A stretch of DNA of 64,000 nucleotides from the NCBI GenBank assembly GCA_028819475.1, contig JAPPLJ010000036.1:62001-126000 (forward strand), in the 5' to 3' direction. The notes below the pieces were generated by a model. It ran no database searches and was not told where the DNA came from. It saw nothing but the letters and a program-made list of their open reading frames with translations. The translations under genes and the position numbers were made by a program. Below are positions 1-64,000 of this stretch, piece by piece. Within the stretch, counting starts at the first letter, position 1. Every line of letters begins with the position of its first letter. The DNA comes from Rhodospirillaceae bacterium. GTDB lineage: Bacteria > Pseudomonadota > Alphaproteobacteria > Bin65.

Positions 1-142
1 ACAAGTCGAGGCCGTGCCGGGCGACTCTGGGCCCCGGATCGGGGTCCGGGGCGGCACTGTGTTGCGTTCGGTGCGAGCCCGAAGCCCCATGACGAATCAT
101 TACGTTTCATGACAATTCATGACACCCGCACTGTCCTCTCCC
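1..142. other. Non-coding left edge with hairpin and CATGAC repeats
   Basis: No convincing gene is seen here. Bases 31-38 (GCCCCGGA) and 45-52 (TCCGGGGC) form a perfect 8-bp stem with a 6-base loop. No T-run follows, so it is not a classical terminator. CATGAC occurs three times, at 88, 108 and 118, in a locally AT-richer stretch. This may be regulatory DNA for a gene to the left of the window, but that cannot be tested here. Confidence 0.4.
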
Positions 143-295
143 CCGTCATTTCGACCGAACGAAGTGAGTGGAGAAATCTTTCCGGTTCAGCGCTTCGGAC
201 GTTGCACCGCGCCGGAACGATATCTCCGCTCCGCCCCGGCCCCTTCGAATTCGCTCAGGGCAGGCTCCGGGCCGGGGCTCCGGTCGATATGACGG
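143..295. repeat. Dispersed palindromic repeat, copy 1
   Basis: The element starts with CCGTCATTTCGACCGA and ends with CCGGTCGATATGACGG, which are near-perfect inverted ends. An inner pair, GGAGAAATC-TTTCCGG and CCGGAACGATATCTCC, extends the fold. A second copy lies at 62581-62703 with the same ends and a different loop. The loop here carries CCTTCGAATTCGCTCAGG, which resembles the end of a different palindromic repeat at 45294. It sits just past the stop codon of the methyltransferase gene. It looks like a REP/BIME-type non-autonomous repeat; no coding capacity is visible. Confidence 0.75.
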
Positions 296-337
296 AGCAG
301 GGAACGGAGGGCGGGCCGCCGGAACCAGGCTTCCCGG

Positions 338-2116
338 CTATCCGGGCTTGCGGACCCAGAACAGGTACATGCCGTCGAAGGTATCGGGATTGTCGCGCTC
401 GAACGCCGCCCAGGCCTGGAGGTCGAGCGCCGCCGACTCGCCGTGCCCGTCATTGACACTGGCCGCGAAGGCTTCGGCGATGTGCGGGCGCACGTCCATG
501 TGGAGGAACTCGAGTCCTTCCCCCTCCAGAAATTCGCCGATGGCCTCCAGCGTCAGCGGCGTTTCATGGGCGTGGAACAGCAGGTCGCGCACCTCGCTGA
601 GGGTGTAGAAATCCGCCGAATCCGCGAGCCCGCGTTCGAAATCGTCCTCCGGCCCGTCGGGAGTCTGGGCGAGAATGCGGGCGCGGACCGCGCGGACCGC
701 ATCCGGGTCGGCTCGGTCGATGCCTTCGGCGGCCAGTCGTTCGCGCAGTGCAGTCAGCCCGCGCCGGGCGGTCGCGCTGTAGAGGCCGACATACATCAGC
801 CCGCCGGGCCGCAGCCGGTCGAGCAGGATGCGCCAGCCGGCGAACGGATCGGCCATGTGGTGCAGGACGCCGATACATTCGATCAGGTCCGCCGGCCGGT
901 CGAACGGCGGCTCGAAGTCCGGCAGGTCGAGGATATCCGCCTGCCGGAACCGGATCGCGTCGAGGCGGTGCCGGCGCGCCTTCATGGCCGCGTAGCGCAG
1001 GCTGGCCCGGCTGAAATCGAACGCCAGCAGCCTGGCGTTCGGCGCGTAGGCCAGAGCGGCCTCGACCGCCTGCCGGCCCGTGCCGCAGCCCGCGATCAGG
1101 ATGCGCAGCGGGCCGCCGGTCCAGCCGCCGTCCGGTTGCGGCCCCCCGGACCCGCCGGCAATCCGGTCGAGAAACGCCCGCACGGCGCCGGCCAGCGGCG
1201 GCTGCACCCAGCCCCAGCGCGGGTAGGGGTTGGCCTCGTATTGCGCCGCTACGGCATCGCCGGTCCGGTCCGCGGCGGAGACGTCCGGGCCGAGATCCGC
1301 ATCGACCCGCGCCATCTCGTGCCGCTCGCGCCGGATGTTACCGGCCAGCCCGGCCAGCGCTTTCGGCAGCCGGTCGCCGTCGCCGCGGTCGTCGGCCGGA
1401 CACCAGCGTTCCGCCGGCAGGTACAGCGCCGCGGCGAAGCAGTGGGCCGGATCGGCCGGGTCCAGCCGGTCCACGGCCTTGCGCTCCGCGTCCGTAACCG
1501 GCCACACCCCTTCGTTCAGCCAGGTCTGCCGGGCCATCGCAGCGAGCAGGGCTTCGTCCTGTTCCGCCGGGTCCCGTTCCGCCGCCGGTTCGGCCATCGA
1601 TTCCAGCACCGTGCGGCGGCGCGCGACGAGCCAGGCTTCCAGGCCCGGTTCCCGGACCGGCGCCGCCTCCAGCAGGGCGGTCAGCAGGGCCGCCTCGTCC
1701 GTCCCGCGGGAGAAGGCCGGCGCTTCGCCGCGTTCGGCCAGCAGCAGGCCGGCCGCCCGGGCGAGCGGGTCGGCAGCCACCCGGTCGAGCCGCAGCGCCG
1801 CGGCCAGGCCGGCGGCGTCGACCCGCGAGAAGTTCACCGGCGTGACCGAAGCCAGGATATCCGACAGCTTGCGCGCCGATTCCGCCGAGCGCGGGTTGAG
1901 GGCGAGATGGGCGGCCAGCATCTCGATCGCCGCCATCGCATGGCCCCCGGAACCTGAATGGGCCAGCAGCACCCGGGCGAGCAGTACGGCGGCAGCGGCG
2001 TCCTTCGGCGCGCCGTCATGCGCCTCGCGCAGCAGCATCAGCGCGTAGCTCCGGTTGCCCCCGGCGAGCGCCCGCCGGGCCTGCGCGATCAGTCTTTTCG
2101 TACCGGCCCTGGCCAT
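338..2116 (-). CDS. SAM-dependent methyltransferase with helical N-terminal region
   Basis: This predicts a 592-residue protein. The first 280 or so residues are Ala/Leu/Arg-rich and helical, with TPR-like spacing near residues 20-90. The C-terminal half is a class I SAM methyltransferase: YEANPYPRW at about 293-301, the SAM-binding glycine motif IAGCGTGRQ at about 341-349, and a conserved ECIGVLHHMADP motif further on. Similar two-part proteins are common in alphaproteobacteria and lack an assigned substrate. The ATG at 2116 was chosen because longer readings overlap the permease upstream. It starts 8 bases after that permease stop, so it may be the last gene of the peptide-transport operon, with no obvious functional link. 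Confidence 0.85.
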   Translation of the reverse strand: MARAGTKRLIAQARRALAGGNRSYALMLLREAHDGAPKDAAAAVLLARVLLAHSGSGGHAMAAIEMLAAHLALNPRSAESARKLSDILASVTPVNFSRVDAAGLAAALRLDRVAADPLARAAGLLLAERGEAPAFSRGTDEAALLTALLEAAPVREPGLEAWLVARRRTVLESMAEPAAERDPAEQDEALLAAMARQTWLNEGVWPVTDAERKAVDRLDPADPAHCFAAALYLPAERWCPADDRGDGDRLPKALAGLAGNIRRERHEMARVDADLGPDVSAADRTGDAVAAQYEANPYPRWGWVQPPLAGAVRAFLDRIAGGSGGPQPDGGWTGGPLRILIAGCGTGRQAVEAALAYAPNARLLAFDFSRASLRYAAMKARRHRLDAIRFRQADILDLPDFEPPFDRPADLIECIGVLHHMADPFAGWRILLDRLRPGGLMYVGLYSATARRGLTALRERLAAEGIDRADPDAVRAVRARILAQTPDGPEDDFERGLADSADFYTLSEVRDLLFHAHETPLTLEAIGEFLEGEGLEFLHMDVRPHIAEAFAASVNDGHGESAALDLQAWAAFERDNPDTFDGMYLFWVRKPG

Positions 2117-2124
2117 CGCCGCCG

Positions 2125-3051
2125 TCAGTCGCTGAGCGCCCGCGGGTCGAGGGAGTCCTGCAGGCCGTCGCCGAGGAAGTTGAAGGCGATCACGGTGACG
2201 AAGATCATCAGGCCCGGCCAGATCATCAGCTGCGGGGCGCTGGAAAGCTGCTCCTGGGCCCCGGTCAGCATGTTGCCCCAGCTCGGGATCGGCGGCTGGA
2301 TGCCGAGGCCGAGGAAGCTCAGGACCGATTCGAACAGGATGATGCCGCCGACCGAGAGCGTCGTCGCGACGACGATCGGCGAGATCGCGTTGGGCAGGAT
2401 ATGGACGCGCATGACCCGCCACGGGCTGGCGCCCATGGCGATGGCCGCGCGGACGAATTCGCGCTCCTTGAGCGACAGGGTCGCGCCGCGCACCAGCCGG
2501 GCGACGCCGGTCCAGCCGAACAGCGCGGTGATGACGATGATGCGGTAAAGGCTGATATCGCCGCTGTTGGCGACCGAGGCCGGCAGGCCGAGCTTGGTCA
2601 GGTCGACCGCGGCGAGCACGATCAGCAATGGCAGGATCGGCAGGGCGATGACGCCGTCGGTGACGCGCATCAGCAGATCGTCGAGCCGGCCGCCGAAATA
2701 GCCGGCGACGATGCCGATGGCGGCGCCGATGATCGCCGAGAACACGGCGGCGACCAGCCCGACCAGCAGGGAAATCCGGCCGCCGTAGAGCAGGCGCACC
2801 AGCAGGTCGCGGCCGAGTTCGTCGGTGCCCAGCGGATGGGCCAGGCTCGGCCCCTGGAGGATCGCGCTCAGGTCGACATCGCGGATATCGGCGCCCAGCA
2901 GCCGCTCGACCGCCGGCGCGAAGACGGACGCAAGGATAAGCACCGCCAGGACGACGGCCGAGGCCACGGCGAGCCGGTGGCGCAGGAAGCGGCGCAGGAC
3001 CCGCAGCCGCAGCTCGTGCCGGCCGGCGACGGTAATCGCGGCGGCCGTCAT
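2125..3051 (-). CDS. Oligopeptide-type ABC transporter permease (DppC/OppC family)
   Basis: This is a 308-residue inner-membrane permease subunit of a peptide/nickel-type ABC importer. The N-terminal DppC-type segment has a first membrane span near residues 27-48 and a periplasmic loop containing HPLGTDELGRDLLVRLLYGGR, a hallmark of the family. The EAA loop region (about residues 190-225, with VRAAIAMGASPWRVMRVHILPN) contacts the ATPases. It follows the DppB-type gene by 10 bases on the same strand. No ATPase genes of the DppDF type lie in the window, so the ATP-binding subunits must be encoded elsewhere. Confidence 0.93.
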   Translation of the reverse strand: MTAAAITVAGRHELRLRVLRRFLRHRLAVASAVVLAVLILASVFAPAVERLLGADIRDVDLSAILQGPSLAHPLGTDELGRDLLVRLLYGGRISLLVGLVAAVFSAIIGAAIGIVAGYFGGRLDDLLMRVTDGVIALPILPLLIVLAAVDLTKLGLPASVANSGDISLYRIIVITALFGWTGVARLVRGATLSLKEREFVRAAIAMGASPWRVMRVHILPNAISPIVVATTLSVGGIILFESVLSFLGLGIQPPIPSWGNMLTGAQEQLSSAPQLMIWPGLMIFVTVIAFNFLGDGLQDSLDPRALSD

Positions 3052-3061
3052 GTTTCCGTTC

Positions 3062-4015
3062 TCATGTCAGGGCGATCCTGGGATCGAGCACGGCGTAGGC
3101 CACGTCTGCGCCGATATTGGCGGCAAGCGTCACGAAGGTGGCGAACAGCAGGCCGACCAGCGCGAGGTTGAAATCGTTGGCCAGGATCGAATCGTAGATC
3201 ATCTTGCCCATGCCCGGATAGGCGAACACCGTCTCGGTGATCAGCGCGCCGGAGAACAGCGTGCCGAAATCCAGCGCGATGATGGTGACGATCGGGATCA
3301 TGGCGTTGCGCAGGGCGTGGCCGGTCAGCACCCCGCGTTCGCTCACGCCCTTGGCGCGCGCGGTGCGGATGAAATCCTGGCGCATCACCGCCATGGTCTC
3401 GGCGCGCACGAAGCGGGTGAAGCCGGCGACGTTGAGCAATGTCAGCGACAGCACCGGCAGGACGAGATATTGCAGCCGGTCCCAGAAGCCGCCCTTGCCG
3501 ATGGTCTCCAGCCCGCCGGCCGGAAACCAGCCGAGCCAGACCGCGAAGACGAAGATCAGGATCAGCGCCAGCCAGAAGGGCGGCGCCGAGCGGCCGGCGA
3601 AGCTGAACAGGTTGATCGCGTAATCGTGCAGCGAATAGGGCCGGGCCGCCGCCCAGACGCCGAGCGGAATGGCGATGGCCGCGGAGAGCACGAAGCTGAT
3701 TCCCATCAGCAGCAGCGTGCGCTCGAGATGCGGGCCCATGACGTCCAGGACCGGCCGGCTGTGGGTGCGCGAGAAGCCGAAATCGCCGCCCAGCGCCGCG
3801 CTCAGCCAGTTCCAGTAGCGCTCGCCGATCGGCAGGTCGAGGCCGTAGAGCGCGCGCAGGCGGGCGGCGTCGTCCGGCGTCAGCTTCGGATCGGAGGCGA
3901 TCATGATGTCGATCGGATCGCCCGGCATCAGCCCGATCAGGGCGTAGACCAGGAAGGACATGATCGCGATCACCGCCAGCGACTGCATCAGCCGGCGGAT
4001 CAGGAAGGCGCTCAT
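3062..4015 (-). CDS. Oligopeptide-type ABC transporter permease (DppB/OppB family)
   Basis: This is a 317-residue integral membrane permease that pairs with the DppC-like protein. It begins with a typical DppB N-terminus (one span at about 9-30, then LIGLMPGDPIDIM) and contains the EAA-loop signature RAKGVSERGVLTGHALRNA near residue 220. Its ATG overlaps the stop codon of the binding-protein gene, consistent with translational coupling. Gene order binding protein, DppB, DppC is standard for the family. The transported compound cannot be read from the sequence. Confidence 0.93.
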   Translation of the reverse strand: MSAFLIRRLMQSLAVIAIMSFLVYALIGLMPGDPIDIMIASDPKLTPDDAARLRALYGLDLPIGERYWNWLSAALGGDFGFSRTHSRPVLDVMGPHLERTLLLMGISFVLSAAIAIPLGVWAAARPYSLHDYAINLFSFAGRSAPPFWLALILIFVFAVWLGWFPAGGLETIGKGGFWDRLQYLVLPVLSLTLLNVAGFTRFVRAETMAVMRQDFIRTARAKGVSERGVLTGHALRNAMIPIVTIIALDFGTLFSGALITETVFAYPGMGKMIYDSILANDFNLALVGLLFATFVTLAANIGADVAYAVLDPRIALT

Positions 4016-5724
4016 TGCTGCTTCGCGTCAGCGCCGGCGCGCCAGTCCTCCACCCACAGGGTCGTGGAAAATTGATGCCCGGTCGGCCGGATGCCCGCCA
4101 GCCAGCGCGGGATCACATAGGGATTGGCGCGGAAATAGAGCGGCAGGACCGGCAGTTCCTCGGCGTAGATCTGCTGGATGCGCCGCCAGATCGGCAGGCG
4201 GTCCTTCAGCGTCAGGGTCACTTCGAGCGTTTCGATCAGCCGGTCCATCTCGGCATTGCGGAAACCGGGGAAGTTCTGGCCCGACCAGTTGTTCTTCGCC
4301 GTCGGAATTTCCGACGAATGCAACGTGCCGCGCGGGTTCGATTCCGGCGCCGAGATCCAGGCATACATTGCCATCGCCGGGAACTGGCGCTGGGTCACGG
4401 TGCGGCCGAAATAGACCCGGGCCGGCTGGGTCTTGAGCCGGATTTCGACTCCGATGCGCCGCCAGTATGCTTGCAGGATTTCCATGACCTGCTCGCGCAC
4501 CCGGTGCCCCGATGTGGTCATCAGGGACAGGCTCAGCCGCTCGCCCTTGGCGTTGTAGCGCCAGCCGTCGCCACGCCGCTTCCAGCCGGCGGCGTCGAGC
4601 AGCGCCGCCGCTTTCTTCGGGTCGAACGGATAGGTCGTCACCTCCTTCGACGCCACCCGGTCAAGCGGGCTGATGTTGGTATCGGCGACCGGCTGGAGGC
4701 CGCGGAACAGCTGCGCACTCATGCGCTTGCGGTCCATGCCGTAGGCCAGCGCCCGGCGGACCCGCCGGTCCTTCAGGATCGGGTTGTCGAGGTTGAAATC
4801 GATATGCTCGTAGATCAGCCCGGCCTTGAAGATGAAGCGGTAGCGGTTCGCCGCCCGGCGTTGCAGCGCGTTCGCCTGGTCGAGCGACAGGCCGAGTTCG
4901 CCGGCCGCATAGTCGATGCCGCCGGCGCGCAGGTTGGCTTCCAGCGCCGCGGTGTTGCCGATGACCCGGACGACGATGCGCCTGAATGACGGCGCCTTGC
5001 CCCACCAGGTCTCGTTCGGCACCAGCTCGACATGGGAGCCGGAGACGATGCGCGCAATCCGGTACGGCCCGTAATAGAGGCCGGGATTGGCCGGGTCGCG
5101 GTCGTAGGTCGTGCGCTGCCGGTATTCCTTCGGCTCCCGGAACGCGTCGGTTTCGAGATGCGCGGGCATCGGGTCGGGCACGAGCTGGTTGTAGTCGTAG
5201 CGCAGCTTGTCCAGCACCTGGACGAAGGTCCGGTCGTCGATGCGCTCGATGGCGACGGTGCGCAGGAACGGCTCGCGGCCGGCGACGCCGCTCTGCGGAT
5301 GGCGGCCGACCTTCCAGGCGAAGACGACGTCGTCCACGCTGACCGGCCGGCCGTCGCCCCATTTCGCGCCCCTGCGGATGCGCCAGGTGATGCGCAGGCC
5401 CTGCTTGCCCTTGAGTTCGCCCTCGTCGAAGGTCACGACCTGCGCGCCGCCGTTCTCGACCGTGGGCAGGGTCTCGCACAGCAGGCAGACCAGCTTCCAT
5501 TCCCGGTCGAAGGTGACGAAGGGCCGCCGCGCCATGGCCAGGATGTAGCTCTTGGCCAGCATCGAATCGATCATCGGGTTGAAGGTCGACGGGAACTGGG
5601 TAATGCCGATGGTGAGCCCGTCGCGCGCCTTCTCCTGGGACTGCGCCGGCGCCGCAGCCGCGAGGAGCATCAGCATGAGTATGACTGCCCGGATCATGCC
5701 GCGCAGATTGGCCGAAGCCCGCAT
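4012..5724 (-). CDS. ABC transporter periplasmic binding protein, peptide family 5
   Basis: This is a protein of about 570 residues with a Sec signal peptide (hydrophobic stretch MIRAVILMLMLLAAAAP, cleavage near AQSQ). The SBP_bac_5 fold is shown by ITQFPSTFNPMIDS near the N-terminus, RPVSVDDVVFAWK about one third in, and FNLDNPILKDRRVRRALAYG in the middle. It captures peptides or another oligomeric solute for the two permeases that follow. Start choice is uncertain: TTG at 5733, ATG at 5724 and ATG at 5697 are all in frame and none has a strong Shine-Dalgarno. ATG 5724 was chosen because it gives a basic n-region. Confidence 0.9.
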   Translation of the reverse strand: MRASANLRGMIRAVILMLMLLAAAAPAQSQEKARDGLTIGITQFPSTFNPMIDSMLAKSYILAMARRPFVTFDREWKLVCLLCETLPTVENGGAQVVTFDEGELKGKQGLRITWRIRRGAKWGDGRPVSVDDVVFAWKVGRHPQSGVAGREPFLRTVAIERIDDRTFVQVLDKLRYDYNQLVPDPMPAHLETDAFREPKEYRQRTTYDRDPANPGLYYGPYRIARIVSGSHVELVPNETWWGKAPSFRRIVVRVIGNTAALEANLRAGGIDYAAGELGLSLDQANALQRRAANRYRFIFKAGLIYEHIDFNLDNPILKDRRVRRALAYGMDRKRMSAQLFRGLQPVADTNISPLDRVASKEVTTYPFDPKKAAALLDAAGWKRRGDGWRYNAKGERLSLSLMTTSGHRVREQVMEILQAYWRRIGVEIRLKTQPARVYFGRTVTQRQFPAMAMYAWISAPESNPRGTLHSSEIPTAKNNWSGQNFPGFRNAEMDRLIETLEVTLTLKDRLPIWRRIQQIYAEELPVLPLYFRANPYVIPRWLAGIRPTGHQFSTTLWVEDWRAGADAKQQ

Positions 5725-5859
5725 CCGGCGCAATCGCCTATGCGCCGCCCCGGCCGGGATTTGCTGCGCGGCGCAGGCCGGCGCCGCGGAGAAACCGCCC
5801 TACGAAATCGAGTGATTCTCGGGACGCGACGATGACTGTGCCGCGCCGGGGAATCCCCG

Positions 5860-7224
5860 CTAATACGCGCAGGCGCTCCAGATGCGGTCGATGTCGCCGG
5901 CCCAGGCGCCGGCATAGTCTTCGAGCAGGAGGTCGGCCGGGCTCGTGCCGGCGGCGGCGCGGTCGTGCAGCACCTGGAGGAAGCCGGTTTCGTCGTTGCC
6001 GGCCTTGTCGAGCGCCCGGCGCGCCGACAGGCCGGCCTGGGCGATCTCCAGCGCGCGCAGGGCGAGGTCCTGCACCGTGCCGGAGCGGAACCGGGCCTGG
6101 AAGCCGTGCTTCGCTACGTCGGCGCACAGGGCCTGGCGCTCTTCGGCGGACCAGTCCTTCACCATGTCCCAGGCGGCGTCGAGCGCCGTTCCGTCATACA
6201 GCAGGCCGACCCAGAAAGCCGGCAGGCCGCACAGGCTCTTCCACGGCCCGCCGTCGGCGCCGCGCATCTCCAGGAAGGTCTTGGCGCGCACCTCGGGGAA
6301 GGCGGTCGTCATATGGTCGGCCCAGTCGGAGAGCGTCGGCGTCTCGCCGGGCAGCGCCGGCAGCCGGCCGGCCATGAAATCGCGGAAGGACTGGCCGCTG
6401 GCGTCGAGGTAGCGGCCGCCGCGATAGACGAAATACATCGGCACATCGAGGATGTAGTCGACCCAGCGCTCGAAGCCGAAGCCGTCCTCGAACACGAAGG
6501 GCAGCATGCCGGTGCGGTCCGGGTCGGTATCGGTCCAGATATGGGCGCGCCAGCTCCGGAAGCCGTTGGGCCGGCCCTCGGTGAAGGGCGAGTTGGCGAA
6601 CAGGGCCGTCGCGACCGGCTGGAGCGCCAGGCCGACGCGGAACTTCTTCACCATGTCGGCTTCGGAGGCGTAGTCCAGGTTGACCTGCACCGTGCAGGTC
6701 CGGACCATCATGTCGAGACCGAGACTGCCCTTCTTCGGCATGTAGTCGCGCATGATGCGGTAGCGGCCCTTGGGCATCCAGGGCATGTCCTCGCGCCGCC
6801 ACTTCGGATCGAAGCCGAGGCCGATCAGCCCGGCGCCCAGTTCCTTGGTCACCTCTTCGGCTTCGGCGAGATGGGTGTGAACCTCGTCGCAGGTCTGGTG
6901 GATGGTCTCCAGCGGCGCGCCCGACAGTTCGAGCTGCCCGCCCGGTTCGAGGCTGACGGACGCGCCGTCGCGCTTCAGGCCGATGACGGTCTCGCCTTCG
7001 CGCACCGGGTCCCAGCCGAAGCGCTCCAGCCCTTCTAGCAGCGCCCGGATGCCGCAATCGCCGTCATAGGGCAGGCGGCGGTAATCGTCCCAGCGGAAGG
7101 CGAATTTCTCGTGCTCGGTGCCGATGCGCCAGTCCGCCGGCGGTTTGCACCCCTGTTCGACGCTCTCGACAAGTTGCGCTCCGGACTGCACCGGCTCGGC
7201 ATTTGCAGCGGCAGGGATGGACAT
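5860..7224 (-). CDS. gshA: Glutamate-cysteine ligase, plant/alphaproteobacterial type
   Basis: This 454-residue enzyme joins glutamate and cysteine with ATP, the first step of glutathione synthesis, in the cytoplasm. The fold is the GCS2-like plant type: IGTEHEKFAF near residue 36, LKRDGASVSLEPGGQLELSG near 85-104, and the RTCTVQVNLDY segment near 180 are family hallmarks. Length matches alphaproteobacterial GshA (about 450). It is the last of four minus-strand genes and follows rsmE by 57 bases, a pairing common in alphaproteobacteria. No gshB is present in the window. Confidence 0.95.
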   Translation of the reverse strand: MSIPAAANAEPVQSGAQLVESVEQGCKPPADWRIGTEHEKFAFRWDDYRRLPYDGDCGIRALLEGLERFGWDPVREGETVIGLKRDGASVSLEPGGQLELSGAPLETIHQTCDEVHTHLAEAEEVTKELGAGLIGLGFDPKWRREDMPWMPKGRYRIMRDYMPKKGSLGLDMMVRTCTVQVNLDYASEADMVKKFRVGLALQPVATALFANSPFTEGRPNGFRSWRAHIWTDTDPDRTGMLPFVFEDGFGFERWVDYILDVPMYFVYRGGRYLDASGQSFRDFMAGRLPALPGETPTLSDWADHMTTAFPEVRAKTFLEMRGADGGPWKSLCGLPAFWVGLLYDGTALDAAWDMVKDWSAEERQALCADVAKHGFQARFRSGTVQDLALRALEIAQAGLSARRALDKAGNDETGFLQVLHDRAAAGTSPADLLLEDYAGAWAGDIDRIWSACAY

Positions 7225-7281
7225 GCGCAGCGATCCGGATTTCGGCGGCAGGGGCGGCGAACGGACGATCAGTCCGCCATG

Positions 7282-8058
7282 TCAGTCCAACGGAGCGGTC
7301 CAGTCGCCCAGCACGGCCTGCCAGCACGCCAGCGCCGCAATCGCGGCGGTATCGGCGCGGAGCAGGCGCCCGCCGAGCCCGACCGGCGTGACATTGGGGA
7401 AACGGCGCAGAAGGTCAAGCTCCTCCGGCGCATAGCCGCCCTCCGGCCCGACGAAGACGGCCCAAGGCCGGCCGCGTGTATCGCCGCGCCGGCGCAGCGT
7501 GTCGACGATCGGGATGCCGGTCTGCGTCTCGTCGAGCAGCAGGATCTGGCGATCGGCCGGCCATCCGGTCATCAGGGCATCCAGCTTCACGGCCGGAAAC
7601 ACGGCCGGGACGGTGAGCCGCGCGCATTGCTCGGCGGCTTCGACGGCGTTGGCACGGAGCCGCGCCTCGTTGACCCGCGCGACTTGCGTATGGCGGGTGA
7701 GGACCGGCTGGAGGGCGGAAACCCCGAGCTCCGACGCCTTCTGGGCGACGAAATCGATCCGCGCCTTCTTGACCGGGGCGAAGCACAGCCAGAGGTCGGG
7801 CTCCGGTTGCTGGCGGCGGGTCTGCACGGTGACCGCCAGCGCGGCGCCCCTTCTGCCGAGCGCTTCGACGGTCGCCAGCCATTCGCCGTCGCGGCCGTTG
7901 AACAGCCTGACCGCGGCGCCGGCCGGCGTGCGCATCACGTTTCTCAGATAGTGGTGCTGCTCTGCGCTCGGCGCGACGGTTGCGCCGGCCGCCAGCGGCG
8001 CCTCGACATAAAGGCGGATGGCGGGGCTGCCGGGCGCTTCGGTCTCCGGCGCCGTCAT
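7282..8058 (-). CDS. rsmE: 16S rRNA (uracil-1498 N3)-methyltransferase
   Basis: This is a 258-residue SPOUT-class methyltransferase that modifies U1498 of 16S rRNA. An N-terminal PUA-like part (QHHYLRNVMRTPAGAAVRLFNG at about 28-49) is followed by the knotted catalytic domain, with VKKARIDFVAQKASELGV, FVGPEGGYAPEELDLL and the terminal LGGRLLRADTAAIAAL motif. The start ATG at 8058 overlaps the stop of the preceding dehydratase gene (ATGA), and longer readings only shadow that gene. It lies between the dehydratase and gshA. Confidence 0.95.
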   Translation of the reverse strand: MTAPETEAPGSPAIRLYVEAPLAAGATVAPSAEQHHYLRNVMRTPAGAAVRLFNGRDGEWLATVEALGRRGAALAVTVQTRRQQPEPDLWLCFAPVKKARIDFVAQKASELGVSALQPVLTRHTQVARVNEARLRANAVEAAEQCARLTVPAVFPAVKLDALMTGWPADRQILLLDETQTGIPIVDTLRRRGDTRGRPWAVFVGPEGGYAPEELDLLRRFPNVTPVGLGGRLLRADTAAIAALACWQAVLGDWTAPLD

Positions 8059-9083
8059 GCCGCGGCGTCCAGGCGCGTCTGCGCGGCGGCGAGATGGCCG
8101 GCGAACCCGGCCGGGTCGATATTGGCCCCGCAGACGATCAGGCCGACCGCCTTGCCGCGCAGCCGCTCGTGCAACGGCCCGGCCAGCGCCGCGAGGGCTG
8201 CCGCGCCGGCCGGTTCGACCGCCAGCTTGAGCCGGCTGAATGTGGTCAGCATGGCGTCCTGCAAGACGTCGTCGGACACCGTGACGATCTCTTCGACCAG
8301 TTGCCGGACGATGCCGAATGAGTAGGGCAGGTGGAGCGGTGCGCCCAGGCTGTCGGCGATGGTCGATACGGCGACGCTGTCGAGCGGCGCGCCCCGGGCG
8401 AGGCTGTCGCGCATGCCGCAGGCGCCGTCCGGCTCGACGCCGTAGATCGCCGCCGTCGAACCGGCGAGGCGGAAGCCGGTCGCCACGCCGGCGATCAGGC
8501 CGCCGCCGCCGACCGGCACGATCACGGCGTCCAGGTCCGGCGCCTGACGGGCGAATTCCAGGCCAAGCGTCGCCGTCCCCGAGATCGTGTCCGGCCCTTC
8601 GAAGGGATGGATGACGGCGCGGCCCTCCTCGTCGCGGATGCGCGCCATCTCGGCGAAGGCGGCGCGGATATCGTCGGCCAGCACCACTCCGGCGCCCAGT
8701 TCCCGGCATTGGGCGATGCGGAACGGGTTGGCCGCCCTGTGCATGACGACCTTCGCATCGACGCCGAGCGACCGGCCGGCATAGGCGACCGCGATGGCGT
8801 GGTTGCCGGCGCTGACCGCGGTGACGCCGGCCGCGCGCCGTGCCGCGTCGAGGGCCAGGATGTTGGCCAGCGCGCCACGCGGCTTGAAGCTGCCGGTCCG
8901 TTGCAGCAACTCCAGTTTCAGGATTGCCCGCGTGCCGGCGCCGAGCAGGGCATCCTTCGCGACACCCGACCATTCCAGCACCGGCGTTTCGACGACCCAC
9001 GGCGCGATGGCGGCGCGCGTCGCCTCGATCCGGTCGAGGGTCAGCGCCCGCCCGGATGACGCATCGTTCGGCGCGTCATTCAT
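8055..9083 (-). CDS. PLP-dependent threonine/serine dehydratase-like protein
   Basis: This is a 342-residue fold-type II PLP enzyme. The Schiff-base lysine lies in GSFKPRGA (Lys about 67). The phosphate-binding loop is [11 protein letters not shown] in the middle, and [10 protein letters not shown] is present as in threonine dehydratases. It lacks the C-terminal regulatory ACT domain of biosynthetic IlvA, so a catabolic threonine/serine dehydratase or racemase-like role is more likely. It overlaps both neighbours by 4 bases (ubiD upstream, rsmE downstream), so all are probably translated from one message. Exact substrate is unknown. Confidence 0.88.
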
Positions 9084-10552
9084 CGGTCCTGGGCATCGAT
9101 CTTGCGGCCCCATTCGCGGGCGGTTTCGCCGGGCCACTTGTTGGTGGCGTCGAGGCCGGCCTTCGAGCCGAGGCCGCTCACCGGGCTGGCGAAATCGAGA
9201 TAGTCGATCGGCGTATTCTCGATCGTCACCGTATCGCGCGCCGGGTCCATGCGGGTCGAAATCGCCCACATGACGTCCTTCCAGTCGCGGCAGTCGATAT
9301 CGTCGTCCACGACGATGACCCACTTCGTGTACATGAACTGGCGCAGGTAGCTCCACACGCCCATCATGATGCGCTTCGCGTGGCCGGCGTAGGCCTTGCG
9401 GATCGAGACCACGGCAATGCGGTAGGAGCAGCCCTCCGGCGGCAGCCAGAAATCGACGATCTCCGGGAACTGCTGTTGCAGCAGGGGGATGAACACTTCG
9501 TTCAGCGCCTCGCCGAGAACCGACGGCTCGTCGGGCGGCCGGCCGGTGAAGGTCGAGAGGTAGATCGGCTCCCGGCGCATGGTGATTGCGCTGACCCGGA
9601 ACACCGGGAAGCGCTCGACGCTGTTGTAATAGCCGGTATGGTCGCCGAAGGGGCCTTCGTCGCCCTCCTCGTCGGCCATGACCCGGCCTTCGATGACGAT
9701 CTCGGCCTGGGCCGGCACCTTGAGCGGCACGGTGCGGCAGTCGGCGAGCTCGACCTTCTTCTCCCGCAGCAGGCCGGCGAACTGGTATTCCGAGAGCGTA
9801 TCCGGCACCGGCGTCACCGCGGCGATCATGGTCGCGGGATCGGCGCCGATCACGGCGGCGGCCGGGAAACCTTTGCGCCGTTCTTCGGGCGAGGCCTGGG
9901 CCTTCCAGCGCGCGAATTGCTGGGCGCCGCCGCGATGGTGCAGCCAGCGCATCAGCGTCGTGTCCCGGCCCGTCACCTGCATCCGGTAGATGCCGAGGTT
10001 GAAGCCGTCGGTGCGTTCGGTCTCCGGCGCCGGGCCGCGGGTGACGACAAGCGGCCAGGTGATGAGCGGCGCCGGCTCGCCCGGCCAGCAGGTCTGGACC
10101 GGCAGGCGGCCGAGATCGACGGCGTCGCCGTCGAGCACGACCTCCTGGCAGGGCGCGCTGCGCACGGTCTTGGGCTTCATCGCCAGCACCTTGCGCGCCA
10201 GCGGGATCAGCTCCAGCGCCTCGCGGAAGCCGCCGGGCGGTTCGGGCTGGCGCAGGAAGGCGAGCATCTCGCCGACTTCGCGCAACTGTTCCGGCGTCCG
10301 GCCGATCGCCTGCGCAACCCGCTCGACGGTGCCGAACAGGTTGACCAGCACCGGCATGTCCCATGCGCGGTCGCCGTCCTGCGGTTGCTCGAACAGGATC
10401 GCCGGCCCGCCTTCCAGCAGCGCCGCCCGGTGGATGCGCGTCATCTCCAGCGCCGGCGAAACCGGTCCGGCCTCGCGGCGCAGCTGGCCGTCGCGCTCCA
10501 GCTGCGCGAGAAAATCGCGCAGGGAGGCATAGGGCGTGCCGCCGGCGCTCAT
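9080..10552 (-). CDS. ubiD: UbiD-family prenylated-FMN decarboxylase
   Basis: This is a 490-residue protein of the UbiD family (non-oxidative decarboxylases using prenylated FMN), classically 4-hydroxy-3-polyprenylbenzoate decarboxylase of ubiquinone synthesis. Seen are [19 protein letters not shown] and HRGGAQQF (prFMN/metal site region), [13 protein letters not shown] near the centre with its catalytic acidic residue, and a C-terminal [20 protein letters not shown] segment typical of the group. No ubiX is present nearby. It is first of a four-gene run (ubiD, dehydratase, rsmE, gshA). The long forms fused to the dehydratase are a frame artefact: the two genes overlap by only 4 bases. Confidence 0.92.
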
Positions 10553-10694
10553 GCCGGCCCGTTCGGAGTCGTTTCAGGCAACGCGGCGGGTCCGGAACCG
10601 GAAAACATGCCGGACACATGGCCCAATCGCCGCGCAAGGACAAGCGGGCGGAAGCCCGCAAGAGGCCCCGCGCCCGTCCGGTCCGGGTGCGGCG

Positions 10695-11249
10695 CTACAG
10701 CTCCTTTGCGCCCGGAATCCGTTCCCGGCCCTCGCCCTTGCGGGACCGGATGAGGTTGTAGAACCGCCGGTTCGTCCGGTGAAACACGATGAAGGACGGC
10801 AGCAGCGTCTTGGCCCGGACCCAGCCCCGTTCGGCGAGAATGACGTCCATCTCGAGCCGCGCACGGGTCCACAGCCCTGTCGCCTTGTCCCGCACAAGAT
10901 AGCCGCGCTGAAAGTGAATGCGCCGGTTCCATGCATTCATCAGGCGGAAGGACATCGGCCGCTCCAGCTTGTAGCGCGCCATGTACATGATGTGCTGGCA
11001 CGGCCGCGGGCGCCGCGCCTTCTTGCACTTGTAGAAGAGGATCGTGTAGTCGATCCCGCTCGCCCGGGTCCTGACATAGGGATCGCCCGACGGCTTCCGG
11101 TAGCCGGTGACGACCGGCAGGCCCTGGGACTCCAGCATCTCCACGACCGTCGGCGCGGTCACGCTGTTGAAGTCCGCCGCCTGGCTTGCGGTGGCGCAAA
11201 GCGCCGTCGCAACAGCCGCTGCGCCTGTGCAAACGACCTTGTTCCGCAT
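10695..11249 (-). CDS. Exported YbjN-like protein
   Basis: This predicts 184 residues with an N-terminal signal peptide (MRNKVVCTGAAAVATALCAT, cleavage near ASQA). The rest resembles the YbjN/putative sensory-transduction-regulator fold: VVEMLESQGLPVVTG, then GDPYVRTRASGIDYTILFYKC followed by a Cys-containing turn and an amphipathic tail. The C-terminus is strongly basic. The ATG at 11249 was chosen for its signal peptide; an upstream in-frame start at 11345 would bury it. Function is unknown. It is transcribed away from the GGCT-like gene. Confidence 0.7.
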   Translation of the reverse strand: MRNKVVCTGAAAVATALCATASQAADFNSVTAPTVVEMLESQGLPVVTGYRKPSGDPYVRTRASGIDYTILFYKCKKARRPRPCQHIMYMARYKLERPMSFRLMNAWNRRIHFQRGYLVRDKATGLWTRARLEMDVILAERGWVRAKTLLPSFIVFHRTNRRFYNLIRSRKGEGRERIPGAKEL

Positions 11250-11325
11250 GGGCCGGGCGCCTCCGCTGCCTGCGCCTGCTCCAGAGTCGTGGGCAGCCGG
11301 AGCCGTGTAAAGTAAATTCCGCGCC

Positions 11326-12090
11326 ATGACGACCGATGCGCCCATGTTCGTTCCGCCCTCGCAGATCGATCCGGTCGAGCGGGCGATGGGCTATCCCTAC
11401 GCCATTCCGGATTGCAGCTTCGTCTTTGACAAGGCGGGCCGGGACAAGGCGGGCTGGCGGCCGGCGGAGATCGGCGGCGCGCTGACCGACGGGCGGCACC
11501 CCGTCCTCGCCTGCGGCTCGAACCGGTCGCCCGACCAGCTTGCGCGCAAATATTTCGATTTCGAAGCGGCGACGATCCCGGTCCAGCGCGCCTGGCTCGG
11601 GGATTTCGACGTCGTCTACGCCGCCCATATCACCGGCTACGGCGCGATTTCCGCCTGCCCGATGCCGGCGCCGGGCGTGCGGGTGGAAGTCTCGGTCACC
11701 TGGCTTTCGGACGACCTGATGGCGCGCATGCACGCCACCGAGGGGCGGGGGCATTCCTACGATTACGCGGTGCTGTCCCGCCTCGACCTTGCGCTCGACG
11801 GCGGCGGCGCGCTGGACGAGGTGTTCGCCTACATTCACCGCGGCGGCGCGCTCAACGCGGACGGCGGCACGGTCGGCCTGGCCGAGGCGGCGGCGCGGGG
11901 ACGGTCCCGGCCGTCATGGCCGCAGCCCCGGGCGATCGCCGCGGTCCATCGCCGCCTTGGCCACGACGGAACGGTAGAGGATTTCATCCGCGAAAACGCC
12001 GCCGACCGGTTCCTGCGCCTCGCCCGCGAGGCTGTCCTCCAGCAGGACGCTCACGCCTTCGTCTACGAAGGGTGCCGGGTCGTTGACTGA
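11326..12090 (+). CDS. Gamma-glutamylcyclotransferase-like protein of unknown function
   Basis: This 254-residue cytoplasmic protein has features of the GGCT-like fold: a VLACGSNRSPDQL motif near residue 63 (family pattern YGSNxxxxxL), a conserved RAWLGDFDVVY stretch, then VEVSVTWLSDDLMARMHATEG, matching the usual beta strand, leucine and EG element of the fold. The first glycine-loop aromatic is replaced by Cys. Homologues of this length are usually annotated hypothetical. A role in glutathione or peptide turnover would fit gshA nearby but is inference only. It is divergent from the YbjN-like gene and precedes the epimerase gene. Confidence 0.6.
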   Translation: MTTDAPMFVPPSQIDPVERAMGYPYAIPDCSFVFDKAGRDKAGWRPAEIGGALTDGRHPVLACGSNRSPDQLARKYFDFEAATIPVQRAWLGDFDVVYAAHITGYGAISACPMPAPGVRVEVSVTWLSDDLMARMHATEGRGHSYDYAVLSRLDLALDGGGALDEVFAYIHRGGALNADGGTVGLAEAAARGRSRPSWPQPRAIAAVHRRLGHDGTVEDFIRENAADRFLRLAREAVLQQDAHAFVYEGCRVVD

Positions 12091-12198
12091 GGGCCGGGAA
12101 ATGAAGAAGGCGGGTGCCGATTTCGCCGCGAAGCAAAATCCCCTATATGACCGATCCCAGCCCAGCCCGTTCTCCGGTTGCCCGACCGCCTGCCATCC

Positions 12199-13200
12199 AT
12201 GCCATCCGCCGCCAAACATGCCTTCGTCACCGGCGCCACGGGTTTTCTCGGTCGCAACCTTGTCGAGCAGCTTGCGGAACGGGGCTGGACGATCACCGCG
12301 GCCTATCGCGACAAGGCGCGCTTCGAGGCGCTCCGGCAGTGGGATGTCGCCGGCGTCGAATGCGACCTGCTCGATCTCGGCGGCCTGACCGCGGCGATGC
12401 CCGAAGGCGCGGACGCCGTGTTTCACATGGCCGCCGATCTCACCATGTGGGCGCGCCACGGTTCGCGCCAGCTGCGCACCAACGTCGACGGCACCCGCAA
12501 TGCCGTCGCCGCGGCCGAGCGCACCGGCGCCCGCAAGTTCGTTTTCACGTCGAGCTGGAATTCCTGGGGCTACCGGACCGGCGATCCGCCGCTCACTGAG
12601 GATACGCCGCAGCGGGGCAATACGTCTCCCGTGCTCTACGACCGGACCAAGCTCGCCGCCGAGACCATCGTCAGGCAGGCCGCACTGGACGGCATGCCGG
12701 CCGCGATCCTCAACCCCTGCCACATCGTGGGCCGCTACGACAGCCGCAACTGGGGCCGCATGATCCGCATGGTGCACGAGCGCCGGCTGCCCGGCATCCC
12801 GCCGGGCTCCGGCGTGTTCTGCCACGCCGGGGCGGTCGCGGCGGCCCATATCGCGGCGGCAGAGACCGGGGATGCCGCCGGCAACTATCTGCTGCCCGGC
12901 CCGGCGGCGAGCTATGTCGAGGTCATCGGCCTCGTCGGCCGCATCGCCGGCCGCCGAGTGCCGAAGCGCGCCATTCCTGGCTGGCTGTTCCGGACGGTCG
13001 CCCATGTCCAGAATGCCGTGGGCAACCTGCGCGGCAGGGAGCCCGACCTGACTCCGCAGGCCGCCCATATCGTGCTCGCCCACGGCCGGGTGGCGTCGGA
13101 CCGCGCGGAGAAGGAACTGGGCTACCGCTCGCCCGATCTCGAATTCATGGTGCGGGACTGCTACGACTGGATGAAGCGGGCCGGCGTCCTGAAGGACTGA
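12199..13200 (+). CDS. NAD(P)-dependent epimerase/dehydratase (extended SDR)
   Basis: This is a 333-residue extended short-chain dehydrogenase. The nucleotide-binding motif TGATGFLG lies near residue 11, and the active-site TSS plus YDRTK (YxxxK) are present around residues 120-155. The substrate half contains NPCHIVGRYDSRNWG. The closest general type is the NAD-dependent epimerase family acting on nucleotide sugars or on hydroxysteroid/dihydroflavonol-type substrates; the exact reaction is unknown. ATG 12199 was chosen over an in-frame TTG at 12178; neither has a good Shine-Dalgarno. It is 50 bases upstream of the TldE gene on the same strand. Confidence 0.85.
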   Translation: MPSAAKHAFVTGATGFLGRNLVEQLAERGWTITAAYRDKARFEALRQWDVAGVECDLLDLGGLTAAMPEGADAVFHMAADLTMWARHGSRQLRTNVDGTRNAVAAAERTGARKFVFTSSWNSWGYRTGDPPLTEDTPQRGNTSPVLYDRTKLAAETIVRQAALDGMPAAILNPCHIVGRYDSRNWGRMIRMVHERRLPGIPPGSGVFCHAGAVAAAHIAAAETGDAAGNYLLPGPAASYVEVIGLVGRIAGRRVPKRAIPGWLFRTVAHVQNAVGNLRGREPDLTPQAAHIVLAHGRVASDRAEKELGYRSPDLEFMVRDCYDWMKRAGVLKD

Positions 13201-13249
13201 ACCGACCTTCGGCCGTTCGCGCCGACCGATTACCTGCAACCGGAACCCG

Positions 13250-14602
13250 ATGGGGCTGCCCGAACCGATGACCGATCATCTGAACCGACTGGAAGACCTG
13301 CTGAAGGCCGCCCGGGCCGCCGGCGCCGACGCGGCCGACGCCGTCTATATCGAGGGCGACAGCCTTTCGCACAGCCAGCGGCTCGGCAATGTCGAGATGA
13401 TCGAGCGCGCCGAGGGGCGCGATCTGGGCCTGCGGGTTTTCGTCGGCCATCGCCAGGCCAGCGTCTCCGCCTCGGAGATCGAGCCGGAGACCTTCGCCGG
13501 GCTGGCCGAACGGGCCATGGCGATGGCGCGCGCCGTGCCGGAAGACCCGTTTTGCGGCATCGCCGGTCCCGACCAGTTCGCCGCGCAGCCGCCGCAACTG
13601 GAAACGGCGGATGTTGAAGAACCGCCGGCCGACCTGCTGATTTCCCGGGCCCGCGAGGCCGAGGACGCTGCCCGCGCCGTCGAGGGCGTGACCAACTCCG
13701 AGGGCGCGGAAGCCTCGTGGAGCCGGACAGGGGTATACCTCGCCGCGACCAACGGCTTCGCCGGCAGCTACGCGCGCAGCTCGCACAGCGTCGGCGTCTC
13801 GGTCGTCGCCGGCTCGGGCGGCGACATGCAGACCGACTACGACCACCACACCGCCGTCTTCGCGGCGGACCTCATGGCGCCGGCGGAGATCGGGCGGAGC
13901 GCCGGCGAACGGGCGGTCGCCCGGCTCGGCGCCCGGCCGGTCAAGACGGTGAAGGCGCCTGTGGTGTTCGACCCGCGGGTCGCCGGCGGCCTGCTGCGCC
14001 ACCTGCTCGGCGCGATCAACGGCGCATCGGTCGCCCGCGGCACGAGCTTTCTCAAGGACAGGCTCGGCGAAGCGGTGATGGCGCCGGGCCTGAGCGTGGT
14101 CGAGGACCCGCACCGGCCGCGCGGCCTGCGCTCCAAGCCCTTCGACGGCGAAGGCATCGCCAACCGGCGCACCGCGCTGATAGACGATGGCGTGCTGACG
14201 ACCTGGCTGCTCGACCTGCGCTCGGCGCGCCAGCTCGACCTGGCCCCGACCGGTCATGCCAGCCGAGGCACCTCCGGCCCGCCCGCGCCGTCGGCGACCA
14301 ATGTCCGGCTCGAGGCCGGGACCGTGTCGCGGCGCGACCTGCTCGCCGGCATCGACAGCGGCCTCTACGTCACCGAGATGATCGGCATGGGCGTCGACTA
14401 TGTGACCGGCGACTACAGCCGCGGCGCCGGCGGCTACTGGATCGACAGGGGCGAACGCGCCTATCCGGTGACCGAAATGACGATCGCCGGCAATCTCAAA
14501 GACATGTTCAAGGCGATAACGCCGGCCGACGACCTGGAGCTGCGCTACGGCATCGACGCCCCGACGCTGCGCATCGACGGCATGACGATAGCGGGGGCGT
14601 AA
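13250..14602 (+). CDS. pmbA: TldE/PmbA-type subunit of the TldD/TldE protease
   Basis: This 450-residue protein belongs to the TldD/PmbA family. It lacks the HExxxH metal motif of TldD, so it is the TldE/PmbA-like subunit. Family marks include GLRVFVGHRQASVSAS near residue 60, PVVFDPRVAGGLLRHLLGAINGASV near 240, GLRSKPFDGEGIANRR near 300, and the C-terminal GVDYVTGDYSRGAGGYWI. With TldD it trims peptides and leader sequences. No tldD gene is in the window. A second ATG 18 bases downstream (13268) is an alternative start. Confidence 0.92.
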   Translation: MGLPEPMTDHLNRLEDLLKAARAAGADAADAVYIEGDSLSHSQRLGNVEMIERAEGRDLGLRVFVGHRQASVSASEIEPETFAGLAERAMAMARAVPEDPFCGIAGPDQFAAQPPQLETADVEEPPADLLISRAREAEDAARAVEGVTNSEGAEASWSRTGVYLAATNGFAGSYARSSHSVGVSVVAGSGGDMQTDYDHHTAVFAADLMAPAEIGRSAGERAVARLGARPVKTVKAPVVFDPRVAGGLLRHLLGAINGASVARGTSFLKDRLGEAVMAPGLSVVEDPHRPRGLRSKPFDGEGIANRRTALIDDGVLTTWLLDLRSARQLDLAPTGHASRGTSGPPAPSATNVRLEAGTVSRRDLLAGIDSGLYVTEMIGMGVDYVTGDYSRGAGGYWIDRGERAYPVTEMTIAGNLKDMFKAITPADDLELRYGIDAPTLRIDGMTIAGA

Positions 14603-14612
14603 AGCCCGCTCC

Positions 14613-15347
14613 CTATCCGTCCCGCCGCGCCAGATGGTCGAAGCTGGCCCCGACGACGGCGTCCTGGCGCAGGAAGCGGCGGGCCTCCAGGCCGTGGGCC
14701 GGCTCGACGCTGCGCAGGGTTCCGGCGGCCTCGGCATCGAGCTGCATGCGCGCCGCCAGTTCGAACCAGTAGGCGAGGTAGGTCGCCTCCTCGACCGATT
14801 TGCCGACGGTCAGCAGGCCGTGATGGGCCAGCAGGATGGCGCTCTTGCCGCCCAGCGCTTCGGAGATGATCCGGCCTTCCTCGTCGGCGACCGGCACGCC
14901 GGGCCATTCGGGCAGCCAGGCGCAATCGTCGTAGAGCGGCATCGCGTCCATATGGGCGCAGACCAGCGGCCGGCCGATCGTCGACAGGGCCGAGGCCGCC
15001 GGCGGGTGGGTGTGCACGATGCAGTGCGCGTCCGGACGGGCGCGGTAAATCCAGACATGGAAGCGGACGGCGGGGTTGGGGATGCCAGCGCCTTCGACCG
15101 TCCGGACGTTTTCGTCGACGCGCAGCAGGGTGTCTTCCGACGCTTCCTCGAAACCGGAACCGAGCGGCAGGGTCCACCAGCCGTCCGGCTCGGCGCGGAC
15201 GGTGAGCTGGCCGGCGAGGCCCGCGGCGTGGCCGTTCGCCGCCAGGATGCGCGCCGCGAGCGCGAGTTTCGCCTTGTCCGTCCGCCCGACGGTCCGGAGG
15301 CTGCTGCCGATCGTGCTGTCGACGTGGGTGCGAATATCGTCGGGCAT
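14613..15347 (-). CDS. Class II aldolase/adducin family protein
   Basis: This is a 244-residue protein with the class II aldolase/adducin fold. The zinc ligands are visible as HTHPPAAS (near residue 112) and AHHGLLTVG (near 174), with the acidic residue expected before them in FHVWIYRARPD. Members cleave or epimerise sugar phosphates (fuculose- or ribulose-phosphate aldolases) or decarboxylate; the substrate cannot be assigned. It is convergent with pmbA (10 bases apart) and divergent from dctP across a 174-base spacer containing operator-like repeats, so it may metabolise what the TRAP system imports. Confidence 0.85.
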   Translation of the reverse strand: MPDDIRTHVDSTIGSSLRTVGRTDKAKLALAARILAANGHAAGLAGQLTVRAEPDGWWTLPLGSGFEEASEDTLLRVDENVRTVEGAGIPNPAVRFHVWIYRARPDAHCIVHTHPPAASALSTIGRPLVCAHMDAMPLYDDCAWLPEWPGVPVADEEGRIISEALGGKSAILLAHHGLLTVGKSVEEATYLAYWFELAARMQLDAEAAGTLRSVEPAHGLEARRFLRQDAVVGASFDHLARRDG

Positions 15348-15521
15348 AACCGCCTCCCTGGTCCGGCGTCCGGATTTCGGCCGGCGAAATCGCGACCTAC
15401 GAAATCGCGACGCACTGGTAAGTTTACCCGGACCGGAAAGATTTGTAATGTCCGCATCCTTCAGGCGGTTCGCCGGATCGATGCGCCGCCTTCAGACCAA
15501 GGTTCAAGGGAGGAAACCGCC
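15348..15521. promoter_or_regulatory. Divergent promoter region with repeated GAAATC elements
   Basis: This spacer separates the divergent aldolase-like and dctP genes. It contains an inverted pair GATTTCG (15373-15379) and CGAAATC (15385-15391), plus a 12-base direct repeat CGAAATCGCGAC at 15385-15396 and 15400-15411, a 15-base period. Such clustered half-sites look like an operator. TTTACC near 15423 and TGTAAT at 15444 could be a weak promoter for dctP. AAGGGAGG at about 15507-15514 is a strong Shine-Dalgarno for dctP. No cognate regulator is adjacent. Confidence 0.5.
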
Positions 15522-16541
15522 ATGAAACCTGTGCTCGCCGCGGCAGGCGTGGCCGTTGCGCTGACGGCGTTCGCGCCGGCGTCGCAGGCCGCCACCGAAT
15601 TCGCCTTTTCCAACTGGATTCCGTGGACCCACAAATTGTCCACGCGCCTTCTGATCCCGTTGATGGATGTCATCGAGTCAAGGACCGAAGGCCGGGTGAA
15701 GTTCCGCAAGCTGCCCAAGCCGCTCGGTCATCCGCGCGCCCATATGGATATCGTCCGCACCGGACAGGCCGGGGCCGCTTTCGGCGTCCACGGCTATTCG
15801 CCGAAGCGGCTGCGCGCCTATGCGTTCAGCGAGTTTCCGCTGACCGGGGAGGACGCGGTGGCGACGTCGGTCGCGTTCCAGCGCACCCACGACAAGTTCT
15901 TCAAGGGCAAGGGCTTCTACAAGGGCGTTCACCTGATCGGCCTGAACACCCACGGCCCGGGCGTGATCCACCATTCCAAGAAGCTCATCAAGTCGATCGC
16001 CGACATGAAGGGCCAGAAGATCCGCACCGGCGGGCCCGCGCCGCTCGCCATCGTCACGGCCTGGGGCGGCACGTCGATCCGGCTGCCGGCGCCGAAATCC
16101 TACGAGGTTCTGTCGACCGGCGTGGTCGACGGCGTTACCTTCCCCTACGAGGCGCTGACCGGCTTCAAGATCGTCAACCTGGTGAAGTTCCACACGGAGC
16201 TGCCGGGCGGGCTCTACAATTCCGGCTTCTACACGTTTATCGGCAAGAAGAAGTATGACGGCCTGTCGGCAGCCGACAAGCAGGTCATCGCCAGCGTGTC
16301 CGATGAAAACTTCGCCTTCGTCGCAGGCAAGGTGTGGAACCAGAACGACGCCGACGGACTGGAAGCGGCCAAGAAGGGCGGCCACAAGTTCGGCAAGGCA
16401 TCCGCCGGGATGCTGGCGTCGGTCAAGAAGATCAAGGCCAACCTGGAAGCGCGCTACATCGCTGACATGAAGAAGCAGGGCATCAACGGTTCGGCCGTGC
16501 TCAAATTCTTCTACGGCGAAGTCGCGAAACTTCAGAAGTAG
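15522..16541 (+). CDS. dctP: TRAP transporter periplasmic solute-binding protein (DctP family)
   Basis: This predicts 339 residues with a Sec signal peptide (cleavage near ASQA, residues 1-23). The DctP family motif region GQKIRTGGPAPLAIVTAWGG carries the conserved arginine that binds the carboxylate of TRAP substrates. The expected GVVDGVTFPYEALTGF segment and a lysine-rich C-terminus follow. It delivers an organic acid to the DctQM membrane complex. The matching dctQ and dctM genes lie 3.2 kb downstream, after two molybdenum-hydroxylase genes. ATG 15522 has a good Shine-Dalgarno; longer in-frame readings only shadow the aldolase-like gene. Confidence 0.94.
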   Translation: MKPVLAAAGVAVALTAFAPASQAATEFAFSNWIPWTHKLSTRLLIPLMDVIESRTEGRVKFRKLPKPLGHPRAHMDIVRTGQAGAAFGVHGYSPKRLRAYAFSEFPLTGEDAVATSVAFQRTHDKFFKGKGFYKGVHLIGLNTHGPGVIHHSKKLIKSIADMKGQKIRTGGPAPLAIVTAWGGTSIRLPAPKSYEVLSTGVVDGVTFPYEALTGFKIVNLVKFHTELPGGLYNSGFYTFIGKKKYDGLSAADKQVIASVSDENFAFVAGKVWNQNDADGLEAAKKGGHKFGKASAGMLASVKKIKANLEARYIADMKKQGINGSAVLKFFYGEVAKLQK

Positions 16542-16558
16542 TCGCCGGCACAGCGGCG

Positions 16559-16600
16559 GCCGGCCGGGAGCGGCGCCCCGCGGCGCAGTTCCCGGCCGGC
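16559..16600 (+). terminator. Strong GC hairpin downstream of dctP
   Basis: GCCGGCCGGGA (16559-16569) pairs perfectly with TCCCGGCCGGC (16590-16600), and the 20-base loop can itself fold (GCGGCGCC/GGCGC). There is no T-run, so it may act as a partial terminator or as a 3' stabiliser of dctP mRNA rather than a full stop. Such an element would give more binding protein than the downstream products. Confidence 0.45.
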
Positions 16601-16760
16601 GCCCTTGCCGCCGGCGAGGCCGTTCGGCAACGCGGTCGGACCGCCGTCGCGCGTGCCTTGATTTCGCCTGATTTTTCGCCCAACGACCGGTCCGAACTGC
16701 CCGCCCGTACCCCGAAGAATCCGTTCGACGGGGCGGCGCCCGAACAGGAGAGGAATTTCA

Positions 16761-17219
16761 ATGGCCAGCTTCAAGGTCAACGGCCAGAGCGTGACCGCGG
16801 ATGTCGACGATTCGACACCGCTGCTCTGGGTGCTGCGCGATTCGCTGAATTTGACCGGCACGAAATACGGCTGCGGCCTCGCCCAGTGCGGCGCGTGCAC
16901 GGTCCACCTCGACGGCGAGCCGGTGCGCAGCTGCGTCACGCCGGTCGCCGATGTCGAAGGCGCTTCGGTGGCGACCATCGAGCAGGTCGGCAGCGACCGC
17001 ATCGGCCAGGCCGTCCAAAGGGCCTGGGTCGAGAAGGACGTGCCGCAATGCGGCTATTGCCAGAGCGGACAGGTGATGAGCGCGGTCGCCCTGTTGCGCG
17101 ACAACGCCGCGCCCGGCGACGCCGACATCGACGAGGCGATGGAAGGCAACATCTGCCGGTGCGGCACCTACGGACGCATCCGGGCGGCCATCAAGGCCGC
17201 CGCGGCCAACCTGAACTAG
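16761..17219 (+). CDS. 2Fe-2S subunit of a molybdenum hydroxylase (IorA-like)
   Basis: This is a 152-residue small subunit of a xanthine-oxidase-family enzyme. All eight cluster cysteines are visible: C38, C43, C46 and C58 of the plant-type 2Fe-2S site, and C97, C100, C132 and C134 of the second site (CGYCQSGQ and NICRCGTYG). The length and two-gene organisation with a large subunit that lacks a separate FAD subunit resemble isoquinoline 1-oxidoreductase or aldehyde oxidoreductases. GGAGAGG upstream is a good ribosome site. It has no signal of its own and probably rides with its Tat-exported partner. It is 13 bases upstream of the large-subunit gene. Confidence 0.93.
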
Positions 17220-17232
17220 GGGCGCGCGCATC

Positions 17233-19461
17233 ATGACCAATCATTCGATCATGGACCGGATCGGGCCCGCCTGGCAGGCCGCCACCGGAACGGATATGAG
17301 CCGGCGCCGCTTCATCAAACTGACCGGCGCCTCCGGGCTCGCCATCGGGCTGGTTTCCGCCGGCGCCGCCGGCGCCGCGACGCCGAAGGCCTCTGCCGGC
17401 AAGCTGAAACCGGGCCAGCAGCCCGGCGCCTTCCTGCACATCGACCCGAAGGGCGTTGTCACGATCCAGATCAACCGCCTGGAGTTCGGACAGGGCTCGC
17501 ATACCGGGCTGGCCAGAATCCTGGCCGACGAACTCGACGCCGACTGGAACAGCGTCCGCGCGGAACTCGCGCCGGCGGGCGAGGCGTACAAGGATCCGGC
17601 TTTCGGCCTTCAGATGACGGGCGGTTCCAACTCCATCCAGAACAGCTTTATGCAGTACCGGGAGCTCGGCGCCCGGGCGCGCGCGATGCTCGTCGAGGCC
17701 GCCGCCCGCAAGTGGAAGGTCGATGCGGCGACGGTGCGGACCCGCGCCGGGCGGCTGATTGCCGCCGACGGCCGGAGTGCGGGCTATGGCGAGATGAGCG
17801 AGGCCGCCATGGCCCTGCCGGTGCCCGCCGCGGTCACGCTCAAGAAAAGCAGCGAATTCCGCCTGATCGGCAAACCGGCCAACCGGCTCGATTCAGCCGA
17901 TAAATCCAATGGCCGGCAGATTTTCGGCATGGATATGCGCCGGCCGGGCATGAAGACCGTGCTGATCGCCCGGCCGCCGCATTTCGGCGGGACCGTCGCC
18001 GGCTTCGACGCCGCGCAAGCGCAGGCGGTCAAGGGTGTCGACCGCGTGATGCAGGTCGATCTGGATCGCGGCGCGACGGGCGTAGCCGTGGTGGCCGACG
18101 GATACTGGCCCGCGCATAAGGGCCGGGACAAACTCGAGATCCAATGGAAGGCGCCGGCCGAACTGCCCGACAGCCGCAAGCTCGATACGCAGTTTGCGGC
18201 GCTGCTTGGCCGCGACGGCCTGCCCGCCCGGCCCGGCGACCTTTCCGGCATGGCCGGCGCGAAAAAGACGATCACGGCGGATTTCCGTTTTCCGTTCCTC
18301 GCCCACGCGCCTATGGAGCCGCTGAACGCGGTGATCGAGATGTCCGGAACCGGTGAGGGCCGGCGTTGCGACATCTGGACCGGCACCCAGTTCCAGACGA
18401 TCGACCAGTTGACGGTCGCGAAAGTCCTGAAACTGAAACCCCAGCAGGTACGCATCCACACCATGTTCGCCGGCGGCGGCTTCGGGCGCCGCGCCACCCC
18501 GACGTCCGACTATCTGGCCGACGCGGCGCGGGTGATGAGCGCGTGGCTCGCGGCCGGCCGGACCGAGCCGCTCAAGGTGGTCTGGACGCGGGAGGACGAT
18601 ATCCGGGGCGGATATTACCGCCCGCTCACCCTGCACCGGGCGGAGATCGGCCTCGGGGAAGACGGCCGGATCGCGGCCTGGAAACATACGATCGTCAGTC
18701 CTTCGATCCTCAAAGGGACGCCGTTCGAAGCCTTTCTGGTCAAGGACGGCGTGGACGGGACGGCGGTGGAAGGCGTCGCCGACACGGCCTACGATCTGCC
18801 GATTGCGGTCTCGGTGCATCATCCCGCAGTCAATGTGCCGATGCTCTGGTGGCGCTCGGTCGGGCATACCCACTCCGCGTTCGTGATGGAGACGCTCATC
18901 GACCGGGTCGCCAGCGAGGCCGGCCGTGACCCGGCCGCCCTGCGCCGCGACCTGCTGAAGAAGCATCCGCGGCACCTGGCGGCGCTGGACCTCGCGGTCC
19001 AAAAATCCGGCTATGGCAAAAAAACGCTGCCGGCCGGCCGCGCCTGGGGGATCGCAGTGCACGAGTCGTTCCGCTCGGTCGTCGCCCACGTCGTGGAACT
19101 TTCGATCGAGGACGATGCGCCGAAGCTGCATCGGGTCACCAGCGCGATCCACTGCAATCTCGCAGTCAATCCCCGCTCGGTCGAAGCCCAGATCGAGGGT
19201 TCGGTATTGATGGCGATCGGCACGACGCTCGACGGCGCCGAGATCACCCTGCGGGACGGCGTGGTCGAGCAGAGCAATTTCGACAGCTACACCATGCCGA
19301 GGATGCCCGACATGCCGCCGGTCGATGTGCATATCGTGCCGTCGAACGATCCGCCGACCGGCGTCGGCGAGCCGGGCGTGCCGCCGCTGGCCCCGGCGAT
19401 GGCCAATGCGATCTTCGCCCTGACCGGCAAACCGGTCGAGGCCCTGCCGATCCGTCTCTGA
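17233..19461 (+). CDS. Molybdopterin-binding large subunit of a molybdenum hydroxylase (IorB-like)
   Basis: This 742-residue subunit carries the molybdenum cofactor. A Tat signal ([19 protein letters not shown] at about 18-36) implies periplasmic export of the folded enzyme. Two Ald_Xan_dh_C2-type regions follow, with the glycine-rich [16 protein letters not shown] near 412 and the conserved [20 protein letters not shown] at the C-terminus, whose glutamate is the general base of this family. Electron output probably goes to a cytochrome or the quinone pool; no such gene is adjacent. Its position between dctP and dctQM suggests that it oxidises a compound (aldehyde or N-heterocycle) linked to the TRAP substrate; this is inference. 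Confidence 0.92.
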
Positions 19462-19482
19462 GGCCGGGTTCGGGGCGCTTCT

Positions 19483-19518
19483 GCCCCCTCGCCCGGGCCC
19501 GGTCCGGGCAAGGGGGGC
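19483..19518 (+). terminator. Hairpin after the molybdenum-hydroxylase genes
   Basis: GCCCCCTCGCCCGG (19483-19496) can pair with CCGGGCAAGGGGGGC (19504-19518), with one internal mismatch. It lies 22 bases past the large-subunit stop. No T-run follows, so termination may be partial or Rho-assisted. Confidence 0.45.
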
Positions 19519-19540
19519 GGCGTTCCGGCCGGGCGCACGC

Positions 19541-19569
19541 TTTACGGTTGCGTTCCGTTCCCGTATTTT
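19541..19569 (+). promoter_or_regulatory. Possible promoter for the leader ORF and dctQM
   Basis: TTTACG (19541-19546) and TATTTT (19564-19569) are separated by exactly 17 bases in a locally T-rich stretch, between a hairpin and the leader ORF. This fits a sigma-70-like promoter allowing dctQM to be transcribed apart from dctP and the hydroxylase genes. Match to consensus is moderate. Confidence 0.35.
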
Positions 19570-19622
19570 CCCGGCCGTTGCGCCGGCGGCCGGCGCACCC
19601 TTGTTTTCGGGGAGGGCTGCAG

Positions 19623-19712
19623 ATGAGCGGAATTCCAGCTGCCGGCGGCGCACTGCCGGCGGCCATCCCGGTTGCGGTCGAGTCCCCCGAACTCCAGAGG
19701 CGCAGCGCTTGA
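19623..19712 (+). CDS. Putative 29-residue leader peptide coupled to dctQ
   Basis: An ATG at 19623, preceded by GGGGAGGG at good spacing, opens a 29-codon frame (MSGIPAAGGALPAAIPVAV, then ESPELQRRSA) that ends in TGA at 19710-19712. The stop overlaps the probable TTG start of dctQ (TTGA). The peptide has no recognised domain. It may exist to deliver ribosomes to the weak TTG start. The evidence is the ribosome site and the overlap; the peptide itself may be dispensable. Confidence 0.45.
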   Translation: MSGIPAAGGALPAAIPVAVESPELQRRSA

Positions 19713-20263
19713 CCGACGGGTCCGAACAACCGGCAGAAACCAGGGTTTCGCCGCTGGCTTACTGGATCGGCATCCTGCCGCTCCAGGCGCTGGCGGTGAT
19801 TTCCTGTGCGGTTCTGTTCATGATGATGACGCTGACCTTCATCGATGTCGGCGGGCGCTACATCTTCAACAGCCCGCTGCCGGCCCTCGCCGAAATCATC
19901 GCTTTCATGATGGCCGGGCTGGTGTTCTGCGTCCTGCCGATGGTGTGCTTCCGCGAGGGCCATGTCACCATCGACCTGCTGGACGGCGTGGTGCCGCCCG
20001 GGCTCAAGCGGGCCCAGGGCGTATTCATCAACCTCGTCGCCGCGGGCGCCGTCCTGTTCATCGCCTGGCGGCTGTGGGTCAAGGCCGAAACCCATCTCGA
20101 ATTCGGCGACGCGACCGACGAACTCTATATGGATATCTGGCCGTTCAGTATGGGGACGGCGATCCTGTGCGTGCTGGCGGCCGTCGCACAGTTCGCCGCG
20201 GCGGTCGCCTATATGACCGGCGCGCGCACCGACCCGGCCCAGGCCTCGGGGCAGACCGCATGA
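19709..20263 (+). CDS. dctQ: TRAP transporter small membrane subunit (DctQ family)
   Basis: This predicts 184 residues with four membrane spans, as in DctQ proteins. Family features are TFIDVGGRYIFNSPLPALAE near residues 42-61 (the usual DVxxRYxFxxPLxxxxE pattern) and FREGHVTIDLL in the loop that follows. It anchors the TRAP complex with DctM. The TTG at 19709 was chosen because CCAGAGG lies just upstream and because the ATG at 19623 is in a different frame. An in-frame reading begins 108 bases earlier but lacks DctQ-like sequence. Its stop overlaps the dctM start by 4 bases. Confidence 0.88.
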   Translation: MTDGSEQPAETRVSPLAYWIGILPLQALAVISCAVLFMMMTLTFIDVGGRYIFNSPLPALAEIIAFMMAGLVFCVLPMVCFREGHVTIDLLDGVVPPGLKRAQGVFINLVAAGAVLFIAWRLWVKAETHLEFGDATDELYMDIWPFSMGTAILCVLAAVAQFAAAVAYMTGARTDPAQASGQTA

Positions 20264-21648
20264 CCGTCGCGCTGCTGGGTTTCGCGGCGCTGCTGACGCT
20301 GTCCTTCCTGCGCGTGCCCATCGCCTTCTCGATGATCATCGTCGGCTTCATCGGCATGAGCTGGTCGATGAATCTGGAAGGCGCGCTGGCCAATGTCGGC
20401 CAGACGGCGTTCGACGCGGCGATCAACTACGAGCTTTCCGTGGTGCCGCTGTTCGTTCTGATGGGCAATTTCGTGACCCGGGCGCGCCTGTCGGAGGAAC
20501 TGTACACCGCCTCCAACGCGTTCCTTGGCCACCGCAAGGGCGGTCTCGCGATGGCGACCATCGTCGCCTGCGGCGGCTTCAGCGCCGTCTGCGGCTCCAG
20601 CCTCGCCACGGCGGCGACCATGTCGAAGGTCGCCATGCCGTCGATGCGCCGCTACGGCTATGACGACGGCCTGGCGGCCGGAGCGATCGCCGCCGGCGGC
20701 ACCCTCGGGATTCTCATTCCGCCCAGCGTGCTGCTGGTGATCTACGGCATCCTGACCCAGACCAATATTGGCAAGCTGTTCGCCGCCGGCGTCATACCGG
20801 GCATCGTCGGGATCGTGTTCTACCTGATGGCGGTGCGCGCCGTGATTACCATCTGGCCGGCCCTCGGCCCGCGCGGCGACCGCACGGACTGGCGCGGCCG
20901 GCTGCTCGCGCTGCGCGACGTCTGGGGCGTGCTCACCCTGTTCGTCTTCGTCATGGGCGGCATCTACGGCGGCGTGTTCAGCCCGACCGAGGCGGCCGGC
21001 ATCGGCGCCTTCGGCGCCTTCGTCTTCGCCGTCGCCCGGCGCACCATGGACCTGCGCGGCTTCTACGCCGTGCTGCTGGAAAGCGCGTCCACGACCGCCA
21101 TGCTGTTCACCGTGCTGATCGGCGCGCTGGTGTTCGCCAATTTCATCAACTTCACGACCTTCCCGCAGACGCTGCTCGATATCGCCGCCAATTTCGAGGA
21201 CAACCCCTGGCTCGTCCTGGCCGCCATCCTGCTGATCTATGTGCTGCTCGGCTGCGTCTTCGAAAGCCTGTCGATGATCCTGCTGACGGTGCCGATCTTC
21301 TTCCCGTTGATCAAGGAGCTCGGGCCCGGTTTCGTGCCGCCCTTCTGGCACATGTTCACCGGCCAGATGCCGCCGATGTGGGATCTGGTCGTCGATGTCG
21401 GCCTCGGCCTGAACGCGACCGAGGTCGCCGTGTGGTTCGGCATCGTCGTGGTGGTCATCACCGAGATCAGCTTGATTACGCCGCCGGTCGGCCTCAACGT
21501 TTTCGTGCTGCGCGGCGTGCTGCCGGACGTGCGCACGACGACGATCTTCCGCGGCGTCACCGCCTACTGGATCGCCGACCTGTTCCGGCTCACGCTGATC
21601 GTTGCCGTGCCGACCCTGTCGCTCCTGCTCGCCAGCTACGTCCGGTAA
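20260..21648 (+). CDS. dctM: TRAP transporter large membrane subunit (DctM family)
   Basis: This is a 462-residue polytopic membrane protein of the DctM/ion-transporter superfamily, the ion-coupled transport channel of the TRAP system. It has about 11-12 hydrophobic spans, the RVPIAFSMIIVGF N-terminus, the conserved GGFSAVCGSSLATAATMSKV segment and GILIPPSVLLVIYG, GVFSPTEAAGIGAFGAF and ITPPVGLNVFVLRG in order. ATG 20260 overlaps the dctQ stop (ATGA). Together with DctP it would import an organic acid using an ion gradient. Confidence 0.95.
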   Translation: MTVALLGFAALLTLSFLRVPIAFSMIIVGFIGMSWSMNLEGALANVGQTAFDAAINYELSVVPLFVLMGNFVTRARLSEELYTASNAFLGHRKGGLAMATIVACGGFSAVCGSSLATAATMSKVAMPSMRRYGYDDGLAAGAIAAGGTLGILIPPSVLLVIYGILTQTNIGKLFAAGVIPGIVGIVFYLMAVRAVITIWPALGPRGDRTDWRGRLLALRDVWGVLTLFVFVMGGIYGGVFSPTEAAGIGAFGAFVFAVARRTMDLRGFYAVLLESASTTAMLFTVLIGALVFANFINFTTFPQTLLDIAANFEDNPWLVLAAILLIYVLLGCVFESLSMILLTVPIFFPLIKELGPGFVPPFWHMFTGQMPPMWDLVVDVGLGLNATEVAVWFGIVVVVITEISLITPPVGLNVFVLRGVLPDVRTTTIFRGVTAYWIADLFRLTLIVAVPTLSLLLASYVR

Positions 21649-21743
21649 CGCAGGCGAAGTGCGCCCGGATTCCGGCTTGAACCCCTGCCCCCGGCGCGCG
21701 TAGTCGACCCGCCCGGCAATCCGCTCCCCGATCCGAGGCAAGC

Positions 21744-22376
21744 GTGCCCGTATCCTTTCCTCCGCGCGGCGGCCTGTTCCTGGATCGCGACGGCGTCGTC
21801 AACGTCGACCGGGGCTACGTCCATCGGCCGGACCAGATCGAATTTGTCCCCGGCGTATTCGACCTCGGCCGCACTGCCATGCGGCTCAACCTGCCGATCA
21901 TGATCGTCACCAACCAGGCCGGCATCGCCCGCGGCCTCTACACAACGCAGCAGCTCCGCGACCTCATGGCCTGGATGGTGGCGCAGTTCGCCGGCGAGGG
22001 CGTGGCGGTCGCCCATGTCGAGCACAGTCCGTGGTTCCCGCCCGATCTGACGCCGCCGGACGGCCGCCCGCTGTTGGCCGAATGGGTGCGCGATTCCTGG
22101 TGGCGCAAGCCGGGCGCCGGCATGCTGCACCGCGCCGCCCGGGCCGTCGGGGTCGATCCGGCGCAGAGCGTGCTGATCGGCGACCGGGAGGGCGATATCG
22201 CGGCGGGGCGGGAGGCCGGCGTGCGCGCCACCATCCAGTTCGTCCCCGAAACGCCGAGCCCGGCCCTGGACCTCACCCCGGACACGCCGGCCGATCCCGA
22301 CCCGGATTTCGGTGCGGACTACCGGTGCCGCCGCCACGCGGAAACCATCGAAATCCTGGAGCGGCTCTACGGCTGA
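21744..22376 (+). CDS. HAD phosphatase, GmhB-like, without zinc cysteines
   Basis: This 210-residue protein is a HAD-IIIA hydrolase resembling D-glycero-D-manno-heptose 1,7-bisphosphate phosphatase. The nucleophile motif is FLDRDGVVN (Asp14 and Asp16), motif II is IVTNQAGIARG, and motif IV is LIGDREGDIAAGREAG. Classical GmhB carries a Cys-x-His and Cys-x-Cys zinc site before its RKP motif; here the matching segment reads HSPWFPPDLTPPDG ... WWRKPGAG with no cysteine, so zinc binding is probably lost or the substrate differs. The start is GTG at 21744 with GAGG upstream. It lies 25 bases before the GH3-type gene on the same strand. Confidence 0.8.
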   Translation: MPVSFPPRGGLFLDRDGVVNVDRGYVHRPDQIEFVPGVFDLGRTAMRLNLPIMIVTNQAGIARGLYTTQQLRDLMAWMVAQFAGEGVAVAHVEHSPWFPPDLTPPDGRPLLAEWVRDSWWRKPGAGMLHRAARAVGVDPAQSVLIGDREGDIAAGREAGVRATIQFVPETPSPALDLTPDTPADPDPDFGADYRCRRHAETIEILERLYG

Positions 22377-22401
22377 GCCGGGCCCGGCCTATATCCCGGC
22401 C

Positions 22402-23943
22402 ATGATGGATGCGACGCCCCTTCTGCGCCTGTGGGCCCGGCGGCGGCTGCGGCGGCTGTCGGCGATGGACCCCGCGGCGGTCCAGCAGGCGGAATTGCTG
22501 AAACTGGTGCGCGCGGCGGCGGGAACCCGGTTCGGGCGCAGCCACGGCTTCGCGCATATCCGCTCCGTCGCCGACTTCCAGTCCGCCGTGCCGCTTCGCG
22601 ATTACGACGCGTTCCGCGACGAAGTCTGGGGCAGCGCCTTCCCGCACCTTGCCGAAGTCGGCTGGCCCGGCCCGGTCCCCTGGTTCGCGCTGACCAGCGG
22701 TACGACGCGCGACGTCACCAAATACATTCCCGTCACGCCGGCGATGGTCCGGTCCAACAAGCGGGCGGCGCTCGACATGCTGGCCCACCATCTGGCCGCC
22801 CGGCCGCGAAGCCGTGTGCTCGGCGGGCGCAGCTTCATCCTCGGCGGCAGCACCGATCTCAAGCCGCTGGCGCCCGGAATTCTGGCCGGCGACCTCTCCG
22901 GCATCGCGGCGGCAACGGTGCCGGCCTGGGCGCAGCGCTTCACCTGGCCGCCGGAGGATCTCGCCCTGGAAACGGACTGGGAGCGCAAGATCGACACTCT
23001 GGCGCGCGGCAGCCTCGACCTCGACGTCCGCTCGATCAGCGGCACGCCGAGCTGGCTGCTGCTGCTGTTCGAGCGTCTCGCCGACCTGCGGCCTGCGGCG
23101 CAGCGCGACCTGACCCGCATCTGGCCCAATCTCGACTTGGTGATTCACGGCGGCATCCGCTTCGATCCCTATAAGCCGCAATTCGACCACTGGCTGCGCG
23201 GCCGTCCGGCTGACTACCGCGAGGCCTACGCCGCCAGCGAAGGCTTCGTCGCGGGCAGCGACCGGGGGTTCGGCGAGGGGTTGAGGCTCAATCTGGATAC
23301 CGGGCTGTTCTACGAATTCATCCCGCTGGAGGAACTGGAAGCCGCGCAGCCAACGCGCCATTGGGTTGGCACGGTCAAGACCGGCGTGAATTACGCCATT
23401 GTCCTGTCGACCTGCGCGGGCCTGTGGGGCTGGCTGCTCGGCGACACGGTGCGCTTCGTCGGCCGCAATCCGCCGCGCCTGCTGGTCACCGGGCGGACCG
23501 GCGCGACCATGTCGGCCTTCGGCGAGCACCTGACCGGCGAGGAGATCGACCGGGCGGTCAGCCGGGCCGCCGCCGCTGCCGGCCTCTCGGTCGCGGACTA
23601 TGCCATGGGCGCGGTCTTCCCAACGGCGGAGCAGCCCCTGGGCGGCCATCGCTATGTGGTGGAATTTGCCGGCGGGATACCGTCTGCGGCGGCGCTCGGC
23701 CGGTTTGCCGAAGCGCTCGATGCCGAGCTTTCGGCGGGCAACGAGGATTACGCCGCCCACCGCTCCGGCGGCTTCGGTCTGCGGGCGCCCGAACTGCTGG
23801 CCGCGCCGCCCGGCTTCTTCACCGCATGGATGAAGCGGCGCGGCAAGCTGGGCGGCCAGAACAAGGTGCCGCGGGTGATTAACGATGGCGCGCTGTTCGA
23901 CGGCCTGCTCGAGGCGCTGGACGCGGCGGCGGGCGGCGGCTGA
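22402..23943 (+). CDS. GH3-family acyl-adenylate/amido-synthetase-like protein
   Basis: This 513-residue protein has the GH3 (auxin-responsive promoter) fold of the ANL adenylating superfamily. Hallmarks are a PLRDYDAF segment near residue 62, the ATP-loop-like FALTSGTTRDVTKYIPVTP near 95, and YREAYAASEGFVAG near 270. Plant GH3 enzymes conjugate amino acids to carboxylic acids; bacterial members are mostly uncharacterised. ATG 22402 was chosen; the in-frame extension upstream shadows the phosphatase gene. It may be co-transcribed with the HAD phosphatase gene. Substrate unknown. Confidence 0.85.
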   Translation: MMDATPLLRLWARRRLRRLSAMDPAAVQQAELLKLVRAAAGTRFGRSHGFAHIRSVADFQSAVPLRDYDAFRDEVWGSAFPHLAEVGWPGPVPWFALTSGTTRDVTKYIPVTPAMVRSNKRAALDMLAHHLAARPRSRVLGGRSFILGGSTDLKPLAPGILAGDLSGIAAATVPAWAQRFTWPPEDLALETDWERKIDTLARGSLDLDVRSISGTPSWLLLLFERLADLRPAAQRDLTRIWPNLDLVIHGGIRFDPYKPQFDHWLRGRPADYREAYAASEGFVAGSDRGFGEGLRLNLDTGLFYEFIPLEELEAAQPTRHWVGTVKTGVNYAIVLSTCAGLWGWLLGDTVRFVGRNPPRLLVTGRTGATMSAFGEHLTGEEIDRAVSRAAAAAGLSVADYAMGAVFPTAEQPLGGHRYVVEFAGGIPSAAALGRFAEALDAELSAGNEDYAAHRSGGFGLRAPELLAAPPGFFTAWMKRRGKLGGQNKVPRVINDGALFDGLLEALDAAAGGG

Positions 23944-24012
23944 GGCGCTGTTCCGGACCGCCGGCGCCGGATCGGTCGGCCGCTCCTGCCGGCTTATCCG
24001 CCGGTCCGGCGC

Positions 24013-24876
24013 TCAAAGCCCGGCCACGTCGATCAGCGTTTCTCCGGCTGCCTGCTGCCTGCGGTGGTTTTCGTCGATCGCCTTCCGTATCCCGTGCGGA
24101 ACCGCGATCTCGCCGGCAAACTCCGGCCGTTCGCGAAGCGGCCCGAACCACGCGTACAGATCGGGATGCAGCCGCTCCACCGGATAGCCGCAGAGCGTGA
24201 GCCGGTTGACGTAGATGAACCAGGCGATATCGGCCAGACTCAGTTGCCCGCCCAAAATGTAGGGGGCGGCGTTCAGCCGGCGGTCCAGGTCTTCGAACGA
24301 GCGGCGGAACCGCGCCGCCGAGGCCCGGACGGCTTCGTCGGTGATCCCGTCGCGCGCGATGCGCTCCCAGAACGCGATCTCGACGGTCTTGTTGGGGTCG
24401 CGGCTTCCCTGGACCGTGCCGCTGCCGCGCGCGCGGTAATCGGCCAGCGCGTCCGCCGATTTCGGCGCGCGGGGCCGCGGCTGGGTATACCGAAAGGTGA
24501 TCGTCCTCAAATCGAGATGCAGATCGTCCTCGTGACGCAGCAGTTCGGCCATTTCCGCCTCGCGGCCTTCGGGAATCAGCCGCGGCACGGGGAACCGCCG
24601 GTCGATCAGCGAGACGATGTCGTTGCTCTCGATATGGACTTCGCCGTCGATGACCAGCGTCGGGACCAGCCCGCGCGGATTGATGCCGAGATACCGTTCG
24701 CTCAGATTCTCTCCCCCCGGCAGGTCGATCGGATGCGCCTGCCAGTCGACGCCCTTCAGGTTGAGGACGATCCGGGCCTTCTGGGAACAGGACGAGCCGT
24801 GGAAGTGGAACAGATGCACGCCCTTCCATCCAAGCACGTCGCGCGTGCGGACATCGGTCTCCAGGAGCCGAACCAT
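24013..24876 (-). CDS. Glutathione S-transferase family protein
   Basis: This 287-residue protein has an N-terminal thioredoxin-fold half (HLFHFHGSSCSQKARIVLNL near residue 21, NPRGLVPTL and ESNDIVSLIDRRF) followed by an all-helical C-terminal half. The SSCS motif places a serine or cysteine at the glutathione-activating position. It is longer than the usual 200-230 residues because of an insertion around residues 110-175. ATG 24876 was chosen because AGGACG lies just upstream; a further in-frame start at 24942 is possible. Substrate unknown. It is divergent from gltB. Confidence 0.88.
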   Translation of the reverse strand: MVRLLETDVRTRDVLGWKGVHLFHFHGSSCSQKARIVLNLKGVDWQAHPIDLPGGENLSERYLGINPRGLVPTLVIDGEVHIESNDIVSLIDRRFPVPRLIPEGREAEMAELLRHEDDLHLDLRTITFRYTQPRPRAPKSADALADYRARGSGTVQGSRDPNKTVEIAFWERIARDGITDEAVRASAARFRRSFEDLDRRLNAAPYILGGQLSLADIAWFIYVNRLTLCGYPVERLHPDLYAWFGPLRERPEFAGEIAVPHGIRKAIDENHRRQQAAGETLIDVAGL

Positions 24877-25342
24877 TGCACGTCCTTTCCTGTCCGCTTG
24901 GGGCGCCATACCGCCCGGCGGCTCGCCCGGCCTCGCCACCATAGCGTTGCCCGCCCGGGCCCGACAACCGGACGGCGCCGCCTGCCGTCAGCCGCATTCC
25001 GGATCGTCGGAGATGCTACCGGTTCCCGGGCCGGCCCGGCGGCCGGGTCGCGGAAATTGCCCGGTGATTTCCAGGCTGCGGGAACCCCTTCAATCGATCT
25101 TCCCGTTGCTGCCGCCGCTGCACCTGCGGCGATGTGGGCAGGGCCGTCATGGGCGGAAAACAGGCAAATCGGGACTTGGACGTTCGACCGCAGGCGACTG
25201 GCCCACCGGCGTTGCGGACCTTAGAATCAGGCAGACAGAGACGGAGACCGCACGACGAACCCGAACCGACCGGCCCAACGATCCCGACGGATGAAATCCG
25301 GGAAGGCCAAACCGGCACAAAGGATGCCCGATAAAGACGAAC
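24877..25342. other. Divergent GST/gltB intergenic region, no gene seen
   Basis: This 466-base spacer must hold the promoters of the GST gene (minus strand) and gltBD (plus strand). No open frame with a convincing product is present. A GG...GC pair near 25200-25217 hints at a sigma-54 site but the spacing is 12 rather than 10 bases. The gltB ribosome site is poor (AAAGACGAAC). Confidence 0.6.
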
Positions 25343-30013
<4,671 letters not shown>

Positions 30014-30016
30014 CCC

Positions 30017-31435
30017 ATGGGCAAGGTCACGGGCTTTCTCGAGATCGACAGGCTCGAGCAGCGGTACACGCCGGTCGGCGACCGCATCCGGCATTTCAGC
30101 GAGTTCCTCGTCCCGCTGGACAAGAACACGCTGATGCAGCAGGGCGCGCGTTGCATGGATTGCGGCATCCCTTTCTGCCACACCGGCTGCCCGGTCAACA
30201 ACATCATCCCCGACTGGAACGACCTGGTCTATCGCGACCAGTGGCGGGAAGCCTCCGAGGTCCTGCACTCGACCAACAACTTCCCGGAATTCACCGGCCG
30301 CATTTGCCCGGCGCCGTGCGAGGAAGCCTGCACGCTGAACATCAGCGACGCGCCGGTGACGATCAAGACGATCGAATGCGCGATCGCCGATCATGCCTGG
30401 AACGAAGGGTGGGTGGTTCCGGACATTCCCGAGACCCGGACCGGCAGGCGCGTCGCCATCGTCGGGTCGGGCCCGGCCGGCATGGCCTGCGCGCAACAGT
30501 TGGCGCGCGCCGGCCACGACGTGACGCTGTTCGAGAAGCACGCCAGGGCGGGCGGGTTGCTGCGCTACGGCATTCCCGATTTCAAGATGGAAAAGCATTA
30601 TATCGACCGGCGCGTCGCCCAGATGGAGGCGGAGGGCGTGACCTTCCGCACCGGCGTGAACGTCGGGGTCGATATCGAGGCGCGGCAGCTCACCGAGGAT
30701 TACGACGCCGTCGTGCTGGCCGGCGGGGCGGAAGAGGCGCGCGACCTGCCGGTCGAGGGGCGGGAGCTGCACGGCGTCGAATTCGCGATGGATTTCCTGC
30801 CGCAGCAAAACCGGCGCGTCAGCGGAGAGCCCCTCGGCGACGGAGAGGAGATTCTCGCGCGCGGCAAGCATGTCGTGGTGATCGGCGGCGGCGATACCGG
30901 CTCGGACTGCATCGGCACGTCGTTCCGCCAGGGCGCGGTCTCGGTGACGCAGCTCGAAATTCTGCCCATGCCGCCGGAAAGCCCGGACATGGCGACCATC
31001 TGGCCGCTGTGGCCGCTGCGCCTGCGCACCTCCTCGTCGCAGGCGGAAGGGGCGGAGCGCGACTGGAGCGTCGCGACCAAGCGTCTTTCCGGCGCCGGCG
31101 GGGCGGTGTCCACCCTTCACGGCGTCCGGCTGGATGAAAATCTCAAGGAAGTCCCCGGAACCGAATTCGAGCTGAAGGCGGAACTCGTGCTGCTGGCGAT
31201 GGGCTTCGTCCATCCGGTCCACGAAGGCATGATCGAGGAGCTGGGGGTCGATCTCGACCCGCGCGGCAACGTCCTCGCCGATACCGAGCGTTACGTCACG
31301 TCCGATCCCAGGGTGTTCACGGCGGGCGACATGCGCCGCGGCCAGTCGCTGGTGGTCTGGGCGATCCGCGAGGGCCGGCAATGCGCCCGCGCCGTGGACG
31401 AATTCCTGATGGGCGAGTCGTCGCTGAGCCGGTGA
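30017..31435 (+). CDS. gltD: Glutamate synthase small subunit
   Basis: This is a 472-residue flavoprotein that passes electrons from NADPH to GltB. N-terminal cysteine groups for two 4Fe-4S clusters are seen in [17 protein letters not shown] and [13 protein letters not shown]. The FAD site is [17 protein letters not shown], and the NADPH site is [18 protein letters not shown]. The C-terminal [20 protein letters not shown] motif closes the FAD fold. It starts 3 bases after gltB, so the pair is one transcription unit. Confidence 0.97.
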
Positions 31436-31547
31436 GGCTGCAGGCGGGGCCTGTGCGCCGGCCCGCAAACTTTCGGGCGTCTTGCGGAAAACCTGTGCGA
31501 AACTCCGCACGATGGCGTCGGCGGCCGGTGCCGTCTGCCGGCTTTCC

Positions 31548-34500
31548 TCAGGCTGCCGTCCGCCCGGCAGCGGCGCGGCGGCCCCCATCGCCCGCGAACA
31601 GCACATAATAGAGGACCGGCGCCGCCACCAGCGTCAGGAGCGACGCAAAGGCCAGTCCGCTCATGATCGTCACCGCCATCGAAACGAAGAAGGCGTCGGT
31701 CAGCAGTGGCGTCATGCCGAGGATCGTCGTCGCCGCCGCCAGGACGACCGGGCGCAGGCGCGACGTGCAGGCGGTCTCGATGGCCTGCTTCAGCGCCTCG
31801 CCGCCGCGGCGGACGCGGTCGATTTCGTCAACCAGCACGATGCCGTTCTTGATCAGCATGCCGGAGAGGCTGAGCAGCCCGAGCAGGGCGGTAAAGGTGA
31901 AGGGCAGGCCGGTCCCCAGCAGCCCGATCACCACCCCGTTCACCGCCATCGGAACCAGCAGCCAGATGATGAGCGGCTGGCGCAGGGCGTTGAACAGGAG
32001 GATCGAGATCAGGACCATGACGATGAAGCTGAGCGGCAACTTTCCTGCCAGGCTGGATTGCGCATTGCCCGACGACTCGAACTCCCCGCCCCACGCCATT
32101 CGATAGCCCAGGGGAAGCGGTATGTCCTCGACCGTCCGGCGGATCGCGGCGTGAACCTTGGCGGCGGTCGTGCCGGGCGGGATATCGGCCGAAACCGTCA
32201 GGGTTGGCAGACGGTCCCGGCGGTGTACCAGCGTGTTCTGGGCTTCGTAGGAGAAACCGTCGGTCATCTGTTCGATGGGTACGAAGGCGGAAGCCGCGGT
32301 CGAATAAACCATCTGGTCGCCCAGCCCGAGCCCGGAATCGGGGGGCAGACGCACCACGATCGGGATCAGCCGTTCGCCTTCCCGATACACGCCGGCGTTG
32401 ATGCCGTCGGTGGCGAATTTGAGCGTCGCCGCGATATCCTCGCGCGCAATCCCTGCGGCTTGCGCCCGGTCGCCGGCATAGACCGGCGAGATCGCCAGTT
32501 CCTGCTCGCGCCAGTCCATCCTGAGATGTTTCAGATCGTCCGATGCGGCGGCCATCCGCGCGATCGCCTGCTGTCCGAGGTCCCGGAGAATTTTCGGATC
32601 GCTGCCGGAAAAGCGGACCTGGATCGGATCGCCGCCGCCTGGGCCGAAGACCAGGCGCCGGGTGCGGAATTCGCCGTCCGGCAGGCTGCTGCGGGCGAAG
32701 GCCTCCAGATCGGCCTGCAATGCCGGAATCCGGTCGAGACCGCGGGCGCGGATAATGAGATGTCCGTAGCTCGGATTCGCTTTCCCGGCTGCATAGGTCA
32801 GGATGAAGCGCGATGCGCCCCGGCCGACGAAGGTCGAAACCGATTCGACATCCTCGCGTTCGGCCAGCCACGCCTCAACCTTTGCAAGATCGTCGGACAC
32901 GCGATGGATGCCGGTTCCCTGCGGCAGCTTGTAGTGAACGAAGAAGATCGGCGTGTTGGAATCCGGAAAAAACTGCTGCTTGAGCTGGGTAAATCCGAAT
33001 AGGGAAGCCGCCGTCAGCGCGACCAGGGCGGCGATTGTCAGCCAGCGTATCTTCAGCGCCCCGCGCAGGAGCGCGCCGTAAACCCGGAAGGGGAGACCGC
33101 CGTAGGCGGCCGTTTCCGCGCCGCTGCCCCGCTTGAAAAAATAGTGTCCCATCAAGGGAGTTACGGTTGCGGCAAGCACCCACGACAGCAGCAGGGAAAT
33201 GCCGATGACCGCGAACAGGGAAAACAGGAATTCGCCGGTCGAGTCCGGGCTGAGGCCGATCCCTGCGAATGCCATGATGCCGATAACGGTTGCGCCGAGG
33301 AGCGGAATCTGCGTCCTGGAGGCTGCCTCGTCCGCCGCGTCGCGCGAGGATTTGCCCCGCAGCATGGCGATCTGCATGCCTTCGGCGACGACGATGGCGT
33401 TGTCGACCAGCATCCCCATGGCGATGATCAGGCCGCCGAGCGAGATGCGTTCCATCTCGATAGAGAAGAACTTCATGAACAGCAGCGTCCCGAGGACCGT
33501 CAGCAGAAGCGTCGATCCGACGACCACCCCGGCGCGCCATCCCATGAACAGGGCGAGCACGATCGTCACGATGGCGACGGACATCGCCAGGTTCGCGAGA
33601 AAGTCGTTCGACGCTTTATCGACCACCCGGTGCTGGCGGTAGATCGGGTGCAGTTCGACGCCGACGGGAATGTCCCGCTCGAGTGCGGCGAGACGCTGCT
33701 CCACGCGCCTGCCGACGGCCACGATATTCTCGGTTGCAAGGCCTGCAATCCCGATCGTGAAGGCCTCGACCCCATCGAACCGCACGATCAGGGCGGGATC
33801 GGATTGCCGGGCGCGGCTGACCTCGGCGATATCCGCAAGATTGATCGATTCGCCGCCAACGCCGACCGAGAGACCCGCGATCTCCGAAACGGTGTCCGAC
33901 CCGGCGGGCGCCACGATGCGCGCCGTATCGGTCGATCCGGCATCGACCACGGAATTGGCGTTGGCGATCGCTGCGGCGATGGCTTGCGGCGGTACGTTCA
34001 GGTTGACGGCAAGGGCGAGGTTCGGCTCGACGAAGATCGCTTCTTCCGGGAGCCCGCTGACGGCGACGTTGGCAACGCCATCGACCGCGAGCAGTTCGCG
34101 CCGCAGAAAGGCGGCCAGCCGGTGCTTCTCCGCATCGGTAAAGCCCTCGGCGGTGACGGCGTAGTAAATGCCGAACACGTCGCCGAAGCTGTCGTTCACA
34201 CGGGGAGAGCCGACTCCCGGCGGCAAACGCCGGGCGGCATCTTCGACCCTTGCCCGAAGCCGCGTCCAGATCGCCGGAAGTTCCGAACCGTCGAACTCGG
34301 ATTTGATATACACCTCGATCAGGGATACGCCGGGCCGGTTGATCGAGGCGATCCGGTCGATCTCGCCCATCTTCTGAAGGGCCGATTCCAGAGGTTCGGA
34401 GACTTCCTCGGCAACCTGTTGCGCCGACGCCCCGGGATAACGGGTCTCGACAACCGCCTGCTTGATCGTGAAAGCCGGATCTTCCAGCCGCCCGAGGGAA

Positions 34501-34589
34501 AGGAATCCCCAGATCCCGCCCGCCAGGCAGATCAGAATGATGATCCAGACCGGAAGAGGCCGTTCGATACTGCCGCGCGCAATCCTCAC
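31548..34589 (-). CDS. RND-family efflux pump, inner-membrane subunit
   Basis: This is a 1013-residue AcrB/HAE1-type transporter with 12 expected membrane spans. The proton-relay helix [17 protein letters not shown] with adjacent acidic residues is present near residues 385-401, with TVTPLMG and [15 protein letters not shown] as the matching element of the second half. The N-terminus is [18 protein letters not shown]. It works with the adaptor encoded 9 bases upstream. No outer-membrane channel gene is adjacent, so a shared TolC-like partner is likely. Substrate unknown; lack of heavy-metal motifs argues for organic compounds. Confidence 0.93.
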
Positions 34590-34598
34590 GACATGGCC

Positions 34599-35639
34599 TC
34601 AGTTCGGCAGCCCCCGGAACCGGCGCACCCTGGCGCCGTCTTTCAGGGCGTTGATTCCGGCGGCAACGATTTCTTCGCCGATTTTCAGGCCTTCGATCAC
34701 CTGGAATTCGCCGTTCCTGCCGACCGCGAGCGTGACCCGCCTCGCCGCGACGACGCCTTCGTCGCCCTGGGTCTTGCGGAAGACCATCACCGAGGTGGCG
34801 CCATCGGCGGCGACGGCCACGGCCGACGCCGGAACGGCAATCCTCGAGCGGGGAAGATGCAGGCTTGCCAGGATCGTGACGGAGGAACCGGGGAGAATGT
34901 TGAGTTCGTCGGGCGGGGCCATACCCAATGTCACCCGGAAGGTCTGGCCGATCCGGGACGTTTCGGCGTTGAACTCGCGCACCTCGACCGGAAACAGCGT
35001 CTTGCTGGCAGGGAAGCGCGCGGCAATCGTGACATTCCGGTCGCGGCCCGCACGCTGGAACAATACCTCCGGAACATCGATCTCGATCCGGATTTCCGAC
35101 ATGTCGTGGAGGCGGACGACCGGCGTCCCCGCATTGACCGTCGTGAATCTGGCGACGCTGCGGCGCGCCACCAGGGCATCGAACGGTGCGTCAAGGGTGG
35201 CGTGCTTCAGGGCATATTCCGCGTTGCGCAGAGCGATTTCGGCCAGCCCGGCCTCGGTCGCCGCGTCCTCGACGCTCACCTGGCTGACCGTTTTTCCTTC
35301 CAGCTTTTTCAGACGCGCCGCGCGCCTGTGTGCCCGGTCTCTTTGCAGGCGCGCCTGCTGCAGGGCGAGCTCGAACGGTTCGAGATCGAGCTGGGCGATC
35401 ATGTCGCCGGCAGGAACGATCCGACCCTCGATCGCGGGAAACCGCACGATCTGGCCGGCTGTCTGGAAAGCGAGGTCGACGGTCTGTTTTGCCGCCACCT
35501 TGCCGAAAAAATGCCGCGTGACCCGCGTCGAAGGGGCTTCGACCGTCATCAGCTTGACGGGCCGCGGGATGTCCTGGGCCGAGACGGGAGCCGCGTACGC
35601 GACCAGAGCGGCAACGAGGACTGGCAGGCAAGGTTTCAT
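34599..35639 (-). CDS. RND efflux periplasmic adaptor protein
   Basis: This is a 346-residue membrane-fusion protein. It has a Sec signal peptide (MKPCLPVLVAALVAYAA, cleavage near VSAQ), then the adaptor layout: a biotinyl-lipoyl half GQIVRFPAIEGRIVPAGDMI, a coiled-coil hairpin between about residues 90 and 145, the second lipoyl half ATLDAPFDALVARRSV, and a beta-barrel. There is no lipobox cysteine, so it is soluble or Sec-processed rather than a lipoprotein. ATG 35639 was chosen for the signal peptide; an in-frame reading from 35840 crosses the CTTCCGG tandem repeat. It is upstream of and coupled to the pump gene. Confidence 0.9.
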   Translation of the reverse strand: MKPCLPVLVAALVAYAAPVSAQDIPRPVKLMTVEAPSTRVTRHFFGKVAAKQTVDLAFQTAGQIVRFPAIEGRIVPAGDMIAQLDLEPFELALQQARLQRDRAHRRAARLKKLEGKTVSQVSVEDAATEAGLAEIALRNAEYALKHATLDAPFDALVARRSVARFTTVNAGTPVVRLHDMSEIRIEIDVPEVLFQRAGRDRNVTIAARFPASKTLFPVEVREFNAETSRIGQTFRVTLGMAPPDELNILPGSSVTILASLHLPRSRIAVPASAVAVAADGATSVMVFRKTQGDEGVVAARRVTLAVGRNGEFQVIEGLKIGEEIVAAGINALKDGARVRRFRGLPN

Positions 35640-35760
35640 GACCGCTGCAACCGGAAAATCGCGGAGTCCAATGACGTTCGAACTTCGGGCTCCCCCATTA
35701 TAGAACGCAATTTCCGGATTCAAGCGTTGCCGACCACGAAGTCTCTTCGCCACGGCCTGT

Positions 35761-35792
35761 CCGGCTTCCGGCTTCCGGCTTCCGGCTTCCGG
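35761..35792. repeat. 7-bp tandem repeat (CCGGCTT)n
   Basis: Four full CCGGCTT units plus a CCGG remnant lie in the spacer between the divergent adaptor and amidohydrolase genes. Copy number is probably variable. There is no protein-coding role. Confidence 0.8.
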
Positions 35793-35906
35793 CCGGCATG
35801 GTACAAGGCCCCTGAACCGGCTGTTCGGCCGGCGGCGCACGCGCTACAAGCTTGCCGCTGCCGGCACCGGCGCCCCGATCCGCAACATTTCCGAAGGCCT
35901 CGCGGC

Positions 35907-37547
35907 GTGACCACCACCATCTACCCCGCGCGCAAGATCATCACCATGAACCCGGCCCGGCCGCACGCCGGCCATGTCGCGGTGCGCGACGGCCGCATCG
36001 TCGGCGCCGGCACGCTGGACGAGCTGGCGGGGTGGGGCGCTTACACGCTGGACGACCGCTTCGCCGACAAGGTGCTGATGCCCGGCCTGGTGGAAGGCCA
36101 CAGCCATACGATGGAAGGCACCCTCTGGGCCTATGTCTATTGCGGCTTCTTCGACCGCATGGATCCGGAAGGCACAGTCTGGCCCGGCGTCAAATCGATC
36201 GACGCCGTCGTGGAGCGGCTGCGCGAAGCCGCCGCCCGGCTCGAGGACCCGGCCGCGCCGCTCGCCGGCTGGTCGCTCGACGCGATCTACTACGGCGACC
36301 GGCGCGTCAGCCGGCACGATCTGGACCGGGTCTCGACCGAACGCGCTATCGGCGTGCTCAACGCCTCGGGCCATATCCTCAACGTCAACAGCATGGCGCT
36401 TGAGCTGGCCGGCCTGCTCAAGACGGGAATCGACCATCCCGGCATTCCGCTCGGCGAGGACGGCCTGCCGACCGGCGAGATGAAGGGCCCCGACGCGATG
36501 GCGCCGCTCGGCCCCCATACCGGGTTCGACCGCGACTTGCTGGCTTGCGACGAGCCCGGACTGCGCCGTTTCGCCAGGCTGTGCGTGCGCACCGGCGTGA
36601 CGACGGCGGCCGACCTCGCCAACACGCTGCCCGACGATGCGGTCGACATGATGCTGCGGGTGACCGCCGAGCCGGACTATCCGGCGCGCATCGTCGCGCT
36701 GCGCCGCTTCTATGGCGTGACGCCAGAAGAGTTGATCGACCGGGTGCTCGCCTTGCGCGACCGCAGCCAGGACAGTCTGCGCCTCGGCATTATCAAGGTG
36801 GTGGCAGACGGCTCGATCCAGGGCTTTTCGGCGCGGCTGCGCTGGCCGGGCTACTACAACGGGGCGCCGGAAGGGCTTTGGTACATCCCGCCGGAACACC
36901 TGCTCGAAATCTACGAGCGCGCCATGGCGGCGGGCGTGCAGGTCCACACCCACACCAACGGCGACGAAGCGACGGCGCTGGCGCTCGATTGCGTCGAGGC
37001 GGCGCTGCGCAGGCATCCGTCGCCGGACCATCGCTTCACACTGCAGCATTGCCAGCTTGCCGACGCCGCCCAGTTCCGCCGCATGGCGAAACTCGGCATG
37101 TGCGTGAACCTGTTCCCGAACCACCATTTCTACTGGGGCGACCAGCATCACGGCATCACCGTCGGGCCGGAGCGCGCCGAGCGGATGAACGCCTGCGCGA
37201 CGGCGCTCGCCTCCGGTGTGCCGCTCGCCATCCATTCCGACGCCCCGGTCACGCCGCTCGGTCCGCTGTTTACCGCCTGGTGTGCGGTCAACCGGCGCAC
37301 GGCGACCGGCCGGACCCTTGGCGAGCACGAGCGGATCGGCGTCGCCGACGCCCTGCGCACGATCACCCTGGGCGCGGCCTACACCTTCAAGCTCGACGGC
37401 GAGATCGGCTCAATCGAAACCGGCAAGCGCGCCGATTTCGCCGTGCTTGAGGACGATCCCGAGACCGTTGGCGGCGAGGCCCTGAAGGACGTGCGCGTCT
37501 GGGGCACGGTGCAGGGCGGCCGTATCTTTCCGGCGGCCGGCATCTAG
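35907..37547 (+). CDS. Metal-dependent amidohydrolase, YtcJ-like
   Basis: This 546-residue protein belongs to the amidohydrolase-3 superfamily. The first metal-binding HxH motif is VEGHSHTMEG (His65 and His67). Further metal or catalytic positions appear as VHTHTNGDEA, FTLQHCQ and IHSDAPVTPLG, with a final SIETGKRADFAVLEDDP segment typical of the family. Members hydrolyse C-N bonds in ring or chain amides; the substrate is unknown. GTG 35907 with GAAGG upstream was chosen. The long open reading upstream is antisense to the RND genes. It precedes the CobW-type gene by 2 bases. Confidence 0.88.
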   Translation: MTTTIYPARKIITMNPARPHAGHVAVRDGRIVGAGTLDELAGWGAYTLDDRFADKVLMPGLVEGHSHTMEGTLWAYVYCGFFDRMDPEGTVWPGVKSIDAVVERLREAAARLEDPAAPLAGWSLDAIYYGDRRVSRHDLDRVSTERAIGVLNASGHILNVNSMALELAGLLKTGIDHPGIPLGEDGLPTGEMKGPDAMAPLGPHTGFDRDLLACDEPGLRRFARLCVRTGVTTAADLANTLPDDAVDMMLRVTAEPDYPARIVALRRFYGVTPEELIDRVLALRDRSQDSLRLGIIKVVADGSIQGFSARLRWPGYYNGAPEGLWYIPPEHLLEIYERAMAAGVQVHTHTNGDEATALALDCVEAALRRHPSPDHRFTLQHCQLADAAQFRRMAKLGMCVNLFPNHHFYWGDQHHGITVGPERAERMNACATALASGVPLAIHSDAPVTPLGPLFTAWCAVNRRTATGRTLGEHERIGVADALRTITLGAAYTFKLDGEIGSIETGKRADFAVLEDDPETVGGEALKDVRVWGTVQGGRIFPAAGI

Positions 37548-37549
37548 CC

Positions 37550-38491
37550 ATGGCGCCCGGCGGCAAACGGGGCGGCCCGCTGCCCGTGACCGTCATCGGC
37601 GGCTATCTCGGCGCCGGCAAGACGACCCTGGTCAACGCCATGCTGCGCCAGGCCGGCGGGCGTCGGCTCGCCATCATGGTCAACGAGTTCGGTGCGCTGC
37701 CGATCGACAGCAGCCTGGTCGAGGCGGCGGACGACCGGATCGTCAGCCTGACCGGCGGCTGCGTCTGCTGCAGCTACGGCGAGGATATGGTGTCCTCGCT
37801 CGCCATGCTGGCGGCGCTCGAGCCCCGGCCGGACCATGTGCTGCTCGAGGCGAGCGGCGTCGCCTTTCCGGGCGCGATCGCCGGGACCGTCGGGCTGCTT
37901 GCGGATTTCGCGCTGGACGGCACGGTCGTGCTGGCCGACGCCGAAACCGTGCGCCGCCGCACCGCGGACCGCTATGTCGGCAGTACGATCCGGCAACAAC
38001 TTGCGCAAGCCGATCTGATCCTGCTCAACAAGTGCGACCTGGCGGACGACCCCGAGGCCGTCGAGGCCTGGCTGGGCGAAGCTGCGCCGGTCGCCCGGAT
38101 CGTCCGGGCGGAGCGGGCCGATGTGCCGATCGACGTCGTGCTGGGAGCCCGGCCGGACAATGCCGCAGTCCGTGCCGACGGCCGGTTCCGGGATCACACC
38201 GCCGGGTATGTCGCTGCCGAACTCGATCCGCCGGCCGGCGCCGATCCGGAAGCGCTCGCCCGCCTGCTGGCCGACCCGGCGCACCGCCTGTTGCGGGCCA
38301 AGGGTTTCGTCCGGCGGGCGGACGGCGCAATGGCCGCCATCCAGGTCGTCGGCAGCCGCTGGACGGTCTCGGAAGCGCCGCCCGAAGCGCCCGTCGGCCT
38401 CGTCTGCATCGGTATGAAGGAGCAGGCCGATCCCTCGGCGATCCGGCGGGCGATCAGGGAAGCCGAAGCCGGCACGCCGGCTTTCGGCTGA
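37550..38491 (+). CDS. CobW/G3E-family GTPase (metallochaperone type)
   Basis: This 313-residue GTPase has the G1 loop GGYLGAGKT at about 17-25, the metal-binding CxCC signature GGCVCCS (Cys71, Cys73, Cys74), and the base-recognition motif NKCD near residue 163. A shortened CobW C-terminal domain follows. G3E proteins insert or deliver metals such as Zn, Co or Ni to client enzymes. Being 2 bases downstream of a metal-dependent amidohydrolase gene, it may load that enzyme's metal site; this is inference. Confidence 0.9.
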   Translation: MAPGGKRGGPLPVTVIGGYLGAGKTTLVNAMLRQAGGRRLAIMVNEFGALPIDSSLVEAADDRIVSLTGGCVCCSYGEDMVSSLAMLAALEPRPDHVLLEASGVAFPGAIAGTVGLLADFALDGTVVLADAETVRRRTADRYVGSTIRQQLAQADLILLNKCDLADDPEAVEAWLGEAAPVARIVRAERADVPIDVVLGARPDNAAVRADGRFRDHTAGYVAAELDPPAGADPEALARLLADPAHRLLRAKGFVRRADGAMAAIQVVGSRWTVSEAPPEAPVGLVCIGMKEQADPSAIRRAIREAEAGTPAFG

Positions 38492-38500
38492 TTCAGCGTC

Positions 38501-38713
38501 TCACCACTCTTCGTCGGTCCGCAGCGACAATAACTGAACCCGCTCCAGGATTGGGTCGAGCGCCGAAGCGGATTCGTCTTCGCCGTAAACCGCGTTGAGC
38601 ATTTCCGTCACGCTTTCAGCGCGATCGGGACGATGGACCGGAATATGGCGAACGGCCTGAGAGGCTGTCTGCCGACCCCGTCTGCGGACCGGTTTTCCGT
38701 TGCGCCTTTTCAT
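38501..38713 (-). CDS. Small basic protein of unknown function
   Basis: This is a 70-codon frame beginning MKRRNGKPVRRRGRQ and ending LSLRTDEEW. The N-terminus is strongly basic and the C-terminus acidic and helical, a shape seen in small DNA-binding antitoxins and in unclassified regulators. No toxin gene is adjacent. It lies 29 bases after the CAP-domain gene on the same strand and could be co-transcribed. It may be a spurious frame. Confidence 0.4.
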   Translation of the reverse strand: MKRRNGKPVRRRGRQTASQAVRHIPVHRPDRAESVTEMLNAVYGEDESASALDPILERVQLLSLRTDEEW

Positions 38714-38742
38714 CCGGCCTGTATGGGGACCCGCGCCCCGCC

Positions 38743-39387
38743 TCAGGAAACCACCTCGCGGATCACGCAGCCGGGCGGCCGGCGCATCCTGGTGCGCTTG
38801 CTGCGTTCGGTCAGTTCCGCTCCCGCAGTCGGGTAGGTCCGCTCCCAGGTCATGGCGGAACTCGGCTGCGCCAGCTTGACGACCCACCAGTGCTTGTAGC
38901 GCCCGCGCGGCGAATCCGGCGTGTGGAGATAGGCGGCGCCGGCGTGGAGATAGACTTTCCGCAACAGCGCGTAACGGTGGCAGGGGCTCGCCTTCAGATT
39001 GGCGACCGCGCCGCGGGCGGTGATCTGCCCGGCCGACAGGGTCTCGCCGACCTCGACCCAGTCGTAGCCGGTCCGCGCCACCCGCCCGCTGGGCGACGAG
39101 CCGTCGCTGCCGGCGTGGTAGAAGCGCCAGTTGTTCCGGAAATCCAGCGCCTTGTCGTTGGCGGCCTTCATCACATGCGCTTCGAGTATGACCGGCGGCA
39201 GGCCGTTGGCCGTGCGGAATTCGTTGACGATCCGGATGACCATCTGGGCATGGCGCATCTGTTCCGGCGCTGGATCGGCGACCCGGGCATCGCTGCGGTT
39301 GAATTCGGCCGTTCTGGTCCCGGTGCATCCACCGAGGGCCAGGGCGCAGAGGAGGAAAGAGGCGATAAGCGAATTCGGTTTTTTCAT
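38743..39387 (-). CDS. CAP-domain lipoprotein
   Basis: This predicts 214 residues with a lipobox (LALGGC near residue 20), so it is probably a membrane-anchored lipoprotein. The CAP/SCP (cysteine-rich secretory, PR-1) fold is suggested by MVIRIVNEFRTANGLPPV, AANDKALDFRN, a VGETLSAG element and the later HTPDSPRGRYKHWWVVKLAQP segment. Bacterial CAP proteins are poorly understood and lack a settled enzymatic role. A second CAP-like gene lies 71 bases upstream on the same strand. Confidence 0.8.
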   Translation of the reverse strand: MKKPNSLIASFLLCALALGGCTGTRTAEFNRSDARVADPAPEQMRHAQMVIRIVNEFRTANGLPPVILEAHVMKAANDKALDFRNNWRFYHAGSDGSSPSGRVARTGYDWVEVGETLSAGQITARGAVANLKASPCHRYALLRKVYLHAGAAYLHTPDSPRGRYKHWWVVKLAQPSSAMTWERTYPTAGAELTERSKRTRMRRPPGCVIREVVS

Positions 39388-39458
39388 GGCGCGCCTAAAT
39401 TAGCGGGACGGGCTGTCTGCGCAAGGCCGCATCGTCGCAGCGGCGCGCCTCGCACGCT

Positions 39459-40439
39459 TCATTGCGTGCCCGTCTCGCGGTTCCGGGGCCCGTCCGGCCC
39501 GGCGTTTTTCCCGGTCTTTTCGACGGATTCCGCGGGCTCGGCAGGCTCTGCGGGCGTTTTCGGGCAGTCCTTGCCGATGCACGGCGCCGGCTTCTTCGGC
39601 CAGTGCCGGTCGCGCCACGGGTCGGGCTCAGCCATGATCACGGTCCAGAAATGCTTGATCGGTACGCCGTGGCGCGGCGGGTTCGGATTGTGGTCGTAGG
39701 CGATCCCGACCTCGGTCATCCCGGTCAGCGTCATCTGCATCAGATGGACGGCGCTGCCCGTCCACTGCTGCATCGTGGCTTCCGCCGTCGCGCGGCCGCC
39801 GGCCAGGTTCTCGGCGATTCTCCTCCAGGTGTAGCCCTCGTCCCAGACCCGGTCGACGAGCTGGGAACAGTCCGTGCCGGTATGCTGCATCAGCGCGTGG
39901 CGGGCGATATCGAGATTGTGCCGCTTCGCCGCCACCATCAGGCGGGGTTCCAGCTTCATGGCGGTGTGGCCGCGGCGCTCGCGCACCCGGTTGATCAGGC
40001 GCAACATGCGCAGGACCTTGGCGTCGATCAGTTGCGGAAAGGCCGCATCGGCGCGCCGCGCCGCTTCCTCCCGGCCCGGACGGTCGGGAGCGCGCTTGTA
40101 TTCCTCGGTATAGACAAAGCGGTCCGGGTCGTAGGGCCGCGGAATCCGGTCGGCGCCGTGATATTTCCAGGCCTTGCATTCCAGCCGGTCGCGTCCCGGC
40201 CGCCCCGCTTGTCCGCGCGCCGCTTGCCGGCGCAGCGCTGCGTTGCGCAGCCGCGGTTTCGCCCATACGAGTTTGCTTCGGGCCGGCGCCTGCCTGTCGG
40301 CCGCCGGCACAGGCTCGGCGGCGGCCGGGACACGCGCCGCAAAACTCAGCGAAACCGCGGTTGCAAACGCGAAGACCGCTATGGCGGCCGCATGCCCGCG
40401 CCGGGCGGCGGACTGGCGGTCCCGGCGGCCGGGTCTCAT
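39459..40439 (-). CDS. Exported CAP-domain protein with proline-rich tail
   Basis: This predicts 326 residues. A signal peptide follows a basic start (RRGHAAAIAVFAFATAVSL, cleavage near AARVPAAA). After a basic, low-complexity stretch of about 70 residues comes the CAP-like domain: MLRLINRVRERRGHTAMKLEP, AAKRHNLDIARHALMQHTG, RIAENLAGGRATAEA and KHFWTVIMAEPD. The tail is a run of PAEPAEPAES followed by charged residues. The start ATG at 40439 overlaps the stop of the Mrp gene. It may have arisen by duplication from, or with, the neighbouring CAP lipoprotein. Confidence 0.8.
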   Translation of the reverse strand: MRPGRRDRQSAARRGHAAAIAVFAFATAVSLSFAARVPAAAEPVPAADRQAPARSKLVWAKPRLRNAALRRQAARGQAGRPGRDRLECKAWKYHGADRIPRPYDPDRFVYTEEYKRAPDRPGREEAARRADAAFPQLIDAKVLRMLRLINRVRERRGHTAMKLEPRLMVAAKRHNLDIARHALMQHTGTDCSQLVDRVWDEGYTWRRIAENLAGGRATAEATMQQWTGSAVHLMQMTLTGMTEVGIAYDHNPNPPRHGVPIKHFWTVIMAEPDPWRDRHWPKKPAPCIGKDCPKTPAEPAEPAESVEKTGKNAGPDGPRNRETGTQ

Positions 40440-41584
40440 CGGATGACGATTTTCGGCGCCGGTTTCGCGTCGTTCGCACCGGCGTCCAGCCGGTCGAGGA
40501 TCTGCACGGCGATTTCGCGATAGGCCGTTGCGTGCGGGCCGTCCGGTTCCGCGGCCACGATCGGCCGGCCGCCGTCCGACGTTTCGCGGATCGCGATGTC
40601 GAGGGGAATCTCGCCCAGGAAGGGGACGCCGAGACGCTCCGCCTCCCGCCGTGCGCCGCCGTGCGAGAAGACATCGCTGCGCTCGCCGCAATGCGGGCAC
40701 TGGAAATAACTCATATTCTCGACGATGCCGAGCACCGGGACATCGACCTTGCGGAACATGTTCAGCCCCTTGCGCGCATCGAGCAGGGCGATGTCCTGGG
40801 GCGTCGAGACGATGACGGCGCCGGCGAGCCGTGCGGTCTGGGCCAGCGTGAGCTGCGCATCGCCGGTGCCGGGCGGCATATCGACGACCATGACGTCGAG
40901 CGCCCCCCAGTCGACGTCCTGCAGGAGTTGCTGCAGCGCGCTCATGACCATGGGGCCGCGCCAGATCATGGGCGTTTCCTCATCGACCAGGAATCCCATG
41001 CTCATCAGCTTGACGCCGTGGCCGACCATCGGGTCCAGCACCTTGCCGTCGGCGGTGGTCGGCTTGCCGCGGACGCCCATCATGCGCGGCATCGAGGGGC
41101 CGTAGATGTCGGCGTCGAGCAGGCCGGTCCGGGCGCCTTCGGCCATCAGGGCGAGCGCCAGGTTGGCGGCCGTCGTCGACTTGCCGACGCCGCCCTTGCC
41201 CGACGCGACGGCGATGATCGAGCCGACCCGATCCGCGCCGCCGCCCTTGGGCGCCGGGGCGTTTGCACCGGCGGGGGCGCCTGCGGCGGGGCCGGCTCCC
41301 GCGCCGTCGGCCGGCCCGCCTGCCCGAGGTGCGGAACTGTGGGCGGTCAGCACCGCGGTGACCGAGGTGACGCCGTCGAGCGCGAAGACCGCCTGCTCGG
41401 CCGCCTTGCGCAACGGCTCGGCAGAAGCGCCGCGCTCGGCCGCCACCTCGATGGAGAAGCCGACGTTGCCGTCCTTGATCGTCAGCCCGCCGATCATGCC
41501 GAGGGATACCAGGTCCTTGCCCTGTTCGGGATCGCGCACCCGCGCCAGCGCCTCGAGAACCTGTTCTTCGGTTATCTTCGCCAT
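40436..41584 (-). CDS. apbC: Mrp/ApbC-type Fe-S cluster carrier ATPase
   Basis: This is a 382-residue P-loop protein that holds and transfers 4Fe-4S clusters. An N-terminal MIP18-like domain (about 1-85) precedes an Ala/Gly/Pro-rich linker and the ATPase domain with deviant Walker A SGKGGVGKST (128-137). The cluster ligand motif CPHC lies in FQCPHCGERSDVF. The ATG at 41584 has GGAG upstream; an in-frame start at 41653 is less likely. Its stop overlaps the start of the CAP-domain gene, so both may share a transcript. Confidence 0.94.
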   Translation of the reverse strand: MAKITEEQVLEALARVRDPEQGKDLVSLGMIGGLTIKDGNVGFSIEVAAERGASAEPLRKAAEQAVFALDGVTSVTAVLTAHSSAPRAGGPADGAGAGPAAGAPAGANAPAPKGGGADRVGSIIAVASGKGGVGKSTTAANLALALMAEGARTGLLDADIYGPSMPRMMGVRGKPTTADGKVLDPMVGHGVKLMSMGFLVDEETPMIWRGPMVMSALQQLLQDVDWGALDVMVVDMPPGTGDAQLTLAQTARLAGAVIVSTPQDIALLDARKGLNMFRKVDVPVLGIVENMSYFQCPHCGERSDVFSHGGARREAERLGVPFLGEIPLDIAIRETSDGGRPIVAAEPDGPHATAYREIAVQILDRLDAGANDAKPAPKIVIR

Positions 41585-41585
41585 G

Positions 41586-41613
41586 CTTGAATTCTCCGCG
41601 TTGCGCCCGATAT
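41586..41613 (+). promoter_or_regulatory. Possible heat-shock (RpoH) promoter upstream of hflKC
   Basis: CTTGAA (41586-41591) and CCCGATAT (41606-41613) are spaced by 14 bases, a close match to the sigma-32 pattern CTTGAA-N13-15-CCCGATNT. It points toward hflK but lies 282 bases from its ATG and abuts the divergent apbC start. The rest of the 311-base spacer (41585-41895) holds no gene. Confidence 0.4.
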
Positions 41614-41895
41614 CCCGAAATGCGGGTCGACGGCATCGGGGACCGGCGCACAACTAGACCCGACGCCGGAGACGATCCAGCGCGGCGTGCCGGGCTGCGC
41701 CCCTTCGCAGCAGTCCGGGCGCGGGAGGCCGGCGCGCATTGCCGCCGGACATCGGCGTCGCTATGTAGCGGCGACCGGCAGAATACCGTAAATCGCCTGC
41801 GATGCGCGAGGAATGCGCAGCGGGAAGCGGGACGGAATGCACCATCGCAGCGTGCGATAGACCCGATAAGGGGCCAATTCAGGGACGGCGAAGAG

Positions 41896-43161
41896 ATGCC
41901 TTGGAAAAACCAGAGCGGCGGCTCGGGCGGCGGTGGGCCGTGGGGCGGCAATGGCGGCGGCAGGGGCCCGTGGGGCGCCGGCGGCGGCAACGGGGGCGGT
42001 CGACGGCCCGGCGGCTTCGGCGGCGGGCGGGGCGGCCAGCCACCCAATTTCGAAGACATGATCCGGCGCGGCCAGGATGGCGTGCGCCGGGTGATGCCGG
42101 GCGGCGTCGGCTCGCCCAAGGGCCTCGCGCTGATCGCCCTGCTGGTCGTCGCGATCTGGATGGCGACCGGGTTCTACCGCGTCGACCCGAAGGAAGCCGG
42201 CGTCGAACTGGTGTTCGGCGAGGTGGTCCATGTCTCGGCCCAGGGCCTGCACTGGAACTGGCCGTCGCCGATCGGCGAGACCGAGAAGCCGAAGATCACC
42301 GAGATCTCCAAGACCAACGTCGGCTTCATCCAGCTCGGCGATTCGCGCCGCACGGAAGAGCAGGAAAGCCTGATGCTGACCGGCGACGAGAATATCGTCG
42401 ACATCAAGGTCGTGGTGCACTGGCGCATCGACGCCCGGCCCGTGACCCGCACAGTCGACGGCGCCGAGATTACGAGCCAGCCCGGCATCCGCAACTACCT
42501 GTTCAACATCCGCAACCCGGAAAAGACCATCAAGGACGCGACCGAGAGCGCGATCCGCGAGATCGTCGGCAAGACGCCGTTCGAGGAAATCCGGACCAAA
42601 GGCCGGCAGAAAATCCAGGGCGACGCCAAGCTGCTGATCCAGCGCATTCTCAGCGATTACGGCGCCGGCATCGAGGTGGTCCGCGTCCAGCTCCTCGGCG
42701 CCGATCCGCCGGACAAGGTGCTCGACGCCTTCCGCGACGTGCAGGCCGCCCGTGCCGACCGGGACAAGATGATCAACGAGGCGACCGCCTATCAGAAGCG
42801 GATCCTGGAACGGGCGAACGGCCGGGCCGACCAGATCACCCGGGCGGCGGAAGCCTTCAAACAGGAGCGCATCCAGATCGCCCAGGGCGAGACCAGCCGC
42901 TTCCTGGCGCTGTTGCGCGAATACGAGGCGGCGAAGGACATCACCCGCAAGCGCATCTACATCTCCACGATGCAGAATATCCTGAAGAGCATGGAGAAGA
43001 TCATCGTGGACCAGTCCGGCAGCCAGGGCGTCGTGCCCTACCTGCCGCTCGACGAACTGATCAAGCAGCGCGGCACGCCCAGCAACGAGGACGGCGACGT
43101 GGCACCCGGAACGGGCCCGACGCTCCGCCAGCCGGAAGCCGACGCCAGCAGGAGCCAGTAG
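41896..43161 (+). CDS. hflK: HflK, subunit of the HflKC regulator of FtsH protease
   Basis: This is a 421-residue SPFH-family membrane protein. The first 50 residues are Gly/Trp/Arg-rich, as usual in alphaproteobacterial HflK. One membrane span at about 76-93 precedes an SPFH domain facing the periplasm, starting FYRVDPKEAGVELVFGEVV. HflK and HflC form a large cap around the membrane protease FtsH and restrain it. It lies 1 base upstream of hflC. AAGAG before the ATG is an adequate ribosome site. Confidence 0.95.
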   Translation: MPWKNQSGGSGGGGPWGGNGGGRGPWGAGGGNGGGRRPGGFGGGRGGQPPNFEDMIRRGQDGVRRVMPGGVGSPKGLALIALLVVAIWMATGFYRVDPKEAGVELVFGEVVHVSAQGLHWNWPSPIGETEKPKITEISKTNVGFIQLGDSRRTEEQESLMLTGDENIVDIKVVVHWRIDARPVTRTVDGAEITSQPGIRNYLFNIRNPEKTIKDATESAIREIVGKTPFEEIRTKGRQKIQGDAKLLIQRILSDYGAGIEVVRVQLLGADPPDKVLDAFRDVQAARADRDKMINEATAYQKRILERANGRADQITRAAEAFKQERIQIAQGETSRFLALLREYEAAKDITRKRIYISTMQNILKSMEKIIVDQSGSQGVVPYLPLDELIKQRGTPSNEDGDVAPGTGPTLRQPEADASRSQ

Positions 43162-43162
43162 C

Positions 43163-44053
43163 ATGACCCGCACCCGTATCGCCCTGATCGCGTTTCTGGT
43201 CATCATCGGCGTGCTCGGCTATTCGGCCGTGTACACGGTTCACGAGCGCGACCAGGTGCTCGTGCTGCAGTTCGGCAAGGTCGTGCGCCAGGACAGCGAT
43301 CCCGGTCTGCACTTCAAGCTGCCGTTCATCCAGAACATCCGCTATTTCGACCGGCGCGTTCTCGACCTCGACGTGGCGCCGGCGGAAATGCCGACCACCG
43401 ACCAGAAACAGACGGTTGTCGACACCATCGCCCGCTACCGGATCAAGAATCCGCTGAAATTCTTCCAGGCGGCGAGGGCCGTGGAGGTTTTCGAGCAGCA
43501 GCTCGGCGACATCGTGAGCTCGACGACGCGGGCGGTGTTTGCCCGTGTCCCGCTGGCGGAACTGCTGACGGCAAAGCGCGCCGACATCATGCGCGACATC
43601 GCCGACCGCGTGAGCGCCGCCGTGGAAGACCGCTATGGCGTCGACCTGATCGACGTCCGGGTCAAACGGCTCGACCTGCCGCCGCAGAACAGCGAACGGA
43701 TCCTGCAGCGGATGGAATCCCAGCGGCGCCAGGAAGCGACCGGCATCCGGGCCAACGGCGAGCGCGAATCGGCCCGCATCAGGGCGGATGCCGACCGCGA
43801 TTCGCGGATCACCGTCGCCAAGGCCGAGCGCCGGTCCCAGGAACTGCGCGGCGAGGGCGAGGGCAGGGCGCAGGAGATCTACAACAAGGCCTATGGCCGG
43901 GACGGCGGGTTCTTCGAGTTCTGGATCTCCATGAACGCGCTGCGCGATTCGCTCGGCGCGGAAAACACGCGCTATATCGGCCCGGCCGCAGGGGAGTTCT
44001 TCAAGTTTTTCGGCGACATGGACGGCAAGAAGGCCGGAGGCGAGAAGAAATAG
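43163..44053 (+). CDS. hflC: HflC, subunit of the HflKC regulator of FtsH protease
   Basis: This 296-residue protein has one N-terminal span (about 6-24) followed by the SPFH domain (VYTVHERDQVLVLQFGKVV) and a charged coiled-coil region ending around FFEFWISMNALRDSL, a conserved HflC element. It pairs with HflK, encoded 1 base upstream. Length fits the family (about 290-330). Confidence 0.95.
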   Translation: MTRTRIALIAFLVIIGVLGYSAVYTVHERDQVLVLQFGKVVRQDSDPGLHFKLPFIQNIRYFDRRVLDLDVAPAEMPTTDQKQTVVDTIARYRIKNPLKFFQAARAVEVFEQQLGDIVSSTTRAVFARVPLAELLTAKRADIMRDIADRVSAAVEDRYGVDLIDVRVKRLDLPPQNSERILQRMESQRRQEATGIRANGERESARIRADADRDSRITVAKAERRSQELRGEGEGRAQEIYNKAYGRDGGFFEFWISMNALRDSLGAENTRYIGPAAGEFFKFFGDMDGKKAGGEKK

Positions 44054-44143
44054 CCGCCGGCTTGGCGGTTCCGGGGGCCGTCCCGGAACAGGCAGGCGCT
44101 CCGGTCGCCGGAACATGGTGCCGGGAACACGGATGAACGTCGG

Positions 44144-44326
44144 GTGAAAGAACTGCTGCTGGCGCTCTGTCTGGCGATCGCGCTGGAAGGCATGATCTAT
44201 GCGCTCTTCCCCAACGGGATGCGCCGGCTGATGCAGGTGTTCCTTGAAGCTTCGGAAGCGGCGATCCGCCTGACCGGGCTGGGCGCGGCGGCGGTCGGCC
44301 TTGGCCTGATCTGGCTGATACGGTGA
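44144..44326 (+). CDS. DUF2065 small membrane protein
   Basis: This 60-residue protein has two hydrophobic spans, with the DUF2065 pattern: an N-terminal LLALCLAIALEGMIYALFP, the conserved MRRLMQ turn and a C-terminal LGAAAVGLGLIWLI span. It is often found next to hflKC in proteobacteria, as here. The start is GTG (44144); the ribosome site is poor. Role unknown. Confidence 0.8.
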   Translation: MKELLLALCLAIALEGMIYALFPNGMRRLMQVFLEASEAAIRLTGLGAAAVGLGLIWLIR

Positions 44327-44454
44327 AAGTCCGCGCGGCGGCGTCCCGAACCGGTCCCGAAACCGAAAGCCGATTGACCTGAACCGCCGCCGATTGGAGA
44401 CTGCGGCGGAGAGACAGGCCGGCGGCGGCCCTGTCCGGACGCTAGAGTGCGGTC

Positions 44455-45222
44455 ATGAGCGACGCCGATATCTCCGTCACAGGCGGCAGAATCATTCCGG
44501 GAGACCTGCCGTGCCTGGTCTGCCAGGCCCGGTCGTCCGCCGTCTGCAGCGTTCTGAAGGGCGAGCGTATCGCCTGCCTGAAGGATATCGTCGTCCGCCG
44601 CCAGATCGACGCCGGGCGCCGCCTGTTCGACGAGGGCGATCCGGCCGCGCATTATTTCATCGTCACCGACGGCGCCATGATGGTGTTCAAAGAGGCCCAT
44701 GACGGGCGGCGGCAGATCACCGGATTCCTCTATCCCGGCGACATGCTGGGGCTCAATCACCACCAGCGCTATGCCTATTCCGCCGAGGCGCTCGGCGAGG
44801 CGATCGTCTGCCAGTATCCGATCGCGGCCATGAACGGGCTGTTCCGGGAATTTCCCGACATGGAACACTGGCTGTTGCGCCATTGCTCCGACGAACTGGC
44901 TTCGGCCCACGACCAGATGTTCCTGCTCGGCCGCAAGACCGCGATGGAGAAGATCGCAACCTTCCTGTGGTTCCAGATGCACCGGATGCGCCGGCGCAGC
45001 CCGGATGCCACGCGGCTCGAACTGTCGATGTCTCGGCGCGAAATTGCCGACTATCTCGGGCTGACCGTGGAGACGGTGAGCCGCACGATCACCCGGCTGC
45101 GCCGCGACGGCACGATCCGGACGGTCGGAAAGCAGACCGTCGACGTGCTGGATGCCGACGAACTGCGCGAGCGGGCCGGGGGCGACGGGGCCCTGAAGCC
45201 GGCAACGGCGCACCCCGGCTGA
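44455..45222 (+). CDS. FNR/FnrL-type oxygen-sensing transcription regulator
   Basis: This is a 255-residue Crp/Fnr-family regulator. The 4Fe-4S ligand cysteines are visible as C20, C23 and C31 (CLVCQARSSAVC), with a fourth at C119 (EAIVCQYP). This is the arrangement of oxygen-sensing FNR/FnrL/FixK-like proteins. The helix-turn-helix MSRREIADYLGLTVETVSRT lies near the C-terminus, with the E--SR recognition residues that read TTGAT half-sites. A perfect TTGAT-N4-ATCAA box precedes the nearby universal stress gene, so that gene is a likely target. A weak half-site at 44374 lies upstream of this gene. Confidence 0.92.
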   Translation: MSDADISVTGGRIIPGDLPCLVCQARSSAVCSVLKGERIACLKDIVVRRQIDAGRRLFDEGDPAAHYFIVTDGAMMVFKEAHDGRRQITGFLYPGDMLGLNHHQRYAYSAEALGEAIVCQYPIAAMNGLFREFPDMEHWLLRHCSDELASAHDQMFLLGRKTAMEKIATFLWFQMHRMRRRSPDATRLELSMSRREIADYLGLTVETVSRTITRLRRDGTIRTVGKQTVDVLDADELRERAGGDGALKPATAHPG

Positions 45223-45293
45223 GCGGCGGTCCCGGCTTCCGGCGGACCGGGGCCTCGTCCGCTTCTATCGGAACTGCCGATGCCGCCGGCGTC

Positions 45294-45426
45294 CCCTTCG
45301 ACTTGGCTCAGGGCGTCCCTCGATACGGCGCGCAGGCGCGCCTACTCGGATGAGGGTTGTTTTTGGCTACCCCAATTTTCCCTCATCCTGAGTAGCCCCG
45401 GGCTCCGGCCGGGGCGTATCGAAGGG
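45294..45426. repeat. Palindromic intergenic repeat, second family
   Basis: CCCTTCGA (45294) pairs with TCGAAGGG (45419-45426). Inside, CCTCGATACG pairs with CGTATCGAAGG, and CTACTCGGATGAGGG (45342-45356) pairs with CCCTCATCCTGAGTAG (45380-45395). It sits between convergent genes and could stop transcription from both sides. It is probably a mobile or dispersed repeat; one end resembles part of the repeat at 143-295. Confidence 0.7.
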
Positions 45427-45443
45427 CGATCGCCCCACCGCCT

Positions 45444-46283
45444 TCAGTGGCTCATCAGCACCGGAACCGGCATCTGGTCGAGGATGTCCCGGGTCGCGCC
45501 GCCCAGGGCCAGTTCGCGGAAGCGCGAATGGCTGTAGCCGCCCATCACGACCAGGTCGGCGCTGTGGTCCGCCGCGCGCGACATCACGACGTCGCCGACC
45601 CGGATGTCGTGGGCGATGTGCTCGGCGACGGACGCTGCCGCGCCCATGCGCCCGGCAAAGCCGGTCAGGCGGTCGGCGTCGCCGGCCGATGCCTTCTGCT
45701 CGCTGTCCGGCGCGACCGTCAGGAACAGCACATCGGCGCCGTCCATGAAGGGCGCGGCGTCGTTGAAGGCGCGCACGGCCTCGCGGCTGCCGTCCCACGC
45801 CACCAGGATGCGCCGGAATTCCGGGTCCGCGCCGATATAGGGATGGAACAGGACCGGCCGGCCGCTGCGCATCACGATGTCCGACACGCTCTCGCGGGTC
45901 AGATAGTTGAGCGGGTCTCCCTCATCCGGCTGGGCGATCACCAGCAAGGCCGACGATTGCGCGGCCCGGATCATCGCCGCCGCGCGGTCCCCTTCGGCTT
46001 CCAGCCAGTCCGTCGGCACCTCGCCGGCCGCGGCCTCGAACTCCGGGCGCAGCCTGCCGATATGGGCGTCGATCTCCGTGCCGTGCACCTCGCGGAGCCG
46101 GTCCATCACCTCGTTGTTCGGCAGGGCCGGCCAGACCGATGCGGAGACCGCGGGGTTGGGCAGCCGGGCGAAGACGCCGACCAGTTCGCCGCCGTACCGC
46201 CGGGCGATCGCTGTCGCGAAGGCCACCCGTTTCGCACAGGCCCTGTCGCCGTCCACATTCACCGCCACCCGATGGAACGCCAT
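45444..46283 (-). CDS. Universal stress protein with tandem Usp domains
   Basis: This 279-residue protein has two UspA domains, one ending near residue 145 (VMRSGRPVLFHPY) and the second near the C-terminus (ADLVVMGGYSHSRFRELALGGATR, a G-2x-G-9x-G(S/T)-type ATP site with variation). AGGAGG lies 8 bases before the ATG at 46283. An FNR box lies 63-76 bases upstream of the start, placing it near -41.5 of a plausible start site, the class II activation geometry. Expected role: survival in low oxygen or stationary phase. Confidence 0.9.
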   Translation of the reverse strand: MAFHRVAVNVDGDRACAKRVAFATAIARRYGGELVGVFARLPNPAVSASVWPALPNNEVMDRLREVHGTEIDAHIGRLRPEFEAAAGEVPTDWLEAEGDRAAAMIRAAQSSALLVIAQPDEGDPLNYLTRESVSDIVMRSGRPVLFHPYIGADPEFRRILVAWDGSREAVRAFNDAAPFMDGADVLFLTVAPDSEQKASAGDADRLTGFAGRMGAAASVAEHIAHDIRVGDVVMSRAADHSADLVVMGGYSHSRFRELALGGATRDILDQMPVPVLMSH

Positions 46284-46345
46284 GACCGCCTCCTGCAAAG
46301 AAAACCGGTGCGAAATCAGACTATCCCGGCACCCCGCCCGAAGCG

Positions 46346-46359
46346 TTGATCTGAATCAA
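46346..46359. promoter_or_regulatory. Perfect FNR/FixK binding box
   Basis: TTGATCTGAATCAA matches the TTGAT-N4-ATCAA consensus exactly. It lies upstream of the universal stress gene on the minus strand, about 70 bases from its start codon. The only Crp/Fnr-family gene in the window is 1.1 kb away and has the cluster cysteines of an FNR-type protein. Confidence 0.8.
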
Positions 46360-46391
46360 ACGCTACAAGCGCGACGGCACCCCCACCTGGC

Positions 46392-46416
46392 TTCCTCCTC
46401 TGAAGAGGGGGAGGAA
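46392..46416 (-). terminator. Hairpin after the isochorismatase-fold gene
   Basis: TTCCTCCTC and GAGGGGGAGGAA form a stem around a TGAA loop, with a GGG bulge, 22 bases past the stop codon at 46438. There is no T-run in the direction of reading, so it may be partial. Confidence 0.4.
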
Positions 46417-46437
46417 AACGATGCCCGTGGTGCGAGC

Positions 46438-47076
46438 TCAAGCTACGACCCGGTTCTCCACCGCCGCGCCCTCGCGCAGGGCGCGAACCACGGCCTCCGA
46501 GGTCGAGACCAGGCCGAAATGGGTGCCGATATCGTAGAGGCTCGACTCCTGTTCGCGCGGGCCGGTCGCGGCAACGCAGTCCTCGGGCACGATCACCCGG
46601 TAGCCGTGGAAGAAGGCGTCATGGACCGTCGAGCGCACGCAGATGTTGGTGACGACGCCGACGACGATCAGCGTATCGGCCTCCATGTCCTTCAGGCTGA
46701 GGTCGAGGTCAGTGTTGAAGAAGCCGGAATAGCGCCGCTTGACGATCTCGATGTCGCCGGGCTGCCGGTCAAGCGCGTCGATCACCCCGGCGCCCCAGCT
46801 GCCCTCGATGCAGTGGGGCGTCCGCTTGAGGAATTCGCGCTCGCGCCTTGCCTGCGGCCGGTGGGTATCCTTGATGAAGGCGACGGTCCCGTCGGTGTCG
46901 CGAACGGCCGCGATCACCGCGTTCTGCGGCGGCACCAGCCGCTCCGAGCCGGGCAGGACCATCGCGCCGCCCTCGGCGCAGAAATCGTTCATCATGTCCA
47001 CGACGAGGACCGCGGTATGCGGCGGCGACAGGGTCATGCTGTCGTCGCTGTGCCGGTGGGCGGAAAAGCTGTCCAT
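46438..47076 (-). CDS. Isochorismatase-fold cysteine hydrolase
   Basis: This 212-residue hydrolase shows the catalytic triad of the family: Asp27 (VVDMMNDF), Lys113 (IVKRRYSGF) and Cys146 (VVTNICVRST). Members include nicotinamidase, N-carbamoyl amidases and biuret hydrolase. The metal ligands of nicotinamidase are not clearly conserved here, so an N-carbamoyl- or ureido-acid amidase is as likely. GGGAG lies 7 bases before the ATG. It is divergent from the polyamine-type binding protein gene and could act on the compound that protein binds. Confidence 0.88.
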   Translation of the reverse strand: MDSFSAHRHSDDSMTLSPPHTAVLVVDMMNDFCAEGGAMVLPGSERLVPPQNAVIAAVRDTDGTVAFIKDTHRPQARREREFLKRTPHCIEGSWGAGVIDALDRQPGDIEIVKRRYSGFFNTDLDLSLKDMEADTLIVVGVVTNICVRSTVHDAFFHGYRVIVPEDCVAATGPREQESSLYDIGTHFGLVSTSEAVVRALREGAAVENRVVA

Positions 47077-47141
47077 CGGGGACTCCCGGCTTGGGGCCGT
47101 CTACAATAGCGCCGTGCATCGACGATGAGAAGGAGGCGCCG

Positions 47142-48311
47142 ATGAGCGACACCGGTAAGCGGAGCCGGACCGGCCGGACCGGCTCCGAGGTCGGCCGGCG
47201 GACCGTGCTGAAAGCCGGCGCCGCGGCGGCCGGCGCGGTTGCGGCAGGCCCGCTCGCCGTCTTTTCGCGCGGCGCCCGCGCCGCGGACCGGCTGCGGGTG
47301 CTGACATGGCCGGGCTACGAAGAAAAGGCGGTCGCGGAGGAGTTCGAGGACACGCACGGCATCAAGCTGGATTTCAAGGTCTATATCGGCGGCGAGCAGA
47401 TGCTCCGGTCGTTCAACCGGGCACCGCGCGGGACCTACGACACTGTGCTGGTCGACGCCGAGTACGTTCGCAAGCTCGCCGCCATGGACGCGATCGAACC
47501 CTACAGTCCGGGAGAGATACCGGAACTCGCCAACTACCATCCCCGGTTCAGGACCATGCGCCAGGTCAGGGCGGGCGGCGGCCGGATATGGGGCACGGCC
47601 ACGCGCTTCGGTTTCTACGCCATCTCCTACAACGCCGACCGCATGAGCCGGGCAGCGAGCGGGGACTGGAATTCGCTGTTTCTGCCCGGGCTTGCCGGCC
47701 GGATCGGCGTTCTGGACTGGTATCTGCCGAACATGGGCATTGCGAGCCTCGCGGTTCATCCCGGCAAGGAAAACCCCTACGACCTGAGCGACGAGCAGCT
47801 AGGCGCGGTCAGGGCGTGGCTGCTCAGACTGAGGCCACAGGTCGGCATGCTGGGCGCCAGCAGCCGGCCCATCGCGCAGGCCATGATCGAAGGCGACATC
47901 GTTGCCGCCATGGTCGGAGACCTCGATATCGATCTCAAGCTCGCCGGTTACCCCAACTTCGAGGCGACAATTCCGAAACAGGGCGGCATCCGCTGGCAGG
48001 AAGTGGCCACCGTGTGCAAGCAAAGCCGGAACAAGGATCTCGCTCTCGAGTGGATCAGGTATGTCAGTCAGGCCCATGTCCAGGCGAAGCTCTGTTTCGC
48101 CAAGGCGTTCAAGGCCCGCGGCCCGAACCTCAAGGTCGCAGACCATTGGACTGCCGAGCAGAACCGGCTCATGGGCTACGACCCTGATCCGGAAAACCGC
48201 GGCCGGATGCGCGTGGAGGCGTTGATCGACCGCAGCGTCGCCCGCGACCTCCCGGTCCGGCAGAAGACGAAAGCCTGGATCGACATTTTCAACGAATTCA
48301 GGGCCGGCTAG
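47142..48311 (+). CDS. Tat-exported ABC binding protein, polyamine type (PotD/PotF family)
   Basis: This 389-residue binding protein has a Tat signal (GRRTVLKAGAAAAGAVAAG near 20-39, cleavage near ARAA). The mature part reads like PotD-type proteins: LRVLTWPGYEEKAVAEEFE, FNRAPRGTYDTVLVDAEYV, and GTATRFGFYAISYNADRMS. AAGGAGG lies before the ATG. No permease or ATPase gene follows; the next genes are on the other strand, so its membrane partners are encoded elsewhere. Ligand not known. Confidence 0.87.
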   Translation: MSDTGKRSRTGRTGSEVGRRTVLKAGAAAAGAVAAGPLAVFSRGARAADRLRVLTWPGYEEKAVAEEFEDTHGIKLDFKVYIGGEQMLRSFNRAPRGTYDTVLVDAEYVRKLAAMDAIEPYSPGEIPELANYHPRFRTMRQVRAGGGRIWGTATRFGFYAISYNADRMSRAASGDWNSLFLPGLAGRIGVLDWYLPNMGIASLAVHPGKENPYDLSDEQLGAVRAWLLRLRPQVGMLGASSRPIAQAMIEGDIVAAMVGDLDIDLKLAGYPNFEATIPKQGGIRWQEVATVCKQSRNKDLALEWIRYVSQAHVQAKLCFAKAFKARGPNLKVADHWTAEQNRLMGYDPDPENRGRMRVEALIDRSVARDLPVRQKTKAWIDIFNEFRAG

Positions 48312-48364
48312 GGCCGCCCGACGGTACTGGCCCGGCGACACTGACACAGCGCATCGACGGCGCC

Positions 48365-50152
48365 CTAAGCGGACCGGGCGCCGGCCGCGAGCATCTCGAT
48401 CATCTTGTCGCGCATGACAAATTTTTGCGGCTTGCCGGTCACGGTCATCGGCAATTCGTCGACGAAGCGGACGTAGCGCGGAATCTTGTAGTGAGCGATC
48501 TGGCCGCGGCAGAAGTCGCGGATCGACTCCTCGGTCTCCGCCGCGCCCGGCTGCAGTACGATCCAGGCGCAGACCTCCTCGCCATAGCGCTCGTCCGGTA
48601 CGCCGAAGACCTGGACGTCCTGAACGTTGTCATGGCGCAGCAGGAATTCCTCGACCTCGCGCGGATAGACGTTCTCGCCGCCGCGGATCAGCATGTCCTT
48701 GACCCGGCCGACGATCTCGCAATAGCCCTCGGCGTCGATGGTCGCCAGGTCGCCGGTGTGCATCCAGCCTTCGGCGTCGACCGCCTCGCGCGTGCGCTCC
48801 AGGTCGCCCCAGTAGCCGCGCATCACCAGGTAGCCGCGGGTGCACAGTTCGCCCCGTTCGCCGACCGGCAGCGTCCGTCCGTCATCGGGATCGACGATCT
48901 TGCATTCGGCGTGCGGCTGGATGCGGCCGACCGTCGAGACGCGCTTCTCGATCGGGTCGTCGGTCGCGCTCTGGAACGAGACCGGGCTGGTTTCGGTCAT
49001 GCCGTAGGCGATGGTCACGTCCGACATGTTCATGTCGCCGATCACCTGCTTCATGGTCTCGATCGGGCAGGGCGCGCCCGCCATGATGCCGGTGCGCAGG
49101 GCCGAGAGGTCCGCTTTCGCGAAATCGGGATGGGACAACATGGCGATGAACATGGTCGGCACGCCGTAGAGGGCCGTGCATTTCTCGTCGTTCAGCGCCT
49201 TCAGCGTGTCGCCGGGCTCGAAGCCTTCGCCGGGGAAGGTCATGGCGGCGCCCTTGGTGACGCAGCCCAGCGTGCCCATGACCATGCCGAAGCAGTGGTA
49301 GAGTGGCACCGGGATGCACAGCCGGTCGGCCGCGGTGAAGCGCATCGCGTCGGTGGTGAAGCGGGCGTTGTTGACGATGTTGCGGTGGGTCAGCGTGGCG
49401 CCCTTGGGTGCGCCGGTGGTGCCGCTGGTGAACTGGATGTTGATCGGGTCGCCGGGCTCCAGCGTCGCGCCGATATCGTCGACCATCTTCAGGGCCGCCG
49501 GCCCGGCCATGCCGGCAACGTCGCCGAAATTGACCATGCCGGGGGATTTGGCGTCGCCCATGCGGATGACGGTGCGCAGCTGGGGCAGCTTTGCCGATTG
49601 CAGCCTGCCGGGCTCGGCGTCCGCCAACTCCGGCCCCAGCGATTGCAGCATTTCCAGGTAACGGCTGGTCTTGAAGGACTCGGCCAGGATCACCCCTTTG
49701 CAGCCGACCTTGTTGAGGGCGTATTCCAGCTCCGCCAGCCGGTAGGCCGGATTGATGTTGACCATCACCGCGCCGATCTCTGCGGTCGCAAACTGGGTCA
49801 GCACCCATTCCGGCCGGTTCGGCGCCCAGATGCCGATCCGGTCGCCCTTGCCGAAGCCGAGCGCCACCAGGCCGGCGGCGAAGCGGCGCGCCTCTTCCTT
49901 CAGTTCGCGCCAGGTCCAGCGCAGGCCGCTGTCGCAGAACACCGCGGCCAGGGCCTCGGGATAAGCGGCCGCCGTATCGGCGAGCAGCGCGCCGATGGTT
50001 TTTTCCAGCAGCGCGGGCGCCTTCGCGCCGATAACGTGGGAGAGGCCATCGCGCGGCCCCTGGTCGTGCGGGGCGTCCGCTCCGCCGGCTTCGGAGGCCT
50101 TGTCCAGCGACGTAATCGGCTTGGCGAGATCTACGGTCCAGTCGGTGCTCAT
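48365..50152 (-). CDS. Acyl-CoA ligase (AMP-dependent synthetase)
   Basis: This 595-residue ANL-superfamily enzyme activates a carboxylic acid with ATP and CoA. The AMP-binding loop [19 protein letters not shown] is near residue 228, YGMTETSP near 362, the hinge [16 protein letters not shown] near 471, and the C-terminal catalytic lysine in TVTGKPQKF. The overall type is fatty-acyl or medium-chain acyl-CoA synthetase. It is the last gene of the amide-transport operon, 30 bases after the ATPase-amidase fusion. It could convert the acid released by the amidase into its CoA ester; this is inference. Confidence 0.93.
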
Positions 50153-50182
50153 GATCTTGGTGTCCGGGTTCCAGGCTCCGGC

Positions 50183-52668
50183 CTACAGGGTCCGCCAGTC
50201 TTCGTCCTGTTCGAAGGCGTGCGCCGCCCGGTAGATCGCCGATTCGTCGTAATGCTTCCCGGTCAGCATCAGGCCGACGGGAAGGCCGTCGCTCAGGCCG
50301 CAGGGTATGCTCATCGACGGATGCCCGGTAATGTCGAACGGCGCGGTGTTCGGAATCATCTCGAACGCCCGCTGAATATACAGCGAGAGCGGCGCATCGG
50401 GGCCGGGAATCGGCGGCGCGACCATCGGCAGGGTCGGCATCAACAGCAGGTCGTAGCGGCCGAGCACGTCGTCGTAGGCGGCGGTCAGCTGACGCGCCAG
50501 GTTCTGCGACTTGGCGAAATAATGCCCGCGATGATGCTTCAGCATGTATTCGCCGATCATCATGGTGATCTTGAGGCTGTGGGACAGCTCGTCGGCCCGC
50601 GCGCGCCAGTTGGCGTGGGCGTCGAGCAGGCTGGTGACGTAGAGGCCCTTCCAGCTCGTGCCGAAGCCGTTGCCCTTCATCATCGTATTGGTCGCGCCCT
50701 CCAGCGCGACCGGCGTCCAGATCGCCAGGCCGTCGCTGTGCATCGAGATCGAGACGTCCTCGACGGTCGCGCCCATGGCGCGGAACCGCTCGGCCGCCGC
50801 GCGCACCTTGGCGTCGACGCCGGGCTCGCTGTTGTCCAGGCCGAAGCCTTCCTGGACGACGCCGATGCGCATGCCGCCGGCGCCCCGGCCGATTGCTTTC
50901 GTATAGTCATCCACCCGCGGCTTGTACTGGCGCGGGTCCAGCCCGTCCGCGCCGGCGATCACTTCGAGCAGCAGGGCGTTGTCCGCAACATTGCCGGTCA
51001 TCGGGCCGGTATGGTCGATGGTCGGCTCGATCGGCATGACGCCGGTGTAGGGCACGAGGCCGTGGGTCGGCTTCATGCCGTAGCAGCCGCTGAACGACGC
51101 CGGAATCCGGATCGAGCCGCCCTGGTCGCCGCCGATCGCCATGTCAACCTCGCCGGCGCCGACCAGCGCGCCGGAGCCAGACGACGAGCCGCCGGCCGTG
51201 TGGCCGATCTTCCAGGGATTGTGCACCGGCGCAGAGGCGTTGGTGTGGCTGCCGCCGGACAGGCAAAAATATTCGCAATGGGCCTTGCCGGCGATGGTGG
51301 CGCCTTCGTCGAGCATCCGCGTGACGATGGTGGCGTCGAGGTCCGGCGTATAGCCTTCCAGCGTCGAGGCGCCGTTCATCATCGGCACGCCGGCGAGGCA
51401 GACATTGTCTTTCAGCGCCACCGTCTTGCCGTCCAGCCTGCCGCCCGGCGCGCCGCGGATCTCGCATTTGATGTACCAGGCGTTCATTGGGTTTTCGCTG
51501 TCGCCGGGCCGGGTGCCAGGGGTGCGCGGATACTTGACCGTGGGCGGCGCATCGCGCAGCGCGTCGACACGGTCGTAGGCCGCCAGCGTCGGCTCCATCA
51601 GGTCGAGGAATGACTCGATTTCGCCGTCGCTCATGCTCATGCCGAAGGAGCGGACGATGTCGCGCATCTGGTCCAAGGTGGGGCGTCTGACGGTCATGGC
51701 ATTTCCGATCGGCTGGGCCGGCGGTGGAGGCGGCGTTTCGGGTGGGCGTGGCGGCGGTTTTGGAGCCGGGGTCCGGAGGTGCACCTGCGGTTGCGGCCGG
51801 GCAAGCGGGGCGGCAGCCACGCCGGCGGGGATGGCGGCAGGCGCCGGGGCCGGCGCGGCGGCGGTCCGGGCGCTCCCGCCGCCCAGGCCGGCGAATTCCT
51901 CGATCAGGCCGGTGGCGCCGAAGCTGTCGCGGGCGATCTCCGCCTTCACCGCGCCGCGTTCGAGCACGAGGATCCGGTCGGACAGTTGGGTCAGGAATTC
52001 CAGATTCTGTTCGACCAGCAGGAGGGTGAGGCCGCGGCTTTGCCGGATCGACACCAGGGTCTCCGCCATCTCCTCGATGATCGACGGCTGGATGCCCTCG
52101 GTCGGCTCGTCGAGCAGGAACAGCACCGGATCGGCGATCAGGCAGCGCGCGACCGCGAGAATCTGCTGCTCGCCGCCGCTCAGCACGCCGCCCTGGCGGT
52201 CGAGCAGCGGGGCAAGGCGCGGAAAGTCGGCGACGATCCGGTCGATGCCGGCCTCCGCGCTGGCATCGCCGGTCTCCTCGCTCCAGGCGAAGTGCAGGTT
52301 CTCGCGCACCGTGAGATTGGGAAAGATGCCGCGGCCCTGGGGCACGTAGCCGAAGCCGAGCCGGCTGCGCCGCCAGGTCGGCAGCCGTGTGATCGGCGTC
52401 CCCTCGAAGGTGATCTGGCCGCCGGTCGCCGGCAGCAGGCCCATCAGGGTCTTGAGCAGGGTGGATTTGCCCATGCCGTTGTGGCCGAGCAGGCCGAGCA
52501 CCTCGTTCTCGGTGAGGTCCATCGAGACCCCGCGCAGCACGGGGATGTCGCCGTAACCGGCGCGCAGGCCCTGGACCGACAGGATCGCGTCGCCTCGGGC
52601 CACGGGCCCGTCCGGGCCGCTGGCCGGGCTGCCGTTCGCCGGATTCCCGTTCGTCGGGGCTTCGGCGT

Positions 52669-52672
<4 letters not shown>
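50183..52672 (-). CDS. UrtE/LivF-type ABC ATPase fused to amidase
   Basis: This is a single open frame of 829 residues. Residues about 28-262 are an ABC ATPase: Walker [10 protein letters not shown] (63-71), signature LSGGEQQ (164-170), Walker B VLFLLDEP, followed by EGIQPSII, a mark of the UrtE branch. Residues 264-325 are a linker rich in Ala and Pro (for example [17 protein letters not shown]). Residues 326-829 are an amidase of the nitrile-hydratase-linked type: KTVALKDNV with Lys421, [14 protein letters not shown] near 494-507, and [11 protein letters not shown] with nucleophile Ser520. The internal ATG at 51697 could also yield free amidase. There is no stop or frameshift between the parts. 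Its start overlaps the LivM-LivG stop by 4 bases. Confidence 0.9.
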
Positions 52673-54528
<1,856 letters not shown>

Positions 54529-54540
54529 GGCCGGGCGCCC

Positions 54541-55410
54541 TTACAGCCGGTTGCGGAAGAAGCGGCCGGAAATGCCGGTCGGCAGCAGCCGCAGCAGGAT
54601 AACGGCGGCGACCAGAAGGCCGATCTCGCCGATCACGGAATTCGTCACGAAGGTGACGAGCTGCGAGACGATGCCGAAGAAGCCGGAACTGGCGATCAGG
54701 CCGGAGACGACCGACGCGCCGCCGGAGATCACCGTGATGAACGCCTTGGCGATGTAGAGCAATCCGGCGGTCGGGCCGATGCCGACCAGGGGCGCCAGCA
54801 CGCCGCCGGCCAGCCCGGTGAGCGCCGAGCCGGCCGCAAAGGTCACCATGTAGACCTTTGAGGTGTTGTAGCCGAAGGCGGTGGCCATATCGGCGTTTTG
54901 CATGGCGCCGCGGGCGATCAGGCCGGCGCGGGTATATTTCAGCACGCCGTAGACCAGCAGCACGACGCCGACGGCGCTGGCGATGATGAAGATCGTATAG
55001 CCGCTGAGCGAGTAGTCGCCGACCGCGAAGCCGCCGATCGGCGCCTTGATGCTGGTCGTGGTCGGCCCGAAGATCAGCGTGAAGGCGCCGATCATGGCCA
55101 GGCTCAGGCCCCAGGTCGCCAGCATGGTGTTGATCAGCCGGCCGTAGAGGAAGCGGATGATCAGCCGTTCGGCAACGATGCCGAACGCCGCCACGACCAG
55201 CGGGGCGATCACCAGCATCGAGACGAAGATATCGATGCCCAGCGTGTTGTGGGAGACGATCGCGGCGTAGCCGCCGAGCAGAACGAATTCGCCGTGGGCG
55301 AGGTTGATGACGCGCATCATCCCGAACACGACCGCGAGTCCGGCGCTGATGAGCGCCAGAAACGCGATCGTGTACAGGACCTCGTAGACGACAACCGCCG
55401 CCAGATCCAT
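54541..55410 (-). CDS. LivH-type ABC transporter permease
   Basis: This 289-residue polytopic permease is of the branched-chain amino acid/amide/urea family. The N-terminal LISAGLAVVFGMMRVINLAHGE motif and FGPTTTSIKAPIGGF loop are typical, with the conserved ARAGLIARGAMQNADMATAFGYN cytoplasmic coupling segment near 190. It starts 55 bases after the binding-protein gene and precedes the LivM-LivG gene by 12 bases. Confidence 0.95.
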   Translation of the reverse strand: MDLAAVVVYEVLYTIAFLALISAGLAVVFGMMRVINLAHGEFVLLGGYAAIVSHNTLGIDIFVSMLVIAPLVVAAFGIVAERLIIRFLYGRLINTMLATWGLSLAMIGAFTLIFGPTTTSIKAPIGGFAVGDYSLSGYTIFIIASAVGVVLLVYGVLKYTRAGLIARGAMQNADMATAFGYNTSKVYMVTFAAGSALTGLAGGVLAPLVGIGPTAGLLYIAKAFITVISGGASVVSGLIASSGFFGIVSQLVTFVTNSVIGEIGLLVAAVILLRLLPTGISGRFFRNRL

Positions 55411-55465
55411 CGAAGCGCTGCCGTCCTTTTCCGTCAGTCGAACGAGACCTTGGAAGCAGCCGGGA

Positions 55466-56686
55466 TCAGATCTTGATCTCGTACTGCTTGGTATCGTTCG
55501 GGTTCTTCTCCAGGTCGCAGACCCGCTGCGTGTCCGACGGCGGGATCTGGCTGTAGCTCTTGAGAATTGTCAGCGTCTGATTCTTGACCTCGATCAGATG
55601 CATGTCGTGGGTGACATGATGCGTCTTCGGGTCGATCGTCACCTTGCCGGTCGGGCCGGTGTAGCTGATGCCGCTTTCCAGCGCCTCGATCACCTTCATC
55701 CGGTCGAGCGTACCGGCCTTCTTGACTCCCTCGGCCCACAGCCGGACGCCGTCGTAGCTCGACGCCGCGATCTCGTGGATATCGTTCGTGTGGCCGAACT
55801 TCCTTTTCCACGCGGCCAGGAACTGCCGGTTAGACGGGAAATCGGCCTGGGGCGAGAAGCTCTGGCACACGACGATGCCGTCGCCTTCGCTGGGCGTCAG
55901 GATCTTGTGCTCGTTGCCCGACGACATGGTTGTCGTCGCGATCGGGATCTTCTTCTTCATGCCGGCTGCCGCCCACTGGCGGTAGAAGGACAGGTGCGCC
56001 AGGCCGACCAGCACGGCGCAGACCATATCCGGCTTGGCCTTCTGGATCTTGGCGATGGTCGAGCCGAAATCCGACACGTTGAGCGGGAAGTAATCGGCCT
56101 GGATGACCTCGCCGCCGGCCTGCTGGGCGTAGTACTTGATCCAGTTCGATGTGATCTGGCCGTAGTTGTAGTCGGCCGCCAGCACATAGATCTTCTTGCC
56201 CCAGCGCTTGATCGCTTCCGGCACCAGGATGGCGGACTGCTGGGCCGGCGTTGTGCCGACGCAGAACACGTTGCGGTCGCAGACGCCGCCTTCATAGGTC
56301 GTGTTGTAGAAATACAGCGTCTTGGCCTTGCGCAGGCTCGGCCGGATGGCCTCGCGCGACGCCGAGAGGATGCCGCCGTGAATCACGTCGACCTTGTCCT
56401 TGCGCGTCATGCGGCGGGCATACTGGGTGTAGAGCGCCATCTTTGACTGGGTGTCGTAGGGGATCATCTCGATCTTCTTGCCGAGCAAGCCGCCCGCGGC
56501 GTTGATCTCGTCGATCGCCAGCCGGTGCGCCTTTTCCATCGGCTTGCCGTAGGCCTCGAAGATGCCCGACGTGTCCAGGATACTGCCGAACTTGATGGTG
56601 TCGGCGCCCATCGCGACCGACGGCACCGTCGCCAATGCGCCGGCCGCGGTCGCCCCCTGCACGAACTGTCTGCGGTTGATCGTCAT
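55466..56686 (-). CDS. Tat-exported amide/urea-type ABC binding protein
   Basis: This 406-residue binding protein has a Tat signal (NRRQFVQGATAAGALATV near 4-21). The mature protein fits the UrtA/FmdD/AmiC group: TIKFGSILDTSGIFEAYGKP, LAIDEINAAGGLLGKKIEM, a VIHGGILSASREAIRP loop, and GTTPAQQSAILV. Members bind urea or short-chain amides. The amidase fused to the transporter's ATPase supports an amide as ligand. AGGGAG lies before the ATG, 33 bases after the flotillin stop, so it is likely co-transcribed with it. Confidence 0.9.
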   Translation of the reverse strand: MTINRRQFVQGATAAGALATVPSVAMGADTIKFGSILDTSGIFEAYGKPMEKAHRLAIDEINAAGGLLGKKIEMIPYDTQSKMALYTQYARRMTRKDKVDVIHGGILSASREAIRPSLRKAKTLYFYNTTYEGGVCDRNVFCVGTTPAQQSAILVPEAIKRWGKKIYVLAADYNYGQITSNWIKYYAQQAGGEVIQADYFPLNVSDFGSTIAKIQKAKPDMVCAVLVGLAHLSFYRQWAAAGMKKKIPIATTTMSSGNEHKILTPSEGDGIVVCQSFSPQADFPSNRQFLAAWKRKFGHTNDIHEIAASSYDGVRLWAEGVKKAGTLDRMKVIEALESGISYTGPTGKVTIDPKTHHVTHDMHLIEVKNQTLTILKSYSQIPPSDTQRVCDLEKNPNDTKQYEIKI

Positions 56687-56719
56687 GATGCTACTCCCTC
56701 TGGATTGAATTCCTGCCGG

Positions 56720-58330
56720 CTAGCGGTCTCCGCCGGTCTTGTCCTCGTCCGTGTCGTTGTCGGCCGATTCGCCGTCTGAAGCGTCGGCGTCGCCGCCGAC
56801 ATCGAGATTCACGCCGAGCTGCCGGCCGAGCTTCTGCATGGCCGGCAGCTGCACCGCCATGTTCAGGACGCCCTCGACGGCCTGGTTGAATGGCGAAGTT
56901 GCGCCGCCGCTTTCTCCGCCCGATCCGCCGGTTCCGAGCCCGCTCACCTGGTTGATGCGGATCGACTCGATCTTCTCGGCCGGTTTGACCATCTGTTCGA
57001 TGATCGCCGGCATCCGGTCGATCCGGTGCTGCTCCAGCCGCGTATTCAGCACCTGCTCGCTCACCGCATTCTCGGCCTCGGCAAGCGCCGCCTTGCCTTC
57101 GGCCTCGGCCTTCAACTCGTGGCGCCGGGCCTCGGCCTTGACGGAGGTCGCCTTGGCTTCGGCCTGTACCTTGTCGAGCAGGGTCCTGACCTCGGATTTG
57201 GTGACCTCTTCGGAAACGTCGGCGTCGCGCCTGGCGCGCAGGAGTGCGGTCGTCGCGTCGCGTTCCGCCGCCAGCTTCTCCTTCTCGCGCTGCAATTGCT
57301 CCTGCGCCGCGACGACGCCGATACGGCGCAGTTCGGTCTCGGCCTCGGCGTCGAACTCCTCGGCGCGCTTGCGGCTGAGCGCGATCTGGCTGTCGATCTT
57401 GGTCGATTCGGCGGCCAGCAGGGCCTGGGATTCCTCCTGGCGCAGGGCGAGGTCGCGCTGGATTTCCGCAAGGCGGGTCTGCCGTTCGGCGTCGATCCGG
57501 GCGCGCTCGGCCTCTTGCTTCGCGTGCTGGCGCGCAGCTTCCTCGGCGGCGTCGCCGGCCGCGCGGGCTTCCTCGACCGTCCGGTGCTGGGCGATCTCCG
57601 CTTCCTGCTGCTCGCGCTCGATCTCCAGCTTCCGCTTCAGCGAATCGAGCTGGGTCTGGCGCACCGAGACGTCGGCGTCGGCCTCGATATCCGCCCGCTG
57701 TTTGCGGTTGGCGGCGACGATCTCGGCCAGGCGGCGCATGCCGACGGCGTTGAAGGCGTTGTTCTCGTCGAGCGACGCCAGCGACGCCTGGTCGAAGCGG
57801 GTGAGCGACGCCGATTCGAGGCGCAGGCCGTTCTGCTCGAGATTGTCGACCAGCAGGGCTTCGACTTCGCTGACGAAGGCGCCGCGGTTCTCGTGCAGCT
57901 GGTCCATGGTCTTGGTCGCGACGACCGCCTGCATGGCGCCGACCAGCCGGCCGTCCAGCAATTCGTGCAGACCGTCGGTCCTCAGCGAGCGCGAGCCGAT
58001 GGCCTGGGCTGCGGTCGCCACGCCCTGCGGCGTCGGCAGGACGCGCAGGTTGAACTCCATCTCGACGTCGAGGCGCAGCCGGTCCTCGGTCATCAGGGAG
58101 GCGTTGCCCGTGCGCGCCACCTCGAGCGGCATGGCGCGCATGTTGATCTCTTCGACCCGGTGCAGGAAGGGCAGGGCGATGCAGCCGCCGTCCATCGCCA
58201 CCTTCTGGCCGCCGAAGCCGGTGCGGATCAGGGCGGTCTCGCGGGTGGCCTTGCGGTAGAAGCGCTGCAGGAAGGCGATGAATACCGCCAGCGCCACGAC
58301 AACGATGACAATGGTGATGAAGGTCGCCAT
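56720..58330 (-). CDS. Flotillin/SPFH membrane scaffold protein (YqiK type)
   Basis: This 536-residue protein has one N-terminal span (about 5-23) followed by an SPFH domain (IRTGFGGQKVAMDGGCIALPFLHRV) and a long coiled-coil tail (about 200-440) rich in Ala, Glu and Lys, with a glycine-rich and acidic C-terminus. Flotillins organise membrane microdomains. The usual NfeD partner is not adjacent. It is directly upstream of the amide transporter and has a good promoter, so it may organise that complex in the membrane; this is inference. The start has a modest ribosome site (GAGG). Confidence 0.92.
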   Translation of the reverse strand: MATFITIVIVVVALAVFIAFLQRFYRKATRETALIRTGFGGQKVAMDGGCIALPFLHRVEEINMRAMPLEVARTGNASLMTEDRLRLDVEMEFNLRVLPTPQGVATAAQAIGSRSLRTDGLHELLDGRLVGAMQAVVATKTMDQLHENRGAFVSEVEALLVDNLEQNGLRLESASLTRFDQASLASLDENNAFNAVGMRRLAEIVAANRKQRADIEADADVSVRQTQLDSLKRKLEIEREQQEAEIAQHRTVEEARAAGDAAEEAARQHAKQEAERARIDAERQTRLAEIQRDLALRQEESQALLAAESTKIDSQIALSRKRAEEFDAEAETELRRIGVVAAQEQLQREKEKLAAERDATTALLRARRDADVSEEVTKSEVRTLLDKVQAEAKATSVKAEARRHELKAEAEGKAALAEAENAVSEQVLNTRLEQHRIDRMPAIIEQMVKPAEKIESIRINQVSGLGTGGSGGESGGATSPFNQAVEGVLNMAVQLPAMQKLGRQLGVNLDVGGDADASDGESADNDTDEDKTGGDR

Positions 58331-58354
58331 GGGTTGCCTCGCTCTTCGGACCTC

Positions 58355-58386
58355 CGCAATTCCGGGCGCAATTCCGGGCGCAATTC
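58355..58386. repeat. 12-bp tandem repeat in the flotillin leader
   Basis: CGCAATTCCGGG occurs twice in tandem (58355-58366, 58367-58378), then a third copy degenerates after CGCAATTC. In mRNA orientation the unit contains CCCGGA every 12 bases. A similar 12-base periodic series lies before the AmiC-like gene. Confidence 0.75.
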
Positions 58387-58410
58387 TGACAGCCTCGCAG
58401 CGCGGATCAA

Positions 58411-58438
58411 GTTATCCTTGCTTTATTTTCCATGTCAA
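58411..58438 (-). promoter_or_regulatory. Sigma-70-type promoter of the flotillin/amide operon
   Basis: On the minus strand TTGACA (58433-58438) and GATAAC (58411-58416) are 16 bases apart in an AT-rich island unlike the surrounding GC-rich DNA. The inferred transcription start lies about 75 bases before the flotillin ATG, so the tandem repeat falls in the leader. Confidence 0.65.
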
Positions 58439-58476
58439 ATAAATTGTCGGGAGGCCGGTGCGCCCGAACGCGCCGG

Positions 58477-59490
58477 TCAACGGGCCAGTTGGCGGACGAT
58501 CCTGAAATCGAACCCATGCGCTTCGGCCAGATAGACGGGCAATTCTCCGGGGCCGGTTTCGCTGCGGACGCCAGCGGCGATGCGGCGGTTGCGTGTCACC
58601 TGGACGGCGAGGCGGGCCATGCCTTCGTAGATCGACTGGCCGAGATCGTTCAGCATCGGCGCCCGCTCGGCGAACATGGAATGGTAGCGCTCGCGGAACG
58701 CGCCGTTGCGCCGCGTATCGAGCGCCGCAAAATAGCCGGCGCTGACGAAAACCCCGTCGGTCGCCGCCGCGCCCATGGCCAGCAGCATGTTCTCCTCGAT
58801 GGCGCAGGAGAAGCGAAGGACCGAACGGGCCAGCCCGGCGGCGTGAAAGGCCCGGTTGAAGAGCACCGAATCCTGGCCGATCAGGGACAGCAGGACGGCA
58901 TCGGGCCGGCGGGTTTCGATCCGGTCGAGGATGGCGTCGAAGCGGCGGATGTCGGTCGCGCTCTCGTCGAAATCGACATAATCGCTTCCGACGACCTCGC
59001 AGCCCTGCCGGGCCATCGCCCGCGCCGCCAGGGTGTGGGAAACCCGCGGCCAGACATAGTCGTTGCCGACGAAATACCAGCGGCGCAGCCGGTAGCGCGC
59101 GCTCAGCCAGTTGAGCGCCGGCAGCAGTTGCCGATCCGGCGTCACCCCGAGGCAGTGGACGTTGTGCGGCGCGCTGCCTTCGTGCAGCGGCGTGTAGATG
59201 TAGGGCACGCGTCGGCCGACCGCCGCCGCCAGCGCGTCCCGCACGTCGCTGGTGTGCATGCCGACGACCGAATCGATCCGCCGGGCGGCGATCAGATCGG
59301 CGGCGCGGCGGGCGACGGCTTGCGGCTTCGACCCGGCATCGACGAAGCGCAGCCGGAACACCGTATCATCGGTCGCCGCGGCGTTGATTTCGGCGCAGGC
59401 CAGTTCGGCGCTGGCGCGGCAGGACGGGCCCCAGATGCCGGCCGGGCCGCTCGTGGGTATGAATACGCCGATCCGGTGCGTGCTCGCCAT
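58477..59490 (-). CDS. Cytoplasmic AmiC-like amide-sensing protein
   Basis: This 337-residue protein has the periplasmic-binding-protein fold but no signal peptide: the first strand begins at residue 6 (RIGVFIPTSGPAGIWGP), as in the Pseudomonas AmiC sensor. Family-like segments are VVGMHTSDVRDALAAAVGR, YIYTPLHEGSAPHNVHCLG, WYFVGNDYVWPRVSH and VFVSAGYFAALDTRRNGAF. In Pseudomonas, AmiC controls the antiterminator AmiR according to amide level. No AmiR-like gene is in the window. Its position upstream of an amide transport-amidase operon fits an amide-sensing role (inference). Confidence 0.8.
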   Translation of the reverse strand: MASTHRIGVFIPTSGPAGIWGPSCRASAELACAEINAAATDDTVFRLRFVDAGSKPQAVARRAADLIAARRIDSVVGMHTSDVRDALAAAVGRRVPYIYTPLHEGSAPHNVHCLGVTPDRQLLPALNWLSARYRLRRWYFVGNDYVWPRVSHTLAARAMARQGCEVVGSDYVDFDESATDIRRFDAILDRIETRRPDAVLLSLIGQDSVLFNRAFHAAGLARSVLRFSCAIEENMLLAMGAAATDGVFVSAGYFAALDTRRNGAFRERYHSMFAERAPMLNDLGQSIYEGMARLAVQVTRNRRIAAGVRSETGPGELPVYLAEAHGFDFRIVRQLAR

Positions 59491-59494
59491 GGCG

Positions 59495-59526
59495 TGTCCG
59501 GGATATTGTCCGGGATGCTGTCCGGG
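59495..59526. repeat. 12-bp periodic TGTCCGGG triplet before the AmiC-like gene
   Basis: TGTCCGGG occurs at 59495, 59507 and 59519, exactly 12 bases apart, ending 5 bases from the AmiC-like ATG. In mRNA orientation this is CCCGGACA repeated three times. It is not coding: the in-frame upstream reading meets a stop with no start between. Confidence 0.75.
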
Positions 59527-59641
59527 GTCGAATTTCGGTGCGCATTTCTGCCGGCCCGAATCCTACTCCAATCCGGCGCCCTTGCGCCACGCGGTTTCGC
59601 CCGCGCGCCGTTCGCCGGGCGACCGCCCAAGGGAGATATAA

Positions 59642-60091
59642 ATGGCCTTCTCCGGTAGCCTGGCCGATATCCTGATGCGGGCCGGCCAGTCCGTGGCCCA
59701 GGACCTGGACGGCTTGCTCCGGCCGCTCGACCTGTCCCTCGTGCAGTGGCGGGTGCTCGACAGTCTGAGCGACGGCAAGGGCCGGACCATGAGCGGCCTG
59801 TCGGCACAGTCCGCCATCCAGATTTCGGCCCTGTCGAAACTGGTCGACCGGATGGTCGTGCGCTCGCTGGTCCTGCGCAAGCAGAGCGAGCGCGACCAGC
59901 GGGCCGTCATCGTCATGGCGTCGGATTTCGGGCTGGAGGCCTACCGCAAGAGCCTGCCGGTGATCCGGGCCTACGAGGCGCGGCTGGCACAGCGTCTGGT
60001 CGGCTTTGGTGTCCATCGCCTCGACGAATTCATGGTGGACGCGGGCGGCGACGCGCCGGCGGCCGGGGTCAACGCGATCCCGCTGAACTGA
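59642..60091 (+). CDS. MarR-family transcription regulator
   Basis: This 149-residue winged-helix protein has a MarR-type N-terminal helix (LADILMRAGQSVAQDLDGLL), then LVQWRVLDSLSDG, the recognition region IQISALSKLVDRMV, and the wing with RDQRAVIVMA. Length and charge fit HpaR-type repressors of aromatic catabolism. It is divergent from the AmiC-like gene and 120 bases upstream of the HpaH-type hydratase gene, so either could be its target. AAGGGAG before the ATG is a good ribosome site. Ligand unknown. Confidence 0.9.
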   Translation: MAFSGSLADILMRAGQSVAQDLDGLLRPLDLSLVQWRVLDSLSDGKGRTMSGLSAQSAIQISALSKLVDRMVVRSLVLRKQSERDQRAVIVMASDFGLEAYRKSLPVIRAYEARLAQRLVGFGVHRLDEFMVDAGGDAPAAGVNAIPLN

Positions 60092-60211
60092 CTACGTCGG
60101 CCGGTGCAGCCGGAAGGCGCTGTCAATACGCCGTTGGCAAGACGCCGTTGGACTGTCGCTCTCCCTGCCCCTATACCCTCCGGTCAACGCGGATTTGTCT
60201 GAGGAAAGACC

Positions 60212-60994
60212 ATGCTGTCGGATGCCGATCGCAACAGGGCGGCCGACCTGCTGATGCAGGCCGGGGAGACGCGCACGCCGGTGCTCCAGCTGTCCACGAC
60301 CTGGCCGGAGATCACGTTCGAGGACGCCTATGCCATCCAGGCCGAGGTGACCGCGCGCAAGGTCGCCGCCGGCGCCCGGGTGATCGGCCACAAGGTCGGC
60401 CTGACCTCGAAGGCGATGCAGCGCTCGTCGCAGATCGACGAGCCGGACTACGGACACCTTCTGGACGACATGATGATCGCCGACGGCGCGACCGTGCGCC
60501 GTGCCGATTACTGCATCCCGCGGGTCGAGCTCGAACTCGCCTTCGTCCTGGGTGCGCCGCTGGAAGGACCGGGCGTCGGCCTGCTCGACGTCCTGCGCGC
60601 GACCGAATATGTCGTGCCGTCGATCGAGATCATCGACGCCCGGGTGCAGAACCCGCGCAAGATCTTCGACACCATTGCCGACAACGGCGCCGCGGCCGGC
60701 ATCGTGCTGGGCGGCCACCCGGTCGGGCCGCACGATATCGACCTGCGCTGGGTCGGCGGCGCGATGTACCGCAACACCGATATCGAGGAGACCGGCGTCG
60801 CCATCGGCGTGCTCGGCCATCCGGCGATGGGCATCGCCTGGCTGGCGAACAAGCTGGGCGCCCATGGCGTCGGGCTGGAGCCGGGCCATATCGTGCTTTC
60901 GGGCTCGTTCGTCCGCCCGGTCTGGGCCGAGCCGGGCGATACGCTGCGCGCCGATTTCGGCGACCTCGGCGTGGTGAGCGTCGGCTTCGGATAG
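60212..60994 (+). CDS. hpaH: 2-oxo-hepta-3-ene-1,7-dioate hydratase-like enzyme
   Basis: This 260-residue protein resembles HpaH and the related 2-oxopent-4-enoate hydratases (MhpD family), which add water to a dienoate in meta-cleavage pathways. Family marks are VIGHKVGLTSKAMQRSSQ near 67-84, the metal-site glutamates in PRVELELAFVL, VPSIEIIDAR and the C-terminal FVRPVWAEPGDTLRADFG. HpaH proper acts in 4-hydroxyphenylacetate degradation; no other hpa genes are in the window. It follows a MarR gene on the same strand. Confidence 0.85.
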   Translation: MLSDADRNRAADLLMQAGETRTPVLQLSTTWPEITFEDAYAIQAEVTARKVAAGARVIGHKVGLTSKAMQRSSQIDEPDYGHLLDDMMIADGATVRRADYCIPRVELELAFVLGAPLEGPGVGLLDVLRATEYVVPSIEIIDARVQNPRKIFDTIADNGAAAGIVLGGHPVGPHDIDLRWVGGAMYRNTDIEETGVAIGVLGHPAMGIAWLANKLGAHGVGLEPGHIVLSGSFVRPVWAEPGDTLRADFGDLGVVSVGFG

Positions 60995-61183
60995 ACCGTT
61001 CGCTTTCGACCGGTTCGGTGCGCGGAGGGCGCCCGCGCGACGCCTGCCGTCCCGGCGGTGGAATCGTGCAGGCGCGCGGGCTACAGTTACCGGCGGGCTG
61101 CCCGGAAAGATTCCGACGGGCCGGACCTGTCGAACAACGGCGCCGCGGCGATCCCGGCCGCGCGCTTCACGGGAGGAGAGATC

Positions 61184-62521
61184 ATGGCAAAACGGCAAAC
61201 CGGTGCGGCCCCAAAACGGATTGGGCCGAAACGGGTCGGACGGCGCGGTTTTCTGGCGGCCGGCGGCGGTGCGGCCGCGGCGGTGGCGGCCTCGACGCTC
61301 GGGGCGCCCGCGGTGCATGCGGCGAAGACGGTGAAGATCGGCTTCGTCAGCCCGCAGACCGGCCCGCTGGCGCCGTTCGGCGAGGCCGACCGCTTCGTGC
61401 TGGCCGATGCGCGCGAGACGTTGAAGAACGGCATCAGGATCGGCTCGAAGACCTACCCGGTCGAAATCGTCGCCAAGGATTCGCAGTCGAACCCGAACCG
61501 GGCCGCGGAGGTCGCGGCGGAGCTGATCCTGAAGGAAAACGTCAACCTGATGATGGGGTCGTCGTCCGGCGATACCGTCAACCCGGTTTCCGACCAGTGC
61601 GAGGCCAACGAAGTGCCCTGCGTGACGTCGGATACGCCGTGGCAGGTGGTCTATTTCGGCCGGGGCGGCACGCCGCAGAAGGGCTTCAAGTGGACCTACC
61701 ACTTCTTCTGGGGCATCGACGACATGATCGGCGTGTTCATGAACATGTGGAACGACCTGGACACGAACAGGAAGATCGGGGCGCTGATCGCCAACGATTC
61801 CGACGGCGTGGTCGCCGGCGATCCCAAGCGCGGCTTCAAGCCGCCGATGGAGGCCGGCGGCTTCAAGTATTTCCAGCGCGGCCTGTTCAATCCCGGCACG
61901 TTCAACTTCAGCGGCCAAATCGGCGACATGCGGAAGGAAGGCGTGGAAATCCTGACCGGCCTCGCCACGCCGCCGGACTTCTCGACCTTCTGGGGCCAGG
62001 CCGCCCAGCAGGGGCTGGCCAGCCAGCTTAAGGCCGCCACGATCGCGAAGGCGCTGCTCTTCCCGGCGGCCGTCGAGGCGCTCGGCGACCGCGGCGTCGG
62101 GCTCACCACCGAGGTCTGGTGGTCGCCGTCCCACCCGTTCCGCTCTGCGTTGAACGGCAAGTCGTCGGCGGAGTTCGCAGCGGCGTATATCGCGGCCACC
62201 GGCAAGCAGTGGACCCAGCCTATGGGCTTCAAGCACGCCAATATCGAAGTGGCGATCGACGTGCTCAAACGCTGCGGCGATCCGGGCGATCCCGAGGCGA
62301 TCCTCAAGGCGATCGAGGAGACCAACTACAATTCGATCGTCGGCCCGGTGTCGTGGAAATTCGGCGACCGGCGCAACCCGGTAAAGAATATCTGCCGGAC
62401 GCCGCTGGTCGGCGGCCAGTGGGTCAAGGGCAAGAAGTTCAAGTACGACCTGGTGATCGTCAACAACAAGTCGGCGCCGCAAATCGCCACCGGCGCGGAG
62501 ATCAAGCCGCTGGCGTATTAG
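61184..62521 (+). CDS. Tat-exported LivK-type ABC binding protein
   Basis: This 445-residue periplasmic binding protein has a Tat signal (GRRGFLAAGGGAAAAVAAS near 20-38). The mature part, IGFVSPQTGPLAPFGEADRFV, SQSNPNRAAEVAAELILKENV and MMGSSSGDTVNPVS, is of the branched-chain amino acid/aromatic acid binding family. The start at 61184 has GGGAGGAGAG upstream; the in-frame reading from 61058 is not supported. No permease genes follow; a palindromic repeat and a GYD gene do. Ligand unknown. Confidence 0.87.
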   Translation: MAKRQTGAAPKRIGPKRVGRRGFLAAGGGAAAAVAASTLGAPAVHAAKTVKIGFVSPQTGPLAPFGEADRFVLADARETLKNGIRIGSKTYPVEIVAKDSQSNPNRAAEVAAELILKENVNLMMGSSSGDTVNPVSDQCEANEVPCVTSDTPWQVVYFGRGGTPQKGFKWTYHFFWGIDDMIGVFMNMWNDLDTNRKIGALIANDSDGVVAGDPKRGFKPPMEAGGFKYFQRGLFNPGTFNFSGQIGDMRKEGVEILTGLATPPDFSTFWGQAAQQGLASQLKAATIAKALLFPAAVEALGDRGVGLTTEVWWSPSHPFRSALNGKSSAEFAAAYIAATGKQWTQPMGFKHANIEVAIDVLKRCGDPGDPEAILKAIEETNYNSIVGPVSWKFGDRRNPVKNICRTPLVGGQWVKGKKFKYDLVIVNNKSAPQIATGAEIKPLAY

Positions 62522-62580
62522 GGCAGTCTTCGCTTGGTGGAGGGGGCGCCTCGCCGGTTTTCCGGCTGTGCGCTTCCCAT

Positions 62581-62703
62581 CCGTCATTTCGACCGACCGT
62601 AGGGAGCGGAGAAATCTTTCCGGTACGGCGCCTCGGTCCGTGATGCGTGCAGAAAAGATATCTCCGCTGCGCGGCCGGCCGGCCGCTCCGGTCGATATGA
62701 CGG
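62581..62703. repeat. Dispersed palindromic repeat, copy 2
   Basis: It has the same CCGTCATTTCGACCGA and CCGGTCGATATGACGG ends as the element at 143-295, with GGAGAAATCTTTCCGG and AGATATCTCCGC inside, but a different centre. It lies between the LivK-type gene and the GYD gene. The 380-base spacer (62522-62901) holds no other gene. Confidence 0.75.
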
Positions 62704-62901
62704 TTGAATGAGACCTAACCGGCAAGCGGCCGCCCGGCTGGCCGGCGCCGGCGACGCAGGTGTCTGTTCCGACGACGAGCACAGCGAGGCGGGCAGCGCG
62801 CTCGGTTCCGACTGCCGCGCTCGGCGGCTTCGTCGCTGCGGCCTTGAAGAAACACCGGGCATCGCCCATCATCCAGGACTGCAAAATCTGGAGGTAGTCC
62901 C

Positions 62902-63222
62902 ATGGGCAAATACATGTTCCACGCGACGTACACGGGCGAAGGGCTCGTGGGCCTTTTGAAGGAGGGCGGCAGCCGCCGGCGGGCAGCGCTGACCCAGACC
63001 ATCGAGGCGATGGGCGGCAACGTGGAGGGGCTCTACTACGCCTTCGGCGAGACGGACCTTTACATCATCTGCGATCTTCCCGACGACGCTACGGCCACGG
63101 CGGTCTCGCTCAACATCGCCAAGGCGGGCGCCCTCAACATGAGGGCCACCGTGCTGCTCACGCCCGAGACGGTGGACGAGGCGGTGAAGAAGACGGTGCC
63201 GTACCGGCCGCCCGGAGCGTAG
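62902..63222 (+). CDS. GYD-domain protein
   Basis: This 106-residue protein matches the GYD family: TYTGEGLVGLLKEGGSRRRAAL, then MGGNVEGLYYAFGETDLYIIC and the final VDEAVKKTVPYRPPGA. GYD proteins are small ferredoxin-like-fold proteins of unknown function, often beside transport or dehydrogenase genes. GGAGG lies 7 bases before the ATG. Confidence 0.85.
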   Translation: MGKYMFHATYTGEGLVGLLKEGGSRRRAALTQTIEAMGGNVEGLYYAFGETDLYIICDLPDDATATAVSLNIAKAGALNMRATVLLTPETVDEAVKKTVPYRPPGA

Positions 63223-63624
63223 GCCACCGGCGGCGGCAAGTTCAGGTCGCGGGCGCTGTTGTTGATCAGGGCGTAGAGGGCAAATTCCGGAGAAGGACCC
63301 GGTGGAGAGCACGGTCCTCACCCTGCCCATTCGGTAGCAGCTTGAAGCATGACGCATGTCGCCGATGGAATAGGGGTCGACCGCGGACAGTCGCGGCGTT
63401 CGCCCTATTTCGAGCGGCAGGCCAACTCATCGACTTTCCGCAATCGCAGAGGGTCAAGCCGGGGCGCCGAACGACAAGCCGGCCGCCGGGGCAGCCATGC
63501 GCCGGGAATATAGCTACTGCCCCTGCCGGCCCGGCTGACATCTCGAAACGGATCGGTTACGGTTCGGCCCGGTTTTTCCGCGGCGGCCATCGATTGGGTG
63601 CAGCGCCGCATTGCAGAGGGAGGA
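63223..63624. other. Intergenic region, no gene seen
   Basis: No open frame here has a supported product. On the minus strand, from about 63293 down, the bases read like protein (SPEFALYALINNSARDLNLP) but with no start or recognisable family; this could be a gene remnant or chance. AGAGGGAGGA near the right end is the ribosome site of the next gene. Confidence 0.4.
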
Positions 63625-64000
63625 ATGAAGTTGACCGACACGAAACATGGCAAAACGGATTTGCAGCCGGATTTTGAGCGCCGGCAGACGCGCCGCAGTT
63701 TCATGGGCAAGGCGGCCGCCGCGGGCACCGTCGCCTTTGCCGCCCCTTGGGTGACCACCGCGGCGCGTGCCGCCGGGGAGATCAATGTCGTCCTCAACCA
63801 GGGCCTTCTCGCGAAACTGTGGATCGATCATCTGCATCCGCAGTTCGAGAAGATGACCGGCGCGAAGATCAACCTCCAGCAGTCGGTGACGAGCCGGATG
63901 CTCGTGATGCTGCGGACCCAGAAGGCCAGTCCGCCGGACCTGATGCAGTTTTCCGAAGCGGGCGTGTTCCTGGCCAAGGAACGCGGCCTGATCCGCCAGC
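63625..64000 (+). CDS. Tat-exported ABC binding protein, start only
   Basis: The gene runs off the right edge; the first 125 codons are present with no stop. It has a Tat signal (RRQTRRSFMGKAAAAGTVA, then AAPWVTTAARAA), and the mature part INVVLNQGLLAKLWIDHLHP then QFEKMTGAKINLQQ looks like an extracellular solute-binding protein of family 1 or the PotD type. Its permease genes probably lie to the right of the window. Confidence 0.85.
   Translation, partial: MKLTDTKHGKTDLQPDFERRQTRRSFMGKAAAAGTVAFAAPWVTTAARAAGEINVVLNQGLLAKLWIDHLHPQFEKMTGAKINLQQSVTSRMLVMLRTQKASPPDLMQFSEAGVFLAKERGLIRQ

Follow-up and report, generated by a model that had tools for sequence, protein, structure and literature searches.

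A flotillin gene in an alphaproteobacterial genome is probably the first of the structural genes in a conserved operon for amide uptake, where its product would be a dedicated part of the transport machine, corralling a complex of importer and amidase. The gene lies at 56720-58330 of the window, by which we mean the whole 64,000-nucleotide stretch of DNA analysed. Comparison of sequences across bacterial classes strongly supports a flotillin that is a dedicated, co-regulated component of this operon. The same flotillin clade keeps the operon, mostly the operator and a fused ATPase-amidase across classes, and this strengthens the earlier supposition that the flotillin is 'dedicated'.

A flotillin gene ahead of an amide-type transport operon

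The flotillin and its adjoining genes are arranged as follows (window coordinates).

59642..60091, plus strand: divergent MarR-family regulator (MarR, 35.9 bits)
58477..59490, minus strand: AmiC-like periplasmic-binding-fold protein, no signal peptide seen (Peripla_BP_6, 190 bits)
58412..58446, minus strand: conserved promoter/operator block upstream of the flotillin, a TTGACA box within a TTTATTT..CATG..AAATAAA dyad
56720..58330, minus strand: flotillin (SPFH/Band_7 and Flot domains), 536 aa (Pfam match, orthologues in congeners)
55466..56686, minus strand: substrate-binding protein of urea/amide type with a TAT-type signal (profile matches)
54541..55410, minus strand: UrtB-like permease (BPD_transp_2, 91 bits)
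52669..54528, minus strand: UrtC-like permease and UrtD-like ATPase in a single 619-aa frame (ORF and profile matches)
50183..52672, minus strand: UrtE-like ABC ATPase-amidase fusion of 829 aa with a Pro/Ala-rich linker (domain matches)
48365..50152, minus strand: AMP-binding acyl-CoA ligase (PRK12583, 870.8 bits, cut-off 832)

The flotillin ORF is intact on the minus strand. Its matches to the C-terminal Flot family of Pfam (PF15975, 120.2 bits, cut-off 27) and to Band_7, the SPFH domain (49.6 bits, cut-off 23.6), rule out a spurious ORF at this position. Orthologues of 81-97% identity were found in all six congeners searched, and the gene order around the flotillin is the same in the six as far as their contigs extend. 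The substrate-binding protein starts at 56686, 33 nt past the flotillin stop and on the same strand, and the gap (56687-56719) reads AGAGGGAG, followed by ATG. On our reading of the sequence this gap would be too short for a terminator together with a promoter. The ORF, its domains and the gap all agree with the preliminary description, which had placed the flotillin 33 bases ahead of a transport operon.

The importer genes missed the UrtABCDE equivalog cut-offs of NCBIfam, at 361.8 bits against 494.8 for the substrate-binding protein (TIGR03669), 235.5 against 374.25 for UrtB (TIGR03622) and 249.7 against 285.8 for UrtE. The AmiC-like protein at 58477..59490 has AmiC among its PDB matches (1pea, E 1.9e-15) and is likely to be an amide sensor, judging from this similarity. 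Within 52669-54528 the UrtC- and UrtD-like parts are joined through a Gly-rich run, and they are separate, overlapping genes in the congener locus L039; the single frame is either a recent fusion or an assembly indel in the G-run. A gene for an HpaH-like 2-oxo-hept-4-ene-1,7-dioate hydratase (60212-60994; 355.2 bits, cut-off 351.5) adjoins the MarR gene and lies in the opposite orientation in congener L041. Further along the window, 43163-44053 presumably encodes an HflC-like SPFH protein, judging by its first residues, and the window may hold two SPFH families.

Conservation of the operon and of the ATPase-amidase fusion

Using the flotillin alone as query, we scanned the genome contigs of 84,980 species and obtained 423 relatives, the best 80 of which were kept. 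Among these best 80 of 423, carriers of the operon with this kind of flotillin (type I) belong to the alphaproteobacteria, Burkholderiales including Limnohabitans, Granulosicoccaceae, other gammaproteobacteria and SAR324. Cultured examples include Denitrobaculum tricleocarpae R148, Mesorhizobium zhangyense, Limnohabitans sp. and Nitratireductor alexandrii. In this same set, 71 loci extend at least 3.3 kb downstream, and 67 of them have the order flotillin, binding protein, permease, permease, which spans alpha-, beta- and gammaproteobacteria and SAR324. Both ATPases are present at 57/59 loci with at least 5.2 kb downstream, ATPase and amidase share one ORF at 55/57 loci with at least 6.7 kb, and the ligase follows at 49/55 loci with at least 8.7 kb; an AmiC-like gene lies upstream at 37 of the 66 type I loci with room for it. 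The exceptions to the gene order come from the weak end of the best 80 and are loci of the YqiJ type (L192-L194, beside an NfeD-like gene) and of type III (L190), and at L138, L171, L178 and L185 only the ligase match is missing. The comparison of neighbourhoods that had been proposed as a check thus finds a widespread pairing, and the congeners and the loci in other classes rule out that it is unique to this genome. Over all sets, YqiJ was found just upstream of none of 81 type I flotillins, a number that corresponds to about 73 distinct loci since L115-L120 are the same contigs as L036-L041, L126 the same as L089 and L178 the same as L088, to judge by their coordinates and the lengths of the contigs. 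Flotillin distances track those of UrtB, the substrate-binding protein and the amidase (r 0.74, 0.70 and 0.60 at 33 loci, with kinship uncorrected for flotillin-UrtB).

The fusion protein contains an ABC_tran domain (residues 46-191) and an Amidase domain (407-812), and the amidase part falls within the subfamily PRK07235 (808.9 bits, cut-off 545). In an alignment of 34 homologues the ATPase and amidase motifs are invariant, including K421, S496, S497 and S520, among which we take the Ser-cisSer-Lys triad to lie; the linker is rich in Pro, Ala and Ser and variable in length. AlphaFold2 predicts two folded parts, with pLDDT below 50 for linker residues 263-324. Across all sets, the amidase shares its ORF with the ABC ATPase at every one of the 68 type I loci with a visible amidase (about 62 distinct, allowing for about six repeats).

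In the reverse test, the amidase part was searched in 289 Alphaproteobacteria genomes and 15 loci were fetched, among which were all those lacking a flotillin whose open frame reached 700 aa or more. One of the 15 (L209, from G002) is a piece broken from a type I operon and holding its amidase end, and a fused amidase was found at none of the 14 flotillin-less loci. Long amidase frames had made G076, G061, G263, G077 and G043, which lack the flotillin, candidates for the fusion; once fetched, these proved not to be fusions. A true fusion occurs in nine genomes (G000, G003, G006, G302, G264, G088, G262, G242 and G081), and every one of them carries a type I flotillin. Eight loci with a separate amidase and a Urt-like operon (L199, L200 and L202-L207, roughly 15-19.5 kb each) hold no flotillin, and some of them have AmiC-like and MarR genes. 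In this sample, then, the fusion and the flotillin accompany each other. Both may have arisen in a single ancestral event, since the amidase tree has 2 changes with 1 forced, and the correlation may accordingly rest on a single origin.

A conserved operator ahead of the flotillin

A 38-nt block ahead of the flotillin is identical in six of the seven genomes of the genus, with one substitution in L041, and sits in an intergenic region that is otherwise poorly conserved within the genus. It occurs once in the genome, even with up to 3 mismatches allowed. The flotillin had been credited with the best promoter in the area, a claim not borne out by a consensus promoter scan of 50-64 kb, which returned no promoter-like site. 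The site TTGACA-16 nt-GATAAC was missed because the scan demanded the final T of the -10 box, which it lacks; the site is contained in the conserved block.

Outside the genus, a related palindrome (TTTCCnnGGAAA or TTGAnnTGGAAA-like) was found within 200 nt upstream of the flotillin at 42 of 66 type I loci, often repeated at a spacing of about 21 or 30 nt. Dinucleotide shuffles gave a mean of 0.73, a comparison that is optimistic because the pattern was chosen after inspecting the same sequences; the control sets, which are free of matches, are fairer. No copy of the palindrome was found ahead of 62 YqiJ-type flotillins, 31 type II flotillins or 66 type I binding-protein genes. Since it lies upstream of the flotillin (42/66) and never of the binding protein (0/66), transcription probably starts ahead of the flotillin. 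Where a MarR relative lies within 3.5 kb upstream, the palindrome was present at 41 of 42 type I loci; where there is none, it was present at 4 of 21 (the 66 and the 63 loci of these counts each include up to two repeats). We propose from this co-occurrence that the MarR protein at 59642..60091 is the reader of the operator, and the location of the operator together with the MarR co-occurrence points to the flotillin as the head of a regulated transcript. The operator accompanies 31 of 33 loci with an AmiC-like gene as against only 11 of 33 without, so that regulation is not uniform across type I.

Flotillins beside ABC importers and flotillins beside NfeD

The same genome holds five PF15975 flotillins, each beside ABC importer genes of a different kind.

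Type I: amide-type operon, at the 56720-58330 locus
Type II: Liv-type operon with an ATPase fused to UPF0261
Type IV: divergent Liv-type operon
Type V: ribose-type permease cluster and a rhodopsin, FArhodopsin-like
Type VI: PotA-type ATPase about 55 nt downstream

Four of these flotillins have a PF02653 permease at a distance of at most 6.2 kb, and the zones that close to such a permease make up 8.4% of the genome (binomial P about 2e-4, with paralogues treated as independent). This test, together with the YqiJ-type flotillins described below, none of which has a permease nearby, rules out a chance neighbourhood in a permease-rich genome. The surveys across class and phylum make this case far more strongly. 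A search of the genome for YqiJ with a single distant query gave no match, and one stand-alone NfeD is encoded elsewhere in it. The label 'YqiJ-like' for the gene ahead of the type V flotillin was rejected, this gene being the rhodopsin.

Several features of the other types were observed along the way. UPF0261 is in the same ORF as an ABC ATPase at 31/31 type II loci (L049:10964-13225, L047, L043 and 28 others); most of these have a PEP-hydrolase-like gene, and SRPBCC genes follow the flotillin. A type III LivF-like ATPase (L042:12179-13384) carries about 165 extra C-terminal residues with no Pfam match and may represent a third kind of ATPase fusion among flotillin operons. The cluster of rhodopsin, flotillin and ribose-type permease (L051:6947-7636 and 7709-9745; L230; L259; L090) is not confined to the small-genome lineage (L090, L091): it also occurs in the genome under study and in two more families of alphaproteobacteria whose genomes are larger.

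PF15975 was also searched in genomes sampled evenly from the class (289) and from the phylum (397), and neighbourhoods were classified with purpose-built profiles; hits below the PF15975 cut-off were not counted. A gene for YqiJ, which is NfeD-like, lies directly upstream of 59 of the 101 flotillins outside the genus, often with PspA, and the preliminary description was correct for the majority in giving nfeD as the usual partner of flotillin genes. A Liv/Rbs-type permease within 7 kb was found for 0 of these 59 and for 37 of the 42 non-YqiJ flotillins (6 of type I, 25 of type II, 2 of type III and 4 of type V), counts that are not independent draws because each type is largely one clade. Five flotillins are left. 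L068, whose contig ends after two ABC ATPases, is not ABC by our rule and is typed III in the tree only; L065 is cut off by a contig end, L265 is a fragment, and L258 has a same-strand Liv operon with its permeases just beyond 7 kb. L220, the fifth, and L258 sit on long branches, and within 7 kb of either there is no YqiJ and no ABC permease.

The class survey accounts for all 45 over-cut-off flotillins outside the genus (21 YqiJ, 22 ABC by rule, L068 and L065). The phylum survey covers 56 of 57 further ones (38 YqiJ, 15 ABC and 3 neither, namely L220, L258 and L265), leaving out one at a contig end (G431); outside the class it contained no ABC-linked flotillin among 11 (10 YqiJ and L220). Type VI loci are scored 'none' because the C-terminal part of their flotillin falls below threshold.

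In a FastTree phylogeny of 122 flotillins, type I forms one clade of 22 rows (support 100). Types I, III and V each occupy one side of a branch (support 99-100), and II and V join (support 99). The YqiJ/ABC context label needs at least 3 changes on this tree. Provided that the tree and the direction of change are right, ABC importers seem to have gained flotillins on roughly three occasions or more. Judged from these neighbourhoods, the ABC-linked flotillins are a general alternative to the NfeD-linked ones.

Predicted structure of the flotillin

An AlphaFold2 model of moderate confidence (pLDDT 72.7, pTM 0.35) consists of an N-terminal helix (2-24), the SPFH domain and a 209-residue helix (212-420). 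The N-terminus is hydrophobic in sequence, and the model thus has the predicted N-terminal helix and long coiled coil of a flotillin. Among the best PDB matches listed for the monomer model are SPFH proteins, cage-forming ones included, namely prohibitin, flotillin, HflK/C and stomatin (Z about 13-16.5), followed by vault; the long SPFH alignments have a very high rmsd. The sequence profile of the flotillin matches only chains of human flotillin-1 (E 2e-9). Flotillin cages described by Fu and MacKinnon have a 32-nm wide end and a height of 22 nm (PMC11260169), dimensions that would leave room for an importer.

Proposed role of the flotillin

The SPFH fold and precedents in the literature make a role as scaffold plausible, and the protein would probably form an SPFH dome or scaffold around the importer. 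The most likely mechanism would be the corralling of the importer-amidase complex. With an amide as inducer, the MarR operator and the AmiC-like sensor would switch the operon on. By homology, the binding protein would pass the amide to the UrtB- and UrtC-like permeases. One of the two ATPases carries the amidase on a flexible linker, such that the amide may be hydrolysed at the point of entry by channelling. The flotillin, oligomerised as an SPFH ring or dome as its predicted fold suggests, would hold importer and amidase in one membrane patch; the CoA ligase, again by homology, would activate the released acid. In this arrangement the ABC importer would replace the usual NfeD-type partner of the flotillin.

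Such a scheme has to be weighed against a flotillin that is co-induced with the importer and makes no contact with it. Amides or their products (fatty acids, ammonia) might disturb the membrane, and the flotillin might tune its fluidity or rescue unfolded membrane proteins. Gram-positive flotillins are described as affecting fluidity and stabilising unfolded proteins (PMC7360373, PMC11222466), co-regulation alone would account for the operator, and the ligase is of the fatty-acid type. We nevertheless regard membrane protection as unlikely, because the eight unfused importer-amidase loci do without a flotillin although their substrates are probably similar, and because of the changes between YqiJ and ABC context that the flotillin tree requires. 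A flotillin that helps the permeases and the 829-aa fusion protein to fold or insert, as a quality-control or assembly factor, would explain why flotillins accompany fused ATPases (type I 68/68, type II 31/31 loci), and a bacterial flotillin that stabilises proteins has been published (PMC11222466). This seems quite improbable to us, as no protease or chaperone gene was seen in the conserved operon when the loci were read gene by gene.

It could also be argued that the operon moves between species as a block, the flotillin having no special tie to the transporter. The operon does occur in scattered lineages, and the flotillin and amidase trees group some gamma- with alphaproteobacterial loci, as block transfer predicts. 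Against such a historical linkage, the gene order is kept at 41-50% flotillin identity, YqiJ and ABC importer contexts are nearly exclusive (0/59 against 37/42), and the context label changes at least three times on the tree; we consider it very improbable. The corralling of an importer-amidase complex by the flotillin is the reading we prefer. The finding as a whole carries more weight than the preliminary description had supposed. The fused amidase, the operator, the MarR gene and the alternation of ABC and NfeD contexts are additions to the preliminary description.

The finding suggests that bacteria assemble a compact workstation in the membrane, centred on a single transporter. A bolder and more speculative idea, which we put forward tentatively and would not expect to hold in full, is that such operons encode membrane nano-compartments in which a flotillin dome encloses one ABC importer with the catabolic enzyme on its motor subunit and the nutrient is converted within a protected space ahead of its release to the cytosol, and that these evolved independently, for different cargos, in several flotillin lineages (amidase-fused type I, UPF0261-fused type II and rhodopsin-linked type V). 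Most bacterial flotillins have no known specific cargo. For those studied here the genome itself points to a candidate, since each flotillin lineage goes with one kind of transporter. It also ties flotillins to ABC ATPases that are joined to enzymes, and such fusions suggest that substrates are channelled at the membrane. The type I operon is a small, testable system with natural flotillin-less controls.

Comparison with known systems

SPFH2 operons with NfeD2 were described by Hinderhofer in 2009, where NfeD-less SPFH2 genes (17 genomes) were attributed to the partner having been lost; the text uses neither the word 'transporter' nor the word 'permease' (PMC2636767). The flotillin studied here shares the SPFH and Flot domains with the NfeD-paired proteins of YuaF-YuaG and YqiJ-YqiK, but unlike the NfeD2-SPFH2 operon the type I loci have no adjoining YqiJ or NfeD2 gene (0/81 just upstream). 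The ABC context offers an alternative to partner loss for such NfeD-less flotillins.

In open-access titles and abstracts we recognised no description of the ATPase-amidase fusion and, for flotillin genes in ABC importer operons, none beyond the related FArhodopsin cluster. Haro-Moreno (2023) suggested that flotillin might be critical for the genes of this cluster, many of them membrane transporters, and the paper mentions an inner membrane translocator, possible urea-degradation genes and a dimethylformamidase (PMC10308929). Both systems cluster a flotillin with a membrane partner, and at type V loci the rhodopsin is accompanied by an RbsC-type permease. Type I loci differ in having no rhodopsin, a Urt-like importer with an ATPase-amidase fusion, and a flotillin of a separate clade; the gene before the flotillin in the window encodes a binding-fold protein and not a rhodopsin.

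FloA of S. aureus is a general flotillin and is not known to be encoded with the heme importer. It binds the heme permease IsdF and is required for heme use, according to Adolf 2023 (PMC10147376). The likeness lies in a membrane importer that depends on a flotillin there, while here the flotillin is encoded within the operon. A 2025 preprint reports stomatin domes that enclose aquaporin-1 (AQP1) and the urea transporter UT-B (PMC12407830). There an SPFH ring surrounds a solute transporter, although stomatin is eukaryotic and not a flotillin; here such an enclosure is proposed.

FmdDEF, like UrtABCDE, is an ABC importer of the urea/short-chain-amide kind. With these importers and the ami operon the type I operon shares its types of component and the AmiC-like sensor. 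It differs from them in scoring below the Urt equivalog cut-offs, in the fusion of the amidase to the ATPase and in the flotillin ahead of the binding protein.
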